Below, piece by piece: positions 1-64,000 of a stretch of DNA of 64,000 nucleotides. Both the position numbers and the translations under genes were made by a program. The stretch is taken from the NCBI RefSeq assembly GCF_022662015.1, contig NZ_JAKMCM010000002.1, positions 62,001-126,000 on the forward strand, read 5' to 3'. Under the pieces are notes generated by a model. That model had not been told where the DNA came from and made no database searches. It worked only from the letters and a program-made list of their open reading frames with translations. The stretch's first letter is position 1; each line of letters starts with the position of its first letter. The stretch comes from Aestuariivivens sediminicola (GTDB lineage Bacteria; Bacteroidota; Bacteroidia; Flavobacteriales; Flavobacteriaceae).

Positions 1-1
1 A

Positions 2-262
2 ACAGAATCCTTGCCTGTGAGTCTGATTGGGATGAATGCCAAGTTGATGACCCAATATTTGGAATTCGTTACCGATCGCCTCTTAGTTGAATTTGGCTGC
101 GACAAAGTATATAATGCGACCAATCCTTTTGATTTTATGGATATGATCTCGCTCCAGGGAAAAACCAATTTCTTTGAGAAACGCGTGTCCGAATACCAGA
201 AAGCTGGGGTGCTCAATAAAGAAGAGGAGAAGGATAAATTTAGTTTCGACGCCGATTTTTAA
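2..262 (+). CDS. nrdB: Ribonucleoside-diphosphate reductase small subunit, C-terminal end (partial)
   Basis: This is the 3' end of a gene that begins outside the window; the frame is open from base 2 to the TAA at 260-262. The 86 visible residues match the end of the class I ribonucleotide reductase beta subunit (NrdB/R2), including the helix with [17 protein letters not shown] and the NPFDFMD region before the tail. The last residues (FSFDADF) are the acidic tail that in this family docks onto the alpha subunit. NrdB carries the diiron-tyrosyl radical cofactor, but the metal ligands lie upstream of the window. The large subunit follows on the same strand after 198 bp, so the two are probably co-transcribed. 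Confidence 0.9.
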
Positions 263-363
263 TGCGTTCAGACCTTGCAGTACCCTGTTCAGACCTTTGC
301 TGTTTTTCCTTTTAAAGGGAATTAAGGCAAGCTATTTTAATAAGACATATAATTAAACCCAAT

Positions 364-398
364 GGAACAGTATCTAATGATCAGGTTAGAACTGTTCT
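364..398 (+). other. Strong hairpin in the nrdB-nrdA gap
   Basis: Two arms at about 365-377 and 386-397 pair almost perfectly (GAACAGT, one bulged A, TCTAA; then TTAGA ACTGTTC) around an 8-nt loop. No T-run follows, so it is not a standard intrinsic terminator. It lies about 65 nt before the nrdA start and may be an mRNA-processing or translation-control structure in the nrdBA transcript. Function is inferred only from position. Confidence 0.45.
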
Positions 399-460
399 GC
401 AAAAACTAACTAACCCATTTTCTGAAGGTGTATCAGAAAACCAAAAAAACTGTGTAAACA

Positions 461-2950
461 ATGTATGTAATAAAACGAGACGGAAGAAAAGAACAGGTCA
501 TGTTCGACAAGATCACTGCAAGAGTGAGAAAATTGTGTTACGGATTGAACGAACTGGTCGATCCCTTAAAAGTGACCATGCGGGTCATAGAGGGCTTGTA
601 TGATGGCGTGACGACCAGCGAACTGGATAATTTAGCTGCAGAAATTGCGGCAACCATGACGACCGCTCACCCGGATTATGCCCGTCTTGCAGCACGCATC
701 TCCGTATCCAATCTGCATAAGAACACCAAAAAGACCTTTAGTGAGGTCATGGAGGATCTGTATACCTATGTTAACCCAAGAACAGGCAAGGATGCACCAC
801 TGCTTTCCGATGAGGTCTACAAGGTCATTATGGAACACAAGGACCGTCTCGATTCCACGATTATTTACAACCGCGATTTTGGCTATGATTATTTTGGGTT
901 TAAAACCCTGGAGCGTTCCTATTTATTGAAACTTAATGGTAAAATAGCGGAACGGCCACAGCACATGCTTATGCGTGTTTCAGTTGGGATTCATTTGGAT
1001 GATATCGAATCGGCCATAGAGACCTACGAGCTCATGTCGAAAAAATATTTTACACATGCCACACCGACCTTGTTCAATTCCGGTACACCGAAACCGCAAA
1101 TGTCATCCTGCTTTCTCCTAACCATGAAGGAAGATAGTATCGATGGGATTTATGACACTTTAAAACAAACGGCCAAAATATCGCAATCTGCCGGGGGTAT
1201 TGGTTTGGCCATGCACAATATCCGCGCCACAGGGAGTTATATAGCCGGCACCAATGGTACCAGTAACGGTATCGTGCCCATGCTTCGGGTGTTTAACGAT
1301 ACGGCACGATATGTAGATCAGGGCGGAGGCAAGCGTAAAGGGAGTTTTGCAATATACATCGAACCCTGGCATGCTGATATTTTTGATTTCCTGGAATTGA
1401 AGAAGAACCATGGAAAGGAAGAGATGCGGGCACGTGATTTGTTCTATGCCATGTGGATTCCGGATTTATTCATGAAACGGGTTCAGGAAGATGGACAGTG
1501 GACCTTAATGTGTCCTAACGAGTGTCCCGGTCTGCCTGAAACCCATAGTGAGGAATTCGAAGCTCTATATTTACGGTACGAAGCAGAAGGCCTGGGCAGG
1601 AAAACCATAAAGGCACGCGAACTTTGGGAAAAGATCCTCGAATCACAAATTGAAACGGGTACGCCTTATATGTTGTACAAGGACGCTGCCAATCGCAAAT
1701 CCAACCAGCAGAATTTGGGAACGATACGCTCATCCAATCTCTGTACTGAAATTCTCGAGTATACATCTCCTGATGAGGTAGCGGTTTGTAATCTGGCCTC
1801 CATTGCATTACCGATGTTTGTCAAGAACGGCGAGTTTGACCACAAGGAATTGTTTCGCATCACCAAGCGTGTCACCAAGAATTTAAACAGGGTTATTGAC
1901 CGGAATTACTATCCGGTACCTGAGGCCAGGACCTCCAATATGCGTCATAGACCCATTGGACTCGGAGTTCAAGGATTGGCGGATACCTTCATACAGTTGC
2001 GCCTGCCCTTTACAAGCGATGAGGCTAAACGATTAAACCAGGATATTTTTGAGACCCTGTATTATGCTGCTGTAACGGCCAGTATGGAAGAGGCCAAAGA
2101 CGAAGGTCACTACGAAACCTACGAGGGGTCTCCGATCAGTAAGGGAGACTTCCAACACAATCTTTGGGGTTTAAAAGATGAGGAGCTCAGCGGTAACTGG
2201 GATTGGGGGAAGTTACGTAAGCAGGTACTCAAGCATGGTGTTCGTAACTCCTTGTTAGTGGCGCCAATGCCAACGGCATCAACCTCTCAAATATTAGGAA
2301 ACAATGAATGCTTCGAACCATATACCTCCAACATCTATACGCGCCGCGTATTATCCGGGGAGTTCATTGTGGTGAACAAGCATCTTTTAGAGGATCTTGT
2401 GGCATTGGGGCTATGGGACGAAAACCTGAAGCAGGATATTATGAGAGCCAATGGTTCCATTCAGAATATCGATATCATCCCACAGGAGATCAAAGAACTG
2501 TACAGAACCGTCTGGGAGTTAAGTATGAAAGACATCATAGACATGTCGCGTCAACGCGGTTATTTTATAGATCAGTCCCAATCACTCAATCTCTTTATGG
2601 AAGGCGCTACAATGGCTAAGTTAACGTCCATGCATTTTTACGCATGGAAGAGTGGGCTTAAAACAGGAATGTATTATTTAAGAACTAAGAGTGCGGTCGA
2701 TGCCATTAAGTTTACCCTGAAAACGACCAAGAAAGAAGAACCGGCTCCCGAAGTTGTTGAGGTGAATAATATGGCCTTGCAGCAGGAAAAAGCCAAGAAA
2801 GAGAAATTAGCTGCACAGAATGCGGCAAAATTCGCAAAGCAGGGTACACCGGCACCGGAAGTAGAGCCTATGACTCCTGAAGAAATGAAAGCCCTAATAG
2901 CACAGGCCAAGGCCAGTGAAGGCGATGACTGCCTGATGTGTGGATCCTAA
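461..2950 (+). CDS. nrdA: Ribonucleoside-diphosphate reductase large subunit (class I)
   Basis: The 829-residue alpha subunit reduces ribonucleoside diphosphates to deoxyribonucleotides together with NrdB. An ATP-cone starts the protein ([17 protein letters not shown]), which is the usual site of overall allosteric control. Active-site residues are visible: Cys217 in SSCFLL, Cys428 and Glu430 in NLCTEI, Cys443 in VCNLAS and the radical-transfer tyrosines Tyr738/Tyr739 in YYLRT. The conserved [13 protein letters not shown] stretch is present. The C-terminal tail ends CLMCGS, with Cys824 and Cys827 as the swinging redox pair that re-reduces the active site. A low-complexity Ala/Lys/Glu/Pro linker of about 70 residues separates the barrel from this tail. 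The gene follows nrdB and is closed by a clear terminator. Confidence 0.97.
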
Positions 2951-2994
2951 ATCGGAGTATGAACTTACATTAATTTTTGTTAAGTGTTAAAATG

Positions 2995-3026
2995 AAAAGC
3001 ATTACGCCTTTGGTGTGATGCTTTTT
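2995..3026 (+). terminator. Intrinsic terminator of nrdA
   Basis: A 14-bp stem (2995-3008 with 3012-3025, two G-T wobbles) around a TTT loop ends in a T-run. It lies 45 bp after the nrdA stop and before the next gene on the same strand. Confidence 0.85.
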
Positions 3027-3144
3027 AATTTGCAACAATATTTCAGTTAAAAAACAGACTTAACAAGGGGATATGGCCTTGCCTAAACTATGAGTATTCA
3101 GAAAACATCCTATATTTATACAGTAATCCAAAATAGTAATTAGC

Positions 3145-4911
3145 ATGTTGAAGAAAGGATTTTTTTATGGACTTCTGATTCTTCTGGGCTTATTGTTTTA
3201 TTTCTATCGCAACTTTGAAACCATTTCGGCAGGAGTGGCCATTCTTCTTTTTGGAATGATCATGTTGGAAGAAGGTTTTCGGGTATTTACCAAGGGGCCG
3301 CTTCAAACCATTTTACAGTCGGCCACCAATAAGCTCTATAAAAGTGTCTTCACAGGTGCTTTTGTGACTGCTTTAATTCAGTCCAGTTCTCTGGTTTCGG
3401 TTATTACCATATCGTTTATCAGTGCAGGGCTTATATCCTTAACCGGAGGTTTAGGGTTGATTTTTGGAGCAAACATAGGCACTACTGCCACCGCGTGGTT
3501 GGTGGCTGGGTTCGGTTTAAAGGTCAAGATTTCTGCCCTGGCCTTACCTATGCTCGTATTTGGGCTAATTTTTTCCTTTCAAAAGAAAATGACGCTTAAA
3601 GGTATCGGTAATGTATTGGCCGGATTGGGTTTTTTCTTTCTTGGTATTCATTATATGAAAGAGGGGTTCGATGTGTTTAAGGAGCATATCGATCTCACAC
3701 AATATGCGGTTACGGGATTTCTGGGGGTTTTTATTTACACGGGACTGGGTATTGTTGTGACAACTATTTTACAATCAAGCAGTGCTACCCTGGCCCTTAT
3801 TTTAACCGCCTTATCCGTGGGTCAGATAGAATACGAAAACGCTCTGGCCCTCGCCATTGGAGCCAATGTCGGTACGACTATTACGGCGGCACTTGGTGCC
3901 ATTAGTGCGAACAGTGCCGGAAAACGACTGGCCATGGCCCATTTCATTTTTAATATGGTGACAGGCTTGGTGGCCATCGTCTTTATTTTTCCATTGGCTA
4001 ACCTGGTCAATACCACCTCTGATGTATTGCATATCGCAGCTACCAATTACACCTTAAAATTGGCTCTTTTCCACACCATTTTTAATGCTATAGGCGTCCT
4101 GTTGATGGTGCCCTTTATAAGACCTTTAGAACGTTTGCTTTTGCGCTTTTTTATTGAAAAGGAAAAGGATGTTCACGAACCGAAATACCTCAATCCGGCC
4201 GTATTGGAATTCCCTGGAGCAGTCCTGTCTGCACTAATTAATGAATCGAAATACCTGTACCAGAACAGCGTCTTTGAAATTGTAACTCATGCTTTAAATA
4301 TCCATAGGACGGATGTGAAATCGGATGAAAAGCTTAAAACCATTATTGAGAAATCAAAAACGGATTTCCATACCGATGTTGAGGATCTGTATTATACCAA
4401 GGTAAAATCCATTTACAGTCAGATCATCACCTACGCCACGACGGCACAAAGCACTTTAAAATTAAATAACAGGCAGAACAGGGCCATCACGGATATAAAG
4501 ATTGCAAACCGAAAAATGGTAGAAATCATTAAGGATGCCCGCGAACTGAACAAGAATATCACCATAGCCTTAAGTGCGAACAATACCCATTTGACAGCGG
4601 CCTACGATAGTTACAGGAAAAAGCTGGTCAAGGTTTTGCGAGTGATCTATTTGTTCAGGAAGGAAGAAAATTCAGAAGTTTACGAGGCAAAGCTTAAAAA
4701 GCTGAAGGCGGAAGCTAAGTCTAATATGAGGCAAAGCAGTCATTCCATTGACAAACTGATAAGGAAAAACGCAATTACCCCGGAGATGGCGTCCTCATTG
4801 TTTAATGACTACACCAACGTAAACGATATGATAAAGAAGTTGATCGAAGTGGCCGAATTGTTATACGGTAAGAAGGATACACTTTTGGATGAAAATGGCA
4901 ATGGAAAGTGA
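3145..4911 (+). CDS. Na+/phosphate symporter family protein with C-terminal PhoU-like domain
   Basis: The 588-residue inner-membrane protein has the two inverted Na/Pi-cotransporter repeats of the NptA/SLC34 family. Each repeat carries the QSSS signature (Gln79 in QSSSLVSVITISF; Gln210 in QSSSATLALILTA), followed by GANIGTT and GANVGTT. About nine hydrophobic segments fill residues 5-330. The remaining 240 residues are soluble, helical and charged, like the PhoU-type domain fused to many bacterial members. Predicted role: sodium-driven uptake of inorganic phosphate. It converges on the PiT transporter gene. No 11-bp repeat array of the kind seen farther along this region is present upstream, so it may be controlled separately. 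Confidence 0.88.
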   Translation: MLKKGFFYGLLILLGLLFYFYRNFETISAGVAILLFGMIMLEEGFRVFTKGPLQTILQSATNKLYKSVFTGAFVTALIQSSSLVSVITISFISAGLISLTGGLGLIFGANIGTTATAWLVAGFGLKVKISALALPMLVFGLIFSFQKKMTLKGIGNVLAGLGFFFLGIHYMKEGFDVFKEHIDLTQYAVTGFLGVFIYTGLGIVVTTILQSSSATLALILTALSVGQIEYENALALAIGANVGTTITAALGAISANSAGKRLAMAHFIFNMVTGLVAIVFIFPLANLVNTTSDVLHIAATNYTLKLALFHTIFNAIGVLLMVPFIRPLERLLLRFFIEKEKDVHEPKYLNPAVLEFPGAVLSALINESKYLYQNSVFEIVTHALNIHRTDVKSDEKLKTIIEKSKTDFHTDVEDLYYTKVKSIYSQIITYATTAQSTLKLNNRQNRAITDIKIANRKMVEIIKDARELNKNITIALSANNTHLTAAYDSYRKKLVKVLRVIYLFRKEENSEVYEAKLKKLKAEAKSNMRQSSHSIDKLIRKNAITPEMASSLFNDYTNVNDMIKKLIEVAELLYGKKDTLLDENGNGK

Positions 4912-5072
4912 GCATGCGCAACTAAATCTAGTCCTAAAAATGCCCTTAGGACGCTGCAGTGGACATCCTAAGGACAGTCAAAAGCTTTATTCAGCCTGTT
5001 ATTAAGTGCTGTATGTCATCATACAGTCCTAAAAATCCGGTACTTTGATAATAAAAATTATATGGAAAAGGG
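4912..5072. other. Gap between two convergent phosphate-transporter genes, with small repeats
   Basis: The gap contains a short hairpin (GTCCTAA at 4931-4937 with TTAGGAC at 4946-4952) and a 12-bp direct repeat AGTCCTAAAAAT at 4930-4941 and 5025-5036. Neither hairpin arm is followed by a clear T-run. It may act as a weak bidirectional end signal. Confidence 0.35.
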
Positions 5073-7391
5073 TTATTCCTCCTCTTCCTCCGTACTTAAC
5101 TTGGCAGGTTCCACGGAAGCATCATGCGCGTTATGGTATTCCTCTAAAAGATTCATAGTAGCCGTGAGCAAATCTTTAGTCTCTAACAATAACCCAAAAT
5201 AAAGAGTCGTATTTTTAGGACTGGATTCCTCAGTTCGCGTGCGCTCAACCTGTTTATGTATTTTTTCAGATACGATCTTAAAGATGGCTTTTTCACTTTT
5301 TAGAATAGCTCCTATCTGTTCAAATGAGCGGGAATCAAATGCCTCTTTAATCTCAACAAGAAGATTTTCCATTGAATGGTCTACTTCTTTCAGTTCCTTA
5401 ATTTGATTGAACTTTAGTTTTTTATGATTGTTGTTGACATGTTTATGACTCGCTTTGGATATATATTCTAAAGATTGCGTCATATCCTGTAAATAGCCTA
5501 AAATGTTGATGTAAAAATTGCTGGCCCCAACACTGGACTCGTCTAAATTTTTAATAAAATAAAAGATGTTGTCCCTTAGGTTATCAACTTCTAAAGATAG
5601 TTTCTCTATTTGTTTTTTATTCTTTTTAAGCATTGCCAAATCTTGCCGAGCCAATCCATTGATGGCATTGGAATAGATTTTATTTCCTCGTTTTACCACG
5701 TTGGCAATATTATGGGTGCTTTCATGAATAACACCTTGAAGGGAACTGCTTTCAGCATTTTTCAGGCTGTCCTCACTTTTTGATACTGATTTATTTTTAT
5801 GAGATAAATAGTTTCTCACTAATAAAATTACCGTCAACAATAAAAGTACCGGAGTCATCACAGCGGGATGCCAGTTTATCAAAAAGACAACAGTCCCAGC
5901 ACCAATAAATGCTGCAAAGGCAGTAAAAAACCAACCGCCAATCACATTTAAAACACCGGCAACGCGATAAACCGCACTTTCGCTGCCCCATGCGCGATCC
6001 GCCAGAGAGGTCCCCATAGCCACCATAAAGGTAACATAGGTCGTAGATAAGGGTAATTTCATGGTCGTCGCGATAGAAATTAATACACCTGCAACCATTA
6101 AATTTACAGATGCTCTGATCATATCGAATGCCGGGGCGTCAATACTTTGATCTTTCGTTAATAATAGTGCCGATTTCGGTTTTTCGAAACTCGCATTCAC
6201 TTTTTCCTGAGCAGATTTAGGTATAATAACCATTAAGGCGTTCGTGAATAGTGAGGTGCCTTTTACAATGCTGCGAGACAACAAATTCGGTTTAAATTTT
6301 TCATGAGTTTCACTCTGTCTGGATAAGCCAATTTCTGTTTCGGCAACAGTTTTAGCTTTTTTTGAAAACCATAAAGTAACAACCATAATACCCCCTGCAA
6401 TAAAAAGTAGAAATGGTTCAGCCGGCATTTTATTGCCAAGGACATCCATTGAGAATTCTGTTGCTGCAATTCCAGAAACAGACCATGCTTCATAAGAATG
6501 ATAAGCGGCCATGGGAACACCGATAAAATTTACTAAGTCGTTACCAGCAAAGGCTAAGGCTAATCCAAATGTTCCAACGGCAATTACAACCATTAGGACG
6601 TTCTTTTTTATGATGTTTTGATAAACAAATGAGAATAATGTAAATAGCACAAAACCAATAACAATAATGTAGGTCTCATTACCCTCAATATAGCCTTTCA
6701 GTTCATTATAATACGGGGTGCCTTTAAGGCCTTTCATAAAAATGAAATAAAGAATTGCTGTTAACGCCAATCCACCGAAAATGGCTCCAATATTCTTTAT
6801 CTTATCCGTATTATGAAAGGTGAATATTAATCTCGAAACCCATTGAACTATGGCTCCGACAGTAAATGCGATAACAACAGAAAGCAATATACCACTTATA
6901 ATTTCAAAAGCTTTTTTGGTGTTAATATAGCTGCTTAAATCTGCTAAAGTTTCAGTTTCAGATGCACCAATTTTTATGAGCGCCATCACCACAGCAGCTC
7001 CTAATAAATTGAATACGATGGATACCGTAGTTGAAGTTGGTAGACCTAACGTGTTGAAAAAGTCTAAAAGTAAAATATCAGTGATCATAACAGTCATGAA
7101 AATGAGCATTATTTCATGAAAGTTGAATTCAGCAGGAACAAAAATACCTTTTCGGGCAACTTCCATAAGACCACTGGAATATACGGCCCCAATAAAAATC
7201 CCTAAGCTGGCAACAATCATAATTGTTCTTAAGGAAATAGCCTTTGAACCGATAGCAGAGTTCAAAAAGTTTATGGCGTCATTACTTACACCAACAACAA
7301 TATCTGCAACTGCCAAAATTGTTAAGGCAATTAACATGTATAAATAAATATTATCCATTGAGTTTAATTGTAATACGTCTGCAAATATCAT
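5073..7391 (-). CDS. PiT-family inorganic phosphate transporter with C-terminal PhoU-like domain
   Basis: This 772-residue protein belongs to the PiT (PF01384) phosphate transporters. Both family signatures are visible: VGVSNDAINFLNSAIGSKA near residue 35 and AFAGNDLVNFIGVPM near residue 284. The membrane part (about residues 12-540) has a dozen hydrophobic segments. The last 230 residues are soluble and strongly helical (LSLEVDNLRDNIFYFIKNLDE), resembling PhoU/DUF47 regulators normally encoded as a separate gene. The protein therefore looks like a transporter-regulator fusion. It starts at the ATG 40 bp after the porin stop and is probably co-transcribed with the porin, moving phosphate across the inner membrane after the porin brings it into the periplasm. 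Confidence 0.92.
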   Translation of the reverse strand: MIFADVLQLNSMDNIYLYMLIALTILAVADIVVGVSNDAINFLNSAIGSKAISLRTIMIVASLGIFIGAVYSSGLMEVARKGIFVPAEFNFHEIMLIFMTVMITDILLLDFFNTLGLPTSTTVSIVFNLLGAAVVMALIKIGASETETLADLSSYINTKKAFEIISGILLSVVIAFTVGAIVQWVSRLIFTFHNTDKIKNIGAIFGGLALTAILYFIFMKGLKGTPYYNELKGYIEGNETYIIVIGFVLFTLFSFVYQNIIKKNVLMVVIAVGTFGLALAFAGNDLVNFIGVPMAAYHSYEAWSVSGIAATEFSMDVLGNKMPAEPFLLFIAGGIMVVTLWFSKKAKTVAETEIGLSRQSETHEKFKPNLLSRSIVKGTSLFTNALMVIIPKSAQEKVNASFEKPKSALLLTKDQSIDAPAFDMIRASVNLMVAGVLISIATTMKLPLSTTYVTFMVAMGTSLADRAWGSESAVYRVAGVLNVIGGWFFTAFAAFIGAGTVVFLINWHPAVMTPVLLLLTVILLVRNYLSHKNKSVSKSEDSLKNAESSSLQGVIHESTHNIANVVKRGNKIYSNAINGLARQDLAMLKKNKKQIEKLSLEVDNLRDNIFYFIKNLDESSVGASNFYINILGYLQDMTQSLEYISKASHKHVNNNHKKLKFNQIKELKEVDHSMENLLVEIKEAFDSRSFEQIGAILKSEKAIFKIVSEKIHKQVERTRTEESSPKNTTLYFGLLLETKDLLTATMNLLEEYHNAHDASVEPAKLSTEEEEE

Positions 7392-7430
7392 GACTATTAA
7401 TGATTATTTTGTTATTTAATTGTTATTTTT

Positions 7431-8642
7431 TTAGAAGTGTAAGTCAAAACCTAATCGAAAGGTGATATTATCTTCATTCCCGTCAAGGCTTGTATAACTT
7501 AAGTCAGACTGAACTTTAAGTTTGTGACCAACAATAAATTTATTGATGCCCAGGGTATACTGTCTTACCGGTAAGGCTCCAGTGATCGCTTCATAATTCA
7601 CAGATGTAAAACGACCGGCTATTTCGTAATTGCTTTCAAACATATAACCAGCCTGTAGATTCAGAGCATTACCTGTTAATACAATGTTCTCTTCTGGGGT
7701 GGGTGTAACACCATCCAATTCAGTCGCAACAGGTTCATCAGCCGTCCTTTTGGCGTATTCCCCCATAAAGGAAATGCCTTTATATTTAAACATGATATCG
7801 GCGAACAGTGTTGTAATGTCTGTTTCATATAAGGAACCGTCACTTCTTAACATATAATCGCCCGCAAAGCTGCGTTCTCTAACACCGTTTTGATTTAGGT
7901 TGTATGTAAATGCCGCCATGAGTTTGGGACTGGATTCTCTTTTAATGGCAGACTGAGTATAATCCCCTTTGGATTGAAAGGTGCCAAACGGTAATAACTC
8001 CAAACGCCCCGTATATTGTAATCCTCCTTCGTTGCCTTCCGTAACATTTCTCCCTTCTCCCTGAGAAAGAGAAAATTTCTCACGCATTAGGAACCGATCT
8101 CCTAACTGTGTTTTATGTCTTATTTGTATACCGATATCTCGGTCTATATTGAAACGGCGGTTTAATAAAGATCGATCAATTAACTGAAGATCTCCTGATG
8201 ATACCACGCGCTCCACGTTACCGGGTAATTTTGTTTGCCCGGCCCATAGTTCCCAATTGCCTGCAAAGTTCCACATAATAACGGCATCCAGAATATAACG
8301 CGGGGTATTTCTATTAAATTGACTTGCCCCGGAAATATCGCGATTGGAAAGCCCTAACTCTATCTTATATCTTAATTTTGGACTGTAGGCATACCCGTCA
8401 AATTTTAAACGGGCACGTCTAATAAGGATATTGTGCTCAGGACTGCCATATTTATCCCCATCATAGTCCCATGAGGAAACGGATCTCATTTGAAAACGGG
8501 GTGCGAATTTAATGCTGAATGAACTGTCCTTGGCTGTAAAGTTAATAAGCCCTTTGCCGAAAGATGTGTCACTGATTTCCTGAGCAAATAACGAGGTTAC
8601 GGTAAAAAGAAAGATACCAATGAGGGTATGTTTAGTATTCAT
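7431..8642 (-). CDS. Phosphate-selective porin O/P-like outer-membrane protein
   Basis: A signal peptide (MNTKHTLIGIFLFTVTSLFAQ) precedes about 380 residues of alternating beta-strand sequence ending in a C-terminal aromatic residue (FRLGFDLHF), as in OprO/OprP porins (PF07396). The family motif region FAPRFQMRSVSSWDYDGD, then RRARLKFDGYAYSPKLRYKIELGLSNRD, fits this assignment. I start at the ATG at 8642. An in-frame GTG at 8666 lies only 3 nt from the predicted -7 element and would fall at or before the transcript start. The gene is first in a two-gene unit with the PiT transporter and sits behind a three-unit Pho-box-like array. Predicted role: anion/phosphate entry through the outer membrane. 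Confidence 0.88.
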   Translation of the reverse strand: MNTKHTLIGIFLFTVTSLFAQEISDTSFGKGLINFTAKDSSFSIKFAPRFQMRSVSSWDYDGDKYGSPEHNILIRRARLKFDGYAYSPKLRYKIELGLSNRDISGASQFNRNTPRYILDAVIMWNFAGNWELWAGQTKLPGNVERVVSSGDLQLIDRSLLNRRFNIDRDIGIQIRHKTQLGDRFLMREKFSLSQGEGRNVTEGNEGGLQYTGRLELLPFGTFQSKGDYTQSAIKRESSPKLMAAFTYNLNQNGVRERSFAGDYMLRSDGSLYETDITTLFADIMFKYKGISFMGEYAKRTADEPVATELDGVTPTPEENIVLTGNALNLQAGYMFESNYEIAGRFTSVNYEAITGALPVRQYTLGINKFIVGHKLKVQSDLSYTSLDGNEDNITFRLGFDLHF

Positions 8643-8668
8643 AGTATACGTATTAGTTTTTGTCACTG

Positions 8669-8714
8669 CAAAGAACCTAAATCTATGTTAACTAAATGTT
8701 TCCTAATTGTTATA
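8669..8714 (-). promoter_or_regulatory. Pho-box-like array and -7 element of the porin-PiT operon
   Basis: On the minus strand the units TATAACA, GGAAACA and GTTAACA occupy + positions 8708-8714, 8697-8703 and 8686-8692, exactly 11 bp apart. Ten bases separate the last unit from TTCTTTG (8669-8675), a variant of the Bacteroidota TAnnTTTG -7 box. No TTG -33 element is seen, as expected where an activator replaces it. The predicted transcript starts near 8663, giving a leader of about 20 nt. Confidence 0.7.
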
Positions 8715-8723
8715 TTTAAGCAT

Positions 8724-8751
8724 AAAAAAGACTGCCCTGGTTAGGGCAGTC
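8724..8751 (-). terminator. Intrinsic terminator on the minus strand, with no protein gene behind it
   Basis: A perfect 9-bp GC-rich stem (8730-8738 with 8743-8751, loop GGTT) is followed on the minus strand by six T (8729-8724). The next minus-strand protein gene upstream already has its own terminator at 9367-9403. This one therefore ends some other transcript, see the candidate small RNA, or insulates the porin promoter. Confidence 0.75.
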
Positions 8752-8826
8752 TCATTAGGCATCATAATAATGTAGTCGACAAAAACTAATAGATTATATG
8801 ATATACTAATTGTCTGTCTATAGACC
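8724..8826 (-). ncRNA. Candidate small RNA under a Pho-box-like array
   Basis: A promoter-like array (8830-8886) and an intrinsic terminator (8724-8751) on the minus strand bracket about 100 nt that hold no convincing reading frame. The only ATG frame (20 codons) runs through the terminator hairpin. Start is set 4-6 nt after the -7-like ATATTTG. It could be a phosphate-regulated small RNA, or a leader of the porin mRNA that is terminated early. Not matched to any known RNA family. Confidence 0.4.
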
Positions 8827-8829
8827 TTA

Positions 8830-8886
8830 CAAATATCAATGTTACAGTTAATCTTAATGTAACGTCAACATTAAGTAATTATTAAT
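8830..8886 (-). promoter_or_regulatory. Pho-box-like array facing the candidate small RNA
   Basis: Minus-strand units ATTAATA, CTTAATG, CGTTACA and GATTAAC lie at + 8880, 8869, 8858 and 8847, each step 11 bp. As at the three protein-gene arrays, exactly 10 bp separate the last unit from a TTTG-ending -7-like element, here ATATTTG at 8830-8836. CGTTACA is identical to a unit in the array at 14284. The outer and innermost units are weaker matches. Confidence 0.5.
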
Positions 8887-8943
8887 ATTCCAATGTTAAA
8901 TCTCTATTTTAATCTTTTGAAAAACAGTATTTTGTATTTTCAA

Positions 8944-8998
8944 TGTTAATATAATGTTACGTGAATGTTGGTTTAATATTAAGTAAGTTGTATCTTTG
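8944..8998 (+). promoter_or_regulatory. Canonical promoter overlapped by three TGTTA repeats at 11-bp spacing
   Basis: The promoter TTG (8968-8970), 20-bp spacer, TATCTTTG (8991-8998) matches the Bacteroidota consensus fully and predicts a start near 9003, about 20 nt before the ATG at 9024. TGTTAAT, TGTTACG and TGTTGGT at 8944, 8955 and 8966, with a weaker TATTAAG at 8977, repeat at exactly 11 bp. The third overlaps the -33 TTG. Relative to transcription the units run opposite to those of the minus-strand genes (TGTTA rather than TAACA), so the effect could be repression rather than activation. Confidence 0.6.
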
Positions 8999-9023
8999 GA
9001 TTATAATGTTAAACCCCATAGTT

Positions 9024-9344
9024 ATGAAGAAATTATTTTTTTTAATTGCCTTTTTTATTACTGTGGTTGCTTTTGCTCAGGATAAGCAGAAGCGAGATTT
9101 AAAACTTAACACGGACACGAACCTAATTGAAGTTGTTTATTATCATGACAATGGTGAGGTAAGCCAGACAGGGTATTACACATTAGATGGTAAATTACAG
9201 GGGGAATGGTTGAGTTTCAATGAAAAAGGCGAAAAAACGGTTTCGGCAAATTATGATAATGGTAAAAAGGTCGGCAAATGGATCTATTGGATTGACGGCG
9301 AAAAAAAGGTTGTCAATTATACTGATAATGTAGCTTCCTTATAA
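9024..9344 (+). CDS. Small secreted MORN-like repeat protein
   Basis: This 106-residue protein has a signal peptide (MKKLFFLIAFFITVVAFAQ), then degenerate MORN/YwqK-type repeats of about 22 residues: YHDNGEVSQTGYYTLDGKLQGEWLSF, then NEKGEKTVSANYDNGKKVGKWIYW. The start at 9024 is chosen because earlier in-frame codons lie inside the promoter. Flavobacterial proteins of this kind are often misnamed 'nicotinic acid mononucleotide adenylyltransferase'; nothing here supports enzyme activity. Possible role is a periplasmic or surface binding module. Its setting among phosphate-uptake genes and the 11-bp repeat array over its promoter suggest control by phosphate supply. Function is unknown. Confidence 0.75.
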   Translation: MKKLFFLIAFFITVVAFAQDKQKRDLKLNTDTNLIEVVYYHDNGEVSQTGYYTLDGKLQGEWLSFNEKGEKTVSANYDNGKKVGKWIYWIDGEKKVVNYTDNVASL

Positions 9345-9366
9345 GCTTAACAAGGAAGATAAAATA

Positions 9367-9403
9367 AAAAAAGCATCCCGCCTGTGGCGGGATGCTTTTT
9401 TTT
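9367..9403. terminator. Bidirectional intrinsic terminator between convergent genes
   Basis: A perfect GC-rich stem (GCATCCCGCC, loop TGT, GGCGGGATGC) is flanked by an A-run on the left and a T-run on the right. It serves both the MORN-like gene (+) and the lipoprotein gene (-). Confidence 0.93.
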
Positions 9404-9425
9404 ACTTTATGGATTTTTATCTGTT

Positions 9426-10643
9426 TTAGTTACCTACGGTCCAACCTGCACCCCATGAGGCAAAATCAGTACCGGTTCCATTACCATCACCACTAATAAA
9501 ATCACTTTCATTGAAGGTTTCACCGGTGTCGTTCTTCATCTTTGTAATCACATCATTGAAGGTCACATTCGTCGCATCCAGGTCGCCGTTTATGACTCCG
9601 GTACCTGTGGGGTTATCGCTGGATGCTCCGGCATCACCATCAAGGTCAAATCCTTCCGCAAAACCTTCAATTAAAATATTATCGAATATTCCTTGTGTCC
9701 CTGCTCTTAATCTTATCGCCTCATTACCGGTTTCGGAACCCAAACCTACAATGGTAACGTCCTTTACTGTTGGCTTAGACCAGAATTTAGGGTTGGAAAG
9801 GTTTCCTATATCTGTATTATAGCCATCGCATTCAAATCCTTTGTCATGATCGGCACCATGCTTGACATACGCGTTGGTTATAGACCCTGTGAAACCTTCA
9901 GTCCAGTCGATAGAATCGTCCTGACAGTTGATGACTGCCACATGGTTTACCTTGACCGTTCCGCCAAAAAATTCAATGCCGTCATCAGCACCTTCATAGG
10001 CTTGAATATAATCTACGGTCGTTCCTGCGCCCACACCGTAAAATGAGATACCGTTATTTTCTGAAGAGCCATCGGCAGCCCCACCGGAATATTCAACACG
10101 CACATAGCGAATAACACCTGAACTGTCAGAGGCATCTGTGCCACCATATGGTAAGCTTCCAATTTCAGAAGTGGCTGTGGCGCTGCCCGTAACGGAGTTT
10201 ATAGGGGCTTTACCTAAAATAATTAACCCGCCCCATTGTCCGGCACTGGGGTTGGCATCTCCGGAGGTCATTACTATAGGATTGGAAGCCGTTCCATTAG
10301 CAATAATTTGTGCGCCCTGAGATATGGCGATATACACATCGGCACCGGTTGCAATGGCTTTAATGGTTACCCCTTCATTTATAATTAAATTCGCACCCTC
10401 TGCCATGATTACGGGTCCGGTAATGGTATAGGTGGTATTGGCCTCTAAAGTGATATCGGAAGAGTATTCGGCGGCACTGATCGGTATTTCGACCTCAGTT
10501 TCACCTCCCTCGCCACCACTGTTGTTGGTTGTGTTGTTTATAACACTGTTATCCGTGATGTAAATAGCTGCCGTATCGTCTGCTGCACACCCGTTGAAAA
10601 GTAAAGCAACAGTTGCAAATCCTAATAATAAATTAATTTTCAT
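9426..10643 (-). CDS. Beta-helix-like surface lipoprotein paired with a TonB receptor
   Basis: A 405-residue lipoprotein: the signal MKINLLLGFATVALLFNGC places the lipidated Cys at residue 19, followed by an Asn/Gly/Glu linker. The body is rich in short beta motifs typical of right-handed parallel helices (ANLIINEGVTIKAIATG, GGLIILGKAPIN, DYIQAYEGADDGIEFFGGTVKV, NAYVKHGADHDKGFECDGYN) with many Asp residues that could bind cations. It starts 43 bp after the TonB-receptor stop and is probably in the same operon. Such lipoprotein-receptor pairs recur in Flavobacteriia without an assigned substrate. By analogy with SusD-type partners it may deliver a ligand to the receptor; the shared Pho-box-like promoter suggests a phosphorus-bearing ligand. 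Inference only. Confidence 0.7.
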   Translation of the reverse strand: MKINLLLGFATVALLFNGCAADDTAAIYITDNSVINNTTNNSGGEGGETEVEIPISAAEYSSDITLEANTTYTITGPVIMAEGANLIINEGVTIKAIATGADVYIAISQGAQIIANGTASNPIVMTSGDANPSAGQWGGLIILGKAPINSVTGSATATSEIGSLPYGGTDASDSSGVIRYVRVEYSGGAADGSSENNGISFYGVGAGTTVDYIQAYEGADDGIEFFGGTVKVNHVAVINCQDDSIDWTEGFTGSITNAYVKHGADHDKGFECDGYNTDIGNLSNPKFWSKPTVKDVTIVGLGSETGNEAIRLRAGTQGIFDNILIEGFAEGFDLDGDAGASSDNPTGTGVINGDLDATNVTFNDVITKMKNDTGETFNESDFISGDGNGTGTDFASWGAGWTVGN

Positions 10644-10686
10644 TGTTTCTAAATTTAATTTTTATACGTTCTTTTTATGCAATGGT

Positions 10687-13530
10687 TTAAAATGAATATT
10701 TAAGTTGTAGACCCAGATTTATGCCCGAATTATAGTTTGAAACATCTTTTCCATTGGGAGACGTTACGATAATGTCTCCTTGATTGGTTTCTCTAATGTA
10801 TTTGACACTGGGATTTAGTAAATTCTTTGCGGCCAGGTTGATTTCCAAATGCGCGCCGATCTCATTTTTAAAGATAAAATCCAGTGTAGGGATCCCTTTT
10901 TCAATAACATTTCCCAATTGTCCGGAGCCCAGGGCATCTATACGATCAGAGAAATAAGAGAAAGACAAGGTGGCATTTGGTTTATAATGCTCAAATGATT
11001 TAGGTGAGAAGTTGACATCGGCGTTAACAATAAAAGGTGAGGCGCCTTGTAATGCCTCAGTAGCCTTGTTAAAACTCACGTTAAAATTACTTCCCACAAT
11101 AGCACTGTAGAGATCTTGCTCAGTATGCATATAGGTGGCATTAAGACCAAAGGAGAGAATCCCTTCATCGAATTCGTCAACCAGGATATTTTTTCGAATT
11201 TCTGCTTCAATACCCAAGATCTCAGCCTGATCTCCCGTTCTGAAGAAGCGTTGGGTACCCGTGGCATCAAAAGCCACTACCTGGTTAATTGGATCTTCTA
11301 TTTTCTTGTAAAAAACACCCAAAGCGATCAGTTCCGACTTAGTTACAAACCACTCATATTTAAAATCAAGATTCATTATTTTAGAGTAGGATACATCCTT
11401 TACATTGGTATAGGTTTCACCTGCTTTTCTCCCCAAAAGATCTGGATTACCACCAATGCGCTGTGAAACACTTTCGTAAACAAATGGAGCAACCTCCTTA
11501 AATTCGGGTAAGGATAGGGTTTGACTTGCCGAAAAGCGTAGGTTCTGATCGTCGTTAATGCTGTATTTAATACTTAAACTCGGTAAAAAAACACGTTCTG
11601 ATGCACTGATACTGTCTTTTCCATTAACCCCTAAATTGATCACATCATAGGCAATAAACTGGTCAAAGGATTCCACTCTTATCCCGGGAACAAAAAGCCA
11701 TTTTTCACCAAAATTCAGTTCGGCGTTCAGGTAACCCGCCTGTACATCCAATTGTCCCGTATAGGTGTTCTCAGGTAATCCGGGTCTGTTCGTGGTGCTG
11801 AGAGACGGAATAGGTCTGATAACCTTAATTTCGTAAACCCCCTCGTTACTTTTCAGGTTCAGATTTTCAAGCGTGAAAATGTCATTAAGAGCCTTGACGT
11901 TATCGATGCCACCGTTATCTGTGATATCATAACCATAACGTATATTGTCAAAATGGCGTTCTTTAGTTCTGCCATTATAACCTACATTTATTTTAATCTG
12001 ATCAGAAGGTTTGTAAGTAAGGTTTAAGCGCCCGTTTAACTCCTCATCTTCAATGTTCTGAAAATAGCGCTGATTATCAAAATCGACGTTGCTGTAAAAT
12101 ATGGGTTTGGTAGAAGGATTATTATCCAGTGCCAGATGATAGTTCTCAATACTAATGCGCTTTCTGTCAGGTTCATGTGCATTTACAAAGTTGTGTCCAA
12201 AGCCCCAATTCACTTCAATTTTGTCGAATTTGTGCACACCAATGAGTTGGTTTACATAAATTAAATTTTCATTGAATTGAATGTTTTGCTGATAGAAGCC
12301 TTCATCGGTATTGGCAATTGCATCGCGGTTTCTACCCATACCATCTATACCGAAGTACCCCACTTTGTCTGAGGAGCTATTTACAAACAGGGAATTGTAA
12401 GATAAGGTATTGTAATCGTCTATCCTGAAATTAATTGAAGCCATCCCTGTGGTGGTTGTGCCATATTCATATTCTTCAGCTTGTTCGAAAGCTTTCTTTT
12501 CTACATTCGTATAATCAATGGACGCCCCCTTCCTGTATTGAAAATCGTTTCCAAAAGATCCTGTACCATAAAAGCTGAGTTTCGAACCATTGTTAAACAT
12601 AAACGTTTTGCCAAAGGATCCCCCGAATTCCGTATTTATAGGAGACCCGGCACTTACAGGGTCGAAACCGTGTGATAAGATCACATTAAACGGATTGTGC
12701 TGATACCGATTATAAAATCCAAAATAGCCTGTACCTTCACTTCTTACAAAATCCTTTCCAATGGCATTGGTGTTAATCGACGACCCTGTAAACAGATCGA
12801 AGAAACCGATCCCCTTATAGTCTTTCGAAACAACGTCTACATTTCCTGCTGCAAAATCGCCGTAGAATCTTGAGGAATACGCTTTGCTAATACCAACACT
12901 TTCTATAACATCGGAAGCAAATAAATCCAGATCTATATTCTTTTTACTTACATCGTTCGATGGTAATGACAGTCCATTCATAGTGGTGTTCAGGTATCGG
13001 TCACCTAAACCCCTTACATAGACATTACTGCTTCCCTCCTGTTTTGAGACTCCCGATATTTTTGCCACGGCACCTGCGGCATCGCTCACACCCTTTCTCG
13101 AAAGTTCTTCTGCACCAATACTTTGTTTTATTTCAACCGCTTTCTTTTGTTCCAATAATAAGGCGGTTTCACTCTCGCGCCGTGTGGTCGTCGTGATCAC
13201 GACTTCATCCAGAGAGGCTGCACTGGCCCCCATGACGACATTGACCTCGATGACTTTACCCGCAACGATAGTCACATTTATTTCCTGTGTTTCATAACCC
13301 ACAAAACTATATATTAGTGTATAATCTCCAGGATCTAAATTTTCAAAAGTATAAAGACCGTCAAAGTCCGACGTGGTTCCTGTTGTTGTGCCTTTAATCA
13401 AAACGTTAGCGAATGCCAACGGTTCGTTATTAAACTCCTTATCCGTTAGTTTTCCGACAACGGATCCAGTGTTTTGAGCACCCGAAAATAAAACAGTTGA
13501 TAATATAAATAGTAATATAAATTGTCTCAT
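10687..13530 (-). CDS. TonB-dependent outer-membrane receptor with N-terminal carboxypeptidase-like domain
   Basis: The 947-residue protein begins MRQFILLFILSTVLFSGAQ (signal peptide), then a CarboxypepD_reg-like beta-sandwich (about residues 20-105), a plug domain (IKQSIGAEELSRKGVSDAAGAV, then NVYVRGLGDRYLNTTMNGLSLPS) and a long 22-strand barrel ending LGLQLKYSF. It is not SusC-type: it lacks the SusC signature and its partner is not SusD. I start at the ATG at 13530; the longer frame begins with TTG and is unlikely. TonB receptors actively import large or scarce ligands. The six-unit Pho-box-like array upstream and the neighbouring phosphate transporters point to a phosphorus compound, which is inference. 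Confidence 0.85.
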   Translation of the reverse strand: MRQFILLFILSTVLFSGAQNTGSVVGKLTDKEFNNEPLAFANVLIKGTTTGTTSDFDGLYTFENLDPGDYTLIYSFVGYETQEINVTIVAGKVIEVNVVMGASAASLDEVVITTTTRRESETALLLEQKKAVEIKQSIGAEELSRKGVSDAAGAVAKISGVSKQEGSSNVYVRGLGDRYLNTTMNGLSLPSNDVSKKNIDLDLFASDVIESVGISKAYSSRFYGDFAAGNVDVVSKDYKGIGFFDLFTGSSINTNAIGKDFVRSEGTGYFGFYNRYQHNPFNVILSHGFDPVSAGSPINTEFGGSFGKTFMFNNGSKLSFYGTGSFGNDFQYRKGASIDYTNVEKKAFEQAEEYEYGTTTTGMASINFRIDDYNTLSYNSLFVNSSSDKVGYFGIDGMGRNRDAIANTDEGFYQQNIQFNENLIYVNQLIGVHKFDKIEVNWGFGHNFVNAHEPDRKRISIENYHLALDNNPSTKPIFYSNVDFDNQRYFQNIEDEELNGRLNLTYKPSDQIKINVGYNGRTKERHFDNIRYGYDITDNGGIDNVKALNDIFTLENLNLKSNEGVYEIKVIRPIPSLSTTNRPGLPENTYTGQLDVQAGYLNAELNFGEKWLFVPGIRVESFDQFIAYDVINLGVNGKDSISASERVFLPSLSIKYSINDDQNLRFSASQTLSLPEFKEVAPFVYESVSQRIGGNPDLLGRKAGETYTNVKDVSYSKIMNLDFKYEWFVTKSELIALGVFYKKIEDPINQVVAFDATGTQRFFRTGDQAEILGIEAEIRKNILVDEFDEGILSFGLNATYMHTEQDLYSAIVGSNFNVSFNKATEALQGASPFIVNADVNFSPKSFEHYKPNATLSFSYFSDRIDALGSGQLGNVIEKGIPTLDFIFKNEIGAHLEINLAAKNLLNPSVKYIRETNQGDIIVTSPNGKDVSNYNSGINLGLQLKYSF

Positions 13531-13553
13531 TAGGTTCAATATCAATTCTGGGG

Positions 13554-13632
13554 CAAAGAAACTGCTGTTGTGTAAACCTAGTGTTACCTGCAGATTAAAG
13601 AACCGTAATAATAGTGTTAGCTAAACGTTACC
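13554..13632 (-). promoter_or_regulatory. Six-unit Pho-box-like array and -7 element of the TonB receptor operon
   Basis: Reading toward the gene, GGTAACG, GCTAACA, TATTACG, TTTAATC, GGTAACA and GTTTACA begin at + positions 13626, 13615, 13604, 13593, 13582 and 13571, every step exactly 11 bp. The last unit ends 10 bp before TTCTTTG (13554-13560). No -33 TTG is present. The predicted transcript has a leader of about 20 nt. Confidence 0.75.
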
Positions 13633-13822
13633 TTTTCTAATCATTCTAACCAGAAAAGATTACATTTAGTTAACATTAACACAGTGGGATATCAAAACCA
13701 TTGCTAAATCATGAAATTACCAAATAGAGACGGCTAAAGTTTCATGTCTTAAGGTGGAGACTTTTGAAGGTGTTAGAGTATGTAAATACGGAAAGGTGCC
13801 AACGAATATTCACCTAAGGACA

Positions 13823-14212
13823 TCAGGGGGTCAGCACGGCTTTAGACGCTGTTTCCGATGTCGCACTCGCTAAAGTTAGCGCTAAGTCATCCAGGGATAT
13901 GGTGCTGGCCTCTAAGGACAATTTTATTTCACTGTTTTTACCTGAAACAACATGAGTCTCGACTGCTTTAGTTTCATAGCCTACAAAACGAAACAGCAGG
14001 GTATAAGTGCCTTCATCGATATTCTCAAATTTAAAAAAGCCGCTTTCATCAGATACGGTTTCATCGCCTGTTTCCTTAACGGATACTTTGGCTAAAACCA
14101 GTGGCTCGTCAATCGAGCCGGAATCAGATAACACACCACTGATGGAACCCTTGTTCTGAGCAAAAGATAATGCTGAGATAAAAAACAGAAGGATGAATAA
14201 AAGTGGTTTCAT
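13823..14212 (-). CDS. Stand-alone secreted carboxypeptidase-like regulatory domain protein
   Basis: The 129-residue protein is a signal peptide (MKPLLFILLFFISALSFAQ) plus one CarboxypepD_reg-like domain, closely resembling the first 120 residues of the TonB receptor encoded just downstream (FENIDEGTYTLLFRFVGYET against FENLDPGDYTLIYSFVGYET). It stops where a receptor would continue into its plug, with SLDDLALTL in place of SLDEVVITT. It may be the remnant of a duplicated receptor, or a small functional protein of its own. It has its own six-unit array and -7 element, which argues that it is expressed. Specific function unknown. Confidence 0.7.
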   Translation of the reverse strand: MKPLLFILLFFISALSFAQNKGSISGVLSDSGSIDEPLVLAKVSVKETGDETVSDESGFFKFENIDEGTYTLLFRFVGYETKAVETHVVSGKNSEIKLSLEASTISLDDLALTLASATSETASKAVLTP

Positions 14213-14233
14213 GTGCTATGATAATTTCTGAGA

Positions 14234-14312
14234 CAAAGAACGTTCTTTCGTGTAACTTCTGTGTTAAGCGATCATTAAACATCTGTAACGAAAATGTTAC
14301 CGCAATGTTAAC
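14234..14312 (-). promoter_or_regulatory. Six-unit Pho-box-like array and -7 element
   Basis: Reading toward the gene, GTTAACA, GGTAACA, CGTTACA, TTTAATG, CTTAACA and AGTTACA begin at + 14306, 14295, 14284, 14273, 14262 and 14251, with exactly 11 bp per step. Ten bases separate the last unit from TTCTTTG (14234-14240). This is the clearest of the arrays and closely resembles E. coli Pho boxes such as CTTACAT. Confidence 0.75.
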
Positions 14313-14370
14313 AACTTTGACCCCTAGATTGTCGTGAATTTGGTTATCTTGCCGATCATAAAATTACACG

Positions 14371-15714
14371 ATGAACTGGGAGCAATTACTGTCCTTAAAA
14401 CGTTTTGGCGATACCAACAAACGCATTCGAAAAGAGCAGGATGAAACACGGCTGGGGTTTGAAGTCGACTACGATCGCATTATTTTTTCTTCAGAATTCA
14501 GAAGTCTGCAAGACAAGACCCAGGTCATACCCCTGTCTAAGACCGATTTTGTACATACACGCCTGACGCATAGTCTGGAGGTCAGTGTGGTGGGGCGTTC
14601 TCTGGGGCGGAAAGTCGGGCAACGACTAATTGAAAAATACCCTCATTTACAAAAGATCCACGGCTATCAGGCCAATGATTTTGGCGCCATTGTGGCGGCG
14701 GCTGCCCTGGCACATGATATCGGCAATCCTCCTTTCGGGCACTCCGGGGAAAAGGCCATCGGGGAGTTTTTTAAAAATGGTATCGGAAAACACTATAAGG
14801 CCGATTTAACAGCTTCGGAATACCAGGATCTCTGTGATTTTGAGGGCAATGCCAATGGCTTTAAAATAGTAACCGAAAGTCGGGTTGGACGTCAAGGGGG
14901 ACTGCGACTGAGTTATGCGACACTTGGCGCTTTTATGAAATACCCTAAGGCCTCATTACCAAAAAAGCCTACCCCGCATATTGCGGATAAAAAATATGGT
15001 TTTTTTCAAAGTGATAAAGACGCGTTTTTAGATGTGGCGAACGATTTGGGATTGGCGAGGCGCGGGCACGGGGAATTCAGTTTTTCCCGACATCCGCTGG
15101 CCTATTTGGTCGAAGCGGCCGATGACATTTGTTATACCATAATAGACTTTGAAGATGGCATCAACCTGGGGCTGATTGAAGAGGAATTTGCCCTGGAATA
15201 CCTGTCCAGGATTATCAGGGATACCATAAAACCGGAAAACTATTATGCCCTGTCCCATAAAAAAGACCGTATCGGATACTTGCGGGCCCTGGCCATAGGA
15301 AGTCTGATACATGAATGTGTCGACCTTTTCATGGCCTATGAAGAGCGCATTCTAAAGGGTGCTTTTGACTGCGCCCTACTGGATAAAAGTAAATATGATG
15401 CCCAGATCAGGGACATTATTAAAATAAGTGTCGAAAAAATATATCAGAGCAGGGAAGTCGTAGAGAAGGAGATTGCGGGGTATCAGGTGTTGTCCAGTTT
15501 ATTGGAGGTGTTTATTACCGCCTTGAACAACGCACATGAGGACCGAGCCTCGAATTATGACAACCTGATTTTAAGCCTGTTGCCCGATCATTACAAAAAA
15601 ATGAACGCCACCCTCTACGAAAGGTTGCTTTCGGTATGTAGTTATGTGTCCATTATGTCCGATAGTTACGCTATCCTGTTATTTAATAAAATCAGAGGAA
15701 TTGATCTGGGCTAG
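14371..15714 (+). CDS. dgt: Deoxyguanosinetriphosphate triphosphohydrolase (dGTPase, HD superfamily)
   Basis: The 447-residue protein matches the Dgt family from its first residues (MNWEQLLSLKRFGDTNKR). The HD metal site is complete: SEFRSLQDKTQVIPL, the His in RLTHSLEVSVVGRSLG and the His-Asp pair in AAALAHDIGNPPFGHSGE, with a later Asp in EAADDICYTIIDFEDG. It hydrolyses dGTP (and sometimes other dNTPs) to the nucleoside and triphosphate, helping to balance dNTP pools. It is divergent from the short receptor-like gene and converges on dxs with only 19 bp between stops. Confidence 0.93.
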   Translation: MNWEQLLSLKRFGDTNKRIRKEQDETRLGFEVDYDRIIFSSEFRSLQDKTQVIPLSKTDFVHTRLTHSLEVSVVGRSLGRKVGQRLIEKYPHLQKIHGYQANDFGAIVAAAALAHDIGNPPFGHSGEKAIGEFFKNGIGKHYKADLTASEYQDLCDFEGNANGFKIVTESRVGRQGGLRLSYATLGAFMKYPKASLPKKPTPHIADKKYGFFQSDKDAFLDVANDLGLARRGHGEFSFSRHPLAYLVEAADDICYTIIDFEDGINLGLIEEEFALEYLSRIIRDTIKPENYYALSHKKDRIGYLRALAIGSLIHECVDLFMAYEERILKGAFDCALLDKSKYDAQIRDIIKISVEKIYQSREVVEKEIAGYQVLSSLLEVFITALNNAHEDRASNYDNLILSLLPDHYKKMNATLYERLLSVCSYVSIMSDSYAILLFNKIRGIDLG

Positions 15715-15733
15715 GTTTTCTGGCCGGGGCCAA

Positions 15734-17488
15734 TCACAGCAGTGTCTTAATATATTCACATAGACTGGCAGCATCCAGGCCGATGGAAGCCTGCAGTTCA
15801 TGAACACTTCCCTGGTCGATAAAACGGTCTGGCAGACCAAGGGATCTGATGGTGTTGGTATAGTTATGTTTGGAGGCAAACTCCAGTACAGCACTTCCAA
15901 AGCCCCCTGTAACGGTCCCGTCTTCAACAGTCACTATGATGCGGTGCGTTTTAAAAACAGTCTCCAGTAACGATTCGTCCAAAGGCTTGACAAAACGCAT
16001 ATCATAGTGCGAAACAGTTAAAGATCGCAGGGCTTCCATAACTGTATTGCCCATATGTCCCACACTTAAAACGGCTACTGTTTTTCCCTGTTTGAGCTGT
16101 ATGCCCTTGCCTATAGCTAATTTATTAAAGGGTTGTTTCCAGTCTAAAGTAACGCCTCTGCCACGGGGGTAACGAATGGCAATAGGCCCCTGTAACCCTA
16201 ACTGTGCGGTATACATGATATTTCGAAGTTCCATTTCATTGCGCGGTGCAAAAATAATCAGGTTCGGCACGCACCTTAAAAAGGCCAGGTCAAAAGCACC
16301 ATGATGGGTAGGACCATCCTCACCCACCAAACCGGCACGGTCCAGGCAAAAGATAACGGGGAGTTGTTGTAAGGCCACATCGTGAATCACCTGATCATAG
16401 GCCCGCTGCAGAAAGGTGGAATAGATATTACAGAACGGAATGAGCCCCTGGGTAGCCATTCCTGCAGCCAGGGTGACGGCATGCTGTTCGGCAATCCCGA
16501 CATCGAATGCGCGATCGGGAAATTCAGCCATCATATATTTTAAGGAGCTTCCGGTTGGCATGGCAGGTGTGATGCCGATAATGTTTTTGTTCTGCTTGGC
16601 GAGTTCCACTAGAGTGTGCCCGAAAACGTCCTGGTATTTCGGAGGCAGGGCGTGCTCTGTTTGTGGACTTAATTCTCCCGTAAGCGCATTGAACTTTCCG
16701 GGGGCATGGTATTTTACCTGATCCCTTTCAGCCTGCTTCAGGCCTTTGCCCTTTGTGGTAATGAGGTGCAGGAATTTGGGTCCCTTGATTGTTTTTAAAC
16801 GCTGAAGTTCACCGATAACAGCCTCTAAATCATGACCGTCTATGGGCCCAAAATAATTGAAGTTGAGTGCTTCAAAAATGTTGTCCTGTTTTTGAGTCCC
16901 TTTTTTAACGTTGGTGAGGTATTGCTTTAAGGCCCCGACACTGGGGTCAATACCAATGGCATTGTCATTCAGTATCACCAGGAGGTTCGTGTTGGTAACA
17001 CCGGCATGATTCAAGCCTTCAAAAGCCATGCCACCGGCTATTGAGGCATCACCTATCACGGCAATATGGTGTTTGTCCTTACCCTTTAGTTTCGAGGCAA
17101 TGGCCATGCCTAAGGCTGCCGAAATGGCGGTTGAGGAATGCCCTGTTCCGAATGCATCATACGGGCTTTCTTCCCGTTTTGGGAATCCGCTTAAACCACC
17201 GAAGCGGCGGTTGGTATGGAATAGATCTCGTCTTCCGGTTATAATTTTATGGCCGTAGGCCTGATGGCCAACATCCCAAATAACGACATCTTCAGGGGTG
17301 TTAAATACGTAATGTAATGCAATGGTCAATTCAACAACGCCCAGGCTGGCGCCTAAATGGCCTTCTTTGGATGCGATAATATCAATAATAAATTGGCGAA
17401 GTTCCTGCGCCAATAAGGGCAATTCATCCGGTTTAAGAAGGCGCAGGTCTTCCGGTGTATTAATCGTATCTAGAAGATTCTTTTTCAC
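15734..17488 (-). CDS. dxs: 1-deoxy-D-xylulose-5-phosphate synthase
   Basis: The enzyme joins pyruvate and glyceraldehyde 3-phosphate, the first step of the MEP isoprenoid pathway. The thiamine diphosphate site (GDASIAGGMAFEGLNHAG, then NDNAIGI) and the second-domain motif RAGLVGEDGPTHHGAFD are present. The GTG at 17488 is chosen as start, giving 584 residues (VKKNLLDTINTPEDLR), because family members begin here and the 57 codons before it read through the tadA promoter region. A TAnnTTTG -7 box (TACTTTTG, 17493-17500) ends only 4 bp before the GTG, so the mRNA may have almost no leader. Isoprenoid precursors made here would feed the polyprenyl synthase encoded at 37.8 kb. Confidence 0.93.
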   Translation of the reverse strand: MKKNLLDTINTPEDLRLLKPDELPLLAQELRQFIIDIIASKEGHLGASLGVVELTIALHYVFNTPEDVVIWDVGHQAYGHKIITGRRDLFHTNRRFGGLSGFPKREESPYDAFGTGHSSTAISAALGMAIASKLKGKDKHHIAVIGDASIAGGMAFEGLNHAGVTNTNLLVILNDNAIGIDPSVGALKQYLTNVKKGTQKQDNIFEALNFNYFGPIDGHDLEAVIGELQRLKTIKGPKFLHLITTKGKGLKQAERDQVKYHAPGKFNALTGELSPQTEHALPPKYQDVFGHTLVELAKQNKNIIGITPAMPTGSSLKYMMAEFPDRAFDVGIAEQHAVTLAAGMATQGLIPFCNIYSTFLQRAYDQVIHDVALQQLPVIFCLDRAGLVGEDGPTHHGAFDLAFLRCVPNLIIFAPRNEMELRNIMYTAQLGLQGPIAIRYPRGRGVTLDWKQPFNKLAIGKGIQLKQGKTVAVLSVGHMGNTVMEALRSLTVSHYDMRFVKPLDESLLETVFKTHRIIVTVEDGTVTGGFGSAVLEFASKHNYTNTIRSLGLPDRFIDQGSVHELQASIGLDAASLCEYIKTLL

Positions 17489-17492
17489 CAGG

Positions 17493-17522
17493 CAAAAGTA
17501 CAAGAATGAAATTGTATTTTTG
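17493..17522. promoter_or_regulatory. Divergent -7 elements for dxs and tadA directly before their start codons
   Basis: TACTTTTG on the minus strand (17493-17500) precedes the dxs GTG by 4 bp. TATTTTTG on the plus strand (17515-17522) precedes the tadA ATG by 5 bp. Both match TAnnTTTG. No matching -33 TTG at 19-20 bp is seen. The positions suggest leaderless or near-leaderless transcripts. Confidence 0.45.
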
Positions 17523-17527
17523 TGGTC

Positions 17528-17977
17528 ATGGAGCATATTTTTGACGATAGCTATTTTATGAAGAAAGCCCTGCAGGAGGCAGAGATTGCCTTTGAAAAAG
17601 GAGAAATACCGGTAGGTGTTGTCATCGTTATTGATAATAAAATTATTGCACGGGGACACAATTTAACAGAGACCCTTAATGATGTGACTGCGCATGCCGA
17701 GATGCAGGCCATCACGGCTGCAGCGAACTTCCTGGGGGGTAAATACCTTCATAATTGCACCCTGTATGTCACCCTGGAGCCCTGCCAGATGTGTGCCGGA
17801 GCCCTATACTGGAGCCAGATATCGAAAATAGTCTATGGGGCCAGGGATCCGGAACGCGGTTGTATCAATCTGAAAACAAAACTGCACCCTAAAACGGTGA
17901 TTGAAGGCGGTGTGATGGAAACGGAGGCTTCTGTGCTTCTCAAGCGTTTTTTTATTGAAAAACGCAATTTGAATTAG
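17528..17977 (+). CDS. tadA: tRNA-specific adenosine(34) deaminase / nucleoside deaminase
   Basis: The 149-residue zinc deaminase of the cytidine-deaminase fold has the metal and catalytic motifs TAHAEMQAI (His and Glu) and PCQMCAGAL (two Cys). Length and motif spacing fit TadA, which converts A34 to inosine in tRNA-Arg(ACG). A guanine-deaminase-like paralogue is less likely given the ARDPERGC region. The start at 17528 (MEHIFDDSYFMKKALQEAE) is preferred to the earlier in-frame codon, which lies in the -7 element. Confidence 0.88.
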   Translation: MEHIFDDSYFMKKALQEAEIAFEKGEIPVGVVIVIDNKIIARGHNLTETLNDVTAHAEMQAITAAANFLGGKYLHNCTLYVTLEPCQMCAGALYWSQISKIVYGARDPERGCINLKTKLHPKTVIEGGVMETEASVLLKRFFIEKRNLN

Positions 17978-18287
17978 CTGCCTTTTCCTGAAGGATGGCA
18001 AACAGCATCTTTTTTCCTAAGCAACATGTTTGGATGCGCTGCTTACTGGTTCTTTATATCATAAGCAAGGGTCCTCGAAATTGTCCTGTGAATTTTAAAA
18101 ATTGTCCTGTGAATTTTCAAAATTCACAGGACAATTTGAAGATATTGTAGTTACAAAATGTTTTTGTCATCGGCAGAAAATTTCGGAGTTGTGCCTGAAG
18201 CTTTCAATGATCTTGCTTAGGCCCTTTTTTATGAAGTCTAAAGTTTTTAAAACTGGAAGTCAGACTGGTTTGAACACTGCTGGTGTA
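17978..18287. other. Intergenic gap holding a repeat cluster
   Basis: There is no reading frame with coding character in this 310-bp gap. It contains three copies of an 18-bp repeat (separate entry) and the near-palindrome TTGTAGTTACAA at 18145-18156. Confidence 0.6.
18079..18136. repeat. Three-copy 18-bp repeat forming a perfect hairpin
   Basis: AATTGTCCTGTGAATTTT occurs at 18079-18096 and 18100-18117 (direct, 21-bp period) and inverted at 18119-18136. Copies 2 and 3 are separated by one base, giving a perfect 18-bp inverted repeat. A 17-bp relative with one change occurs at 58288-58304, and both loci also carry TTGTAGTTACAA close by. Confidence 0.85.
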
Positions 18288-18524
18288 TCAATACTTTTTC
18301 TTCCGTTGATTTTCACGCATTTTGTCCAGGTTCTCTTTGGTGAGCAGGTAATCCTTCATGTTTTTATCCTTCCACCGGTAATAGGAAAACAAGGGGAACA
18401 CCACCAGGAATAAACCAGCCACCCCGAAACCTATATATTTTTGGGCATATTCGGAGGCTATTAAAAAACCAAACAGAATACTGCCAAGGGAGGCCGCAAA
18501 AAGAATGAAAATGACATACTTCAT
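18288..18524 (-). CDS. Small two-helix membrane protein
   Basis: The 78-residue protein has two hydrophobic segments (about residues 2-22 and 31-48) and a basic, helical C-terminal tail ending RENQRKKKY. It starts 10 bp after the stop of the ClC-family gene, so it is likely co-transcribed with it. I do not recognise the family. Possibly an accessory membrane peptide. Confidence 0.6.
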   Translation of the reverse strand: MKYVIFILFAASLGSILFGFLIASEYAQKYIGFGVAGLFLVVFPLFSYYRWKDKNMKDYLLTKENLDKMRENQRKKKY

Positions 18525-18534
18525 AATGGAGTGC

Positions 18535-20316
18535 TTATTGGGTAAAATTAATTAATTGTCGCCTGTAGGCCGTCAACAACTTCGATTTTGAGATGTAACC
18601 ATAGTATTTACCATCTTTAATGACCGGTAAATTCCATGCGCCGGTTGTTTTAAATTTATCCATAATGACATTCATGGAGTCCTGGTTGTAGTCAATAACC
18701 CCTAGATCGGCATGCATTAAACTGGAGGCATCCACTTTATCGTAAAGATCTGAGTCGAACATCATATGTCTGATATCATCCAGACGAATAACGCCCAAAA
18801 ATTGATGGGCCTCATTGACCACCGGGAAATGATTTCTCGACGATTTAGCAACTGCCTTCTTCAATATCTCACCTAAGGTCATTTCCGGTCGAAGCACAAT
18901 AAAATTGGTTTCAATAACCTTGTCAATATCTAAAACCATCAGCACATTTTGATCTTTATTGTGTGTGATGAGTTCGCCACGCTCAGCCAGTTTTAAGGTA
19001 TAAATGGAATGCGACACATAATATTTTGTAATGGCAAATGCTATGGCGGCTACGATCATCAATGGCACGAATAACTCATAACCTCCCGTTATTTCCGCTA
19101 TAAGGAAAATAGCGGTCAAAGGCGCATGTAACACCCCCGCCATCAAGCCGGTCATACCAATAAGGGTAAAATTAGATTCTGAAACATAGAAGTCGAACCC
19201 GATATGATTTATAATTTTGGCAAAGGCATTGCCCAGGGTGCTGCCCATGACCAAAGTCGGAATAAATACACCTCCCACGCCACCGGCACCAAAGGTGGTG
19301 GTCATGGCTATGGCCTTAAACACCGAAATACCGAGCAACAGGCCAATTACGATCCATATATTGGAGAGGTCCAAGGGCAATGGCGTGGTACCTATGGCAG
19401 CCAAATGGTCTCCTTTTAACAGGTTGTTCATAACCCCATAACCTTCACCGTATAAAGGAGGGATGGCATAGAGCATGGTTCCAATGGCCAGGCCGCCAAT
19501 GAGCAATCGTTTGGCCCTGCTTTCAAATTGGTTGAAAAAGTTAGTAATGGCAAAATAAACTTTCGAAAAATAGACGGAAGCAAGACCGGTAACAACCCCC
19601 AGGACGATGTAAAAGCCAATGTCGTTTATTTCAAATTTATCAACGAGTTCAAAACGCAGCAAAATATCTGTCCCCAGAAAGAAGTAAGAGGTGACAACGG
19701 CTGAAACCGATGCCAGTAATAAGGGTACCATGGAGCCAAAGGCGATATCTAAACTAAAGATCTCAATGGCAAAAATGATGGCCGCAATAGGGGCCTTGAA
19801 CATGGAGGCCATTGCTCCCGCCGCAGCGCAGCCAATTAACAGCATTCTGGTTTTAGCGTTCATATGAAATAAACGGGCCGCATTAGAACCCAATGCCGAA
19901 CCTACACTGACCGCAGGCCCCTGCAATCCAACCGATCCACCGAATCCCACCGTCAATGGCGCAGTGATCAATGCGGCATAGATATTATACCTTGGGATAA
20001 TACCGTTGAGTTTCGAGATGGCATGTAATGTAGTGGAAATACCATGCCCGATGTGTTTTTTTAACCAGGTTTGTTTTATGATATAGACCAACAGTAATCC
20101 AATAATTGGAAAGATAAAATACAGGGAACTTTGAAAATCCTTGAAGACGTACAATTCAAACAGCTGTCTGATGTAATGTGTCAGGTTCTTAAGAGATACT
20201 GTGCCCAAACCCGCTAAAAAACCAACAAGAATACTCAGGGCATAAATAAATTGCCGTTCTGAAATATGTTTGTATTTCCAGATTAAGAATTTTCGTAATA
20301 GGGTTTTAAAGTTCAA
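18535..20316 (-). CDS. ClC-family chloride channel/antiporter with C-terminal CBS pair
   Basis: The 593-residue protein has about ten membrane helices. ClC signatures are visible: GHGISTTLHA (helix D region), GSVGLQGPAVSVGSALGS (helix F) and GAGGVGGVFIPTLVMGS (helix N). Two CBS domains follow (about residues 455-590; NHFPVVNEAHQFLGVIRLDDI and GAWNLPVIKDGKYYGYI), usually sensing adenine nucleotides. The external gating glutamate of canonical members (GREGP) is replaced by Gln132 in GLQGP, so proton-coupled exchange of the E. coli type is uncertain. It begins next to the stop of the DUF6503-like gene and is probably in one transcript with it. Confidence 0.88.
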   Translation of the reverse strand: MNFKTLLRKFLIWKYKHISERQFIYALSILVGFLAGLGTVSLKNLTHYIRQLFELYVFKDFQSSLYFIFPIIGLLLVYIIKQTWLKKHIGHGISTTLHAISKLNGIIPRYNIYAALITAPLTVGFGGSVGLQGPAVSVGSALGSNAARLFHMNAKTRMLLIGCAAAGAMASMFKAPIAAIIFAIEIFSLDIAFGSMVPLLLASVSAVVTSYFFLGTDILLRFELVDKFEINDIGFYIVLGVVTGLASVYFSKVYFAITNFFNQFESRAKRLLIGGLAIGTMLYAIPPLYGEGYGVMNNLLKGDHLAAIGTTPLPLDLSNIWIVIGLLLGISVFKAIAMTTTFGAGGVGGVFIPTLVMGSTLGNAFAKIINHIGFDFYVSESNFTLIGMTGLMAGVLHAPLTAIFLIAEITGGYELFVPLMIVAAIAFAITKYYVSHSIYTLKLAERGELITHNKDQNVLMVLDIDKVIETNFIVLRPEMTLGEILKKAVAKSSRNHFPVVNEAHQFLGVIRLDDIRHMMFDSDLYDKVDASSLMHADLGVIDYNQDSMNVIMDKFKTTGAWNLPVIKDGKYYGYISKSKLLTAYRRQLINFTQ

Positions 20317-20317
20317 A

Positions 20318-21028
20318 TTATATCGCAGGGTTTAAAATATCGGTGCCTAACAGGGTGTTGTCCTTGTTGGCATACCAGGATCTGACTTTTGGCATTTTAA
20401 TACCGTTAATAGTTTCTTCATCAGACAATAAGATGTATTCACCATCCTGCCTGGATTCGTCATGAAAGAACTGATACACTTCCATCTTGTATGACTCCTT
20501 GTTGAAATAAAAATACCAGGTGTCTTCACCAACGGCTGCCTCATAGGTGACCTTCAACACATAGTAGGGATTCCCCTTAAAGTCCTTTTCCTCTACCACG
20601 TCGTGAATGATGGTGCCGGGATCGTTGAGCTTCATTGGTAAGCCGTATAAATAGGTATAATAGTTTTTTAAAAACAGCCCCCTTTCCCTGCTCATCCTGA
20701 ACTCCTTTAACAGCGCTTCCGATGGGTTGTCAATACCATTAACCGCCATGGTGACACTGTCCTTATGTATGACATAGGTCGAGGTATCCTCCTTAATGGT
20801 CGCCCGAATTGAAAAGAAGGATTTAGGAAGGTCGATACGTATGTCACTGACCCTTTCAGGTCGGTTCGGCGATTCCATGGTGACATAAAAACGTCCACTA
20901 AAGCTGTTCCATTGGGCATTCGGATCATGGTAGTGTATCGCCTTATCCAGTAGCTGACGGCCCGTAAGTTCCTGGCAGTGGCAGTGCAATGCAAGGGAAA
21001 ATATAAGGACTTGGAATACGAATTTCAC
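20318..21028 (-). CDS. Secreted DUF6503-like protein
   Basis: The protein resembles the Bacteroidota DUF6503 family: LLDKAIHYHDPNAQWNSFSG near the start, then an antiparallel beta-rich body reminiscent of lipoprotein-sorting folds (YYVLKVTYEAAVGEDTWYFYF). The GTG at 21028 (VKFVFQVLIFSLALHC, signal peptide) gives 236 residues and is my preferred start; an earlier TTG lies in the T-run of the aspS terminator. It is exported, role unknown. It precedes the ClC gene by 1 bp. Start choice is the least certain part. Confidence 0.65.
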   Translation of the reverse strand: MKFVFQVLIFSLALHCHCQELTGRQLLDKAIHYHDPNAQWNSFSGRFYVTMESPNRPERVSDIRIDLPKSFFSIRATIKEDTSTYVIHKDSVTMAVNGIDNPSEALLKEFRMSRERGLFLKNYYTYLYGLPMKLNDPGTIIHDVVEEKDFKGNPYYVLKVTYEAAVGEDTWYFYFNKESYKMEVYQFFHDESRQDGEYILLSDEETINGIKMPKVRSWYANKDNTLLGTDILNPAI

Positions 21029-21056
21029 AGTAATGGAATTAGGGATTAAAAGTAAC

Positions 21057-21082
21057 AAAAAATCCTGCTTAATGCAGGATTT
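21057..21082 (-). terminator. Intrinsic terminator of aspS
   Basis: A 9-bp stem (21060-21068 with 21074-21082, loop TTAAT) is followed on the minus strand by T-rich sequence. It lies 8 bp after the aspS stop. Confidence 0.8.
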
Positions 21083-21089
21083 GATTTTA

Positions 21090-22841
21090 TCATTTTAAGT
21101 TTAACTTTAAGCTGAGTTCCTCCAGTTGGTCATTATCAATCGGGGCAGGGGCATCAATCATTACATCACGACCGGCATTATTTTTAGGGAAGGCAATAAA
21201 ATCACGAATGGTTTCCTGACCGCCCAGAATGGCGACCAGGCGATCCAGGCCAAAGGCCAGACCACCATGCGGAGGCGCCCCATACTGAAAGGCATCCATG
21301 AGAAAGCCGAACTGGGCCCTGGCTTCCTCGGGAGTGAATCCTAAATAATCGAACATCAGAGACTGTGTTTCCTTATCATGTATCCTTATGGAACCACCAC
21401 CAATTTCATTGCCATTGAGGACCAAATCGTAGGCATTGGCTTTTACAGCTCCCGGATCAGTCTTTAACAGGTCTATCTGTCCCGGTTTTGGTGAGGTAAA
21501 GGGGTGATGCATGGCGTGATAGCGTCCGGTTTCTTCATCCCATTCCAGGAGAGGGAAGTCCGTAACCCATAGCGGAGCAAATTCATCAGGTTTCCTTAAA
21601 CCCATGCGCTCGGCCAATTCCATTCGCAAGGCACTCAACTGAGTCCGTACTTTATGAGTGTCTCCTGAAAGGATACAAATGAGGTCGCCGGCTTTAGCTC
21701 CGGTACGTTCCGCCCATTGTCTGAAATCGGTTTCATCGTAAAATTTATCGACCGAAGATTTAAAGCTGCCATCGTCATTGCATCGGCAGTAGACCATACC
21801 TAAGGCTCCGATTTGTGGACGCTTAACCCAGTCTATGAGCTGGTCGATCTCCTTGCGCGTGTAGCTGTTGCCCCCCGGTACGGCGATGCCGACCACTAAT
21901 TCGGCATTGTTAAAGACATTAAATGCTTTGTGCTGGGTAACCGCGTTGAGTTCGCCAAAAGCCATACCAAATCGGATGTCCGGCTTGTCATTGCCATAAC
22001 GACGCATGGCCTCATCGTAGGTCATACGTGGAAACTTTTCTATCGCTACCCCTTTAATTGCTTTCAATAAATGCCGAGTTAAACCCTCAAAGGCATTTAA
22101 GATATCCTCTTGCTCAATAAAGGCCATTTCACAGTCAATCTGGGTGAATTCAGGTTGTCTGTCGGCACGTAGATCCTCATCTCTGAAACATTTCACAATT
22201 TGGAAATATTTGTCCATACCCCCCACCATGAGCAATTGCTTAAAGGTCTGTGGCGATTGTGGCAAGGCATAGAATTCTCCCGGATTCATGCGGGAGGGCA
22301 CAACAAAGTCGCGTGCACCCTCTGGAGTCGATTTTATTAAATAAGGGGTTTCAACCTCTATAAACCCTTCGTTCGAAAGGTAATTCCGAACCTCCTGTGT
22401 GACCCGGTGTCTGAAGATCAAACTGTCTTTTACAGGATTGCGTCGGATGTCCAAATAACGGTATTTCATACGCAATTCCTCACCACCGTCAGTTTTGTCC
22501 TCAATAGTAAACGGAGGTAAAATGGCCTGGTTCAGGATGTGAAGTTCCTGAACCAACACTTCAATAGCTCCGGTAGGGATATTCGGATTTTTAGAAGCAC
22601 GTTCAATAACCTTGCCTTTAACCTGAATAACGAATTCACGTCCTAAATTTTGGGCCTCTTTGATCACCGCTTCGGGTGTGCGCTCTTCATCAAATACCAA
22701 CTGCGTGATGCCGTAACGATCCCGTAAATCTATCCAGATAATAAATCCTTTATCCCTCGATTTTTGAACCCATCCCGCAAGGGTAACCGCTTTGTTAATA
22801 TCTGTGGCTCTTAACTCGCCGCAATTATGACTTCTGTACAT
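21090..22841 (-). CDS. aspS: Aspartate--tRNA ligase
   Basis: The class II aminoacyl-tRNA synthetase (583 residues) charges tRNA-Asp. An N-terminal OB-fold anticodon-binding domain ([22 protein letters not shown]) is followed by the catalytic core with motif 2 ([19 protein letters not shown]) and motif 3 ([16 protein letters not shown]). The bacterial GAD insertion lies between. The start ATG at 22841 ([15 protein letters not shown]) is chosen because family members begin there and a -7 box lies just upstream. Confidence 0.96.
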
Positions 22842-22862
22842 GCCTAATCTGTATTTAGGGAG

Positions 22863-22870
22863 CAAAAGTA
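22863..22870 (-). promoter_or_regulatory. -7 element of aspS
   Basis: TACTTTTG on the minus strand fits TAnnTTTG and predicts a leader of about 20 nt before the ATG at 22841. A -33 TTG at the usual distance is not obvious. Confidence 0.5.
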
Positions 22871-23154
22871 CATGAATTTTTTCATTTGAAATGGGCTCTG
22901 ACCCATCTTTATTGCAATCCATGGCTCTATGGTGTTGGGGTATCTGTTTTTGACTAAAAACGACCAAATAATGGTCAGGGATAAACATCAGCCGGGAGAA
23001 CATGACATAAGGATTAGAACTCTTAGTTCCGGCATCAGGGAAGCGATGCCCTCATTTTAAAGTTCTTTGTCGCCTCCTTTCCGTCGCTAGTAGAAATTAT
23101 AATTTCAATTTCAATTTATAAATTACCTTTATCGAAATTTTAAGTTTGAAAGAC
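22871..23154. other. Divergent gap between aspS and the alpha/beta hydrolase gene
   Basis: Apart from the aspS -7 element the gap shows no coding frame. A GTTCTTTG sequence lies at about 23062-23069 on the plus strand, but without the 11-bp repeat array seen at the phosphate genes. Confidence 0.4.
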
Positions 23155-25734
23155 ATGAAGATAGTGCAATGTAATCCGCTGAAAATACTGGCCCTGTTCA
23201 TTTTGTTCTCATTTGTTTTGAATGCGCAGCAAAAGACGGGTAATATCGTAGAATATTTTGGGAAAGAGAAGGTCAATTCGATTGAAGAAGGCGAACTGCT
23301 GCATGTTTTTAAGACGGGACTGAGCCTAAAGGTTCAGAACTTCCGATTTAATTCCGCGTCTTTCCCCAAAGACCCGGTTTTTAGTAAATTTTTAATGGAT
23401 CCGTTTTATACGCCTAATAATGGTGACGTATTTAATATTGATTTTTCCGGACAAATCATGCCCTGGAATGCCATTAAGGTCGATTCTACAAATACCTTCA
23501 GTGATAGGAACCTGAGATCGAGCTATGTGTATTTGAACTACAATTCCAATAGCGAACGTATCGTACTTTTTGAGGCATCCGGACATTCGCTGGTTTTAAT
23601 TAACGGCTTGCCTCATGAAGGCGATCATTACGATTTCGGGTATAATTTAATACCGCTGAAACTAAAGCAGGGGAACAATACCTTTGTATTGAAAGTAGGT
23701 CGTTTTCCCAGAATACGGGCCAGACTTATCGATCCGCAAAAGACCCTGCAGTTTACAACTCGGGATATGACCTTACCCGATATTCTGGTGGAGGAAGACC
23801 ATGACTATTTAGGAGCTATACGCGTCGTTAACGCCACAGAAACCTGGAAGAAGGGTTATCGGGTTAAAACTGAAGTTAATGGTCTGACCCATCAACATGA
23901 GGTCACCGATATCCCACCTATGAGTGTTTTAAAAATCCCCTTCAAAATTGCGGCGATTACAGACAGCACTAAAATAGGATCGCAGGATCTGAAAGTGGAT
24001 TTGCACGACGGTACGGGCACCCTGACGGATTCGAAAACCATCCCCGTTGAAGTGAAATCGAAACACAGTCATCATAAGCGCACCTTATTGAGTCGTATCG
24101 ATGGCAGCGTACAGTATTACAGTGTGGCACCATCCAGCAATACCACTCTTGAGGATGGGGCCATGGTATTGTCGGTTCATGGGGCCTCGGTTGAGGCGGT
24201 GAACCAGGCCAATGCCTATGAGAAAAAAGACTGGGTCAATATTATTGCGCCAACGAATCGGCGTCCCTTTGGTTTTGCATGGGAAGATTGGGGCCGCTTG
24301 GATGCCATGGAAGTCCTGAATGAAGCGAAACAGATCTATAATCCAAATCCTCAAAACATCTATTTAACCGGGCATTCCATGGGAGGTCACGGTACCTGGT
24401 ATCTTGGGGCAACCTATCCCGACCATTTTGCCGCTATAGCACCCTGTGCCGGATATCCGGACCTGCTTTTGTATCGGGATGGTTTTATAAATCGTGTCAT
24501 GACCATGTCGGAAGACCAATACAGGCGGTTTGGCATTACCCCCAAAGCCATTGAACGCCTAAAACAGGGATCTTTCAAAACCCCCGTTGAAACTATGATT
24601 GAACGGGCAGGAACACCAAGTCGGACCTTGAAGCTCATTCGCAATTACCTGCATCATGGCGTCTATATATTGCATGGCGAAAAAGACAATGTGGTACCGA
24701 CCGCCCTGGCTCGCGATATGCGTGAGCGCCTGGGCAAATTTCATCCGGATTTCACCTATTATGAGTATCCCGGAGGAGAACACTGGTATGGGAACCACAG
24801 CATGGATTGGGGACCTCTTTTTCGTTTTTTATGGGAACGCAAGATTCCTAAAGTTAAGGATATTAATAAACTGGAATTCTCTACAGGATCACCCGGGGTG
24901 TCAGCGACTTCTCACTTTATAAGTATCCATCAACAGGAAAGGGCATTTAATGTAAGTACTTTTAAATTCTCAGGGGAACAGGGATTTAGAATTGAAACAG
25001 ATAATGTGGCCCTTATTGAAGTGGATTTTGGAAAACTGGAAACGGATGTGGATACCGTTCTTATTGATGACACCGCTATTAAATTGCCTAAGAAGGAAAA
25101 GACCTATTTCAAGAAGGTCGGGAATACATGGCAGATCTCCAAAGCACCATCGCTTCAGGAAAAAGGACCGCATCGAAATGGTGGATTCAAGGATGCGTTT
25201 CGAAACCAGGTGGTATTTGTTTATGCGACGAAGGGAACCCCATCGGAAAACGAATGGTATTATAACCGCGCGCGCTTTGATGCTGAAACCTTTTGGTATC
25301 GGGCCAATGGGCATATTGAAATCGTTAAGGACACTGATTTCTCACTGGAGAAATACGCCAACCGGAATGTCGTGCTTTATGGTAATGCCGATAACAATGC
25401 AGCCTGGAACCTGCTCCTAAAGGACTGCCCCATACAAGTCAAGGATTATGGTGTCAATTTTAATGGAAAGACCTTGTTCGGCAACCAGTGGGGCATGTAT
25501 TTTATTGTGCCGAGAGCGGACAGTGATATCGCTAGTGTAGGTGTGGTAACAGCCACCGGTAGTAAGGGAATGAAAGCAGCTTATATGAACCATTACCTGG
25601 TCAATGGGACCACATTTCCGGATGTCGTATTATTTGATGACAGCGTTTTAACCCAGGGGATGAGTGCTGTAAAATGCGCCGGCTTTTTTGGTAATGACTG
25701 GTCCGTTGATCAAGGTGATTTCGAGTGGAAGTAA
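23155..25734 (+). CDS. Secreted alpha/beta hydrolase (prolyl-oligopeptidase/esterase type)
   Basis: The 859-residue protein has a signal peptide (MKIVQCNPLKILALFILFSFVLNAQ). About 300 residues of beta-rich sequence precede an alpha/beta-hydrolase core. The triad can be read: Ser408 in LTGHSMGGHGTWYLG, Asp511 in ILHGEKDNVVP and His543 in GGEHWYG. A further 300-residue C-terminal region has beta character. The nucleophile elbow GHSMGG with HGTW is typical of prolyl oligopeptidase-like peptidases and of carbohydrate esterases; I cannot choose between them. I start at the ATG at 23155 rather than the upstream TTG. A terminator separates it from the SusC/SusD genes, though a shared nutrient substrate is possible. 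Confidence 0.8.
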   Translation: MKIVQCNPLKILALFILFSFVLNAQQKTGNIVEYFGKEKVNSIEEGELLHVFKTGLSLKVQNFRFNSASFPKDPVFSKFLMDPFYTPNNGDVFNIDFSGQIMPWNAIKVDSTNTFSDRNLRSSYVYLNYNSNSERIVLFEASGHSLVLINGLPHEGDHYDFGYNLIPLKLKQGNNTFVLKVGRFPRIRARLIDPQKTLQFTTRDMTLPDILVEEDHDYLGAIRVVNATETWKKGYRVKTEVNGLTHQHEVTDIPPMSVLKIPFKIAAITDSTKIGSQDLKVDLHDGTGTLTDSKTIPVEVKSKHSHHKRTLLSRIDGSVQYYSVAPSSNTTLEDGAMVLSVHGASVEAVNQANAYEKKDWVNIIAPTNRRPFGFAWEDWGRLDAMEVLNEAKQIYNPNPQNIYLTGHSMGGHGTWYLGATYPDHFAAIAPCAGYPDLLLYRDGFINRVMTMSEDQYRRFGITPKAIERLKQGSFKTPVETMIERAGTPSRTLKLIRNYLHHGVYILHGEKDNVVPTALARDMRERLGKFHPDFTYYEYPGGEHWYGNHSMDWGPLFRFLWERKIPKVKDINKLEFSTGSPGVSATSHFISIHQQERAFNVSTFKFSGEQGFRIETDNVALIEVDFGKLETDVDTVLIDDTAIKLPKKEKTYFKKVGNTWQISKAPSLQEKGPHRNGGFKDAFRNQVVFVYATKGTPSENEWYYNRARFDAETFWYRANGHIEIVKDTDFSLEKYANRNVVLYGNADNNAAWNLLLKDCPIQVKDYGVNFNGKTLFGNQWGMYFIVPRADSDIASVGVVTATGSKGMKAAYMNHYLVNGTTFPDVVLFDDSVLTQGMSAVKCAGFFGNDWSVDQGDFEWK

Positions 25735-26182
25735 CCTGCAATTATGGACTCAGGCATTGCAGAAGGAAACCTTAGAGTGCTAATTTGTTAGCTGCTTGTA
25801 AAGCACAAATCACGTATTTATAAATTCTCAAAAACGCTTCAAAACCTGGTTTTGAGGCGTTTTTGATTTTAGGGTGGAGTCTCATTATTGGTCGCTGTCT
25901 ACAGACGATTTTTATAAAAGGGGGCACGGCCTTAGAAGGAAAAATCTTTTAAACCTTGAGGTCACCTTATCCTTAGAGCTGTAATCTCACTTCGGAGGCT
26001 GTGGCTGTAACCTGTTCATTATGATGTATTTATGTTTTAGGGATTTATATTTACATTTTGCTTTCAAATATTCGTATAAAGTGACATCAAAAACTGTTAA
26101 ATAGTTAAAATTTGAAACGAAAAAGCAATGAATTGATATTTTTTTATGATATTTAGCCAGACTAATTCAAAAAAAATTCATT
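25735..26182. other. Gap between hydrolase and SusC genes
   Basis: The gap contains the terminator at 25830-25866 and otherwise AT-rich sequence toward the SusC start. I see no coding frame and no clear operator; a promoter must lie within about 26040-26170 but no full consensus match is evident. Confidence 0.5.
25830..25866 (+). terminator. Intrinsic terminator of the hydrolase gene
   Basis: A long stem (25830-25846 with 25848-25865, one G-T pair, short loop) has an A-rich left flank and a T-run to the right. Confidence 0.85.
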
Positions 26183-29143
26183 ATGAGTAAACTACTACAT
26201 TTTAAAATGTACGTTCTTGCTTTGTTGTTTTTTCCGGTAATGGCCTTTGCTCAAGGTAACATTTCCGGTACGGTAACAGATGGAACGTCTAATCTTCCTT
26301 TACCTGGGGCAAACGTCATCATTAAAGGAACGGCAACGGGGACGACCTCCGATTTTGATGGAAAATTCAGTTTGAATGTCGACAGCTTCCCTGTCACCTT
26401 AGTTTTTTCATCTTTAGGCTATGAAACTTTAGAATACACGGCAAACCAGGCGGGGGATATCAATATAACCATGTCGGAATCTTTAACTGCACTCGAAGAA
26501 GTGGTGATTACGGGATTGGCAGGATCAACCAAACGATCTAATCTCGCGAATACGGTGGCCTCTATTTCACCTGAGGAATTGGCCGGTGTAACCATGCAAT
26601 CCGGTTTTGACAGTGCTCTGACAGGAAAATTTACCGGTGCTGAGATCAAGGCGAATTCAGGTGCTCCCGGTGGGGGTATCTCAATGAAGTTGCGTGGTGT
26701 GACCTCCATTTTCGGAGATCAACAACCCTTATTCATTGTAGACGGGGTTTATGTTGATAATTCCTCAATCTCTTTGGGAAATAATATAGTGAGTGCAGCG
26801 GCAGGTGGTGGAAATCCTTCAAACACCCAGGACGATGCATCAAACAGGATCGCGGATATCGATCCGGAAGACATTGAAAGTGTCGACATTTTAAAAGGCG
26901 CCTCTGCCGCGGCGATCTATGGATCGCGAGCTGCCGGTGGGGTGGTCATTATAAAAACCAAACGAGGTAAAATGGGTAAACCTAAAATTAACTTTTCTCA
27001 AACGGTTGGTTTGAGAAGCCCAACCCAGCTTCTGGGCTTAAGGGATTGGGATGCTAATGAAATCTCAGCTTTTGGAGGCGATCCGAACGCCCCTTTAAGG
27101 GATTATGAAGCGGAATTGTTTGACCATACCAGAGTGTCTTCCACGACGCGATTCTCGACCTCCGGGGCTACGGATAATACCGATTACTTCTTTGGGACCA
27201 CCTATAAGAACGAACCCGGTCTGGTAGACAACACCGGCTATGAAAAAATGTCGGTTCGTTTGAATGTCGGACAGAAATTTACGGATTGGTTAGACCTCTA
27301 TGTGACTTCGAACTATATCAATTCGACATCAGACAGAGGATTCTTCAATAATGGTAATGCCAACAGAACCATTGGTTATGCTTTGGCCTTTACCTACCCA
27401 TGGGAGGATCTATCACCTGTAGATGGTGCCTATCCGGCCGGTGGTGCAGGGTCTAATGTTTTAGAAACGGTGGCCATTACCACCAACAGAGAGAAAGTGA
27501 ATCGCTTTATTGGTAGTGCCACTTCTAATATTCAGCTGTTAACAACAGATTCACAAAGCCTTAAATTGGTTCTTGAAGGCGGATTCGATCAATATACCTT
27601 GAGAACAACGAGTATATTCCCAAAGGAACTGACCTATTTTAGATCAGCGACATCCTTGGGAGGTGTGGCCATATCTGGTACTACCATAAATACCAATTAC
27701 AACCTCTCGGCATTTTTAGTGCACAATTACAATCTGGATAATGGACTTTCGTTCACGACCCAAGTGGGATCCTTTTTACAGGATTTTAACCGAAACACGG
27801 TCATTACCATTGCTACCGGGCTTAATGGTTCGCAAACCAATTTGGGGCAGTCCACAAATGTAGCTACACAGCAAACGATTCGTCCACAGCGCGATAAAGG
27901 GTTTTTTGTTCAGGAAGAGATCAATTTCGAGGATAAGATCATCGGAACCTTCGGGATAAGAGGTGATAAGTCAACCAACAATGGCGATGCCAATAAAATG
28001 TATTATTACCCTAAAGCAAACTTAGCGATCAATCTGCACAATTTTGACTTTTGGGATGTTGATTTCTTAAGCTATTTAAAGCCGAGAATTGCCTATGGTG
28101 AAGCCGGTAGATTCTCTAATTTCAATGATCGGTTCTCCTTAATGAATGCTGAATTTATTGATGGTACCTCTGGTTTAAGTCCGGCTAACTTGAGAGGTAA
28201 TCCCGATGTGGGTCCTGAACGTCAGAAAGAATTGGAATATGGATTGGATTTCGGACTGCTGGACAGACGTTTGAATTTTGAAGTTACCATTTACAACAAA
28301 AAAATAGATGATCTGTTAATTCAGGCCGATGTACCTACTTCCAGTGGATTTACGGCTAAAGTAGTAAACGCCGGTGCACTTGAAAACAAAGGCGTGGAAA
28401 TTGGATTCAATGGATCTATTATTGATAAGGATGATTTTACCTGGGACACAGGAATTAAGTGGTGGAAGAACAAATCGGAAATGACCAGACTGGATGTGCC
28501 AAGTTTTACAGAAGGAGGCTTTGCCGCTTCACTGGGTACGTTTTTGATTCAGGAAGGGAAGAGTGCTACTCAAATTGTGGGAACCTATGATGCCACGGCA
28601 TACACTGCAGAAGAAATAGCCGCAAGAGATCCTGAAGGTGATGGCTTCTTTGTTTATGGTAATGCCGAACCCGATTTTCAAATGTCCTGGTCCAATCAAT
28701 TCAGTTACAAGAATTTCGATTTATCATTTTTATGGCACTGGAAGAAAGGCGGAGATAACATTAACCTCACGACCTTACTTTACGACCTTGCCGGAACTAC
28801 CTGGGATTATGATGATACAGGACTGGATCCGTCGGGAGCACTGGCGAATGGGCCTTACAGAGCAGGTCAGGCCTTTGTAAATCCTGATCCGGTTATTGAA
28901 GATGCGGGATATTTAAGGCTTAGGGAAATCGGTCTGTATTATACCTTACCTGAAGGCCTGATAAAACATACTAAAAGAGTACGTGTCGGTATATCGGGTA
29001 GAAACCTGATTAACATATTCGACTACAACAGCTATGATCCGGAGGCATCAAACTTTGGAAATAATGTGTTGGCTAACAACGTTGAGGTGACACCTTATCC
29101 GGCTTCGAAGTTTGTTAATTTCCATATAAATGTTAACTTTTAA
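26183..29143 (+). CDS. SusC/RagA-family TonB-linked outer-membrane transporter
   Basis: The 986-residue receptor has a signal peptide (to AFAQ, about residue 24), a CarboxypepD_reg-like domain (GNISGTVTDGTSNLPLPGANVIIKG), the TonB-box/plug region (LEEVVITG; DIESVDILKGASAAAIYGSRAAGGVVIIKT) and a barrel ending KFVNFHINVNF. The AAAIYGSRAAGGVV motif is typical of SusC proteins. With the SusD gene that follows it would form a lidded import complex for oligosaccharides or peptides. No glycoside hydrolase is nearby; the upstream secreted alpha/beta hydrolase is the only candidate enzyme, so the substrate cannot be named. Confidence 0.94.
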   Translation: MSKLLHFKMYVLALLFFPVMAFAQGNISGTVTDGTSNLPLPGANVIIKGTATGTTSDFDGKFSLNVDSFPVTLVFSSLGYETLEYTANQAGDINITMSESLTALEEVVITGLAGSTKRSNLANTVASISPEELAGVTMQSGFDSALTGKFTGAEIKANSGAPGGGISMKLRGVTSIFGDQQPLFIVDGVYVDNSSISLGNNIVSAAAGGGNPSNTQDDASNRIADIDPEDIESVDILKGASAAAIYGSRAAGGVVIIKTKRGKMGKPKINFSQTVGLRSPTQLLGLRDWDANEISAFGGDPNAPLRDYEAELFDHTRVSSTTRFSTSGATDNTDYFFGTTYKNEPGLVDNTGYEKMSVRLNVGQKFTDWLDLYVTSNYINSTSDRGFFNNGNANRTIGYALAFTYPWEDLSPVDGAYPAGGAGSNVLETVAITTNREKVNRFIGSATSNIQLLTTDSQSLKLVLEGGFDQYTLRTTSIFPKELTYFRSATSLGGVAISGTTINTNYNLSAFLVHNYNLDNGLSFTTQVGSFLQDFNRNTVITIATGLNGSQTNLGQSTNVATQQTIRPQRDKGFFVQEEINFEDKIIGTFGIRGDKSTNNGDANKMYYYPKANLAINLHNFDFWDVDFLSYLKPRIAYGEAGRFSNFNDRFSLMNAEFIDGTSGLSPANLRGNPDVGPERQKELEYGLDFGLLDRRLNFEVTIYNKKIDDLLIQADVPTSSGFTAKVVNAGALENKGVEIGFNGSIIDKDDFTWDTGIKWWKNKSEMTRLDVPSFTEGGFAASLGTFLIQEGKSATQIVGTYDATAYTAEEIAARDPEGDGFFVYGNAEPDFQMSWSNQFSYKNFDLSFLWHWKKGGDNINLTTLLYDLAGTTWDYDDTGLDPSGALANGPYRAGQAFVNPDPVIEDAGYLRLREIGLYYTLPEGLIKHTKRVRVGISGRNLINIFDYNSYDPEASNFGNNVLANNVEVTPYPASKFVNFHINVNF

Positions 29144-29153
29144 TGCAATGATT

Positions 29154-30473
29154 ATGAAAAATATATATATAAAGTTAGTCCTCTTTAGCACAATTGTTAT
29201 TTTATCCGGTTGTGAATTGGATCCCATAGAAAACCCTAATGCACCAACGGTTGACAGTTTTGCTGAGGGTGCGACCCAGGCCGATATCCAGCTTTTGGCA
29301 GTAGGTCTGGAGGCAGTAATGCGGAATGATTTGGAATTTCATTACGACACCGTCTCCATTCTCGGACGCGAATATTACGACCTTACCGGAATAGACCCTC
29401 GCCTTACGGGTGAACTTTTGAAAGGACCGCTAGACAATAATGGATTCCTAACCACCCGATCGTATGCTGCCTGGTATAAAATTGTTAAATCGGCGAATAT
29501 CTTAATAGAAGCTGTTGAGAATTCGGCTGCCGGTTTTACAGATCAGGTGAAGAACAGTTACTATGGTTATGCCAAAACGCTTAAAGCCTATGCTTTATTG
29601 ATGGTTGCCAACAGAAATTACACGAATGGTATTCGTTTGGATGTCACTGACCCCGATAATCCTGGCCCTAATGTTGGTTACACTGAGGCCCTGGCAGGTG
29701 TTATGAGTTTATTGAATGAAGCTGCTTCACATCTTTCCAACAGCGGAAGTGCTTTCGATTTTGCATTGAGTGCCGGATTTGACGGATTTGACACCCCTGC
29801 TACATTTGCGCAATTCAATAAGGCCCTTGCTGCCCGAACAGCACTGTACCAGGAAGATAAATCGACCGCACTTACAGCGCTTAACGGTTCATTTTTTAAT
29901 ATGACTGGGAATTTATGGACCGGTCCGGCCCATGTATTTGGACTTACTGGTAATGATATCTTGAATGCCCAATTTCATTTATTGGTTGGCAGTGGAAGTG
30001 CCGATGCCTTTATGGCGCATCCGAGTTGGATTGCCGATGCTGAAACCGGTGACACCAGGGTGACAAGTAAATCACAACTTTTTGAGCCCGGTACGCGAAC
30101 CTTTGATGGTCTATCGGCTGATTACCAAATTGCATTATATAAGACAAATACGGATCCCGTGTACTTGATACGAAATGAGGAGCTTATCTTGATTTATGCC
30201 GAGGCTCAGATAGGATCTGATAACAATGCTGCTGTGTCGGCCCTGAATACGATAAGAAATGCAGCAGGACTTGTGGATTATTCGGGTGCTACTGATGATG
30301 CTTCCCTTATGAATGAAGTGTTACACCAAAGACGGTATTCGCTTTTTGCAGAGGGTCATCGTTGGATCGACCTGCGACGCATGGGCATGTTAAACAGTAC
30401 AACTATTCCTTTAGACAGGTCCGGAGACAATGTTATTGATGCTTTCCCGGTTCCGTTTACTGAACAGCTATAA
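29154..30473 (+). CDS. SusD/RagB-family substrate-binding lipoprotein
   Basis: The 439-residue surface lipoprotein has a signal ending LSGC and then ELDPIENPNAPT, the usual SusD start. Helical TPR-like segments follow, and the C-terminal part carries family markers (RNEELILIYAEAQIG, ALNTIRNAAGL, QRRYSLFAEGHRWIDLRRMG, AFPVPFTEQL). The ATG at 29154 is preferred; a nearby ATG at 29148 is possible. It forms the lid of the SusC transporter encoded immediately upstream (11 bp between the SusC stop and this ATG). It ends somewhat shorter than many family members but is not obviously truncated. Confidence 0.93.
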   Translation: MKNIYIKLVLFSTIVILSGCELDPIENPNAPTVDSFAEGATQADIQLLAVGLEAVMRNDLEFHYDTVSILGREYYDLTGIDPRLTGELLKGPLDNNGFLTTRSYAAWYKIVKSANILIEAVENSAAGFTDQVKNSYYGYAKTLKAYALLMVANRNYTNGIRLDVTDPDNPGPNVGYTEALAGVMSLLNEAASHLSNSGSAFDFALSAGFDGFDTPATFAQFNKALAARTALYQEDKSTALTALNGSFFNMTGNLWTGPAHVFGLTGNDILNAQFHLLVGSGSADAFMAHPSWIADAETGDTRVTSKSQLFEPGTRTFDGLSADYQIALYKTNTDPVYLIRNEELILIYAEAQIGSDNNAAVSALNTIRNAAGLVDYSGATDDASLMNEVLHQRRYSLFAEGHRWIDLRRMGMLNSTTIPLDRSGDNVIDAFPVPFTEQL

Positions 30474-30490
30474 ACAAGTTATAGTGTTAT

Positions 30491-30530
30491 AAAAAAAGAG
30501 GTCATCAGTATGATGACCTCTTTCTTTTTT
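30491..30530. terminator. Bidirectional intrinsic terminator between SusD and RND genes
   Basis: A perfect 13-bp stem (30495-30507 with 30511-30523, loop GTA) is flanked by an A-run and a T-run, so it can end both converging transcripts. Confidence 0.9.
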
Positions 30531-30584
30531 TACAAACTCTAAAAGCGTTCCGGTTGATGGAATGCGAATCACACTTTTTAATTG

Positions 30585-33500
30585 CTATGCCTCAACCCGT
30601 ATGGGCTTGGAGTATCGGGCAACGCGTTTACTGTACAACCACATTTTGAACTTCGTAGCCAGATAAAAGAGAATGGGTACAACAATAAGCGTGAGGAATG
30701 TGGCAATGAGCAATCCATAGATAACGGTTTTGGCCAGGGGACCCCAAAAGATCACATTGTCTCCTCCGGTGTAGATATTCGGATCCAAATCGCTGAACAA
30801 GGTGAAAAAGTTGATGTTTAATCCGGTGGCCAGTGGAATGAGTCCTAATATGGTAGTTATTGCTGTTAACAACACAGGTCGCAAACGGGCCATCCCTCCT
30901 TTGATAATCGCCTCCAGAAGATCCGGGGTCTCCAGATATTGCTCGTCTTCCAGATCCAATGCTACTTTTTTCCTGTCAATAAGCAATTGGGTATAATCCA
31001 GGAGGACCACCCCATTATTAACCACAATTCCGGCTAAGGAGATAATACCCATCATGGTCATCATGATGACAAACGAACTTCCTGTTAATAAGATCCCACC
31101 AAATACGCCTATAAAACTTAAAAATATGGCCAGCATGATGATGGCGGGTTTTGAAACCGAGTTGAACTGGAAGATCAGAATGAAGAAAATCAGACCCAGT
31201 CCGGCAAGAAATGCACCATTGAGGAAGTTCTGCTGTTTTTCCTGCTCTTCAATCTGTCCGGTGTAATCCGTTTTTATATTCTCGGGCATTTCAGAGAGGC
31301 CTTTCATTTCATTCTGAATCTGGGTCACTATAGCCCTGGCATCTATAAATCCGGGAGCTAAGGCCGAATATAGGGTAACCACACGTCTCGTATCACGATG
31401 TTTAATGGCACTAAAACCGGAAGCATTGCTATGGTCTGCCACAGTCGACACAGGGATTTCTTTAATTTGTCCGGAGGCCATATCCCTGAATGTTATTTTT
31501 TGATTGAATACCGCACTGGTATTGTAGCGATTCTCCTCGTTAAAGCGGACGTAAATATCATAATCCTCGCCGTCTTTCTTGTAAATACCGGCCTTGGCAC
31601 CAAAAATGGCATTGCGCAATTGCTGGCCAACCTGACCGGAGGTAATCCCCAGTTCGCCTGCCTTTTCGGTGTCGACAATAACCTGCATGGAGGGTTTCGC
31701 TTTATTGACGTCAATTTTCAATTCATCGATACCCTGGATATTCTTGGAATTGATAAAATTCCGCATGTTCTCTGCGGTAACAATTAATTGTGAGTAATCA
31801 TCACCTTCGAGTTCTATGTTGATCGGATATCCTGCCGGTGGCCCAACCGGATCTTTTTCTACTGAAATACTAACTCCCGGATAGATCCCATGTAAGGAGG
31901 CCTGTACTTTTTTTAGCAATTCGTTGCTGTCTGCTCCTTTTCTATACTTATACTCCCGCATCGTCGCAGTAATTTTGGCTCTATGAGGCATTTCGGCAGC
32001 AGAACCGCCATCTGTTTGAGGGTTTCCGGCACCTTCACCCACTTGTGAAACTGCACTTTCCGTAAGGAAATTGTAACCGTCCTGTACATAGGCCGGATCA
32101 TTGATGATGGCATACACCCGCTGCTCAATGTCCTTGGTTATGGCATTGGTCTTCTTAATATCAGTGCCTTCAGGGTATTCAATATACACGATAATCTGGT
32201 TAGGGGTGTTATCCGGAAAGAATTCCACCTTGGTATTACCGGTACCCATCGATATACCGAAGGAAATAAATGTAATAATCAATAAGACCACCGTACCAAG
32301 GGCAATAATAACTGGCTTTCTGCCATGCAATGCACTACGCAGGGTTTTCTCATAGATGCGTTCACATTTGGGTAATATCTTATTCTGGAATGCATTGGCC
32401 CATTTTCTCAGGAACAGACGGTAAATCCAAAGCAGTACAACGGTAACCATCATTAAGGTTCCAAGACCTCTGTAAGCCCCGCCTACCACATAAATTAAAA
32501 GTCCGATAACACCAAAAATGATCGAAATTCGTATAATCTGTTTTAACGGCATGTTTTTGTCTTCCGTTGTCATGAATTGCGATACCATTACCGAATTGAA
32601 GAAGATGGCAACAAATAATGACGATCCTAAAACTACAGACAGGGTGACGGGGAAATAGATCATAAATTGCCCCATCAAACCCGGCCATAGGCCTAAAGGA
32701 ATAAATGCTGCAACCGTAGTTACCGTGGATATAATGATGGGAAAAGCAATCTCGCCAATACCTTTTTTTGCTGCCTGTATACGTGGCATGCCCTCAGACA
32801 TCAGGCGGTATACATTTTCAACGACAACAATACCGTTGTCGACCAGCATACCCAGTCCCATAATGAGTCCGAAAAGAATCATGGTATTCATGGTGTAGTC
32901 CAATGTATTGAGGATCATGAGCGACATGAACATGGACATTGGGATGGCAAAACCAACGAATAAGGCATTTTTAAAGCCTAAGAAGAACATGAGTACTGTT
33001 ACAACCAGTATAATACCGAAAATAATGTTGTTTACCAGGTCATCAACCTGTCCAATAGTTTTCGAAGACTGGTCGTTTGAAATGGTCACCTTTAAATCCG
33101 GTGGAAACCTGTTTTCTTTTGCTTGGTTAACGATGATCTCGATTTGCTCTGCCGCAGCCACCATATTTTTTCCGGATCGTTTTTTTACATCCAACATAAC
33201 GACTGGTTCCCCGAATTCCCTTGCATAGGTCGTTTTGTCTTCATCCTTGAAGGTGACTTCTGCGACATCCCTGAGATAGATGGCATTACCATTTTCTGCT
33301 TTCACCACAAAGTTATTGAGTTCCTGAGGGTCCTCAATTTCACCCAATACCCTGATGGTTCTGCGCTGTCCGCTCGATATCAGATTTCCGGCAGACATGG
33401 TCATGTTTTCCCTGCTTATCGTATTGATAATATCATCGAAGCTCACCTGTGCCGCCATCATCTTGTAAATGTCTACGGCTACTTCAACTTCCTTTTCCTG

Positions 33501-34088
33501 GGCACCGCGGATGTCCACCTGTTTTATTTCCTGAAGCCCTTCAATTTCATCCTCCAAATACTCCCCGTACTCCTTTAGTTTATCGACAGGATAATTACCC
33601 GAAATATTGATGTTTAGAATAGGGATTTCCTCAGACATGCTTAAATCGAATACGTTGGGTTCGACTTTCGCTCCGTTAAAAGTGGGCCAATCTTCCCCGG
33701 AGGTTTCAGAATCGACCTCATCCTTAACTTTTTGTTTGGCCGCTTCAACGCTAATGTCCTCATCGAACTCAACAACAATAATGGAATAATCTTCCTGCGA
33801 GGTGGAGGTGATTTCAACCACATTGCTAACCGTTTTAAGCCTATCCTCTATAGGATCTGTAATTAACTTTTCAATATCTTCCGCAGTGTTCCCGGGGAAT
33901 ACAGAACTGATATAAATTTTGGTCTCTTTAATTTCAGGAAAGCTCTCGCGAGGCATACTAAAGTAGGCACTTGCTCCAAGGAATAGAATTAAGGTCATTA
34001 ACACGTACATGGTGGTCTTATTGTTAATGGCCCACGATGATAACCTAAACTCCTTGTCTACTTTTTTCTTTTTTAAATCTTTGGTCAT
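30585..34088 (-). CDS. RND efflux pump inner-membrane permease (AcrB/HAE1-like)
   Basis: The 1167-residue resistance-nodulation-division transporter has the repeated 1+5 helix plan and the two large periplasmic loops. The proton-relay helix is visible in GLIMGLGMLVDNGIVVVENV. The C-terminal repeat has GIISLAGIVVNNGVVLLDY. It is about 120 residues longer than AcrB. Much of the excess is a hydrophobic insertion around residues 505-570, between helices 6 and 7 (RISIIFGVIGLLIYVVGG and LGTLMMVTVVLLWIYRLFL), which would add two membrane segments. It works with the adaptor and TolC-like protein encoded upstream to export drugs or other small molecules. Confidence 0.92.
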   Translation of the reverse strand: MTKDLKKKKVDKEFRLSSWAINNKTTMYVLMTLILFLGASAYFSMPRESFPEIKETKIYISSVFPGNTAEDIEKLITDPIEDRLKTVSNVVEITSTSQEDYSIIVVEFDEDISVEAAKQKVKDEVDSETSGEDWPTFNGAKVEPNVFDLSMSEEIPILNINISGNYPVDKLKEYGEYLEDEIEGLQEIKQVDIRGAQEKEVEVAVDIYKMMAAQVSFDDIINTISRENMTMSAGNLISSGQRRTIRVLGEIEDPQELNNFVVKAENGNAIYLRDVAEVTFKDEDKTTYAREFGEPVVMLDVKKRSGKNMVAAAEQIEIIVNQAKENRFPPDLKVTISNDQSSKTIGQVDDLVNNIIFGIILVVTVLMFFLGFKNALFVGFAIPMSMFMSLMILNTLDYTMNTMILFGLIMGLGMLVDNGIVVVENVYRLMSEGMPRIQAAKKGIGEIAFPIIISTVTTVAAFIPLGLWPGLMGQFMIYFPVTLSVVLGSSLFVAIFFNSVMVSQFMTTEDKNMPLKQIIRISIIFGVIGLLIYVVGGAYRGLGTLMMVTVVLLWIYRLFLRKWANAFQNKILPKCERIYEKTLRSALHGRKPVIIALGTVVLLIITFISFGISMGTGNTKVEFFPDNTPNQIIVYIEYPEGTDIKKTNAITKDIEQRVYAIINDPAYVQDGYNFLTESAVSQVGEGAGNPQTDGGSAAEMPHRAKITATMREYKYRKGADSNELLKKVQASLHGIYPGVSISVEKDPVGPPAGYPINIELEGDDYSQLIVTAENMRNFINSKNIQGIDELKIDVNKAKPSMQVIVDTEKAGELGITSGQVGQQLRNAIFGAKAGIYKKDGEDYDIYVRFNEENRYNTSAVFNQKITFRDMASGQIKEIPVSTVADHSNASGFSAIKHRDTRRVVTLYSALAPGFIDARAIVTQIQNEMKGLSEMPENIKTDYTGQIEEQEKQQNFLNGAFLAGLGLIFFILIFQFNSVSKPAIIMLAIFLSFIGVFGGILLTGSSFVIMMTMMGIISLAGIVVNNGVVLLDYTQLLIDRKKVALDLEDEQYLETPDLLEAIIKGGMARLRPVLLTAITTILGLIPLATGLNINFFTLFSDLDPNIYTGGDNVIFWGPLAKTVIYGLLIATFLTLIVVPILFYLATKFKMWLYSKRVARYSKPIRVEA

Positions 34089-34108
34089 GTGTCTTTAGTT
34101 TGTAGTCC

Positions 34109-34492
34109 TTAGACATTAGTGTTTTTATCGTTAGATTTTAAATATTTTTGAAGTCCGGACACCATTTTAGATAGTTCTTCGAGTCGTACTCTGTTTTTGT
34201 AATCAACCTCACTGCTTAGATAATTCAAGCGTTTAGCTATTGTTGAACAGACCACACATTCTTTAATTGAACCATTTGCCATATTTATAAACCTATTAAA
34301 TTGAGCATTTGTATCACCGGATCCTTCGGCAATGTTTAAGGCTATGGATACTGAAGCTTTCTTAAATTGAGAGCTTAAGGCATAATCTTCGCTTTTCGGA
34401 AAACATTTCGTGTCTTCGTAAACTGTATCGATAAAATCCAGTGCGTTCTGATATACTTTAAGGTCTTCAAAGTTGAATTTTATGTTTCTCAT
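34109..34492 (-). CDS. Four-helix-bundle protein (S23/TIGR02436 family)
   Basis: The 127-residue protein matches the family first known from intervening sequences of 23S rRNA genes: FEDLKVYQNALDFIDTVY, then FKKASVSIALNIAEGSG, then GSIKECVVCSTIAKRL. It is predicted to be all-helical. Molecular function is not established. It sits inside the efflux operon between adaptor and pump genes, which are normally adjacent, with only 20 bp to the pump start and 39 bp from the adaptor stop. Both flanks contain scattered GTCTA/TAGAC words, suggesting insertion of a small cassette. It would be co-transcribed with the pump. Confidence 0.88.
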   Translation of the reverse strand: MRNIKFNFEDLKVYQNALDFIDTVYEDTKCFPKSEDYALSSQFKKASVSIALNIAEGSGDTNAQFNRFINMANGSIKECVVCSTIAKRLNYLSSEVDYKNRVRLEELSKMVSGLQKYLKSNDKNTNV

Positions 34493-34531
34493 GAATTTAT
34501 TCCGTTTATTTTAAAGTCTACGGTCTACCAA

Positions 34532-35701
34532 CTATAGACTGGCGAGAATTTTGACTTGTTGTCCATCTTTTACACTTCGGGCACCTTCATCGACTATTTC
34601 AATATCGCTTTTTAAACCTGAAGTAACTTCTATATAATCTCCTTGTGTTCTTCCCGTTTTAATAATCTCCCGCTTGGCCACGGCCAGCTCTCCGGATTTT
34701 TCCGTAATGGTATATACAAATTGTTCGCCTTCTGCATTCTCAGAGATGATACTTTGCGGAATAAGTATGGCGTTCTCGTTGATGTAATCGTTTATTTTAA
34801 GCTTGGCCATCAAATTCGGTTTAATGCTGCCATCGTTGTTGTCGACTCCCACCTCAACTTTAAACGTGCGATTGGCTGGATTTATAAAATTTCCGGCTTG
34901 ACGTACTTTGGTTTTAACCTCTTTATTGAGCACCGGGAAATTTACAATCACCTCTTTACCTTTAGTAACACTGGTTATAAACCGTTCCGGCACGTCTGTT
35001 TCGATATACATGTTTTTTAAGCTGACAATTCTGAACAGAGGGGATTGCCCGGGACCAACCACACTTCCTTTTTCTGTAATAACATCATCAATAGTTCCTG
35101 AAAAAGGAGCTCTTACAGTCGTTTTAGCCACCTGATCTTTGAGTTGATCTACAGATCTGTTCATCGCTTCATAGGAGGATTTGGTTTGCAAGTACTGTAT
35201 CTCACTGCCTATGTTTTCCTTCCATAAGCGCTCTTGACGTTCGAAAGTTGTTTTTGCCAAATCCCTTTGAATTTCAAGTTGAGCCAATTGCTGACTTAAC
35301 CCGCCGTCGTCGATCTTAGCCAATAATTGTCCTTTCGTCACGTCCTGCCCTTCCTTAACAAAAACATCGATTAAGGTCCCCGAAAATTCAGGATAAATAA
35401 CCAGGTTCTCTTTGGTGTCTACGCTGCCCTGCAATTCGATAAAATGATTGAATACCGTTTCACTGGTTTTAAAAGTGGTAATTAAAGGGACCTTTTCCTG
35501 TGGATCCAATTCCTTTATTTTAGTTTCCAGCTGCTTTAATTGTGCTGAAATTTCCTGCCTGGCGGCGTCGAGCTCGGCTTTCTTTTTACGGATCAATTCA
35601 ATATTATCGGAAGCAATGATGTCTTCGACACTTTTTTTCTTATCGCCACCGCAGGATGTTAGAAGAGCAGTTGCAAAAAGGAGGCTGTATATATATTTCA
35701 T
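34532..35701 (-). CDS. RND efflux periplasmic adaptor (membrane-fusion) lipoprotein
   Basis: The 389-residue protein has a lipoprotein signal (MKYIYSLLFATALLTSC, Cys17) and an N-terminal coiled coil rich in Lys/Glu. A biotinyl-lipoyl-like half-motif follows (SGTLIDVFVKEGQDVTKGQLLAKID), then a helical hairpin and the second lipoyl half (VRAPFSGTIDDVITEKGSVVGPG), and finally beta-barrel and membrane-proximal domains. It bridges the RND pump and the TolC-like channel. It lies 13 bp after the TolC gene. Confidence 0.93.
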   Translation of the reverse strand: MKYIYSLLFATALLTSCGGDKKKSVEDIIASDNIELIRKKKAELDAARQEISAQLKQLETKIKELDPQEKVPLITTFKTSETVFNHFIELQGSVDTKENLVIYPEFSGTLIDVFVKEGQDVTKGQLLAKIDDGGLSQQLAQLEIQRDLAKTTFERQERLWKENIGSEIQYLQTKSSYEAMNRSVDQLKDQVAKTTVRAPFSGTIDDVITEKGSVVGPGQSPLFRIVSLKNMYIETDVPERFITSVTKGKEVIVNFPVLNKEVKTKVRQAGNFINPANRTFKVEVGVDNNDGSIKPNLMAKLKINDYINENAILIPQSIISENAEGEQFVYTITEKSGELAVAKREIIKTGRTQGDYIEVTSGLKSDIEIVDEGARSVKDGQQVKILASL

Positions 35702-35714
35702 GGCATTTGTTTTT

Positions 35715-37052
35715 TTAATTGTTTATTGAATTAGATATGGTTTCTAAAGCTGCCTTATTGTTAATCACATCGAGCATGGCTTGTAAGTATTCCTGTTGTG
35801 CTGTGTATAACTGGATTTGTGCTTGCCTGAGTTCGAAGCTGGAAGCGATACCCTCAAAAAACTTAGTCTGATTTTTATGCTCAATGCGCTCAGCCAGGTT
35901 TAAATTCTGTTTTTTGTTTTCGTAATCTTCAATTGCAAATTGGTAATCACTTCTTGCCGTTGCTATCTGAAGGTTTAAACGCTGCTCGGTTTCCGTCAAA
36001 TCATCCTTCGACTTTTCGAGATTAATTTGTGCGCGTTGTGTCGAAGCACTTCGCATTCCTGAACTTAAAATGGGAATCTTAATGCTCAGACCAAATACGG
36101 CAAATCCATAATACTTTTGGTTGGTATCTAAAAAATCGAAGTTATCACTAAAGGAAACATAACCCCCATTGAGATAGGTGTTAACCGTAGGAAGCGACTT
36201 GCTTTTTTCCAGCTTTACTAATAATTCTTTTGAGGTTTTGTCATTGGCCGCAATTTGGTAATCAATGGTGTTTTCAACCAAAAACGGACTGTTTAAAAAA
36301 TTGAGATCGATTTGCTGTGCGGTCAACGATTCCAAGTTATCAGTTAAAACAAGCGGGTTATCAATAGGCAGACCTAAATTCATGTTCAGCATTTGGTAGG
36401 CTACTTTTTTTAACCTCTTGGTATTGTTAAGGGAGCTTTCTACACTGGAAAGCGTTATTTTTAACTGTTCGACACTTTCCTCTTCTTCAAATCCACTCTC
36501 ATAAATTTTAGTGAGTTCATTGAGGTTCTGTTCCAGAGCGGCCCTGTTTTTCTCTAAGATTGCTGTGCTCTCTTCTGCAAGTAATACGTTCCCATAAGCA
36601 TTAATAACTGCTTTTCTGACCTCTAAATCGGTTTTGATTTTTGCATTTTTTGAGATTTCTAAAAAGACCTTTGCGGATTGCAGACCAACTAAATAAGAGC
36701 CATCAAATATAAGTTGGGACAAGGTGGCCGAAGCATTAATGTTTTGTTTGAGACCAAAAGCAACTGCGGTGTATTCGCCTTCCGGTCCACCAAATGCACT
36801 GGCAGGAAAGACCTGTACCTGTTGTTTTATGAAATCCTGATAGTCTACCGAGGCATTTACCTGAGGCAACCCGGTGGCTATGGTCTCCCACTTTTGTTTA
36901 TACGCGGCATCAATATCTCGAGCTGCATTTTTAGCAGCCCTATTGTTCTCTATGGCAAAATCTATGGCTTCCTGTAAACTGAAGTTGAGTTCTTGACTGT
37001 AGGATATTGTGGTTAGGAGTAACCCAAAAAAGATGGTCAATCGATTTTTCAT
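35715..37052 (-). CDS. TolC-family outer-membrane efflux protein
   Basis: The 445-residue protein has a signal peptide (to SYSQ, about residue 20) and two long helical repeats typical of OEP/TolC proteins (LQEAIDFAIENNRAAKNAARDI; SSFELRQAQIQLYTAQQEYLQAML). It forms the trimeric exit duct of the efflux complex. It follows the TetR gene after 14 bp, consistent with a single operon. Confidence 0.93.
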   Translation of the reverse strand: MKNRLTIFFGLLLTTISYSQELNFSLQEAIDFAIENNRAAKNAARDIDAAYKQKWETIATGLPQVNASVDYQDFIKQQVQVFPASAFGGPEGEYTAVAFGLKQNINASATLSQLIFDGSYLVGLQSAKVFLEISKNAKIKTDLEVRKAVINAYGNVLLAEESTAILEKNRAALEQNLNELTKIYESGFEEEESVEQLKITLSSVESSLNNTKRLKKVAYQMLNMNLGLPIDNPLVLTDNLESLTAQQIDLNFLNSPFLVENTIDYQIAANDKTSKELLVKLEKSKSLPTVNTYLNGGYVSFSDNFDFLDTNQKYYGFAVFGLSIKIPILSSGMRSASTQRAQINLEKSKDDLTETEQRLNLQIATARSDYQFAIEDYENKKQNLNLAERIEHKNQTKFFEGIASSFELRQAQIQLYTAQQEYLQAMLDVINNKAALETISNSINN

Positions 37053-37066
37053 TTTTCTTGTTTAAG

Positions 37067-37669
37067 TTAAGACTGATCGTTAATAAATTGATTCAAGGTA
37101 TCGCGTCCCCTTGATGTGCAGATACCCCTTAAATGATATTCAATAAAGTATTCCATTATCTCGTTCATTGAAAAATATTGGAGGGGAAACAAGTCTTTGT
37201 CCTTGATGGCTATCATGGAGTTAAAGTAAATTCTCGATATAAACTCGACATTGAGATTGGGTCGGTATATGCCCATGGCAATGCCGCGTTCTAAATTAGC
37301 TTTAACGCAACTCTGCATGACTTCAAACTGCTTTTGTTTTAGATTTGAAGATATGCTGGGATAATATTTTTGCAATTGATATTGCGGTGATGATTTTTCA
37401 TCCTTAAGATGCGTCATCACAAACTGTTTTATCTCATAAATCTCTTCTATGGGATTTTTCCCGAGTGCACAGATGGCATCGATACCTTCTGAAATGATTT
37501 CAAAAACATGCATAACAGTGGCTTCCACTAATTTCGTTTTGTTATCGAAATGCTGATAAATGGTTTTTTTGGAAATACCCAGAGCATTCGCAATATCGTC
37601 CATAGTGACGCTCTTAAACCCGTAGTTTAAGAACATTTCTACCGCATGATGTACTATTTTTTCTCTCAT
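37067..37669 (-). CDS. TetR-family transcriptional regulator of the efflux operon
   Basis: The protein has 200 residues from the ATG at 37669 (MREKIVHHAVEMFLNYGF). The N-terminal helix-turn-helix reads SVTMDDIANALGISKKTIYQHFDNKTKLVEA; the C-terminal helical domain would bind an inducer. Longer forms begin upstream at a non-ATG codon inside the operator region. As first gene of the efflux operon it most likely represses the operon and itself; the inverted repeat at 37692-37719 overlaps the predicted promoter. Confidence 0.9.
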   Translation of the reverse strand: MREKIVHHAVEMFLNYGFKSVTMDDIANALGISKKTIYQHFDNKTKLVEATVMHVFEIISEGIDAICALGKNPIEEIYEIKQFVMTHLKDEKSSPQYQLQKYYPSISSNLKQKQFEVMQSCVKANLERGIAMGIYRPNLNVEFISRIYFNSMIAIKDKDLFPLQYFSMNEIMEYFIEYHLRGICTSRGRDTLNQFINDQS

Positions 37670-37691
37670 AATGCGGCGCAAAACTACAATA

Positions 37692-37719
37692 GGAAACTTT
37701 AAAAACAAAAATAGTTTCC
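37692..37719 (-). promoter_or_regulatory. Promoter and palindromic operator of the TetR-efflux operon
   Basis: GGAAACT (37692-37698) and AGTTTCC (37713-37719) form an inverted repeat with a 14-bp spacer. A -7 element on the minus strand, TATTTTTG (37706-37713), lies within it. A repressor bound here would cover the promoter. Confidence 0.6.
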
Positions 37720-37793
37720 AAAGTTTTACAATTATTTAACATATATTTTACCTGCAGATTATTTCATTCCCTTTTTTAATTTATTTTTAACCC

Positions 37794-38768
37794 ATGTTAT
37801 CCATTAAAGAATACCATCAGGCGTTTATAACCCATTTAAATGGGTATGTGCATGATAAGGAGCCCAAAAACCTTTATGCTCCGATACAATACATCCTCAA
37901 ATTGGGAGGAAAGAGACTCCGTCCGATACTCACCTTAATGACGACTGATATTTTCGATGGACACTACAAGGATGCTATGGATGCCGCCTTAAGCATTGAG
38001 GTATTTCATAATTTCTCATTGGTACATGATGATATCATGGATGCTGCTCCATTAAGACGAGGACAACCGACGGTTCATGAAAAATGGGATGTCAATACAG
38101 GAATCTTATCGGGCGATGCCATGCTGATTATGGCTTACAGATTATTTGAAAATTATGATTCCCAAATGTTTCGCGATTTGGCTCAGTTATTCAGTAAAAC
38201 GGCTATTGAGGTTTGTGAAGGACAACAGTATGATATCGATTTTGAATCACGGACAAATGTGACCGTTTCAGAATATTTAAAAATGATTGAATATAAAACG
38301 GCCGTTTTGGTCGCGGCAGCTATGAAAATGGGTGCTATAGTCGCCAAAGCGAATCTTAAGGACCAGAACCATATTTACGAATTCGGCAAACATTTAGGTG
38401 TTGCATTTCAGCTACAGGATGATTATTTGGATACCTTTGGTGATCCAAAATCGTTTGGGAAACAGCTTGGGGGTGACATTATCGAAAATAAAAAAACCTA
38501 TTTGTATCTAAAAGCAATGGAATTTTCTGATGACAAAGATAAAGTTGCATTACGACAATTGTTTACATCAAAACCGCAGGATGTGGAGGCGAAGATACGA
38601 GCGGCTAAGCAGTTTTTTGTATCGTCTGGTTCTGCCACGGCTACTGAAAAGGCGATTAGAACTTATACGGATTTGGCATTTTCGGCATTGGAGCTGATCG
38701 AAATAGCGGATCATAAAAAGCAAATATTGAGGGATTTTGGAATACAATTAATGAATAGAACCGTTTAA
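37794..38768 (+). CDS. Polyprenyl diphosphate synthase (trans-isoprenyl transferase)
   Basis: The 324-residue protein has both aspartate-rich motifs of the IspA/IspB family, VHDDIMD (Asp79/Asp80/Asp83) and QDDYLD (from Asp209), plus GGKRLRP near residue 38 and the LRRGQPTVH loop. It condenses isopentenyl diphosphate units into a C15-C40 chain for quinones or cell-wall carriers. The residues before the first motif (HNFSLV) do not allow a safe chain-length call. Divergent from the TetR gene and translationally coupled to the next gene by a TAATG overlap. Confidence 0.9.
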   Translation: MLSIKEYHQAFITHLNGYVHDKEPKNLYAPIQYILKLGGKRLRPILTLMTTDIFDGHYKDAMDAALSIEVFHNFSLVHDDIMDAAPLRRGQPTVHEKWDVNTGILSGDAMLIMAYRLFENYDSQMFRDLAQLFSKTAIEVCEGQQYDIDFESRTNVTVSEYLKMIEYKTAVLVAAAMKMGAIVAKANLKDQNHIYEFGKHLGVAFQLQDDYLDTFGDPKSFGKQLGGDIIENKKTYLYLKAMEFSDDKDKVALRQLFTSKPQDVEAKIRAAKQFFVSSGSATATEKAIRTYTDLAFSALELIEIADHKKQILRDFGIQLMNRTV

Positions 38769-39124
38769 TGGCTTTACCTGCAACAATGGATGCTTTACTT
38801 CGTGAAGCCGATCAATATAATTTATACGAAAAGTTGGTGGTCCAGCTCAATAAAGATTTTTTGCTGGCTAACATCGATTTGGGTTTTGATGAAAACATTC
38901 TTCCTCAGAGCTTAAAGTTATTACTTAAGGAGACTATTTACAGACTCATTCAGGAGAAATTCGCAGACTACCTCAACCTGCTTTACATCATCGATGTTCC
39001 GGAGAAACAGATCAGATCTTTGAGTGGAGAGGATATGGCTGAGCTATCTGAACAGGTGACGTTTTTAATATTGCGACGTGAATGGCAGAAGGTATGGTAT
39101 CGAAACAAGTATCTGAATTCTTAG
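38768..39124 (+). CDS. Conserved hypothetical protein coupled to polyprenyl synthase
   Basis: This 118-residue, probably all-helical cytosolic protein (ALLREADQYNLYEKLVVQLNKDF; SLKLLLKETIYRLIQEKF) overlaps the synthase stop by one base (TAATG), which implies translational coupling. I do not recognise a named domain. It has no signal peptide or membrane segment. A role linked to the synthase is suggested only by the coupling. Confidence 0.75.
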   Translation: MALPATMDALLREADQYNLYEKLVVQLNKDFLLANIDLGFDENILPQSLKLLLKETIYRLIQEKFADYLNLLYIIDVPEKQIRSLSGEDMAELSEQVTFLILRREWQKVWYRNKYLNS

Positions 39125-39415
39125 TAGAAGATAGAATCTGAATTCAATAGGCACGCAACTCCACTTGTAAAGAAGGCTTTGAGAATCGCTTCAAATACAT
39201 CAGATCATAATGCCCTTTGGGCTCATAATCTTAGACGATTTTTAAACAATCCTTAAAAAATTACTTTTAAAATTACAGATAAATGTAGTGCTTGTTCAAT
39301 GGTTTTTTAAAAATGAAAACCTAGGATTATATATGTGCCAAATCATCCGTGATATTTTTAAAAGTTGTATTTTTGGGAAATATTTTTACCAAGCTTTAGG
39401 TGATTAAAGATAACA
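39125..39415. promoter_or_regulatory. Gap upstream of sucA with a -7-like element
   Basis: TATTTTTG at 39368-39375 fits TAnnTTTG and would give a leader of about 35 nt before sucA. No -33 TTG is seen at 19-20 bp. The rest of the gap shows a weak GCCC/GGGC hairpin near 39214-39224 and nothing else recognisable. Confidence 0.4.
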
Positions 39416-42160
39416 ATGGATAAATTTTCATTCTTAAATGCAGCCCATACTGGGTATTTTGCTGATTTATACGACCAATATATTCAAAATCCAGATAGTA
39501 TAGAACCCAGTTGGAGGGCCTTTTTTCAAGGATATGATTTTGGAAGCGAGAGTTATGGACTCAATGGTGAGGCTGCCACTCAAGAGGCACCTGAATTATC
39601 AGATCATGTGCACAAGGAATTCTATGTGGTTCGGCTCATCGATGGCTATAGAATGCGAGGGCATTTATTTACAAGAACCAATCCGGTAAGGTCGAGAAGA
39701 AGTTACTTTCCGACCCTCGATCTCGAAAACTTTAATTTATCAGAGGACGATCTCGATACGGTTTTTAATGCCGCGGAAATTCTAGGTATTGGTCCTTCCA
39801 CCCTGCGTGAAATTATTATACACCTGGATCGGATTTATTGCAGTTCCATTGGTGTGGAATATATGTATTTGCGTAATCCTGAGGTCATCCAATGGTGGCA
39901 GGACAGATTAAATGTAAATGACAATCAGCCTAATTTCTCCGTAGAGACCAAAAAATATATCCTCTCCAAAATGAATCAAGCCGTAACGTTTGAACACTTT
40001 TTACAAACGAAATATGTCGGCCAAAAACGATTTTCATTGGAGGGAGGAGAGTCCTTAATACCTGCTATAAGTAATGTGCTTTTTTATTCCGTTGAAAAAT
40101 ATGGCGTTAAAGAATGTGTCCTGGGTATGGCACATCGCGGGCGCTTGAATACATTGATCAATATTTTTCGCAAACCCATTAAAGAACTCTTTAGCGAGTT
40201 TGATGGTAAGGACTTCGAAGACGAAAATATTGATGGGGACGTGAAATACCACCTCGGTTTTACGCTTAATAAAACCTATCAGAACGGTAAGAACATCAAG
40301 ATGAATTTAGTGCCCAACCCATCACACTTGGAGACCGTAGCCCCAATTGCGGAGGGAATTACGCGGGCTAAGATAGATTCTGATTACGACGGTGATAATT
40401 CTAAAATAGTCCCCATTGTGGTGCATGGCGATTCGGCCATAGCAGGCCAGGGAGTGGCCTATGAAGTTGCCCAGATGAGTTTGTTAAATGGGTATAAAAC
40501 CGGTGGGACCATTCATATTGTAGTAAATAATCAAATCGGTTTTACCACCAATTATCTGGATGCCCGATCCAGTACATATTGTACAGATGTGGCAAAAGTA
40601 ACACTGTCCCCCGTGTTACATGTCAACGCTGATGATGCTGAAGCGGTTGTTCATGGTGTTGAACTGGCACTGGAATATAGGATGCGTTTTAAGAAGGATG
40701 TCTATATCGATTTACTGGGGTATCGGAAATACGGTCATAATGAAGGCGATGAACCAAGATTTACCCAACCTAAGTTGTATAAATACATAGCAAAACATCC
40801 AAATCCGTTTAAGATATATTCCGATAAGCTTATTGCCGAGGGTACCATAGACAAAGCGTATTCCGATACTATTGTGGCAGAGTTTAAGGAAACCCTGGAG
40901 CGTGAATATGAAAAATCCAGACATGCTGAATCCTCGAAAGTCAGGGAGTTTATGCAGGAACGATGGGAAGGCTTCGAGAGAAAAGGACTGGATGCCATGT
41001 TAGAAAGTATCGACACGACCTATCCAAAAGACAAGCTGGAACATATTTCGAGGGTGGTGTCAACCGTTCCTGAAGGGGCAACATTTTTAAGAAAGGCCGA
41101 ACGCATATTGGAGGGGCGTTATAAAATGGTTTTCGAAGCCGATTCGCTCGACTGGGGTATGGCGGAAACTTTGGCCTATGGCAGTTTGATGGAAGAGGGG
41201 TACAATGTGCGCATATCTGGACAGGATGTGGAACGCGGTACCTTTAGTCATCGACATGCCATTTTACGTGATGAAAAGACCGAGGAGCGTATTAATCTGT
41301 TAAATACCAATGTGCACAACCAGGGGACCATGGATATTTACAATTCTCCATTATCGGAGTATGGGGTGCTTGGTTTCGATTACGGTTATGCGATGGCAAA
41401 TCCAAATACCTTGACCATATGGGAAGCACAGTTTGGCGATTTTAGCAATGGGGCCCAAATCATATTCGATCAATATGTATCGGCTGCCGAAGATAAATGG
41501 AAATCGCAGAATGGTATCGTTGTGTTGCTGCCTCATGGGTATGAAGGACAAGGTTCGGAGCATTCGTCTGCGCGCATGGAGCGCTATTTACAGTTATGCG
41601 GAAATGATAATATGATTGTTTCCGACTGTACCACACCAGCAAATTTTTATCATTTACTGCGTCGTCAAATGAAACGGGATTTCAGAAAACCACTTATTGT
41701 TTTTACTCCAAAGAGTTTACTCAGACATCCCAAAGCGGTATCCTCCATTAATGAACTGGCTACGGGACAGTTTGAAGAAGTTATAGATGACACCCTGGAA
41801 GTTGAGCAGATTAAAAAACTTGTGTTCTGTACCGGAAAGTTCTATTATGATTTATTGGCAGAACGAGAGAAACGCGACATAAAGCATATCGGTCTTGTGC
41901 GTATCGAACAATTATTTCCCTTGCATTATGATAAAATTCAAGAGGTTATCGATAGATACCCGAATGTAGAGGAATATGCATGGGCGCAGGAAGAACCCAG
42001 GAACATGGGTGCATGGAGTTACATGCTTCAGCGTATGCATCTGGTGAAATTAGAGGTGTATTCGAGGGCGCTGAACTCTGTACCTGCACCTGGATCAAGT
42101 ACCAGAGATAGAAGCAGACAACAGCGTGTGATCGATGCGGTGTTTGATACTTCGAATTAA
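39416..42160 (+). CDS. sucA: 2-oxoglutarate dehydrogenase E1 component
   Basis: The 914-residue thiamine diphosphate enzyme catalyses oxidative decarboxylation of 2-oxoglutarate in the TCA cycle. The N-terminus has the E2-binding SFLNAAHTGYFADLYDQYI element. AHRGRLNTLIN, NPSHLE, GDSAIAGQGVAYE and NNQIGFTT mark the catalytic core, and EGQGSEHSSARMERYLQL the C-terminal domain. Size and order match typical SucA. sucB follows after 50 bp; no E3 gene is nearby. Confidence 0.97.
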   Translation: MDKFSFLNAAHTGYFADLYDQYIQNPDSIEPSWRAFFQGYDFGSESYGLNGEAATQEAPELSDHVHKEFYVVRLIDGYRMRGHLFTRTNPVRSRRSYFPTLDLENFNLSEDDLDTVFNAAEILGIGPSTLREIIIHLDRIYCSSIGVEYMYLRNPEVIQWWQDRLNVNDNQPNFSVETKKYILSKMNQAVTFEHFLQTKYVGQKRFSLEGGESLIPAISNVLFYSVEKYGVKECVLGMAHRGRLNTLINIFRKPIKELFSEFDGKDFEDENIDGDVKYHLGFTLNKTYQNGKNIKMNLVPNPSHLETVAPIAEGITRAKIDSDYDGDNSKIVPIVVHGDSAIAGQGVAYEVAQMSLLNGYKTGGTIHIVVNNQIGFTTNYLDARSSTYCTDVAKVTLSPVLHVNADDAEAVVHGVELALEYRMRFKKDVYIDLLGYRKYGHNEGDEPRFTQPKLYKYIAKHPNPFKIYSDKLIAEGTIDKAYSDTIVAEFKETLEREYEKSRHAESSKVREFMQERWEGFERKGLDAMLESIDTTYPKDKLEHISRVVSTVPEGATFLRKAERILEGRYKMVFEADSLDWGMAETLAYGSLMEEGYNVRISGQDVERGTFSHRHAILRDEKTEERINLLNTNVHNQGTMDIYNSPLSEYGVLGFDYGYAMANPNTLTIWEAQFGDFSNGAQIIFDQYVSAAEDKWKSQNGIVVLLPHGYEGQGSEHSSARMERYLQLCGNDNMIVSDCTTPANFYHLLRRQMKRDFRKPLIVFTPKSLLRHPKAVSSINELATGQFEEVIDDTLEVEQIKKLVFCTGKFYYDLLAEREKRDIKHIGLVRIEQLFPLHYDKIQEVIDRYPNVEEYAWAQEEPRNMGAWSYMLQRMHLVKLEVYSRALNSVPAPGSSTRDRSRQQRVIDAVFDTSN

Positions 42161-42210
42161 AACAGGAAACACAGAGACATTAAATTAGTTTACGATTAAA
42201 ATTATAAAGC

Positions 42211-43425
42211 ATGATTTTAGAAATGAAAGTACCTTCTCCGGGAGAGTCTATTACAGAAGTTGAAATAGCAACCTGGTTGGTTGAGGATGGCGATTACGTA
42301 GAGAAGGATCAGGCCATTGCTGAGGTAGACAGTGATAAGGCTACTTTGGAATTACCGGCAGAAGAAAGTGGAACCATTACGCTTAAAGCCGAGGAAGGAG
42401 ATGCTGTTGCTGTGGGCGCAGTCGTTTGTTTAATTGATACTGATGCTGAGAAACCGGAAGGCAGTGCTTCTGCCCCTGAAGCTAAAAAGGAAGAAGCCTC
42501 AAAGCCGGAAGAGACCGTCAGTTCGAGCCCGAAAGAGAATAAAACTTATGCCACAGGAACAGCGAGTCCTGCAGCAAAAAAAATACTTGCAGAAAAAAAT
42601 ATAGATCCGGACTCAATATCGGGATCAGGTAAGGACGGAAGAATTACCAAGGAGGACGCGGTTAATGCCACCCCTTCAATGGGAACACCAACTGGAGGGA
42701 ACAGAGGTTCGAGCAGATCCAAGATGTCCATGTTAAGACGAAAGGTTGCGGAACGATTGGTGGAGGCGAAAAATACAACGGCCATGCTTACGACCTTTAA
42801 CGAAGTGGACATGTCACCAATTTTTGCGATACGAAATGAGTATAAAGAAACCTTTAAAGAAAAACACGGTGTTGGTTTGGGATTTATGAGCTTCTTTACG
42901 CTCGCCGTTGTAAGAGCTTTGAAAATGTATCCGGCTGTAAATTCCATGATTGATGGGAAGGACATGATTTCCTACGATTTTTGCGATATAAGTATTGCGG
43001 TTTCCGGTCCCAAAGGACTCATGGTTCCTGTAATCCGAAATGCCGAAAACTTGAGTTTCAGAGGCGTTGAGTCTGAAGTGAAGCGCTTGGCCTTGCGGGC
43101 ACGTGATGGTCAGATAACCGTCGATGAAATGACAGGTGGTACCTTTACTATATCTAATGGTGGTGTATTTGGAAGCATGTTGTCAACACCAATTATCAAT
43201 CCACCACAAAGTGGTATTTTAGGAATGCATAATATTGTAGAGCGTCCCGTTGCAATTGATGGGAAAGTCGAAATAAGACCTATCATGTACGTCGCTTTAT
43301 CTTATGATCACAGAATTATAGATGGAAAAGAGAGTGTTGGATTTTTAGTGGCGGTGAAAGAAGCTTTGGAGAACCCCGTTGAGCACTTGATGAACAATGA
43401 CATTAAAAAGGCCTTAGAATTATAA
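42211..43425 (+). CDS. sucB: Dihydrolipoyllysine-residue succinyltransferase (E2 of 2-oxoglutarate dehydrogenase)
   Basis: The 404-residue protein has one lipoyl domain (Lys43 in [13 protein letters not shown]) and a Pro/Ala/Glu/Lys-rich linker. The peripheral-subunit-binding domain ([32 protein letters not shown]) and the acyltransferase core follow, with active-site SYDHRIIDG (His367, Asp371). It passes the succinyl group to CoA. Expressed with sucA as an operon and closed by a terminator. Confidence 0.96.
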
Positions 43426-43449
43426 ATCGACCCGAAATTATAAATTAGG

Positions 43450-43483
43450 AAGTCGCCATAATTCAGGCGACTTTTTTCTTTTT
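43450..43483 (+). terminator. Intrinsic terminator of sucAB
   Basis: An 8-bp stem (AAGTCGCC with GGCGACTT, 8-nt loop) is followed by a T-rich tract from 43472. Confidence 0.85.
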
Positions 43484-43492
43484 AGGGCTTGG

Positions 43493-43936
43493 TTATTCCA
43501 TTTTAAGGTACAAATATTTTTTCTCGTAGTCGATTATAGCCTTTGCTTTTTTCAATATATCGGCACCAATAATACCGTTTACAGGTTTTGAATCATGATT
43601 TATGAGTGCGGTATTGACATGGGTGAGATTAAAAAGGACGAGTACAATTTTGTTTTTTTTCCATTTTCCAATTTTAATTTTATTTCTTCTGGCGGTTTTC
43701 GTGTCCATATCGATAGCGCCTGCCCCGGCGGCCTTCACGATCGATTCTTCGGCGTTTAATTTAAAGGTTTCAATGGATTCCAGATCCACACAGGAATTGG
43801 AAGCACCGGTATCTAGGATGAACACTCCTTTAACACCATTTATGGTGGCCTTAATTTCAAAATGGTTTGTTTTTGTGAGGTGCAGTTTAACGCGCGTGTA
43901 GTGTTTTGCACTCAGAAATTCATGAAGTGATTGCAT
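43493..43936 (-). CDS. Retropepsin-like aspartic protease (clan AA)
   Basis: The 147-residue protein has a single retropepsin-type active-site motif, FILDTGASNSCVD (Asp42), and the later GIIGADIL hydrophobic motif. This size implies a homodimeric protease, as in other small clan AA members. There is no signal peptide, so it is probably cytosolic. The ATG at 43936 is preferred because a -7 element (TATATTTG, minus strand, 43952-43959) lies just upstream; the longer frame starts inside that region. Substrate unknown. Confidence 0.8.
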   Translation of the reverse strand: MQSLHEFLSAKHYTRVKLHLTKTNHFEIKATINGVKGVFILDTGASNSCVDLESIETFKLNAEESIVKAAGAGAIDMDTKTARRNKIKIGKWKKNKIVLVLFNLTHVNTALINHDSKPVNGIIGADILKKAKAIIDYEKKYLYLKME

Positions 43937-43951
43937 CTTAATGTCTTTTTG

Positions 43952-43959
43952 CAAATATA
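43952..43959 (-). promoter_or_regulatory. -7 element of the aspartic protease gene
   Basis: TATATTTG on the minus strand matches TAnnTTTG and predicts a leader of roughly 10-12 nt before the ATG at 43936. Confidence 0.5.
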
Positions 43960-44016
43960 ATGTTATAAAACAATTATTTTTACCAGATAAATAGAGTCCA
44001 TTTTAAACCTTGTATT

Positions 44017-44784
44017 TTGATTATTACAGATACACATACCCATTTATACATAGAGGCATTTGATGAGGACAGACACGAAATGATTGAAAGGGCTTTGGCT
44101 CAAGGTGTTTCAAGATTTTTTATTCCGGCTATCGATTCCACATATACAAAAGCCATGCTGCAATTGGAAGCGGCCTATCCGAAACAGATGTTCTTAATGA
44201 TGGGGTTGCATCCAACACATGTAAAAGACAACTATCCGGAGGAGCTTCGACATGTTGAACGGATGTTATCTGAACATCAGTTTTATGCCATTGGCGAAAT
44301 AGGCATTGATTTGTATTGGGACAAGTCAACCCTGGATATTCAAAAATTAGCCTTTAGACATCAGATTCAATTGGCAAAAAAGAATAAATTGCCAATAGTT
44401 ATCCATTGCAGAGAGGCATTCGATGAGATATTTGAAGTGCTCGAGCTTGAAAATGATGAGCATTTACATGGGATATTTCATTGTTTTACCGGAACTTTGG
44501 AACAGGCGCACAAAGCCATTTCCTACAACATGAAATTAGGGATAGGCGGTGTTGTTACCTTTAAAAATGGAAAGATTAACAAGTTCATCAATAAAATAGA
44601 TTTGAAGCATATAGTTTTGGAGACCGATGCACCCTATCTTTCACCTGTACCCTACAGAGGAAAGCGAAATGAGAGTGCCTACATTGTTGAGGTACTGGCA
44701 ACGCTAAGTGAACTATACGGTAAATCGCCGGAGGCTATTGCATCGATCACAACACAAAATTCCAAAGCAATATTTAAGGTTTAG
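44017..44784 (+). CDS. TatD-family metal-dependent hydrolase
   Basis: The 255-residue TIM-barrel protein has the N-terminal metal motif THTHLY (His7, His9). GEIGIDLYWD, VIHCREAFDEIFE, GIFHCFTGT and ETDAPYLSP complete the metal site. TatD proteins act as 3'-5' DNA exonucleases or related phosphodiesterases. The start is a TTG: the metal motif must be included and no ATG lies before it. The asparaginase gene follows after 3 bp. Confidence 0.9.
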   Translation: MIITDTHTHLYIEAFDEDRHEMIERALAQGVSRFFIPAIDSTYTKAMLQLEAAYPKQMFLMMGLHPTHVKDNYPEELRHVERMLSEHQFYAIGEIGIDLYWDKSTLDIQKLAFRHQIQLAKKNKLPIVIHCREAFDEIFEVLELENDEHLHGIFHCFTGTLEQAHKAISYNMKLGIGGVVTFKNGKINKFINKIDLKHIVLETDAPYLSPVPYRGKRNESAYIVEVLATLSELYGKSPEAIASITTQNSKAIFKV

Positions 44785-44787
44785 ATT

Positions 44788-45819
44788 ATGGGATCATCCA
44801 AAGTAAATATTTTACTTCTCTATACCGGTGGCACGATTGGTATGATAAAAGATTTTAATTCAGGTGCTTTACGTGCTTTTGATTTTGAAACCCTGTTGGA
44901 TAAGATACCGGAACTGCAACTGTTAGATTGTCACATCAAAACGATTTCTTTTGAGGATCCCATAGATTCCAGTAACATGAATCCGGACTATTGGATTAAA
45001 ATAGCCAATATTATAGGATCCCATTATGAGATGTTCGACGGGTTTGTTGTGTTGCACGGCAGTGATACCATGAGTTATACTGCGTCGGCCCTAAGCTTTA
45101 TGCTGGAAGGGCTGCAAAAACCGGTCGTGTTTACAGGTTCTCAATTGCCTATCGGCGATTTACGCACAGACGCCAAGGAAAACTTAATTACAAGTATTCA
45201 AATAGCCGCTTTACAAGTAGAAAACAAGCCGGTAATTCAGGAGGTGTCTTTGTATTTTGAATATAAGTTGTACCGGGCCAACAGAACAACGAAAATCAAT
45301 GCCGAACATTTTGAAGCCTTTCAATCGCCCAATTATCCCGAACTGATACATTCTGGGGTACATTTAAAGGTGAATCAGGACTATATTTTCAGACCGGATC
45401 CGTTTCAAGAGTTTAAGGTTTGTACAACTTTGGATACCAATGTGGCGATCCTCAAATTATTTCCAGGAATCTCAGAAGCACTGGTTCAAAATATAATGCG
45501 AACACCAAACTTAAAAGGGGTCATTTTAGAAACCTTTGGAGCCGGAAACTGTACTACGGAATCCTGGTTTAGTGACCTATTGGAGAAGGCTATCACCAAA
45601 GGGATACATATTGTGAATATCACACAGTGTGTTGGAGGTAGTGTCATGATGGGCCACTACGAAACCAGTAACCAATTAAAAAGGATTGGCGTTATATCGG
45701 GTAAGGATTTAACCACCGAGGCTGCCATAACGAAATTGATGTGGTTGTTGGGGCAAAATAAGGATCCTGAACGCTTTAAAAACTATTTTGAAACCGCCGT
45801 TCGAGGTGAAATGTCCTAA
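44788..45819 (+). CDS. ansA: L-asparaginase, type I (cytoplasmic)
   Basis: The 343-residue protein hydrolyses asparagine to aspartate and ammonia. The first catalytic Thr lies in LLYTGGTIGMI and the second in LHGSDTMSYTASAL, with GSQLPIGDLRTDAKENL after it. It has no signal peptide, which separates it from periplasmic type II enzymes. It forms a two-gene unit with the TatD-like gene. Confidence 0.92.
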   Translation: MGSSKVNILLLYTGGTIGMIKDFNSGALRAFDFETLLDKIPELQLLDCHIKTISFEDPIDSSNMNPDYWIKIANIIGSHYEMFDGFVVLHGSDTMSYTASALSFMLEGLQKPVVFTGSQLPIGDLRTDAKENLITSIQIAALQVENKPVIQEVSLYFEYKLYRANRTTKINAEHFEAFQSPNYPELIHSGVHLKVNQDYIFRPDPFQEFKVCTTLDTNVAILKLFPGISEALVQNIMRTPNLKGVILETFGAGNCTTESWFSDLLEKAITKGIHIVNITQCVGGSVMMGHYETSNQLKRIGVISGKDLTTEAAITKLMWLLGQNKDPERFKNYFETAVRGEMS

Positions 45820-45895
45820 AATTATCGGTTAAAGTTTTACCATTTAAAGATTTTTTTGTTATTTGAGCCCCCTAATTCAAAAGCTTTTAAGATAC

Positions 45896-45983
45896 AGAGA
45901 GGTGGCCGAGTGGTCGAAGGCGCACGCCTGGAAAGTGTGTATACCCCAAAAGGGTATCGAGGGTTCGAATCCCTTCCTCTCTG
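45896..45983 (+). tRNA. tRNA-Ser (anticodon GGA)
   Basis: The 88-nt class II tRNA has a 7-bp acceptor stem (AGAGAGG with CCTCTCT). Its D arm is GCCGAGTGGTCGAAGGC. The anticodon stem CACGC/GTGTG holds GGA at 45930-45932. A long variable arm (TATACCCC with AGGGTAT) and the T arm GGGTTCGAATCCC complete it. Discriminator G; CCA is not encoded. It reads UCC and UCU codons. Confidence 0.96.
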
Positions 45984-46057
45984 CTGTTATTTTTATTTTT
46001 TAATTGCTTTTTTTTTATATCTTTAACACTTTAACTAATAAAATTAAGATCTAGAAC

Positions 46058-46834
46058 ATGAAAAGATTATTTTCTATCCTTGCCATCTCAGGAATTATGG
46101 CATTCGGAACAGTTAATGCAACTACAAATGCTACCAGCACAACTACAACCACGGTAGCCACGATGACACAAGATGAAGAGGCCGCTGCTGCACCAGCAGA
46201 AGAAGTTGGTTTTCATCAGGAATTAAAGAAACGTTTTATTGAAGGAGGCCCCGGATTTATGGGAATTGTATTGTTATGTTTAATCTTAGGATTGGCCATT
46301 GCAATAGAGAGAATTATCTTTTTAAACTTATCTACTACAAATACAGCCAAACTCACTAAGGATGTAGAAGATGCTTTGAATTCAGGAGGCGTTGAAGCGG
46401 CCAAAGAGGTATGCAGAAATACCAAAGGGCCTGTTGCATCGATCTATTATCAAGGATTGGATAGAACAGATGAAGGTCTTGAAGCTGTTGAAAAAGCAGT
46501 TGTCGCCTATGGCGGTGTTCAGATGGGACAATTAGAAAAGAATGTATCCTGGATTTCCTTATTTATCGCCTTGGCCCCTATGTTAGGATTCATGGGAACG
46601 GTAATTGGTATGATCCAGGCATTTGATAAAATTGAAGCTGCCGGTGATATGCAACCGTCACTCGTGGCCGGTGGTATTAAAGTGGCTTTATTAACAACCG
46701 TATTTGGTTTGATCGTGGCCATCATACTTCAAATATTCTACAATTATATTATTGCTAAAATCGATGGCATCGTTAACAATATGGAAGATGCTTCCATCAC
46801 GTTAATGGACTTGCTCATTAGAAACAAAAAGTAA
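46058..46834 (+). CDS. MotA/TolQ/ExbB-family proton channel protein
   Basis: The 258-residue protein has three membrane helices: about residues 65-85, 160-185 and 205-228. Family motifs are SWISLFIALAPMLGFMGTVIGMIQAFD and VAGGIKVALLTTVFGLIVAI. Unlike E. coli ExbB it starts with a signal-like segment (MKRLFSILAISGIMAFGTVNA) followed by a Thr-rich stretch and an acidic Ala/Glu linker, which I read as a Bacteroidota N-terminal extension. With the ExbD-like proteins encoded after it, it would energise a TonB-type system by proton motive force. Confidence 0.9.
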   Translation: MKRLFSILAISGIMAFGTVNATTNATSTTTTTVATMTQDEEAAAAPAEEVGFHQELKKRFIEGGPGFMGIVLLCLILGLAIAIERIIFLNLSTTNTAKLTKDVEDALNSGGVEAAKEVCRNTKGPVASIYYQGLDRTDEGLEAVEKAVVAYGGVQMGQLEKNVSWISLFIALAPMLGFMGTVIGMIQAFDKIEAAGDMQPSLVAGGIKVALLTTVFGLIVAIILQIFYNYIIAKIDGIVNNMEDASITLMDLLIRNKK

Positions 46835-46860
46835 TAATTAAAATTGTAAATTAAACGATT

Positions 46861-47292
46861 ATGAAAAAAGTATTAACCATAATATTAGCATTGGTAGGAG
46901 TACTGTCTATAGTATTCCTTGCGATGATAATATCAACAGGTGATGAGGCAGTTAAAGTTGGTGAAGCAAGTGGTACGGTAGATTCATTTATGTATTTATC
47001 CTATCTCATTTTGCTGTTGACTTTATTTTTTGTTGTGATCTTCACCTTGAAAGGCGTATTTAGTAATGCCGCCGTACTGAAGAGCACATTGAAAAGTGTT
47101 GGTGCGTTTGTGATACTCGCACTGATATGCTACTTCATGGCAGAAGGCGTTGAGACACCGTTGAAGGATGGTGGATCATTATCCGAAGGAGGATCTAAAT
47201 TAGTTGGCGCGGGCTTATATTTATTCTATTTGCTTATCCTTTTAGCAGGTGGGATCATGTTACTCTCGGGAATTAAAAAAATGATAAAATAA
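46861..47292 (+). CDS. Four-helix membrane protein in the ExbB/ExbD operon
   Basis: The 143-residue protein has four predicted membrane segments (about residues 5-24, 45-66, 78-97 and 115-140) and no motif I can name. It sits 26 bp after the ExbB-like gene and its stop is followed directly by the first ExbD-like ATG, so co-expression is nearly certain. It may be an additional subunit of this energising complex. Function unknown. Confidence 0.75.
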   Translation: MKKVLTIILALVGVLSIVFLAMIISTGDEAVKVGEASGTVDSFMYLSYLILLLTLFFVVIFTLKGVFSNAAVLKSTLKSVGAFVILALICYFMAEGVETPLKDGGSLSEGGSKLVGAGLYLFYLLILLAGGIMLLSGIKKMIK

Positions 47293-47293
47293 A

Positions 47294-47902
47294 ATGGCAA
47301 AACGATCAGCACCGGAAGTTAATGCGGGCTCAATGGCCGATATTGCTTTCTTGTTATTAATCTTTTTCCTGGTTACAACCACTATAGAGAAGGATTCGGG
47401 TATCAACCGAAAGCTTCCTCCCATGGAAGAATCTGAGGAAGATGTCATCATCAAGCAAAAAAATATTTTTACCATCCTGATTAATGGTAGGGATGAATTG
47501 CTTGTTGAGGATGAAAGAATGGAAATCAAGAACTTACGCAAAGCGGCTGCTGAGTTTTTAGATAATAACGGTGATGGATCATGTTCATACTGTAAGGGTA
47601 AGAGAGACCCATCATCATCAGATAACCCTGACAAAGCGGTGATTTCCTTAAAGAACCAGCGTGAGACCTCGTATGCTGCTTACATTGCAGTACAAAATGA
47701 GGTTGTGGCCGCATATAATGAGCTTAGAAACAGACGTGCTCTGGAGATTGGGCCGCAGAAAGGTTTTCCCGGCATGGATTTTATAAAGATGCAGGACAAT
47801 TATAAGGATGCACGATGGGTTGGAAATAAAGAAAAGCTAAAGGAGGTTATCGACCAGATAAAGGAAGAGATTCCTCAAAAGTTTTCAGAAGTAATCGAGT
47901 AA
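47294..47902 (+). CDS. ExbD/TolR-family protein with long periplasmic part (copy 1)
   Basis: The 202-residue protein has a short cytosolic start, one membrane helix with the family Asp (GSMADIAFLLLIFFLVTTTI) and a periplasmic domain. It is longer than E. coli ExbD and includes an insertion with two Cys (GSCSYCKGKRDPSSSDNPDKA) that could form a disulfide or bind metal. The two ExbD-like genes in tandem likely form a heteromeric complex with the ExbB-like channel. Confidence 0.9.
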   Translation: MAKRSAPEVNAGSMADIAFLLLIFFLVTTTIEKDSGINRKLPPMEESEEDVIIKQKNIFTILINGRDELLVEDERMEIKNLRKAAAEFLDNNGDGSCSYCKGKRDPSSSDNPDKAVISLKNQRETSYAAYIAVQNEVVAAYNELRNRRALEIGPQKGFPGMDFIKMQDNYKDARWVGNKEKLKEVIDQIKEEIPQKFSEVIE

Positions 47903-47930
47903 TTTAGAATTAAATATACAGTAATACATT

Positions 47931-48413
47931 ATGTCTAAATTTAAAAAGAAAAAAAGTGGTGGTTTACCCCCAATTAGTACGGCATCCTTACCAGATATCG
48001 TATTCATGCTGTTATTCTTTTTTATGGTTGCTACCGTAATGCGTGAAAACACCCTTTTAATAAAAAATGCATTGCCTGTTGCAAATCAGGTGGAAAAGTT
48101 GGATAAAAAGAATCCTATCAGCTATATCTACATGGGTAAACCTAGTGAAAATTATAAAGCGAAATATGGTACGGAGGCAAGAATTCAACTCAATGATAAG
48201 TTTGCAGATGTCAGGGATGTTGCCGCGTTCATAAGTGCCGAACGTGCGGCATTAAGGGAAGAATTAATTCCCTTTTTAACGGTATCTCTTAAAGTGGATA
48301 AAGAAGCTCAAATGGGTATAGTTGGTGATGTTAAACAGGAACTGAGAAAGGTTAATGCTTTAAAGATTAACTATACAACCGGAGTAGGGGATGCCTTATC
48401 AAACATAAAATAA
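47931..48413 (+). CDS. ExbD/TolR-family protein (copy 2)
   Basis: The 160-residue protein has a Lys-rich cytosolic start (MSKFKKKKSGGLPPIST), one membrane helix with the essential Asp (ASLPDIVFMLLFFFMVATVM) and a periplasmic domain. Shorter than copy 1 and clearly diverged from it. Last of four genes expected in one transcript, closed by the terminator at 48442-48468. Confidence 0.9.
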   Translation: MSKFKKKKSGGLPPISTASLPDIVFMLLFFFMVATVMRENTLLIKNALPVANQVEKLDKKNPISYIYMGKPSENYKAKYGTEARIQLNDKFADVRDVAAFISAERAALREELIPFLTVSLKVDKEAQMGIVGDVKQELRKVNALKINYTTGVGDALSNIK

Positions 48414-48441
48414 AATATCTTAATTTGTTAAAAGAATAAAG

Positions 48442-48468
48442 GGCATTCACTACGAATGCCTTTTTTTT
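48442..48468 (+). terminator. Intrinsic terminator of the ExbB/ExbD operon
   Basis: A 7-bp stem (GGCATTC with GAATGCC, loop ACTAC) is followed by eight T. Confidence 0.85.
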
Positions 48469-48481
48469 GGTTTAAATAGCT

Positions 48482-49174
48482 ATGCAACGATTATTCATTT
48501 TGTGGTGTTTTATCCTATTGAGCATACTGGCATATGCACAGGAAGAGACTACGATGGTGGTTGATTCGCTCTATAGGGAAGATCAGTTTTATGTCGGCGT
48601 GACCTACAATTTATTGTCTAAAGCGCCTACCGGTCTTTCTCAAAATGGATTTTCGGGTGGTTATCATCTGGGTTTTATACGTGACATACCCTTTAATAAA
48701 GGTCGAAATTTTGGACTAGGGCTGGGATTCGGTCTTTCTGCGAACTCCTATAATCAAAATCTTTTTATTGATAAGGACAACACGGGTAACATGAGTTATA
48801 CGATTTTAGATGAGCGCAGCACCTTTACCAAGAATAAACTTACCACCTATTTAGTAGAATTTCCATTGGAGATACGATGGCGAACTTCAACGCCACTCGA
48901 GTATAAGTTTTGGCGCATTTACACCGGGATTAAATTCGGATATGTTATCGCAAACGGATCAAAATACAAAGGGGATTTGGGCACTGTAAAACACGATAGT
49001 ATTGATCAGTTAAACAAGTTTCAGTATGGTTTATCTATAAGTGTGGGCTATAATACCTGGAACATCCATTGTTATTACGGCCTTAACCCTATCTTTTCCA
49101 ATGAAGCTCAAATTAATGGCACTTCCATAGCTATGAGAACCATTAAAATAGGACTTCTATTTTATATGCTATAA
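48482..49174 (+). CDS. PorT-like outer-membrane beta-barrel protein
   Basis: The 230-residue protein has a signal peptide (to AYAQ, about residue 20) and alternating beta strands (GGYHLGFIRDIPFNKGRNFGLGLGFGLS; FPLEIRWRTSTPLEYKFWRIYTGIKFGY), like the OMP_b-brl_2 / PorT-type small barrels. Some relatives are needed for type IX secretion, but the best known PorT orthologues have a different gene context, so I do not assign that role. It converges on the next gene, overlapping its end by 6 bp. Confidence 0.7.
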   Translation: MQRLFILWCFILLSILAYAQEETTMVVDSLYREDQFYVGVTYNLLSKAPTGLSQNGFSGGYHLGFIRDIPFNKGRNFGLGLGFGLSANSYNQNLFIDKDNTGNMSYTILDERSTFTKNKLTTYLVEFPLEIRWRTSTPLEYKFWRIYTGIKFGYVIANGSKYKGDLGTVKHDSIDQLNKFQYGLSISVGYNTWNIHCYYGLNPIFSNEAQINGTSIAMRTIKIGLLFYML

Positions 49175-49774
49175 CCAATAATTGACCAATACGAGTTGAG
49201 GAATCACCCCTAAAAAAAAACCGATAATCAATTCTTTATAATTATGGGCCTTTAGATGCAGTCTTGAAGTAGCGACTGCTCCTACGATTATAGCCATTAA
49301 AGCCAAGGTGCCATTTATATTAATACTGAAATGGATGCTCAGTGCAATAAAAAACATGAGTACACCCGAAACGGCTATGAGGTGAATGCTGGCTTTAAAC
49401 TTAAACAAAGCCAGAATTAGACAGGCCAAAGTTGAAATTAATATACCGACAAAAAAATAATACAACTCGACCACCTGTGTAGGCGTTAAAATGCGCTTTA
49501 TGATGACTAAGGTAACTATGAAATTTAGAACCAAAGGAAGGATTCTTTCCTCCGTACTTTCCAAATAAATGGATTTTACCCTACCTATGGATTTCAGGAG
49601 AAAATACATGAGAATGGGCAGCACAATAGTTAGAATAAAAAGTGAAATCAACTTGGTACTCATGACCTCCATTGGGATATATCGCGGTGATTTGGAAAAA
49701 TAGAAAATGACACCCGCTATTGGCATAATGAGTGGATGAAAAATAAATGAAAAACTTTTAAGAAGGTGATCCAT
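49169..49774 (-). CDS. Polytopic membrane protein with PAP2-like C-terminal motif
   Basis: The 201-residue protein has about six hydrophobic helices. Near the C-terminus SRLHLKAHNYKELIIGFFLG resembles the third phosphatase motif of PAP2 enzymes (SR-x5-H-x3-D), but with Glu in place of Asp, and the first motif (KX6RP) is missing. It may be a non-catalytic relative. It starts at the last base of the rpoN stop region, so it is probably co-translated with rpoN. Confidence 0.6.
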   Translation of the reverse strand: MDHLLKSFSFIFHPLIMPIAGVIFYFSKSPRYIPMEVMSTKLISLFILTIVLPILMYFLLKSIGRVKSIYLESTEERILPLVLNFIVTLVIIKRILTPTQVVELYYFFVGILISTLACLILALFKFKASIHLIAVSGVLMFFIALSIHFSININGTLALMAIIVGAVATSRLHLKAHNYKELIIGFFLGVIPQLVLVNYWL

Positions 49775-51234
49775 TATATTTTTTTGCGAAGCCTTGCAAC
49801 AGGAATATCCAACTGCTCTCTATATTTAGCTACAGTGCGTCTGGCAATCGGATAGCCTTTGTTCTTGAGAATTGTGGCCAGGGCTTCATCAGTTAGCGGC
49901 TTTTTTTTGTTTTCTTCCTCAATGACAGTTTCAAGGATTTTTTTTATCTCTCGGGTTGATACATCTTCGCCTTGTTCATTTTTCATCGATTCGGAAAAGA
50001 ACTCCTTGATTAACTTTGTGCCATAAGGGGTATCGACATATTTACTATTGGCCACCCTCGACACGGTGGACACATCCATTTGAATTTCATCAGCCACATC
50101 TTTTAATATCATGGGCTTGAGTTTAAGCTCATCGCCAGTTAGAAAATACTCTTTCTGGTAATGCATTATGGCGCTCATGGTTATGAACAGAGTTTGTTGA
50201 CGTTGCTTTATGGCTTCTATAAACCATTTTGCAGCATCCAGTTTTTGTTTAATGAACAGAACCGCATCCTTTTGTGATTTCGATTTGTCCTTGGCTGCCT
50301 TATAGCCCTTCAGCATATTGCTATATTCTTTTGAAACATGCAGCTCAGGGGCATTTCTTCCATTCAGTGTTAATTCTAATTCGCCATCAACAATTTTAAT
50401 GGCAAAATCAGGAATGATATGCTCAACTATTCGATTACTCCCTGAATAGGAGCCTCCGGGCTTGGGATTCAGGTGTTCGATTTCATGTATCGCATCCTTT
50501 AATTCCGATTCCGTAATATCAAATTTCTGAATTAACTTCTTGTAATGTTTTTTGGTAAACTGTTCAAAAGCCTTGTCTATTATTTGAATCGCCAATTCCA
50601 CCTTGGGACTTTTCTCTTTTCTGTGAAGTTGTATGCTCAAACATTCCTGCAAGTTCCGTGCTCCGACTCCGGCCGGATCCAACTGATGCACAATGTTAAG
50701 CACCCTTTCTATTTTATCTTCCGTGGTATAGACATTCTGTGTAAACGCCAGATCATCCATAATGTCCGATAAGTTACGTCTTATATAGCCACTTTCATCC
50801 ACACTACCCACTAAAAACTCGGCAATCTCCCTTTCCTCATCTGTCAATCTGTAGGTGTTAAGTTGGTTGATTAAATGCTGTGTGAATGATATGCCGGCAG
50901 CATAGGGCATGGTCTTCTCTTCCTCATCACTGCTGTAATTGTTGGATTGGGTACGATAGTCCGGAATTTCATCATCGCTCAAATAATCGTCTACATTGAT
51001 GTCTTCAGCCGTAATGGATTCATTATCGTTGTAGTCATCGTCACTAGAATTTTCATAATCAGAATCAAACTCATTATCTGTCTCTTTACCACTTTCCAGG
51101 GCAGGATTTTCTTCCAACTCCTGTTTGAGTCGTTGTTCAAAAGCCTGCGTTGGCAGCTGAATCAACTTCATGAGCTGAATTTGCTGCGGTGACAACTTTT
51201 GCGATAATTTAAACTGTAACTGTTGCTTAAGCAT
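49774..51234 (-). CDS. rpoN: RNA polymerase sigma-54 factor
   Basis: The 486-residue sigma factor has the Gln/Leu-rich activator-interacting region I (QQLQFKLSQKLSPQQIQLMKLIQLP) and a long acidic Asp/Asn-rich region II (about residues 48-110). The core-binding domain and helix-turn-helix (MQDVSTVSRVANSKYV-like MDVSTVSRV) follow. The C-terminal RpoN box reads ARRTVAKYREQLDIP (from about residue 464). It directs transcription that depends on enhancer-binding ATPases; no such activator gene lies in this window. Confidence 0.96.
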   Translation of the reverse strand: MLKQQLQFKLSQKLSPQQIQLMKLIQLPTQAFEQRLKQELEENPALESGKETDNEFDSDYENSSDDDYNDNESITAEDINVDDYLSDDEIPDYRTQSNNYSSDEEEKTMPYAAGISFTQHLINQLNTYRLTDEEREIAEFLVGSVDESGYIRRNLSDIMDDLAFTQNVYTTEDKIERVLNIVHQLDPAGVGARNLQECLSIQLHRKEKSPKVELAIQIIDKAFEQFTKKHYKKLIQKFDITESELKDAIHEIEHLNPKPGGSYSGSNRIVEHIIPDFAIKIVDGELELTLNGRNAPELHVSKEYSNMLKGYKAAKDKSKSQKDAVLFIKQKLDAAKWFIEAIKQRQQTLFITMSAIMHYQKEYFLTGDELKLKPMILKDVADEIQMDVSTVSRVANSKYVDTPYGTKLIKEFFSESMKNEQGEDVSTREIKKILETVIEEENKKKPLTDEALATILKNKGYPIARRTVAKYREQLDIPVARLRKKI

Positions 51235-51364
51235 GTACTATGATTTGGAATGCAATATAAATATAGAAATTTAGTTTCAAACGGTTAAAATAAATGCACA
51301 CAGACGGTTTTGCAGCATTTGAATCAATAATGAACTGTGGACTCAGATAAGGAATTCAAGAATG

Positions 51365-52801
51365 TCAGAACTCCGCATTCTGAGGGGTCCTTGGATAGGG
51401 GATAACATCTCTGATATTACCCATACCTGTTGCAAACATGACCAGGCGCTCAAAGCCCAGGCCAAAACCCGAGTGAATTGCAGTACCATATTTTCTCAAA
51501 TCCAAATACCACCATAACTCCTCTTCAGGAATGTTAATGGCCGCCATTTTCTCTTTTAAGACGTCTAAGCGTTCTTCACGTTGCGCACCCCCTACAATTT
51601 CACCAATACCTGGAAATAAAATATCCATGGCACGAACGGTCTTACCATCTTCATTTAAGCGCATATAAAAGGCTTTTATGTTTGCCGGGTAATCAAAAAG
51701 AATGACCGGACTTTTAAAATGTTTTTCTACGAGATACCGCTCATGTTCGCTTTGCAGGTCCGCACCCCACTCATTGATGATAAATTTAAATTTCTTCTTT
51801 TTGTTCGGCTTACTTTGTCTTAAAATATCAATGGCCTCTGTATAACTTAAACGCTTGAAATGGTTTTCTGTTACAAATTTTAATTTCTCAATTAAACCCA
51901 TTTCGTTGCGCTCAGCCTGTGGTTTGGTTTTGTCCTCGTCCTGAAGACGCTTGTCCAGAAATTCCAAATCTTCCCTGTTGTTATCTATTATGTATTTTAA
52001 AACATATTTTAAAAAATCTTCAGCCAGATCCATGTTGCCGTCCAGATCCAGAAATGCGACTTCCGGCTCAATCATCCAAAACTCTGCCAAATGCCTGGAG
52101 GTGTTAGAGTTTTCCGCCCTGAAGGTTGGACCAAAAGTGTATACTTTACCCAGGGACATGGCATAGGTTTCAGCTTCTAACTGTCCGGATACGGTTAAAT
52201 TGGCCTCCTTACCAAAGAAATCTTGCGAGTAATCTATATCTCCATTGTCTTTTAAAGGCAAATTTTTTGGATCTAAACTTGTAACACGGAACATTTCGCC
52301 TGCACCTTCTGCATCACTGCCAGTAATGATTGGGGTGTGCATGTAATAAAACCCCTGATCGTTAAAATATTTATGAATAGCGAACGAGAGCGACGACCGC
52401 AGCCGCATTACCGCACTAAAGGTATTCGTTCGGGTTCGTAAATGGGCTTGTTCCCTTAAAAACTCAAAGGAATGCTTTTTAGGCTGTATCGGATAGGTCT
52501 CAGGATTACTGTCTCCCAAAACGTCCAATCGGCTCACAATAATTTCAACATTTTGCCCCTTTCCCTGACTTTCAACCAATTCCCCTTTGATATGCAAAGC
52601 GGCCCCGGTTGTAATACGTTTTAGAATGGATTCGTCTATTTTTTCAAAATCAACAACACATTGTATATTTTTCAAAGTGGAACCATCATTTAGCGCGATG
52701 AATCGGTTGGCTCGAAAGGTTCTTACCCATCCCTTGACTTCAACAGTTTCTAATATTGATGGTGTTTTTTGTAGTAATTCTAAAACAGTAAATGACTTCA
52801 T
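51365..52801 (-). CDS. asnS: Asparagine--tRNA ligase
   Basis: The 478-residue class II synthetase has an OB-fold anticodon-binding domain ([20 protein letters not shown]), motif 2 around [25 protein letters not shown] and motif 3 [21 protein letters not shown]. The C-terminal [11 protein letters not shown] is characteristic of AsnRS. It charges tRNA-Asn. Confidence 0.96.
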
Positions 52802-52905
52802 TTAAATAAAAAATTTATGAAAAAGTAAATATAAAAAAAGGCGTTCTGGTTTAAGGTATGAAACGTCCATTTTTCTGTGTATTCGTTCACCTTGACCATA
52901 CCAAA

Positions 52906-55305
52906 TTATTCAAAAAGATCTTCATCCTCCTCTTCTTCAGGGATAATTTTTATTGAAGGTTCTTTTAAAACTTCTTTGTTTGCAATGCTTCTTTCCAAAG
53001 ACAGGAGCAACGAAGGCAACAAAAGCAAATTCGACAACATGGCAAATAATAAAGTGGCGGAGACGAGGGCGCCTAAAGCTACGGTACCGCCAAAACTCGA
53101 TATGGTAAACACCGAAAATCCAAAAAACAGAACAATTGAGGTATAGAACATACTAATTCCTGTTTCACGCAAGGCCCGGTAAACGGATGTTTTGATTTTC
53201 CAATTGTGTGTCTGAAGTTCCTGACGGTATTTGGCTAAAAAGTGAATGGTATCGTCTACCGAAATACCAAAAGCAATACTAAACACCAATATGGTTGATG
53301 GCTTAATCGGGACACCGAGATACCCCATTAATCCTGCCGTAACTAAAAGGGGCAACAAGTTGGGAATAAGTGATATAATAATCATTCTTCCTGATCGGAA
53401 CATATACGCCATGAACAGGGAAATTAGAAAAATGGCCAAGGATAAGGAGATGGTTAGATTTTTAACCAGGTATTTCGTTCCTTTTTGAAACACAAGGGCC
53501 TTACCTGTCATGGTTACATTATAGCGTTCCTTCGGGAAAACTTTATTTATTTTATTTTGAAGATCCTCTTGAATGCGTTCCATTTTATCTGTGCCCACGT
53601 CCTTCATAAAGGTGGTGATACGGGCATACTGCTCGGTACTGTCAACCAGGTTATTGAGAAGATCAACCCGAGATGATGAATTTTTTGCATAGGCCAGTAT
53701 AAAGTTGTTTTCCTGAGCGGTAGGCAGCTGATAAAATTTTGTGTTGCCGTTATAGTACGCTTGTTTGGAATACTTAACCAATCCTACTACGGAGATGGGC
53801 TTAGATAATTCCGGTATATCCAGAATAACATCTTCAAGTTCACTCATGCGCTTCAAGGTAGAGAGTTTCATGACGCCTTTTTTACGTTTGGTGTCAATCA
53901 TGATTTCCAATGGCATAATACCGTTGAACTCCTTTTCAAAAAAGCGTATATCCCTAAAAAACTCAGTATTGGTTGGCATATCTTCAATCAAACTTCCTGA
54001 TATTTTTATCTGATTGATGCCTATCATGCTTACAATTAACAGGGCGACAGCAGTGGTGTAAATAGTGATGCGTTTAAACTTTACCATATGCTCCATCCAA
54101 TTGACGAAACCGCCAATCCATCGTCTGTTAAGATGTTCTAAATGACGATCTTTTGGAAAGGGCAAGAAGGTGTAAATAATGGGAATAATGAGCAAACACA
54201 AAATAAAAATGGCCAGAATACTCAGGGAGGCCACGATGCCAAATTCTTTGAGCAGCTTGCTTTCGGTTAATATAAATGTAGCAAATCCAGAGGCCGTGGT
54301 TACGTTGGTCATTAAGGTTGCATTACCAATTTTGGTAATGACCCGTTGCAGAGACTTCACCTTATTACCATGCAACTTCACTTCGTGCTGGTATTTATTG
54401 ATTAAAAAGATGCAGTTTGGAATTCCTATGACGATAATAAGCGGGGGTATAAGCGCTGTTAATACCGTTATTTCATAATTTAACATCCCAATAATCCCAA
54501 GGGTCCACATGACCCCAATACAAACGACGATCAACGAAATGAATGTGGCTCTGAAAGATCTGAAAAAGAAAAAGAAAATAAGGGAGGTTACCAATAGGGC
54601 AGCGGCCACAAACCATCCAATTTCATCCACAATGATCTGTGAATTCAGTGTTCTGATATAGGGCATTCCGGAGATCCGAACATCCAAATTGTGTTTTGTT
54701 TGAAAGTCCTCGATAGAGGGGATCAACGATTTTACTATAAAGTCCTTGCGTACGGAAGTGTTTACAATATCTTTCTTTAAATAAATGGCTGTTCTAATGG
54801 TTTTTGAATCCGCTTTGAACAAAAAATTATCGTAAAAAGGATACTTATTAAACAAGTCGTTCTCAAGTGCTTTGAGCTCCTCCTGAGAACTTATAGAATC
54901 TTTTATGAAGGGTTGAAGAATAAATTTTTCGTTATCGGAATCTTTAATAAGTTTTTGCAGATCCTTGATTGAAATCACTGTTTCAACTTCGGGATATACT
55001 TTAAAACTATCCGACAATCGATTCCAGGCGTTGAATTTTTCAACGGTCAATACGGTGGTATCCTTTACCCCCAACACAATTAAATTCCCTTCTTCCCCGA
55101 ATGTGTTTAAGAATTCGTTATAGATCATATTTACCTCATGATCATCCGGGAGAAGATTCGCTTCCGTATAGGTAAAACGCATGTTTTCCCATTTCTGACT
55201 CAGGAAAAAGGTGGCGAGGGCAATTACAATAAGAATGGCAATTTTATTGCGTAAAATCAATCGGGCAGTAACATCCCAAAAATCTTTTGTAAACAGTTTT
55301 AACAT
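52906..55305 (-). CDS. MMPL/RND-superfamily membrane transporter
   Basis: The 799-residue protein has two repeats, each of one helix, a periplasmic domain and five helices (first cluster around residues 220-400, second around 620-775). TALIPPLIIVIGIPNCIFLINKYQHE and FSIAFGISVDDTIHFLAKYRQE are typical MMPL / sterol-sensing-like helices with the conserved Asp pair. Members export lipids or hopanoids in other bacteria; the substrate here is unknown. The C-terminus is very acidic (PEEEEDEDLFE). Confidence 0.85.
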   Translation of the reverse strand: MLKLFTKDFWDVTARLILRNKIAILIVIALATFFLSQKWENMRFTYTEANLLPDDHEVNMIYNEFLNTFGEEGNLIVLGVKDTTVLTVEKFNAWNRLSDSFKVYPEVETVISIKDLQKLIKDSDNEKFILQPFIKDSISSQEELKALENDLFNKYPFYDNFLFKADSKTIRTAIYLKKDIVNTSVRKDFIVKSLIPSIEDFQTKHNLDVRISGMPYIRTLNSQIIVDEIGWFVAAALLVTSLIFFFFFRSFRATFISLIVVCIGVMWTLGIIGMLNYEITVLTALIPPLIIVIGIPNCIFLINKYQHEVKLHGNKVKSLQRVITKIGNATLMTNVTTASGFATFILTESKLLKEFGIVASLSILAIFILCLLIIPIIYTFLPFPKDRHLEHLNRRWIGGFVNWMEHMVKFKRITIYTTAVALLIVSMIGINQIKISGSLIEDMPTNTEFFRDIRFFEKEFNGIMPLEIMIDTKRKKGVMKLSTLKRMSELEDVILDIPELSKPISVVGLVKYSKQAYYNGNTKFYQLPTAQENNFILAYAKNSSSRVDLLNNLVDSTEQYARITTFMKDVGTDKMERIQEDLQNKINKVFPKERYNVTMTGKALVFQKGTKYLVKNLTISLSLAIFLISLFMAYMFRSGRMIIISLIPNLLPLLVTAGLMGYLGVPIKPSTILVFSIAFGISVDDTIHFLAKYRQELQTHNWKIKTSVYRALRETGISMFYTSIVLFFGFSVFTISSFGGTVALGALVSATLLFAMLSNLLLLPSLLLSLERSIANKEVLKEPSIKIIPEEEEDEDLFE

Positions 55306-55364
55306 GCGAACTTATAAAGCTGGGCAAAGGTAGAAAAAACAACGTATTACCCGTTCTAATTGTC

Positions 55365-56639
55365 TTATAATGTTACGTTAAAAGTAAATTTAAAGGCAAT
55401 ATTATCGTCGAAGTCTGGCAGGTGATATGCGCCGTAACGGTAAGTTAAACTTAAACCAAAGCCAAAAAGGAGTTTGTTTATTTCAAAACCGGATTCGGTG
55501 TACCCTTTATTAAGTGCCCCAAAACTTATGTTTTCATGTTTTTCAGGGTGCTTCACATCGCCAATGGCATAGCGCGTAATCAATACCATTTGTGGCCTGT
55601 AACGTGTCGAAATAGGGAAGGGTTTCAGATAGTGTTTTAACTGGAATGTGGCAAAGCGATCGGAAAAAAACTCATTGAAGTACATCGTTTCGAAACTCGT
55701 TAACCCGGCAACGGAAAAGCGCTGTAAGATGGTTGCCTTATTAATGTTATTCGGATAGGCGTGGTACAAATGTGTTAATGGGATATCGCCACGAGCAATT
55801 CCCGATACCAATGTAATTTCTGAAAAGGCCGCTTTTTCATCACCTATCTTAAACACGGTTTTAAAATCAACCTTGGAAAAACTTAAATTACTTTTAAAAA
55901 GATGATTGAAATTTTTTGTGTATTGCAGGGTAAAATGAGGATAGCCGGGTATCATGGTCAGGCGACCTTCCGGGGACTCCACAATGGTATTAAAAGGGCT
56001 CCATTGCAATGCAAGCTTTAACGTGCTCAACTGAAAATCATTAATGATGTCGTTGTTAAGTTGATACCCATAGGTATAGGTCGGACTGACATTGCTCACT
56101 GCAAATTCTGTCTCGCTAATTAATTTTGGGTGAAATTGGTGTTCAATGGAAAGGGTTTTGGTGATATGCTTATGAAATAAACTAATGTTTAGCAGGCGTG
56201 GTTCGAAGAACTGAAAAAAACGACCGTCAGTAAGGAAGCTTGTGCTTCCCGATTCCTGAAGGTCGTCCGTATAGGACAGGTTTAACCAGGTATTGCCCTT
56301 CTCTGAAAGCCGAATACCCCCTCCGATGCTATATTTAAAGCGATGATCGCGGAAACCATAAACGACATATGAATTTAATCTGAATTGTTTTGAAAAATGG
56401 TCGTTCGTAATACCACCAAGCCCGGTTCTCACACCTTCGTATTGATTGTATTTAATGAGATATCTGAGGTCAACATTGAAATATTTCGAAGGGAAGTAGC
56501 CATTGCCTAAACTCATTAAAAGATTTTTCTTTTTAATGGAGTCTTGTTTAGGCTCGATATCAATTTCAGAAAACAGGGATTGAGAGTTCGCTATTGCTCC
56601 AAGAAAAATACAAACGGTGAACGCAACTAATTTTAACAT
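55365..56639 (-). CDS. Outer-membrane barrel protein resembling the DUF5686 C-terminal half
   Basis: The 425-residue protein has a signal peptide (to ANSQ, about residue 20) and a beta-barrel body that opens GYFPSKYFNVDLRYLIKYNQYEGVRTGLGG and ends FKFTFNVTL. This resembles the barrel half of the flavobacterial DUF5686 family, but the N-terminal carboxypeptidase-like and soluble part seen in full-length members is absent. The start is the ATG at 56639. It lies 54 bp after frr on the same strand. Function unknown; family assignment is from memory of the motif. Confidence 0.65.
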   Translation of the reverse strand: MLKLVAFTVCIFLGAIANSQSLFSEIDIEPKQDSIKKKNLLMSLGNGYFPSKYFNVDLRYLIKYNQYEGVRTGLGGITNDHFSKQFRLNSYVVYGFRDHRFKYSIGGGIRLSEKGNTWLNLSYTDDLQESGSTSFLTDGRFFQFFEPRLLNISLFHKHITKTLSIEHQFHPKLISETEFAVSNVSPTYTYGYQLNNDIINDFQLSTLKLALQWSPFNTIVESPEGRLTMIPGYPHFTLQYTKNFNHLFKSNLSFSKVDFKTVFKIGDEKAAFSEITLVSGIARGDIPLTHLYHAYPNNINKATILQRFSVAGLTSFETMYFNEFFSDRFATFQLKHYLKPFPISTRYRPQMVLITRYAIGDVKHPEKHENISFGALNKGYTESGFEINKLLFGFGLSLTYRYGAYHLPDFDDNIAFKFTFNVTL

Positions 56640-56699
56640 GAGCAAAAAGCGGAATTAAAACAAAAAATGCACAATATGGAATGGACGTCGGGTAGAGAT

Positions 56700-57257
56700 C
56701 TAGACGGTCATAATCTCTTTTTCCTTGACAGCAAAAATCTCATCCACCTTGTGAACATAGGTATCGGTCATTTCCTGTATATCAATTTCGGCATTACTTT
56801 GCTGATCTTCCGATACGTGATCTAACTTTTTAATCTCATGATTGGCCTCTTTGCGCGCCGATCTGATGCTGACCTTCGCATCTTCGGCCTCAGCTTTTGC
56901 CTGCTTTGCCAGGTTCCTTCGACGTTCTTCTGTTAATGGCGGTACGTTAATGATAATCATTTCTCCATTGTTCATTGGATTAAATCCAAGATTAGCATAA
57001 AGAATAGCGCGTTCTATTTCCTGAAGCATACTTTTTTCCCAGGGCTGTACACTAATAGTTCTTCCATCGGGAGTATTCACATTAGATACCTGATTTAACG
57101 GTGTCTGGGCGCCATAATACTCAACCATTACGCTGCCTAACATAGCCGGACTTGCTTTTCCGGCTCTAATGTTGACGAATTGCTTTTCCAAATGCTTGAT
57201 CGCATTGTCCATGGCTTCCTTTGCAGTGTCCAGTATAAATTGTATGTCTTCATTCAT
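56700..57257 (-). CDS. frr: Ribosome recycling factor
   Basis: The 185-residue protein has the RRF start (IQFILDTAKEAMDNAIKHLEKQFVNIRAGKASPAML) and the helical arms ending in EIFAVKEKEIMTV. It splits post-termination ribosomes together with EF-G. Directly after pyrH, the conserved order in bacteria. Confidence 0.97.
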   Translation of the reverse strand: MNEDIQFILDTAKEAMDNAIKHLEKQFVNIRAGKASPAMLGSVMVEYYGAQTPLNQVSNVNTPDGRTISVQPWEKSMLQEIERAILYANLGFNPMNNGEMIIINVPPLTEERRRNLAKQAKAEAEDAKVSIRSARKEANHEIKKLDHVSEDQQSNAEIDIQEMTDTYVHKVDEIFAVKEKEIMTV

Positions 57258-57301
57258 GATTTTAAAATTTAGATCAATACAGGTTAAAAATTACGACAAT
57301 T

Positions 57302-58009
57302 TTACAAATTAACCTCGGTTCCAACGTTATCTCCCGAGACCACTTTAAGCAAATTACCTTTTTTATTCATATCAAAAACTATAATAGGCAATTTATTTTC
57401 TTGACTAAGTGTAAAAGCAGTCGAATCCATCACCTTCAGCCCTTTTCTCAATACATCATCAAAGGTGATAAAATTAAATTTCTTCGCAGAGATATCTTTT
57501 TCGGGGTCGGCATTATAAATACCGTCTACACGTGTGCCCTTTAAAATGACGTCTGCCTCAATTTCAATAGCTCTTAATACGGCAGCAGAATCGGTAGTAA
57601 AATATGGATTTCCGGTGCCACCTCCAAAAATAACCACACGTCCTTTACTTAAGTGGCTTAATGCCTTTCTTCTAATAAAAGGCTCAGCCACCTCATTAAT
57701 CTTAATGGCCGTTTGTAATCTTGTTTGCAGTCCGGCGTCTTCTAAAGCACTTTGCAAAGCCAAACCATTAATAACAGTGGCTAACATGCCCATATGATCT
57801 CCCTGAACACGATCCATGCCGTTACTGGCTCCGGCAACACCTCTGAAAATATTACCTCCTCCAATGACTATAGCCACTTCAACACCTTTTTCCGTTATTT
57901 CCTTTATGTCTAAAGCATATTCAGCCAGGCGCTGAGGGTCTATCCCGTATTGGCGATCTCCCATGAGCGCTTCACCTGATAATTTGAGGAGTATTCTTTT
58001 ATATTTCAC
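57302..58009 (-). CDS. pyrH: UMP kinase
   Basis: The 235-residue amino-acid-kinase-fold enzyme phosphorylates UMP to UDP. The P-loop-like start [16 protein letters not shown], then [11 protein letters not shown] and [15 protein letters not shown], are present. The start is the GTG at 58009 (VKYKRILLK). An upstream in-frame TTG at 58048 lies inside a TAnnTTTG -7 element, so it cannot be translated from that promoter. Confidence 0.95.
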
Positions 58010-58045
58010 ACGTTTTATTTTTTGCAGTTGATTGCCGAAGTTGTG

Positions 58046-58053
58046 CAAAACTA
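58046..58053 (-). promoter_or_regulatory. -7 element of pyrH-frr
   Basis: TAGTTTTG on the minus strand matches TAnnTTTG and gives a leader of about 30 nt to the GTG at 58009. No clear -33 TTG. Confidence 0.5.
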
Positions 58054-58470
58054 AACATTTTTTTGCTGTTTACCGATACTCGATTTATCAAAATAAGTGC
58101 TGCGACATGGATTTTGTATCTATTTTTTACCACCTAAATAAATTTACATGGTCAGCATTCAATAGTACTTATGCGTGTGTCTCTTTAGTCTACATTTTAG
58201 GATTATAGGCGGAAGGATTTAATTTCTGAGGGACATAAATTTTATTTGTAGTTACAATCCTGTGCTTTTGTAGGCAACGATCTTCAAAATTGTCCTGTTA
58301 ATTTGGAGACAACATGCTTACAGTTTTTGAATGGTCCGAGCATGGCCGCAGAAAGCGATAGGGATATCCTTATTTAAACTACGCTAAGCCTATGTTTTCG
58401 AGCAGGATTAAGATATGGCGTTCACCATTTTTTCTTAGGCTCTGTGAAAAGAATAGAATATGAATGGCAT
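58054..58470. other. Long gap between tsf and pyrH with a dispersed repeat
   Basis: These roughly 420 bp separate tsf from pyrH, genes that are usually close. There is no coding frame. The gap contains TTGTAGTTACAA (58246-58257) and AATTGTCCTGTTAATTT (58288-58304), both related to the repeat cluster near 18.1 kb. Confidence 0.6.
58288..58304 (+). repeat. Single copy of the AATTGTCCTGT repeat
   Basis: The 17-bp sequence differs by one base from the repeat present three times at 18079-18136. TTGTAGTTACAA lies 30 bp to its left. Confidence 0.6.
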
Positions 58471-58474
58471 GCAT

Positions 58475-58506
58475 AAAAAAACCATCAAGCTATAAGCCTG
58501 ATGGTT
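58475..58506 (-). terminator. Intrinsic terminator of rpsB-tsf
   Basis: An 11-bp stem (AACCATCA plus GGC on the minus strand, loop TTATA, one wobble) is followed by TTTTTT. It lies just after the tsf stop. Confidence 0.88.
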
Positions 58507-58528
58507 CCATATCAGGTTGTGTTATGGT

Positions 58529-59503
58529 TTATCCTACAGTAACACGTTTAAAATCAGTAATCGCAACATCGCCATAAGATGCCACATATTTTGCCACGGT
58601 TTGTTTCTCATCCTTAATAAAGTTCTGATCGAGCAAACACTTTTCCTGATCCAGGGTGGTATTATCAGAAATAAATCGCTCCATTTTTCCTGGTAAAATG
58701 CGATCCCAAATATGTTCCGGCTTACCTTCGGCCTTTAATTCTGCCTTGGCATCAGCTTCAGCCTGGGCCAAAACTTCAGGAGTTAGTTGTGCCATGGATA
58801 TGTATTTCGGTACATTCTTTAGCGTTTTCCCTAACCGAGCCAACTCTTCATTTTCTTTTTCTATTACCGCAATCCTTGCTTCCGTTTCGGATGCAATGAA
58901 AGCAGGATCAAAATCCTTATAAGACAATGTTGTGGCACCCATTGAAGCAACTTGCATCGCCACATCCTTAACCAGGGTTTCGGCCTTCTCAACTTTTGCC
59001 GATAATCCTACAATAGCGGCAATCTTATTGATGTGTACATAAGCACCTACATACGGCGCTTCCAACTTTTCAAAAGCTGTGATATCCAGTTTTTCACCAA
59101 TTACACCGGTTTGCTCGGTTAATTTTTCGGCTACAGTCATGCCACCGAAATCGGCTGCTAAAAACGCTTCTTTAGAATCATAATCCAAGGCCACTTCAGC
59201 CAACTGATTGGCCAATGCTACGAAGTTTTCGTTTTTCCCTACGAAGTCGGTTTCACATCCAAGAACAATGGCAACGCCAACAGTTTCATCTGCATTGATT
59301 TTAGCGATGGCCGCGCCTTCAGAAGAGTCTCTGTCGGCTCTTTTTTCGGCAACTTTTTGTCCTTTTTTACGTAGAATCTCAATCGCTTTATCAAAATCGC
59401 CTTCAGCTTCAACAAGCGCTTTTTTACAGTCCATCATACCTGCTCCGGTAGCTTGTCTTAATTTATTTACTTCGGCTGCTGTTACTTTTACAGTAGTACT
59501 CAT
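58529..59503 (-). CDS. tsf: Elongation factor Ts
   Basis: The 324-residue guanine-nucleotide exchange factor for EF-Tu has the N-terminal module KLRQATGAGMMDCKKALVEAEGDFDKAIEILRKKG and the core motif GCETDFVGKNENFVALANQLA. It is longer than E. coli EF-Ts, mainly in the second core half, as in other flavobacteria. Follows rpsB by about 117 bp in the usual order. Confidence 0.97.
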   Translation of the reverse strand: MSTTVKVTAAEVNKLRQATGAGMMDCKKALVEAEGDFDKAIEILRKKGQKVAEKRADRDSSEGAAIAKINADETVGVAIVLGCETDFVGKNENFVALANQLAEVALDYDSKEAFLAADFGGMTVAEKLTEQTGVIGEKLDITAFEKLEAPYVGAYVHINKIAAIVGLSAKVEKAETLVKDVAMQVASMGATTLSYKDFDPAFIASETEARIAVIEKENEELARLGKTLKNVPKYISMAQLTPEVLAQAEADAKAELKAEGKPEHIWDRILPGKMERFISDNTTLDQEKCLLDQNFIKDEKQTVAKYVASYGDVAITDFKRVTVG

Positions 59504-59620
59504 AATTCATTATAATTTAAAAAGTAAAAAGTCGTTTATTTTTTTTCGATAACCCTCGGACAAAGTTCAGGACAAAGAAAAGAACTAAACGACTTGTTTA
59601 TGTTGTGTTAATGTTATTCT

Positions 59621-60394
59621 TTATTCTTCCTCTTCCGATGCTACAGCTACTTTTTTAGCTGCCTTTTTGGCTTTAGGAGCATCCTTATCGGCCGAAGCCT
59701 CTTTTTCAGCCTTACGCTCTGCCAATCCTTCTGCGATTGCAGTGGTTACGTAGCTCAAAATTTTATCTATAGATTTTGAGGCGTCATCGTTAGACGGGAT
59801 AACAAAGTCCACCTGACGTGGATCTGAGTTCGTATCGACCATCGCAAAAATAGGAATGTTTAATTTCTGAGCTTCTTTAATCGCGATGTGCTCACGCTTA
59901 ATATCGACCACAAATACAGCACCGGGCAAACGGGTCATATCACTAATCGAACCTAAGTTCTTTTCTAACTTGGCCCTCAGACGATCTACCTGTAAACGTT
60001 CTTTTTTAGATAAGGTATCAAAGGTACCGTCTTTCTTCATTCTATCGATTGAAGTCATTTTTTTAACAGCCTTTCTGATGGTAACAAAGTTAGTTAACAT
60101 CCCTCCGGGCCATCTTTCGGTAATGTAAGGCATGTTGATAGATGATGCCTTTTCTGCTACAATATCCTTAGCCTGTTTCTTTGTTGCAACAAAAAGAATC
60201 CTTCTTCCGGAGGCCGCAATTTTTGCCAATGCATTTCCGGCTTCTTCCATTTTCGCTGCTGTTTTGTAAAGGTTGATAATATGGATGCCGTTGCGCTCCA
60301 TATAGACGTAAGGGGCCATATTGGGGTCCCACTTACGGGTGAGGTGTCCGAAATGTACACCTGCTTCTAGTAGTTCTTTTACTTCTACTGCCAT
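59621..60394 (-). CDS. rpsB: 30S ribosomal protein S2
   Basis: The 257-residue protein has the S2 start ELLEAGVHFGHLTRKWDPNMAPYVY and FVATKKQAKDIVAEKA, then the core ITERWPGGMLTNFVTIRK. The C-terminal extension is low-complexity Lys/Ala/Glu. Upstream is a 220-bp leader with a strong hairpin. Confidence 0.97.
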   Translation of the reverse strand: MAVEVKELLEAGVHFGHLTRKWDPNMAPYVYMERNGIHIINLYKTAAKMEEAGNALAKIAASGRRILFVATKKQAKDIVAEKASSINMPYITERWPGGMLTNFVTIRKAVKKMTSIDRMKKDGTFDTLSKKERLQVDRLRAKLEKNLGSISDMTRLPGAVFVVDIKREHIAIKEAQKLNIPIFAMVDTNSDPRQVDFVIPSNDDASKSIDKILSYVTTAIAEGLAERKAEKEASADKDAPKAKKAAKKVAVASEEEE

Positions 60395-60426
60395 GATTGT
60401 AATAGTTTACGTTCTGTTGAATTAGC

Positions 60427-60469
60427 AATGCTTAAGTGGTCTCTGTTTTATCAGGTGGCCTTAAGCATT
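60427..60469 (-). promoter_or_regulatory. Hairpin in the rpsB leader
   Basis: A perfect 10-bp outer stem (AATGCTTAAG at 60427-60436 with CTTAAGCATT at 60460-60469) encloses a 23-nt partly paired loop and lies about 33 nt before the rpsB ATG. No T-run follows on the minus strand. It could be a ribosomal-protein leader for S2 autoregulation or a processing site; the gap also holds a second GC-rich palindrome (CCTGC/GCAGG) at about 60567-60583. Confidence 0.45.
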
Positions 60470-60614
60470 TAGATGCTAAACTAAATCTTCACGACTTGGC
60501 GTGATAGACAACAATAACTGGGTTAAAAAATAATTGTTTAAATGGACTGCAAATGCTTCAACGGCCTGCCCGATTTGCAGGCGGGCGATCAGCATATCAA
60601 TCCAAATTCTGGTA

Positions 60615-61001
60615 TTAACGTTTAGAGAACTGGAATTTCTTACGCGCTTTTTTCTGTCCGAATTTCTTGCGCTCTACCATTCTAGGGTCTCTCGTTAATA
60701 AACCTTCTGGCTTCAGTATGGTCCTGTTTTCGGCATCGACATCGCACATAGCACGAGAAATTGCTAATCGAACGGCTTCTGCCTGTCCAGTAATACCACC
60801 TCCATATACATTAACTGTAATATCAAAGTTGCCATCATTGTTAGTCATAACTAGTGGTTGCTTTACCTTGTACTGCAATGTAGCTGTTGTAAAGTAACTA
60901 GCTAAGTCTTTTTTGTTAATCGTTATGTTCCCTTTTCCCGGGGCAACATAAGCACGAGCAACAGCCGTTTTCCTACGGCCGATTTTGTGAATTACTTCCA
61001 T
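60615..61001 (-). CDS. rpsI: 30S ribosomal protein S9
   Basis: The 128-residue protein has HKIGRRKTAVARAYVAPGKGNITIN, GGGITGQAEAVRLAISRAM and the basic tail GQKKARKKFQFSKR that reaches the P-site tRNA in this family. Its ATG lies at the rplM stop, so the two are translationally coupled. Confidence 0.97.
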   Translation of the reverse strand: MEVIHKIGRRKTAVARAYVAPGKGNITINKKDLASYFTTATLQYKVKQPLVMTNNDGNFDITVNVYGGGITGQAEAVRLAISRAMCDVDAENRTILKPEGLLTRDPRMVERKKFGQKKARKKFQFSKR

Positions 61002-61456
61002 TAATTAAATTCGTTTAAGTTTATTGCTTTTGGTTTTTGAGCTGCATGAGGGTGCTCTGAACCAACAACAACGGTTAAGTTTCGGAATAAATCTGCCCCT
61101 AATTTATTTTTAGGCAGCATTCCTTTTACTGCTTTTTCTACTACTCTTGAAGGATCTTTTCCAAACAGTTCTGTAGCAGTTAAACTTCTTTGACCACCCG
61201 GATAGCCAGTGTGACGGATATAGGTTTTGTCATTCCACTTGTTACCGGATAAGCTGATCTTTTCAGCATTGACAACAATAACGTTGTCGCCGCAATCAAC
61301 GTGTGGTGTGAAGTTTGGCTTGTGCTTACCTCTTAAAAGTTTTGCAACCTTTGAAGCTAAACGACCAAGCGCCTGACCTTCAGCATCAACTAAAACCCAC
61401 TGCTTGTTTACAGTTGCTTTATTTGCCGAAATCGTTTTGTAGCTTAATGTGTCCAC
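61001..61456 (-). CDS. rplM: 50S ribosomal protein L13
   Basis: The 151-residue protein starts [19 protein letters not shown] and has [36 protein letters not shown], all typical of L13. First gene of the rplM-rpsI unit with a well-defined promoter. Confidence 0.97.
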
Positions 61457-61503
61457 ACTTATAATTTTTTCTTATTAAACATTCCTCTTCCAAAAAGAGT
61501 TTG

Positions 61504-61533
61504 CAAATTTACGATTATATATTTGATTACCAA
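61504..61533 (-). promoter_or_regulatory. Promoter of rplM-rpsI
   Basis: On the minus strand TTG (61531-61533), a 19-bp spacer and TAAATTTG (61504-61511) match the Bacteroidota sigma-A consensus in both elements. Predicted leader about 43 nt. Confidence 0.75.
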
Positions 61534-61684
61534 ATAGGGAGATGTATTATTTTCAATAAAATTAACCCTGTAATTCACCTTATAGAAATCTAGGTTTTGA
61601 TTAACAAATTCTATGGTCTTGAGAGTTCCTAATGTATTATTAAAAAACCATGTAGGAGCTCTGTTAACAGGGCTGTTACAATTT

Positions 61685-62131
61685 TCAGTGATTAAGAATT
61701 TGTTTCTGATGATGTTCCAGGTGATCTACATAGTCTGTCATAAGAAATACAAGGTCTGAGATACTTCCATTCGGTAATTTAATTTTATAGGTTAAGGATT
61801 CCTGTGTTTGTTGTCCGATGATATCCATGATACGATGGTTAATGACCTGCCAGAAATTAATTAAATCTACTGTCTGCGCATTCTGGTAATTATTAGCCTT
61901 AACCAGGGCGTCCTGATTATAAGGTCTTATGTGGTATGGTTTAAGTTCGAATTGGATTTCAGTAAATCGCTGCAGGTTATGTATCCCGGAATCTATTAAA
62001 TGGCCGAGAATTTCCTTTTTAGACCATTTTTTTGGATTCACCTTTTGTGTTAATTCCTGTTCCGAGGCATTCGACAAATAGGTAACCCCAGATGTTAGTA
62101 AGTGTTCCAGTTTATCTAATGTGGTTTCCAT
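61685..62131 (-). CDS. DinB-family protein (cytosolic)
   Basis: The 148-residue four-helix protein has the three metal-binding His positions of DinB/YfiT proteins (KKEILGHLIDSGIHN and DYVDHLEHHQKQIL). Members often act as thiol-linked transferases or hydrolases, but the role here is unknown. No signal peptide. Next to a second, exported DinB-like gene 17 bp upstream. Confidence 0.8.
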   Translation of the reverse strand: METTLDKLEHLLTSGVTYLSNASEQELTQKVNPKKWSKKEILGHLIDSGIHNLQRFTEIQFELKPYHIRPYNQDALVKANNYQNAQTVDLINFWQVINHRIMDIIGQQTQESLTYKIKLPNGSISDLVFLMTDYVDHLEHHQKQILNH

Positions 62132-62148
62132 TTGTAATTTGTTGATCT

Positions 62149-62790
62149 TTATGGAAGTCTACCTTTTATAAATTTTATTTGTCCATTATGGTTGGATTCA
62201 TGCTCACAAACGTGAAACCATTTGCAATGGTTATTCGTGAGCTTACCTTCAAAAAAGGGTTTAGATATCATTAACCAATTATCCTCTCTTTTTGCAAATT
62301 CTTCTTTCGTTATGTTCCGTACCTCCTCAAGTTTGGAGAGATAATAGTCAATCGCATGCCCCTTTATCTGCCTTCTGCCTTCTTCCCCGAGTTTCATAGG
62401 CACATCCCATTCTTTTTTGATGGCATCATCCCAGGACCCCCATTCCATTTCATCAAAGGTATTTAACTGATAGTACCTTTCACAGGCGGCCAAATGCAGC
62501 AGCATAGCCCCAATAGAGTTTGATTTGTCGTCAATCTGAAAATCCAGTTCTTCCGTTGTTAAGTCCTTAACGGTATTGATGACCCAATTACGCATCATAT
62601 TCATTGTTGAAAGCAATGTGCCAATACGAGGTGCATAACCTTCTAGAGGTCCTATTAGATATGGATTATCCGAAGCAATCATAGGTTTTGTATGGGCAAA
62701 ATTGGCCATTGGAATTGTAAAAAGTCCTGCTGTGGTTAAAGCCGAGCGTTTGAGAAACCCTCTTCTTCCAGATTGAAATGTTGTTTTCAT
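62149..62790 (-). CDS. Exported DinB-like protein with twin-arginine signal
   Basis: The 213-residue protein has a Tat-type signal (SGRRGFLKRSALTTAGLFTIP) and a DinB-like helical body with LLHLAACERYYQ and HVCEHESNHNGQIKFIKG as likely metal ligands. Tat export implies the metal is inserted in the cytosol. I start at the ATG at 62790; the ATG at 62844 would put 18 residues ahead of the Tat signal and overlap the previous gene. Confidence 0.75.
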   Translation of the reverse strand: MKTTFQSGRRGFLKRSALTTAGLFTIPMANFAHTKPMIASDNPYLIGPLEGYAPRIGTLLSTMNMMRNWVINTVKDLTTEELDFQIDDKSNSIGAMLLHLAACERYYQLNTFDEMEWGSWDDAIKKEWDVPMKLGEEGRRQIKGHAIDYYLSKLEEVRNITKEEFAKREDNWLMISKPFFEGKLTNNHCKWFHVCEHESNHNGQIKFIKGRLP

Positions 62791-62824
62791 AGTGTTGTGT
62801 TTGATATTTGTATTGTTATGGTCC

Positions 62825-63823
62825 TTAATTGTAATTAGTTTCATATTCCGTCATGCCATCCACCTTTAATTGTCTCATGGCTTCGCCTTCAACCAGCTTG
62901 TATGACACCTGTCTTATTTTACCGGTGGGGATGGTCTTATTGCCTTCTTTCTTGTAGATGGGGAAGCGTTGCATGAAACTGTTTTCAACAACGGAAAATG
63001 AATCCTGTCCATTATAGCCTTCATTTATGTTGTCGTTTTCTGATGTCGGTTTGAAATAGACCTGACTCATCGATTTTTTATTGTTCACTGAGAACGCGTA
63101 AACACGTCCATAAGCACTGCTGTCAAGGGTTTTTGTATACACGAAAAGTTCCGGAGAGCCATCCGAATTGAGATCTTCAACCTCTGCATTGACCACCGCT
63201 TCACCTTCAATATTAAAGGTTTCGTTATAATCACGTCTTTCCAGCCCAAAGGTGAAAATAGTGAGTGTGTTGGTGTCATTTTTTTCTATTGAAGAGACGT
63301 TAAAGCCAATGCCCTGTAAGTTGAGCACTTTACTAAATGTCGTCAGATCGATTTGATTCCGATCTAATGCCCCGTCTATTTTTTTATAAGTACCACCCAG
63401 ACTAGCCCCTCCGTTACAAAAGAAGTTCAGAACGTTTATATCATTTGGGTCCTCCGTTGAAATTGTAATACGTGTATCGTTAAATTCAAATACAATGCGC
63501 TTTCCATTATAAACGGCCTCATAGGTATTTTTATCTCTTTTGTAGGCCAGAGCATCAAAGGTGCAGGTTGGTCTTTTTTTATCGGCACGCGATCGCACGG
63601 AGATATCAATAGTTTCATTGTCGCCTTGTCTAACCGTTACCGCTACCCAGTCGAATCCCTCAGCTCGTTGCTCATATCCGGTATCGACATAATTGCCGTA
63701 AATCCCTGTTTTTTCAGATGAACTTTGTTCCTGTTCAAAGGAATCTTCTCTGTCTTTTTTTTCGATTTTATGACATGCACAAATGGATAAACTAATGATG
63801 ACAAATAATATAACGCGATTCAT
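62825..63823 (-). CDS. Lipoprotein with C-terminal PliI-like (lysozyme-inhibitor) domain
   Basis: The 332-residue lipoprotein (Cys17 in SICAC) has an acidic Ser/Glu linker, a middle beta domain and a C-terminal half resembling the PliI family of I-type lysozyme inhibitors: AEVEDLNSDGSPELFVYTK, NNKKSMSQVYFKP, GYNGQDSFSVVENSFMQRFPIYK and RQVSYKLVEGEAMRQLKVDG. The fusion to about 190 N-terminal residues is longer than single-domain inhibitors. Possible role: protection of the cell wall against host or predator lysozyme. Based on motif recall. Confidence 0.65.
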   Translation of the reverse strand: MNRVILFVIISLSICACHKIEKKDREDSFEQEQSSSEKTGIYGNYVDTGYEQRAEGFDWVAVTVRQGDNETIDISVRSRADKKRPTCTFDALAYKRDKNTYEAVYNGKRIVFEFNDTRITISTEDPNDINVLNFFCNGGASLGGTYKKIDGALDRNQIDLTTFSKVLNLQGIGFNVSSIEKNDTNTLTIFTFGLERRDYNETFNIEGEAVVNAEVEDLNSDGSPELFVYTKTLDSSAYGRVYAFSVNNKKSMSQVYFKPTSENDNINEGYNGQDSFSVVENSFMQRFPIYKKEGNKTIPTGKIRQVSYKLVEGEAMRQLKVDGMTEYETNYN

Positions 63824-63855
63824 AATGTTTTGGTTTTGTATGTGGTTACCTCGTA

Positions 63856-64000
63856 CTAGTTGTGTCTTTCAAGTACGGGAAATAGTCTGTCTTTTAGAAC
63901 ATTCCAGGTGTGTTTTTTTGGAGGTTCATGGATGTTCCATCCGTTAAACAGAACAATGAGATCGTATTCCGGAGCTACCATTAATAACTGTCCTCCGTAT
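63856..64000 (-). CDS. Serine hydrolase (class C beta-lactamase-like), C-terminal end (partial)
   Basis: The gene begins outside the window; 47 residues plus the stop are visible. YGGQLLMVAPEYDLIVLFNGWN is the typical last strand pair of class C beta-lactamase/penicillin-binding-like serine hydrolases, which often act on esters or peptides rather than antibiotics. The catalytic SxxK motif lies outside. It ends 32 bp before the PliI-like gene, probably the same operon. Confidence 0.75.
   Translation of the reverse strand, partial: YGGQLLMVAPEYDLIVLFNGWNIHEPPKKHTWNVLKDRLFPVLERHN

Follow-up and report, generated by a model that had tools for sequence, protein, structure and literature searches.

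Direct-repeat arrays with an 11-bp period at phosphate-gene promoters of Aestuariivivens sediminicola as probable Bacteroidota-type PHO boxes

Three promoters in a 64,000-nucleotide stretch of the Aestuariivivens sediminicola genome (the whole of which we call the window) carry arrays of seven-base units that follow one another at 11-bp steps and end at a fixed distance from the putative −7 element. Phase-locked arrays recur before orthologous genes in other genera; 11-bp arrays also lie beside phoB and occur at some pst loci within the phylum. It is very likely that the window arrays are PHO boxes of a Bacteroidota type, read by PhoB, and that the phosphate genes behind them are activated in starvation; we infer the binding, the direction of control here, and the contact with sigma. 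The proposed Bacteroidota PHO box has a known geometry with a different core (TWAC). Bacteroidota play an important part in the use of organic phosphorus, and in Flavobacterium johnsoniae the genes of phosphate starvation differ from those of Escherichia coli (PMC8115612, available part). The PhoB system itself is already known in Bacteroides fragilis, and what this analysis adds is a candidate operator sequence for the phylum. If the reading is true, an operator with strict spacing would allow low-phosphate promoters in Bacteroidota to be predicted from sequence, and a phosphate-controlled promoter would become usable for these bacteria.

Pfam puts the window genes in or near phosphate uptake, with matches to a Na/Pi cotransporter, a PHO4/Pit transporter, Porin_O_P, a TonB-dependent receptor, and a short CarboxypepD-domain protein. 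The features, in window coordinates, are as follows:

3145..4911, plus strand, Na/Pi cotransporter (PF02690), a neighbour with no array assigned
5073..7391, minus strand, PHO4/Pit-type phosphate transporter (PF01384), downstream of the porin
7431..8642, minus strand, Porin_O_P, phosphate-selective porin family (PF07396, E 1.7e-10)
8669..8675, minus strand, TTCTTTG, presumed −7 element for the porin
8686..8714, minus strand, porin array of three units (GTTAACA, GGAAACA, TATAACA) at 11-bp steps, plus-strand starts 8686, 8697, and 8708
8933-8972, minus strand, weaker array (ACCAACA, CGTAACA, ATTAACA, AAATACA) between the porin and the divergent gene at 9024-9344
8991-8998, plus strand, TATCTTTG, −7 element of the divergent small-protein gene
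9024..9344, plus strand, small protein with a sub-threshold MORN-like match, divergent from the porin
9426..10643, minus strand, protein resembling a lipoprotein (by eye), encoded after the receptor at the position that FII (Fjoh_0546) holds in F. johnsoniae
10687..13530, minus strand, TonB-dependent receptor with a CarboxypepD-like N-terminal domain (PF00593, PF07715, PF13715)
13554..13560, minus strand, TTCTTTG, presumed −7 element for the receptor
13571..13632, minus strand, receptor array of six units, starts 13571, 13582, 13593, 13604, 13615, and 13626
13823..14212, minus strand, short protein with a signal peptide (by eye) and one CarboxypepD-like domain (PF13715)
14234..14240, minus strand, TTCTTTG, presumed −7 element for the short protein
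14251..14312, minus strand, short-protein array of six units, starts 14251, 14262, 14273, 14284, 14295, and 14306

The short gap between the porin and the PHO4/Pit transporter suggests that the two form an operon. The receptor is related to the one that lies beside phoB in Flavobacterium (38% identity over 974 columns with the F. anhuiense receptor), and the lipoprotein-like protein, for which a Pfam search returned zero matches, shares 41% identity across 357 columns with the positionally equivalent F. anhuiense gene. The short protein resembles the N-termini of two Flavobacterium receptors (33-37% identity); it is a stand-alone CarboxypepD domain like the N-terminal domain of the receptor, with a six-unit array of its own. 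Comparable short CarboxypepD genes precede receptors in three other genomes (G115, G048, and G121) or adjoin a Pit transporter (L124).

The first-pass annotation of this DNA described three, six, and six seven-base units upstream of the porin, the receptor, and the short protein, and its coordinates are exact. Read directly from those coordinates, every step from unit to unit is 11 bp and the gap from the last unit to TTCTTTG is 10 bp at all three promoters, just as had been described. The repeat is present, but its description as a unit near GTTAACA needs correction, in that several units (TTTAATC, TATTACG, TTTAATG) fit that sequence badly and the constant core is TWAC. We dropped one further argument, by which the absence of a TTG at −33 was a sign of an activator; this absence is uninformative and weighs little (F. 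johnsoniae, PMC7366714, available part). As for PHO box geometry, the window arrays consist of two or more 11-nt direct repeats. They stand just before the core of the predicted promoters, with the 10-bp gap here and gaps to TTTG of 13, 24, or 35 nt in orthologues, and they precede phosphate-acquisition genes, namely, Porin_O_P with the Pit transporter and the receptor-FII pair.

Among known systems, the closest in sequence is the PhoP box of Bacillus subtilis, with TTAACA-like repeats at 11-bp steps, in a Gram-positive promoter context. The PHO box of E. coli sits before the −10 and replaces the −35. By definition, a PHO box consists of two 11-nt direct repeats, each with seven conserved and four less conserved bases, with the motif CTGTCAT in E. 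coli and GTTCACC in Streptomyces coelicolor (PMC4415409, available part). The window arrays share with E. coli the 11-nt direct repeats of 7 + 4 bases and, as presumed reader, an OmpR-family PhoB with the same recognition-helix pattern. Unlike the E. coli box, they have a TWAC core, run to as many as six units, and are locked to the TTTG of the Bacteroidota −7 element. With the PHO box of S. coelicolor PhoP, they share direct repeats in variable unit number (simple and complex operators in the same source), but the T-A/T-A-C core differs from GTTCACC, as does the promoter context. Within the phylum, PhoB of B. fragilis binds a 512-bp pstC promoter fragment in gel shifts; the available part of that paper defines no binding sequence, and the word "consensus" is absent from its main text (PMC3547664). 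PhoB goes unmentioned in the available main text of the promoter map of F. psychrophilum (PMC9723704), and in the open-access papers searched we found no Bacteroidota PHO box or defined binding sequence.

Under phosphate starvation, the sensor kinase PhoR would phosphorylate PhoB, which would then bind head to tail on the 11-bp direct repeats through their TWAC core. The −7 at the window promoters is poor, TTCTTTG retaining only the TTTG of TAnnTTTG. Since the nearest unit ends 10 bp before it, bound PhoB would sit where the housekeeping sigma factor would otherwise make its upstream contacts, and would recruit RNA polymerase. This would switch on the phosphate porin (and probably the Pit transporter gene that follows it), the receptor together with the FII-like lipoprotein, and the short CarboxypepD protein. 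The role given here to each unit is putative, as is activation.

Three full-length matches to the PhoB model are present in this genome, and a gene for a PhoR-like kinase comes after the best of them:

Contig C10, 622.3-624.1 kb (read as L099:8349-10075), phoB and phoR of this genome

This PhoB scores below two curated cut-offs (TIGR02154, 224.4 of 296.2; NF053854, 215.5 of 270), as does Flavobacterium PhoB (217.3 and 205.8), and those two families are its top-scoring ones among the matches listed. It is 79% identical to PhoB of Flavobacterium sp. SLB02 and of F. anhuiense. The recognition helix reads RTIDVHIRKLR here and RTVDVHIRRLR in E. coli PhoB. At the positions that we take to be the DNA-contacting residues of E. 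coli PhoB, the protein keeps R193, H198, R200, R203, and T217 and has K in place of R201 and R219.

In Flavobacterium sp. SLB02, F. anhuiense, and F. zhairuonense, an array lies in the gap between phoB and a divergent receptor gene. Two of these regions, read further, have an FII-like gene after the receptor and phoR after phoB, an arrangement that matches Fjoh_0543 to Fjoh_0546. Phosphate depletion in F. johnsoniae raises the receptor by 8.0 log2, FII by 9.9, and phoB by 3.1, and leaves OprP uninduced at −1.3; altogether, 95 transcripts of that species rise by more than 4 log2 (PMC8115612, available part). The phoB locus of A. sediminicola lacks the receptor pair, yet an array is present there (four units, P 0.003 with 300 shuffles), found in both directions with the stronger one pointing away from phoB. 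It lies at L099:10145-10184, in the gap upstream of phoB where Flavobacterium has the receptor pair, and this position suggests that the operator remained in place when the pair moved elsewhere. The Flavobacterium arrays beside phoB also point away from it (three-unit P ∼0.5 toward phoB), and we have slightly lowered our confidence in PhoB as the reader because of this orientation.

For the pst genes, a profile cut-off search found zero matches to pstC in this genome. Among 118 genomes of the phylum, 75 lay above the pstC cut-off, and we read the 30 pst loci listed. A forward three-unit run scoring at least 15 at step 11 occurs in nine of these and is missing from the other 21; at steps 8, 9, 10, 12, 13, and 14, the count is 0/30. 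On shuffles, 11/30 pass P 0.05, and one more pst locus (L252) has a run on the opposite strand only. Six of the nine arrays have a TTTG in reach, at 13 (L259), 13 and also 4 (L255), 23 (L238), 24 (L263), and 35 (L246 and L260); for the remaining three, our script listed zero TTTG. In 20 further pst loci from one other family (f15), the array was found in none. The sequence TGTTAC-N5-TGGAAC occurs at the pst promoter region in six of these 20 (L307, L312, L316, L318, L321, and L322) and is perhaps the PHO box of that other lineage.

A search for PhoX gave 10 loci from nine of 41 genomes, six of which (L296-L299, L304, and L305, with L296 and L305 being the same gene) were left out since their frames differ in size or kind; their three-unit scores reach up to 11.0. 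The other four are short PhoX-like genes of Flavobacterium with weak four-unit arrays (P 0.003, 0.007, 0.02, and 0.03; 0.03 to 0.23 when scored with two units), and these genes are related and hence non-independent. The first-pass annotation had proposed scanning a whole genome for the exact spacing at further Pho genes; in Flavobacterium, such searches showed no enrichment: The strict pattern with one mismatch gave 17 real against 45 reversed matches in three genomes, and a loose two-unit pattern gave 43 against 100 in five.

The inference of a PhoB-type regulator in that annotation gains independent support from the phosphate genes downstream, from conservation across genera, and from the arrays between phoB and the receptor in three Flavobacterium genomes, and further from the published induction of receptor and lipoprotein (PMC8115612, available part), the nine pst arrays of 30, and the retained recognition-helix pattern. 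An improbable alternative is that another OmpR-family regulator, for example, one of the RprY-type proteins, reads the arrays and that the phosphate genes are a secondary set. The OmpR-family PhoP of Mycobacterium tuberculosis recognizes 7-bp motifs with a 4-bp spacer, and thus the same period (PMC4832192, available part), and TTAAC-rich repeats lie near two RprY-type two-component operons (L108:10500-10545 and L109:6470-6530). Against this alternative stand the two RprY-type proteins themselves, which lack the His198, Arg200, and Thr217 that PhoB here keeps (one of them has Arg219, which PhoB here lacks), as well as the placement of the arrays, which are found next to phoB, at some of the pst loci, and before genes that respond to phosphate depletion. 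The TTAAC-rich repeats are possibly the own sites of the RprY-type regulators.

The matrix with which we scored arrays was derived from the same 15 units of the window, so that scores within the window are partly circular; there, three-unit runs score 25.4, 21.9, and 19.9 and six-unit runs 41.7 and 39.7, and the highest scores in 30 first-order Markov windows are 18.2 and 13.2, respectively. One more site in the window, at 37724 on the plus strand, scores 18.0 for three units. What serves as an independent test is whether other genera conserve the arrays, scored with the same matrix at fixed spacing. We took 30 receptor loci, the window's own and the 29 next best, each from a different genus, counted a three-unit run scoring at least 12 as a pass, and recorded its distance to TTTG. 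By this measure, 24/29 receptor orthologues pass, with a gap of 13 nt in 19 loci, 24 in one, and 35 in four. Five have no array by the script, and L077 is among them since its contig ends early; the strict-pattern search did find the array there. Of the 29 next-best porins, 20 are phase-locked (17 at 13 nt and three at 24), four have an array at other distances, and five have none. At the other distances listed, mean scores are negative. The −7 element is GTTCTTTG or GTTATTTG in 16/20 scored porin orthologues and TTTCTTTG in 17/20 scored receptor orthologues. In four further receptor loci, an array is about as far upstream of the receptor as the short-protein array is in the window.

These orthologue sets also bear on a very unlikely reading in which the promoters form an activator-free family whose A/T-rich repeats bend the DNA or feed upstream contacts of the polymerase. 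The units are indeed A/T rich and directly upstream of the −7 element. However, the TWAC core stays constant while other bases drift (T 96%; A 70% or T 21%; A 99%; C 81%, over 27 receptor loci with six units each, those 27 of 30 having been selected by an array score of at least 10). The period, moreover, is 11 only: 22/30 porin loci have a three-unit run scoring at least 15 at step 11 and 0/30 at steps 8, 9, 10, 12, 13, or 14. In the flanks of rpsB, used as a control and drawn nearly all from Flavobacterium or its family, 0/156 pass.

At the level of this genome (3.65 Mb), the signal sits in the best matches only. The pattern TWAC-N7-TWAC-N14-TTTG has six exact matches against two reversed, the two at window promoters being intergenic and the other four inside open frames; the porin promoter has one mismatch to the form used in the looser genome search. 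Genome-wide searches with two to three mismatches returned 169 real against 140 reversed matches and 84 against 102. Since loose patterns show no clear excess, the argument rests on strict matches and on the footprints in orthologues. Two strong array-like places (C16:92334 and C17:182302; L106 and L107) carry very similar TTACATTTGTGTTACAA repeats immediately in front of what, by eye, seem to be integrase genes, and were set aside.

Across 149 genomes of the family, the strict pattern TWAC-N7-TWAC-N11-TTCTTTG has 86 matches, spread over 75 genomes, against 16 reversed. Measured against partial lists of receptor and porin homologues, 42 of the 86 matches are no more than 300 bp upstream of a receptor homologue and eight no more than 300 bp upstream of a porin homologue; another 16 and five, respectively, lie within 5 kb, giving 50/86 within 300 bp and 71/86 within 5 kb upstream of either, with 15 elsewhere. 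Most of the 16 matches that are upstream of a receptor without adjoining it are ∼1.4 kb away, and in the three such loci that we read (L128, L130, and L136) the array stands before a gene 34-35% related to the window's 405-aa protein. Four of the 15 matches elsewhere were also read: At L111 the array precedes a choice-of-anchor I lipoprotein, at L124 it precedes a short CarboxypepD protein beside a Pit transporter, and at L132 and L133 a phosphate gene was not found at the locus. Chance repetition in A/T-rich intergenic DNA, in whose favor loose searches have reversed matches that equal or outnumber the real ones, is scarcely credible when 24 of 29 receptor orthologues, all from different genera, carry phase-locked arrays and strict matches number 86 to 16 reversed in 149 genomes.

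The weaker array at 8933-8972 overlies a TTG 20 nt before TATCTTTG, in the −33 region of the divergent small gene, and both repression of that gene and help to the porin from afar are possible roles. A broader and tentative picture, which we hold less probable than not by a clear distance, would make PhoB a head-to-tail filament over up to six 11-bp sites (∼66 bp), phase-locked by whole turns to a degenerate sigma-A promoter, with the reversed array over the −33 repressing 9024-9344 while the porin is on, and with this on/off grammar extending through the phylum. It is slightly weakened because the second array misses the promoter of the small gene in some loci. In the region from −500 to −200 of the porin, which was picked after earlier porin array results had been viewed, a three-unit run scoring at least 13 occurs in 16 of 19 loci with the small-gene neighbour and in one of 11 without it. 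The run begins 42-60 bp before the small gene in 12 of those 16 and farther off in four; at other steps, zero or one of the 30 loci pass in the same region.
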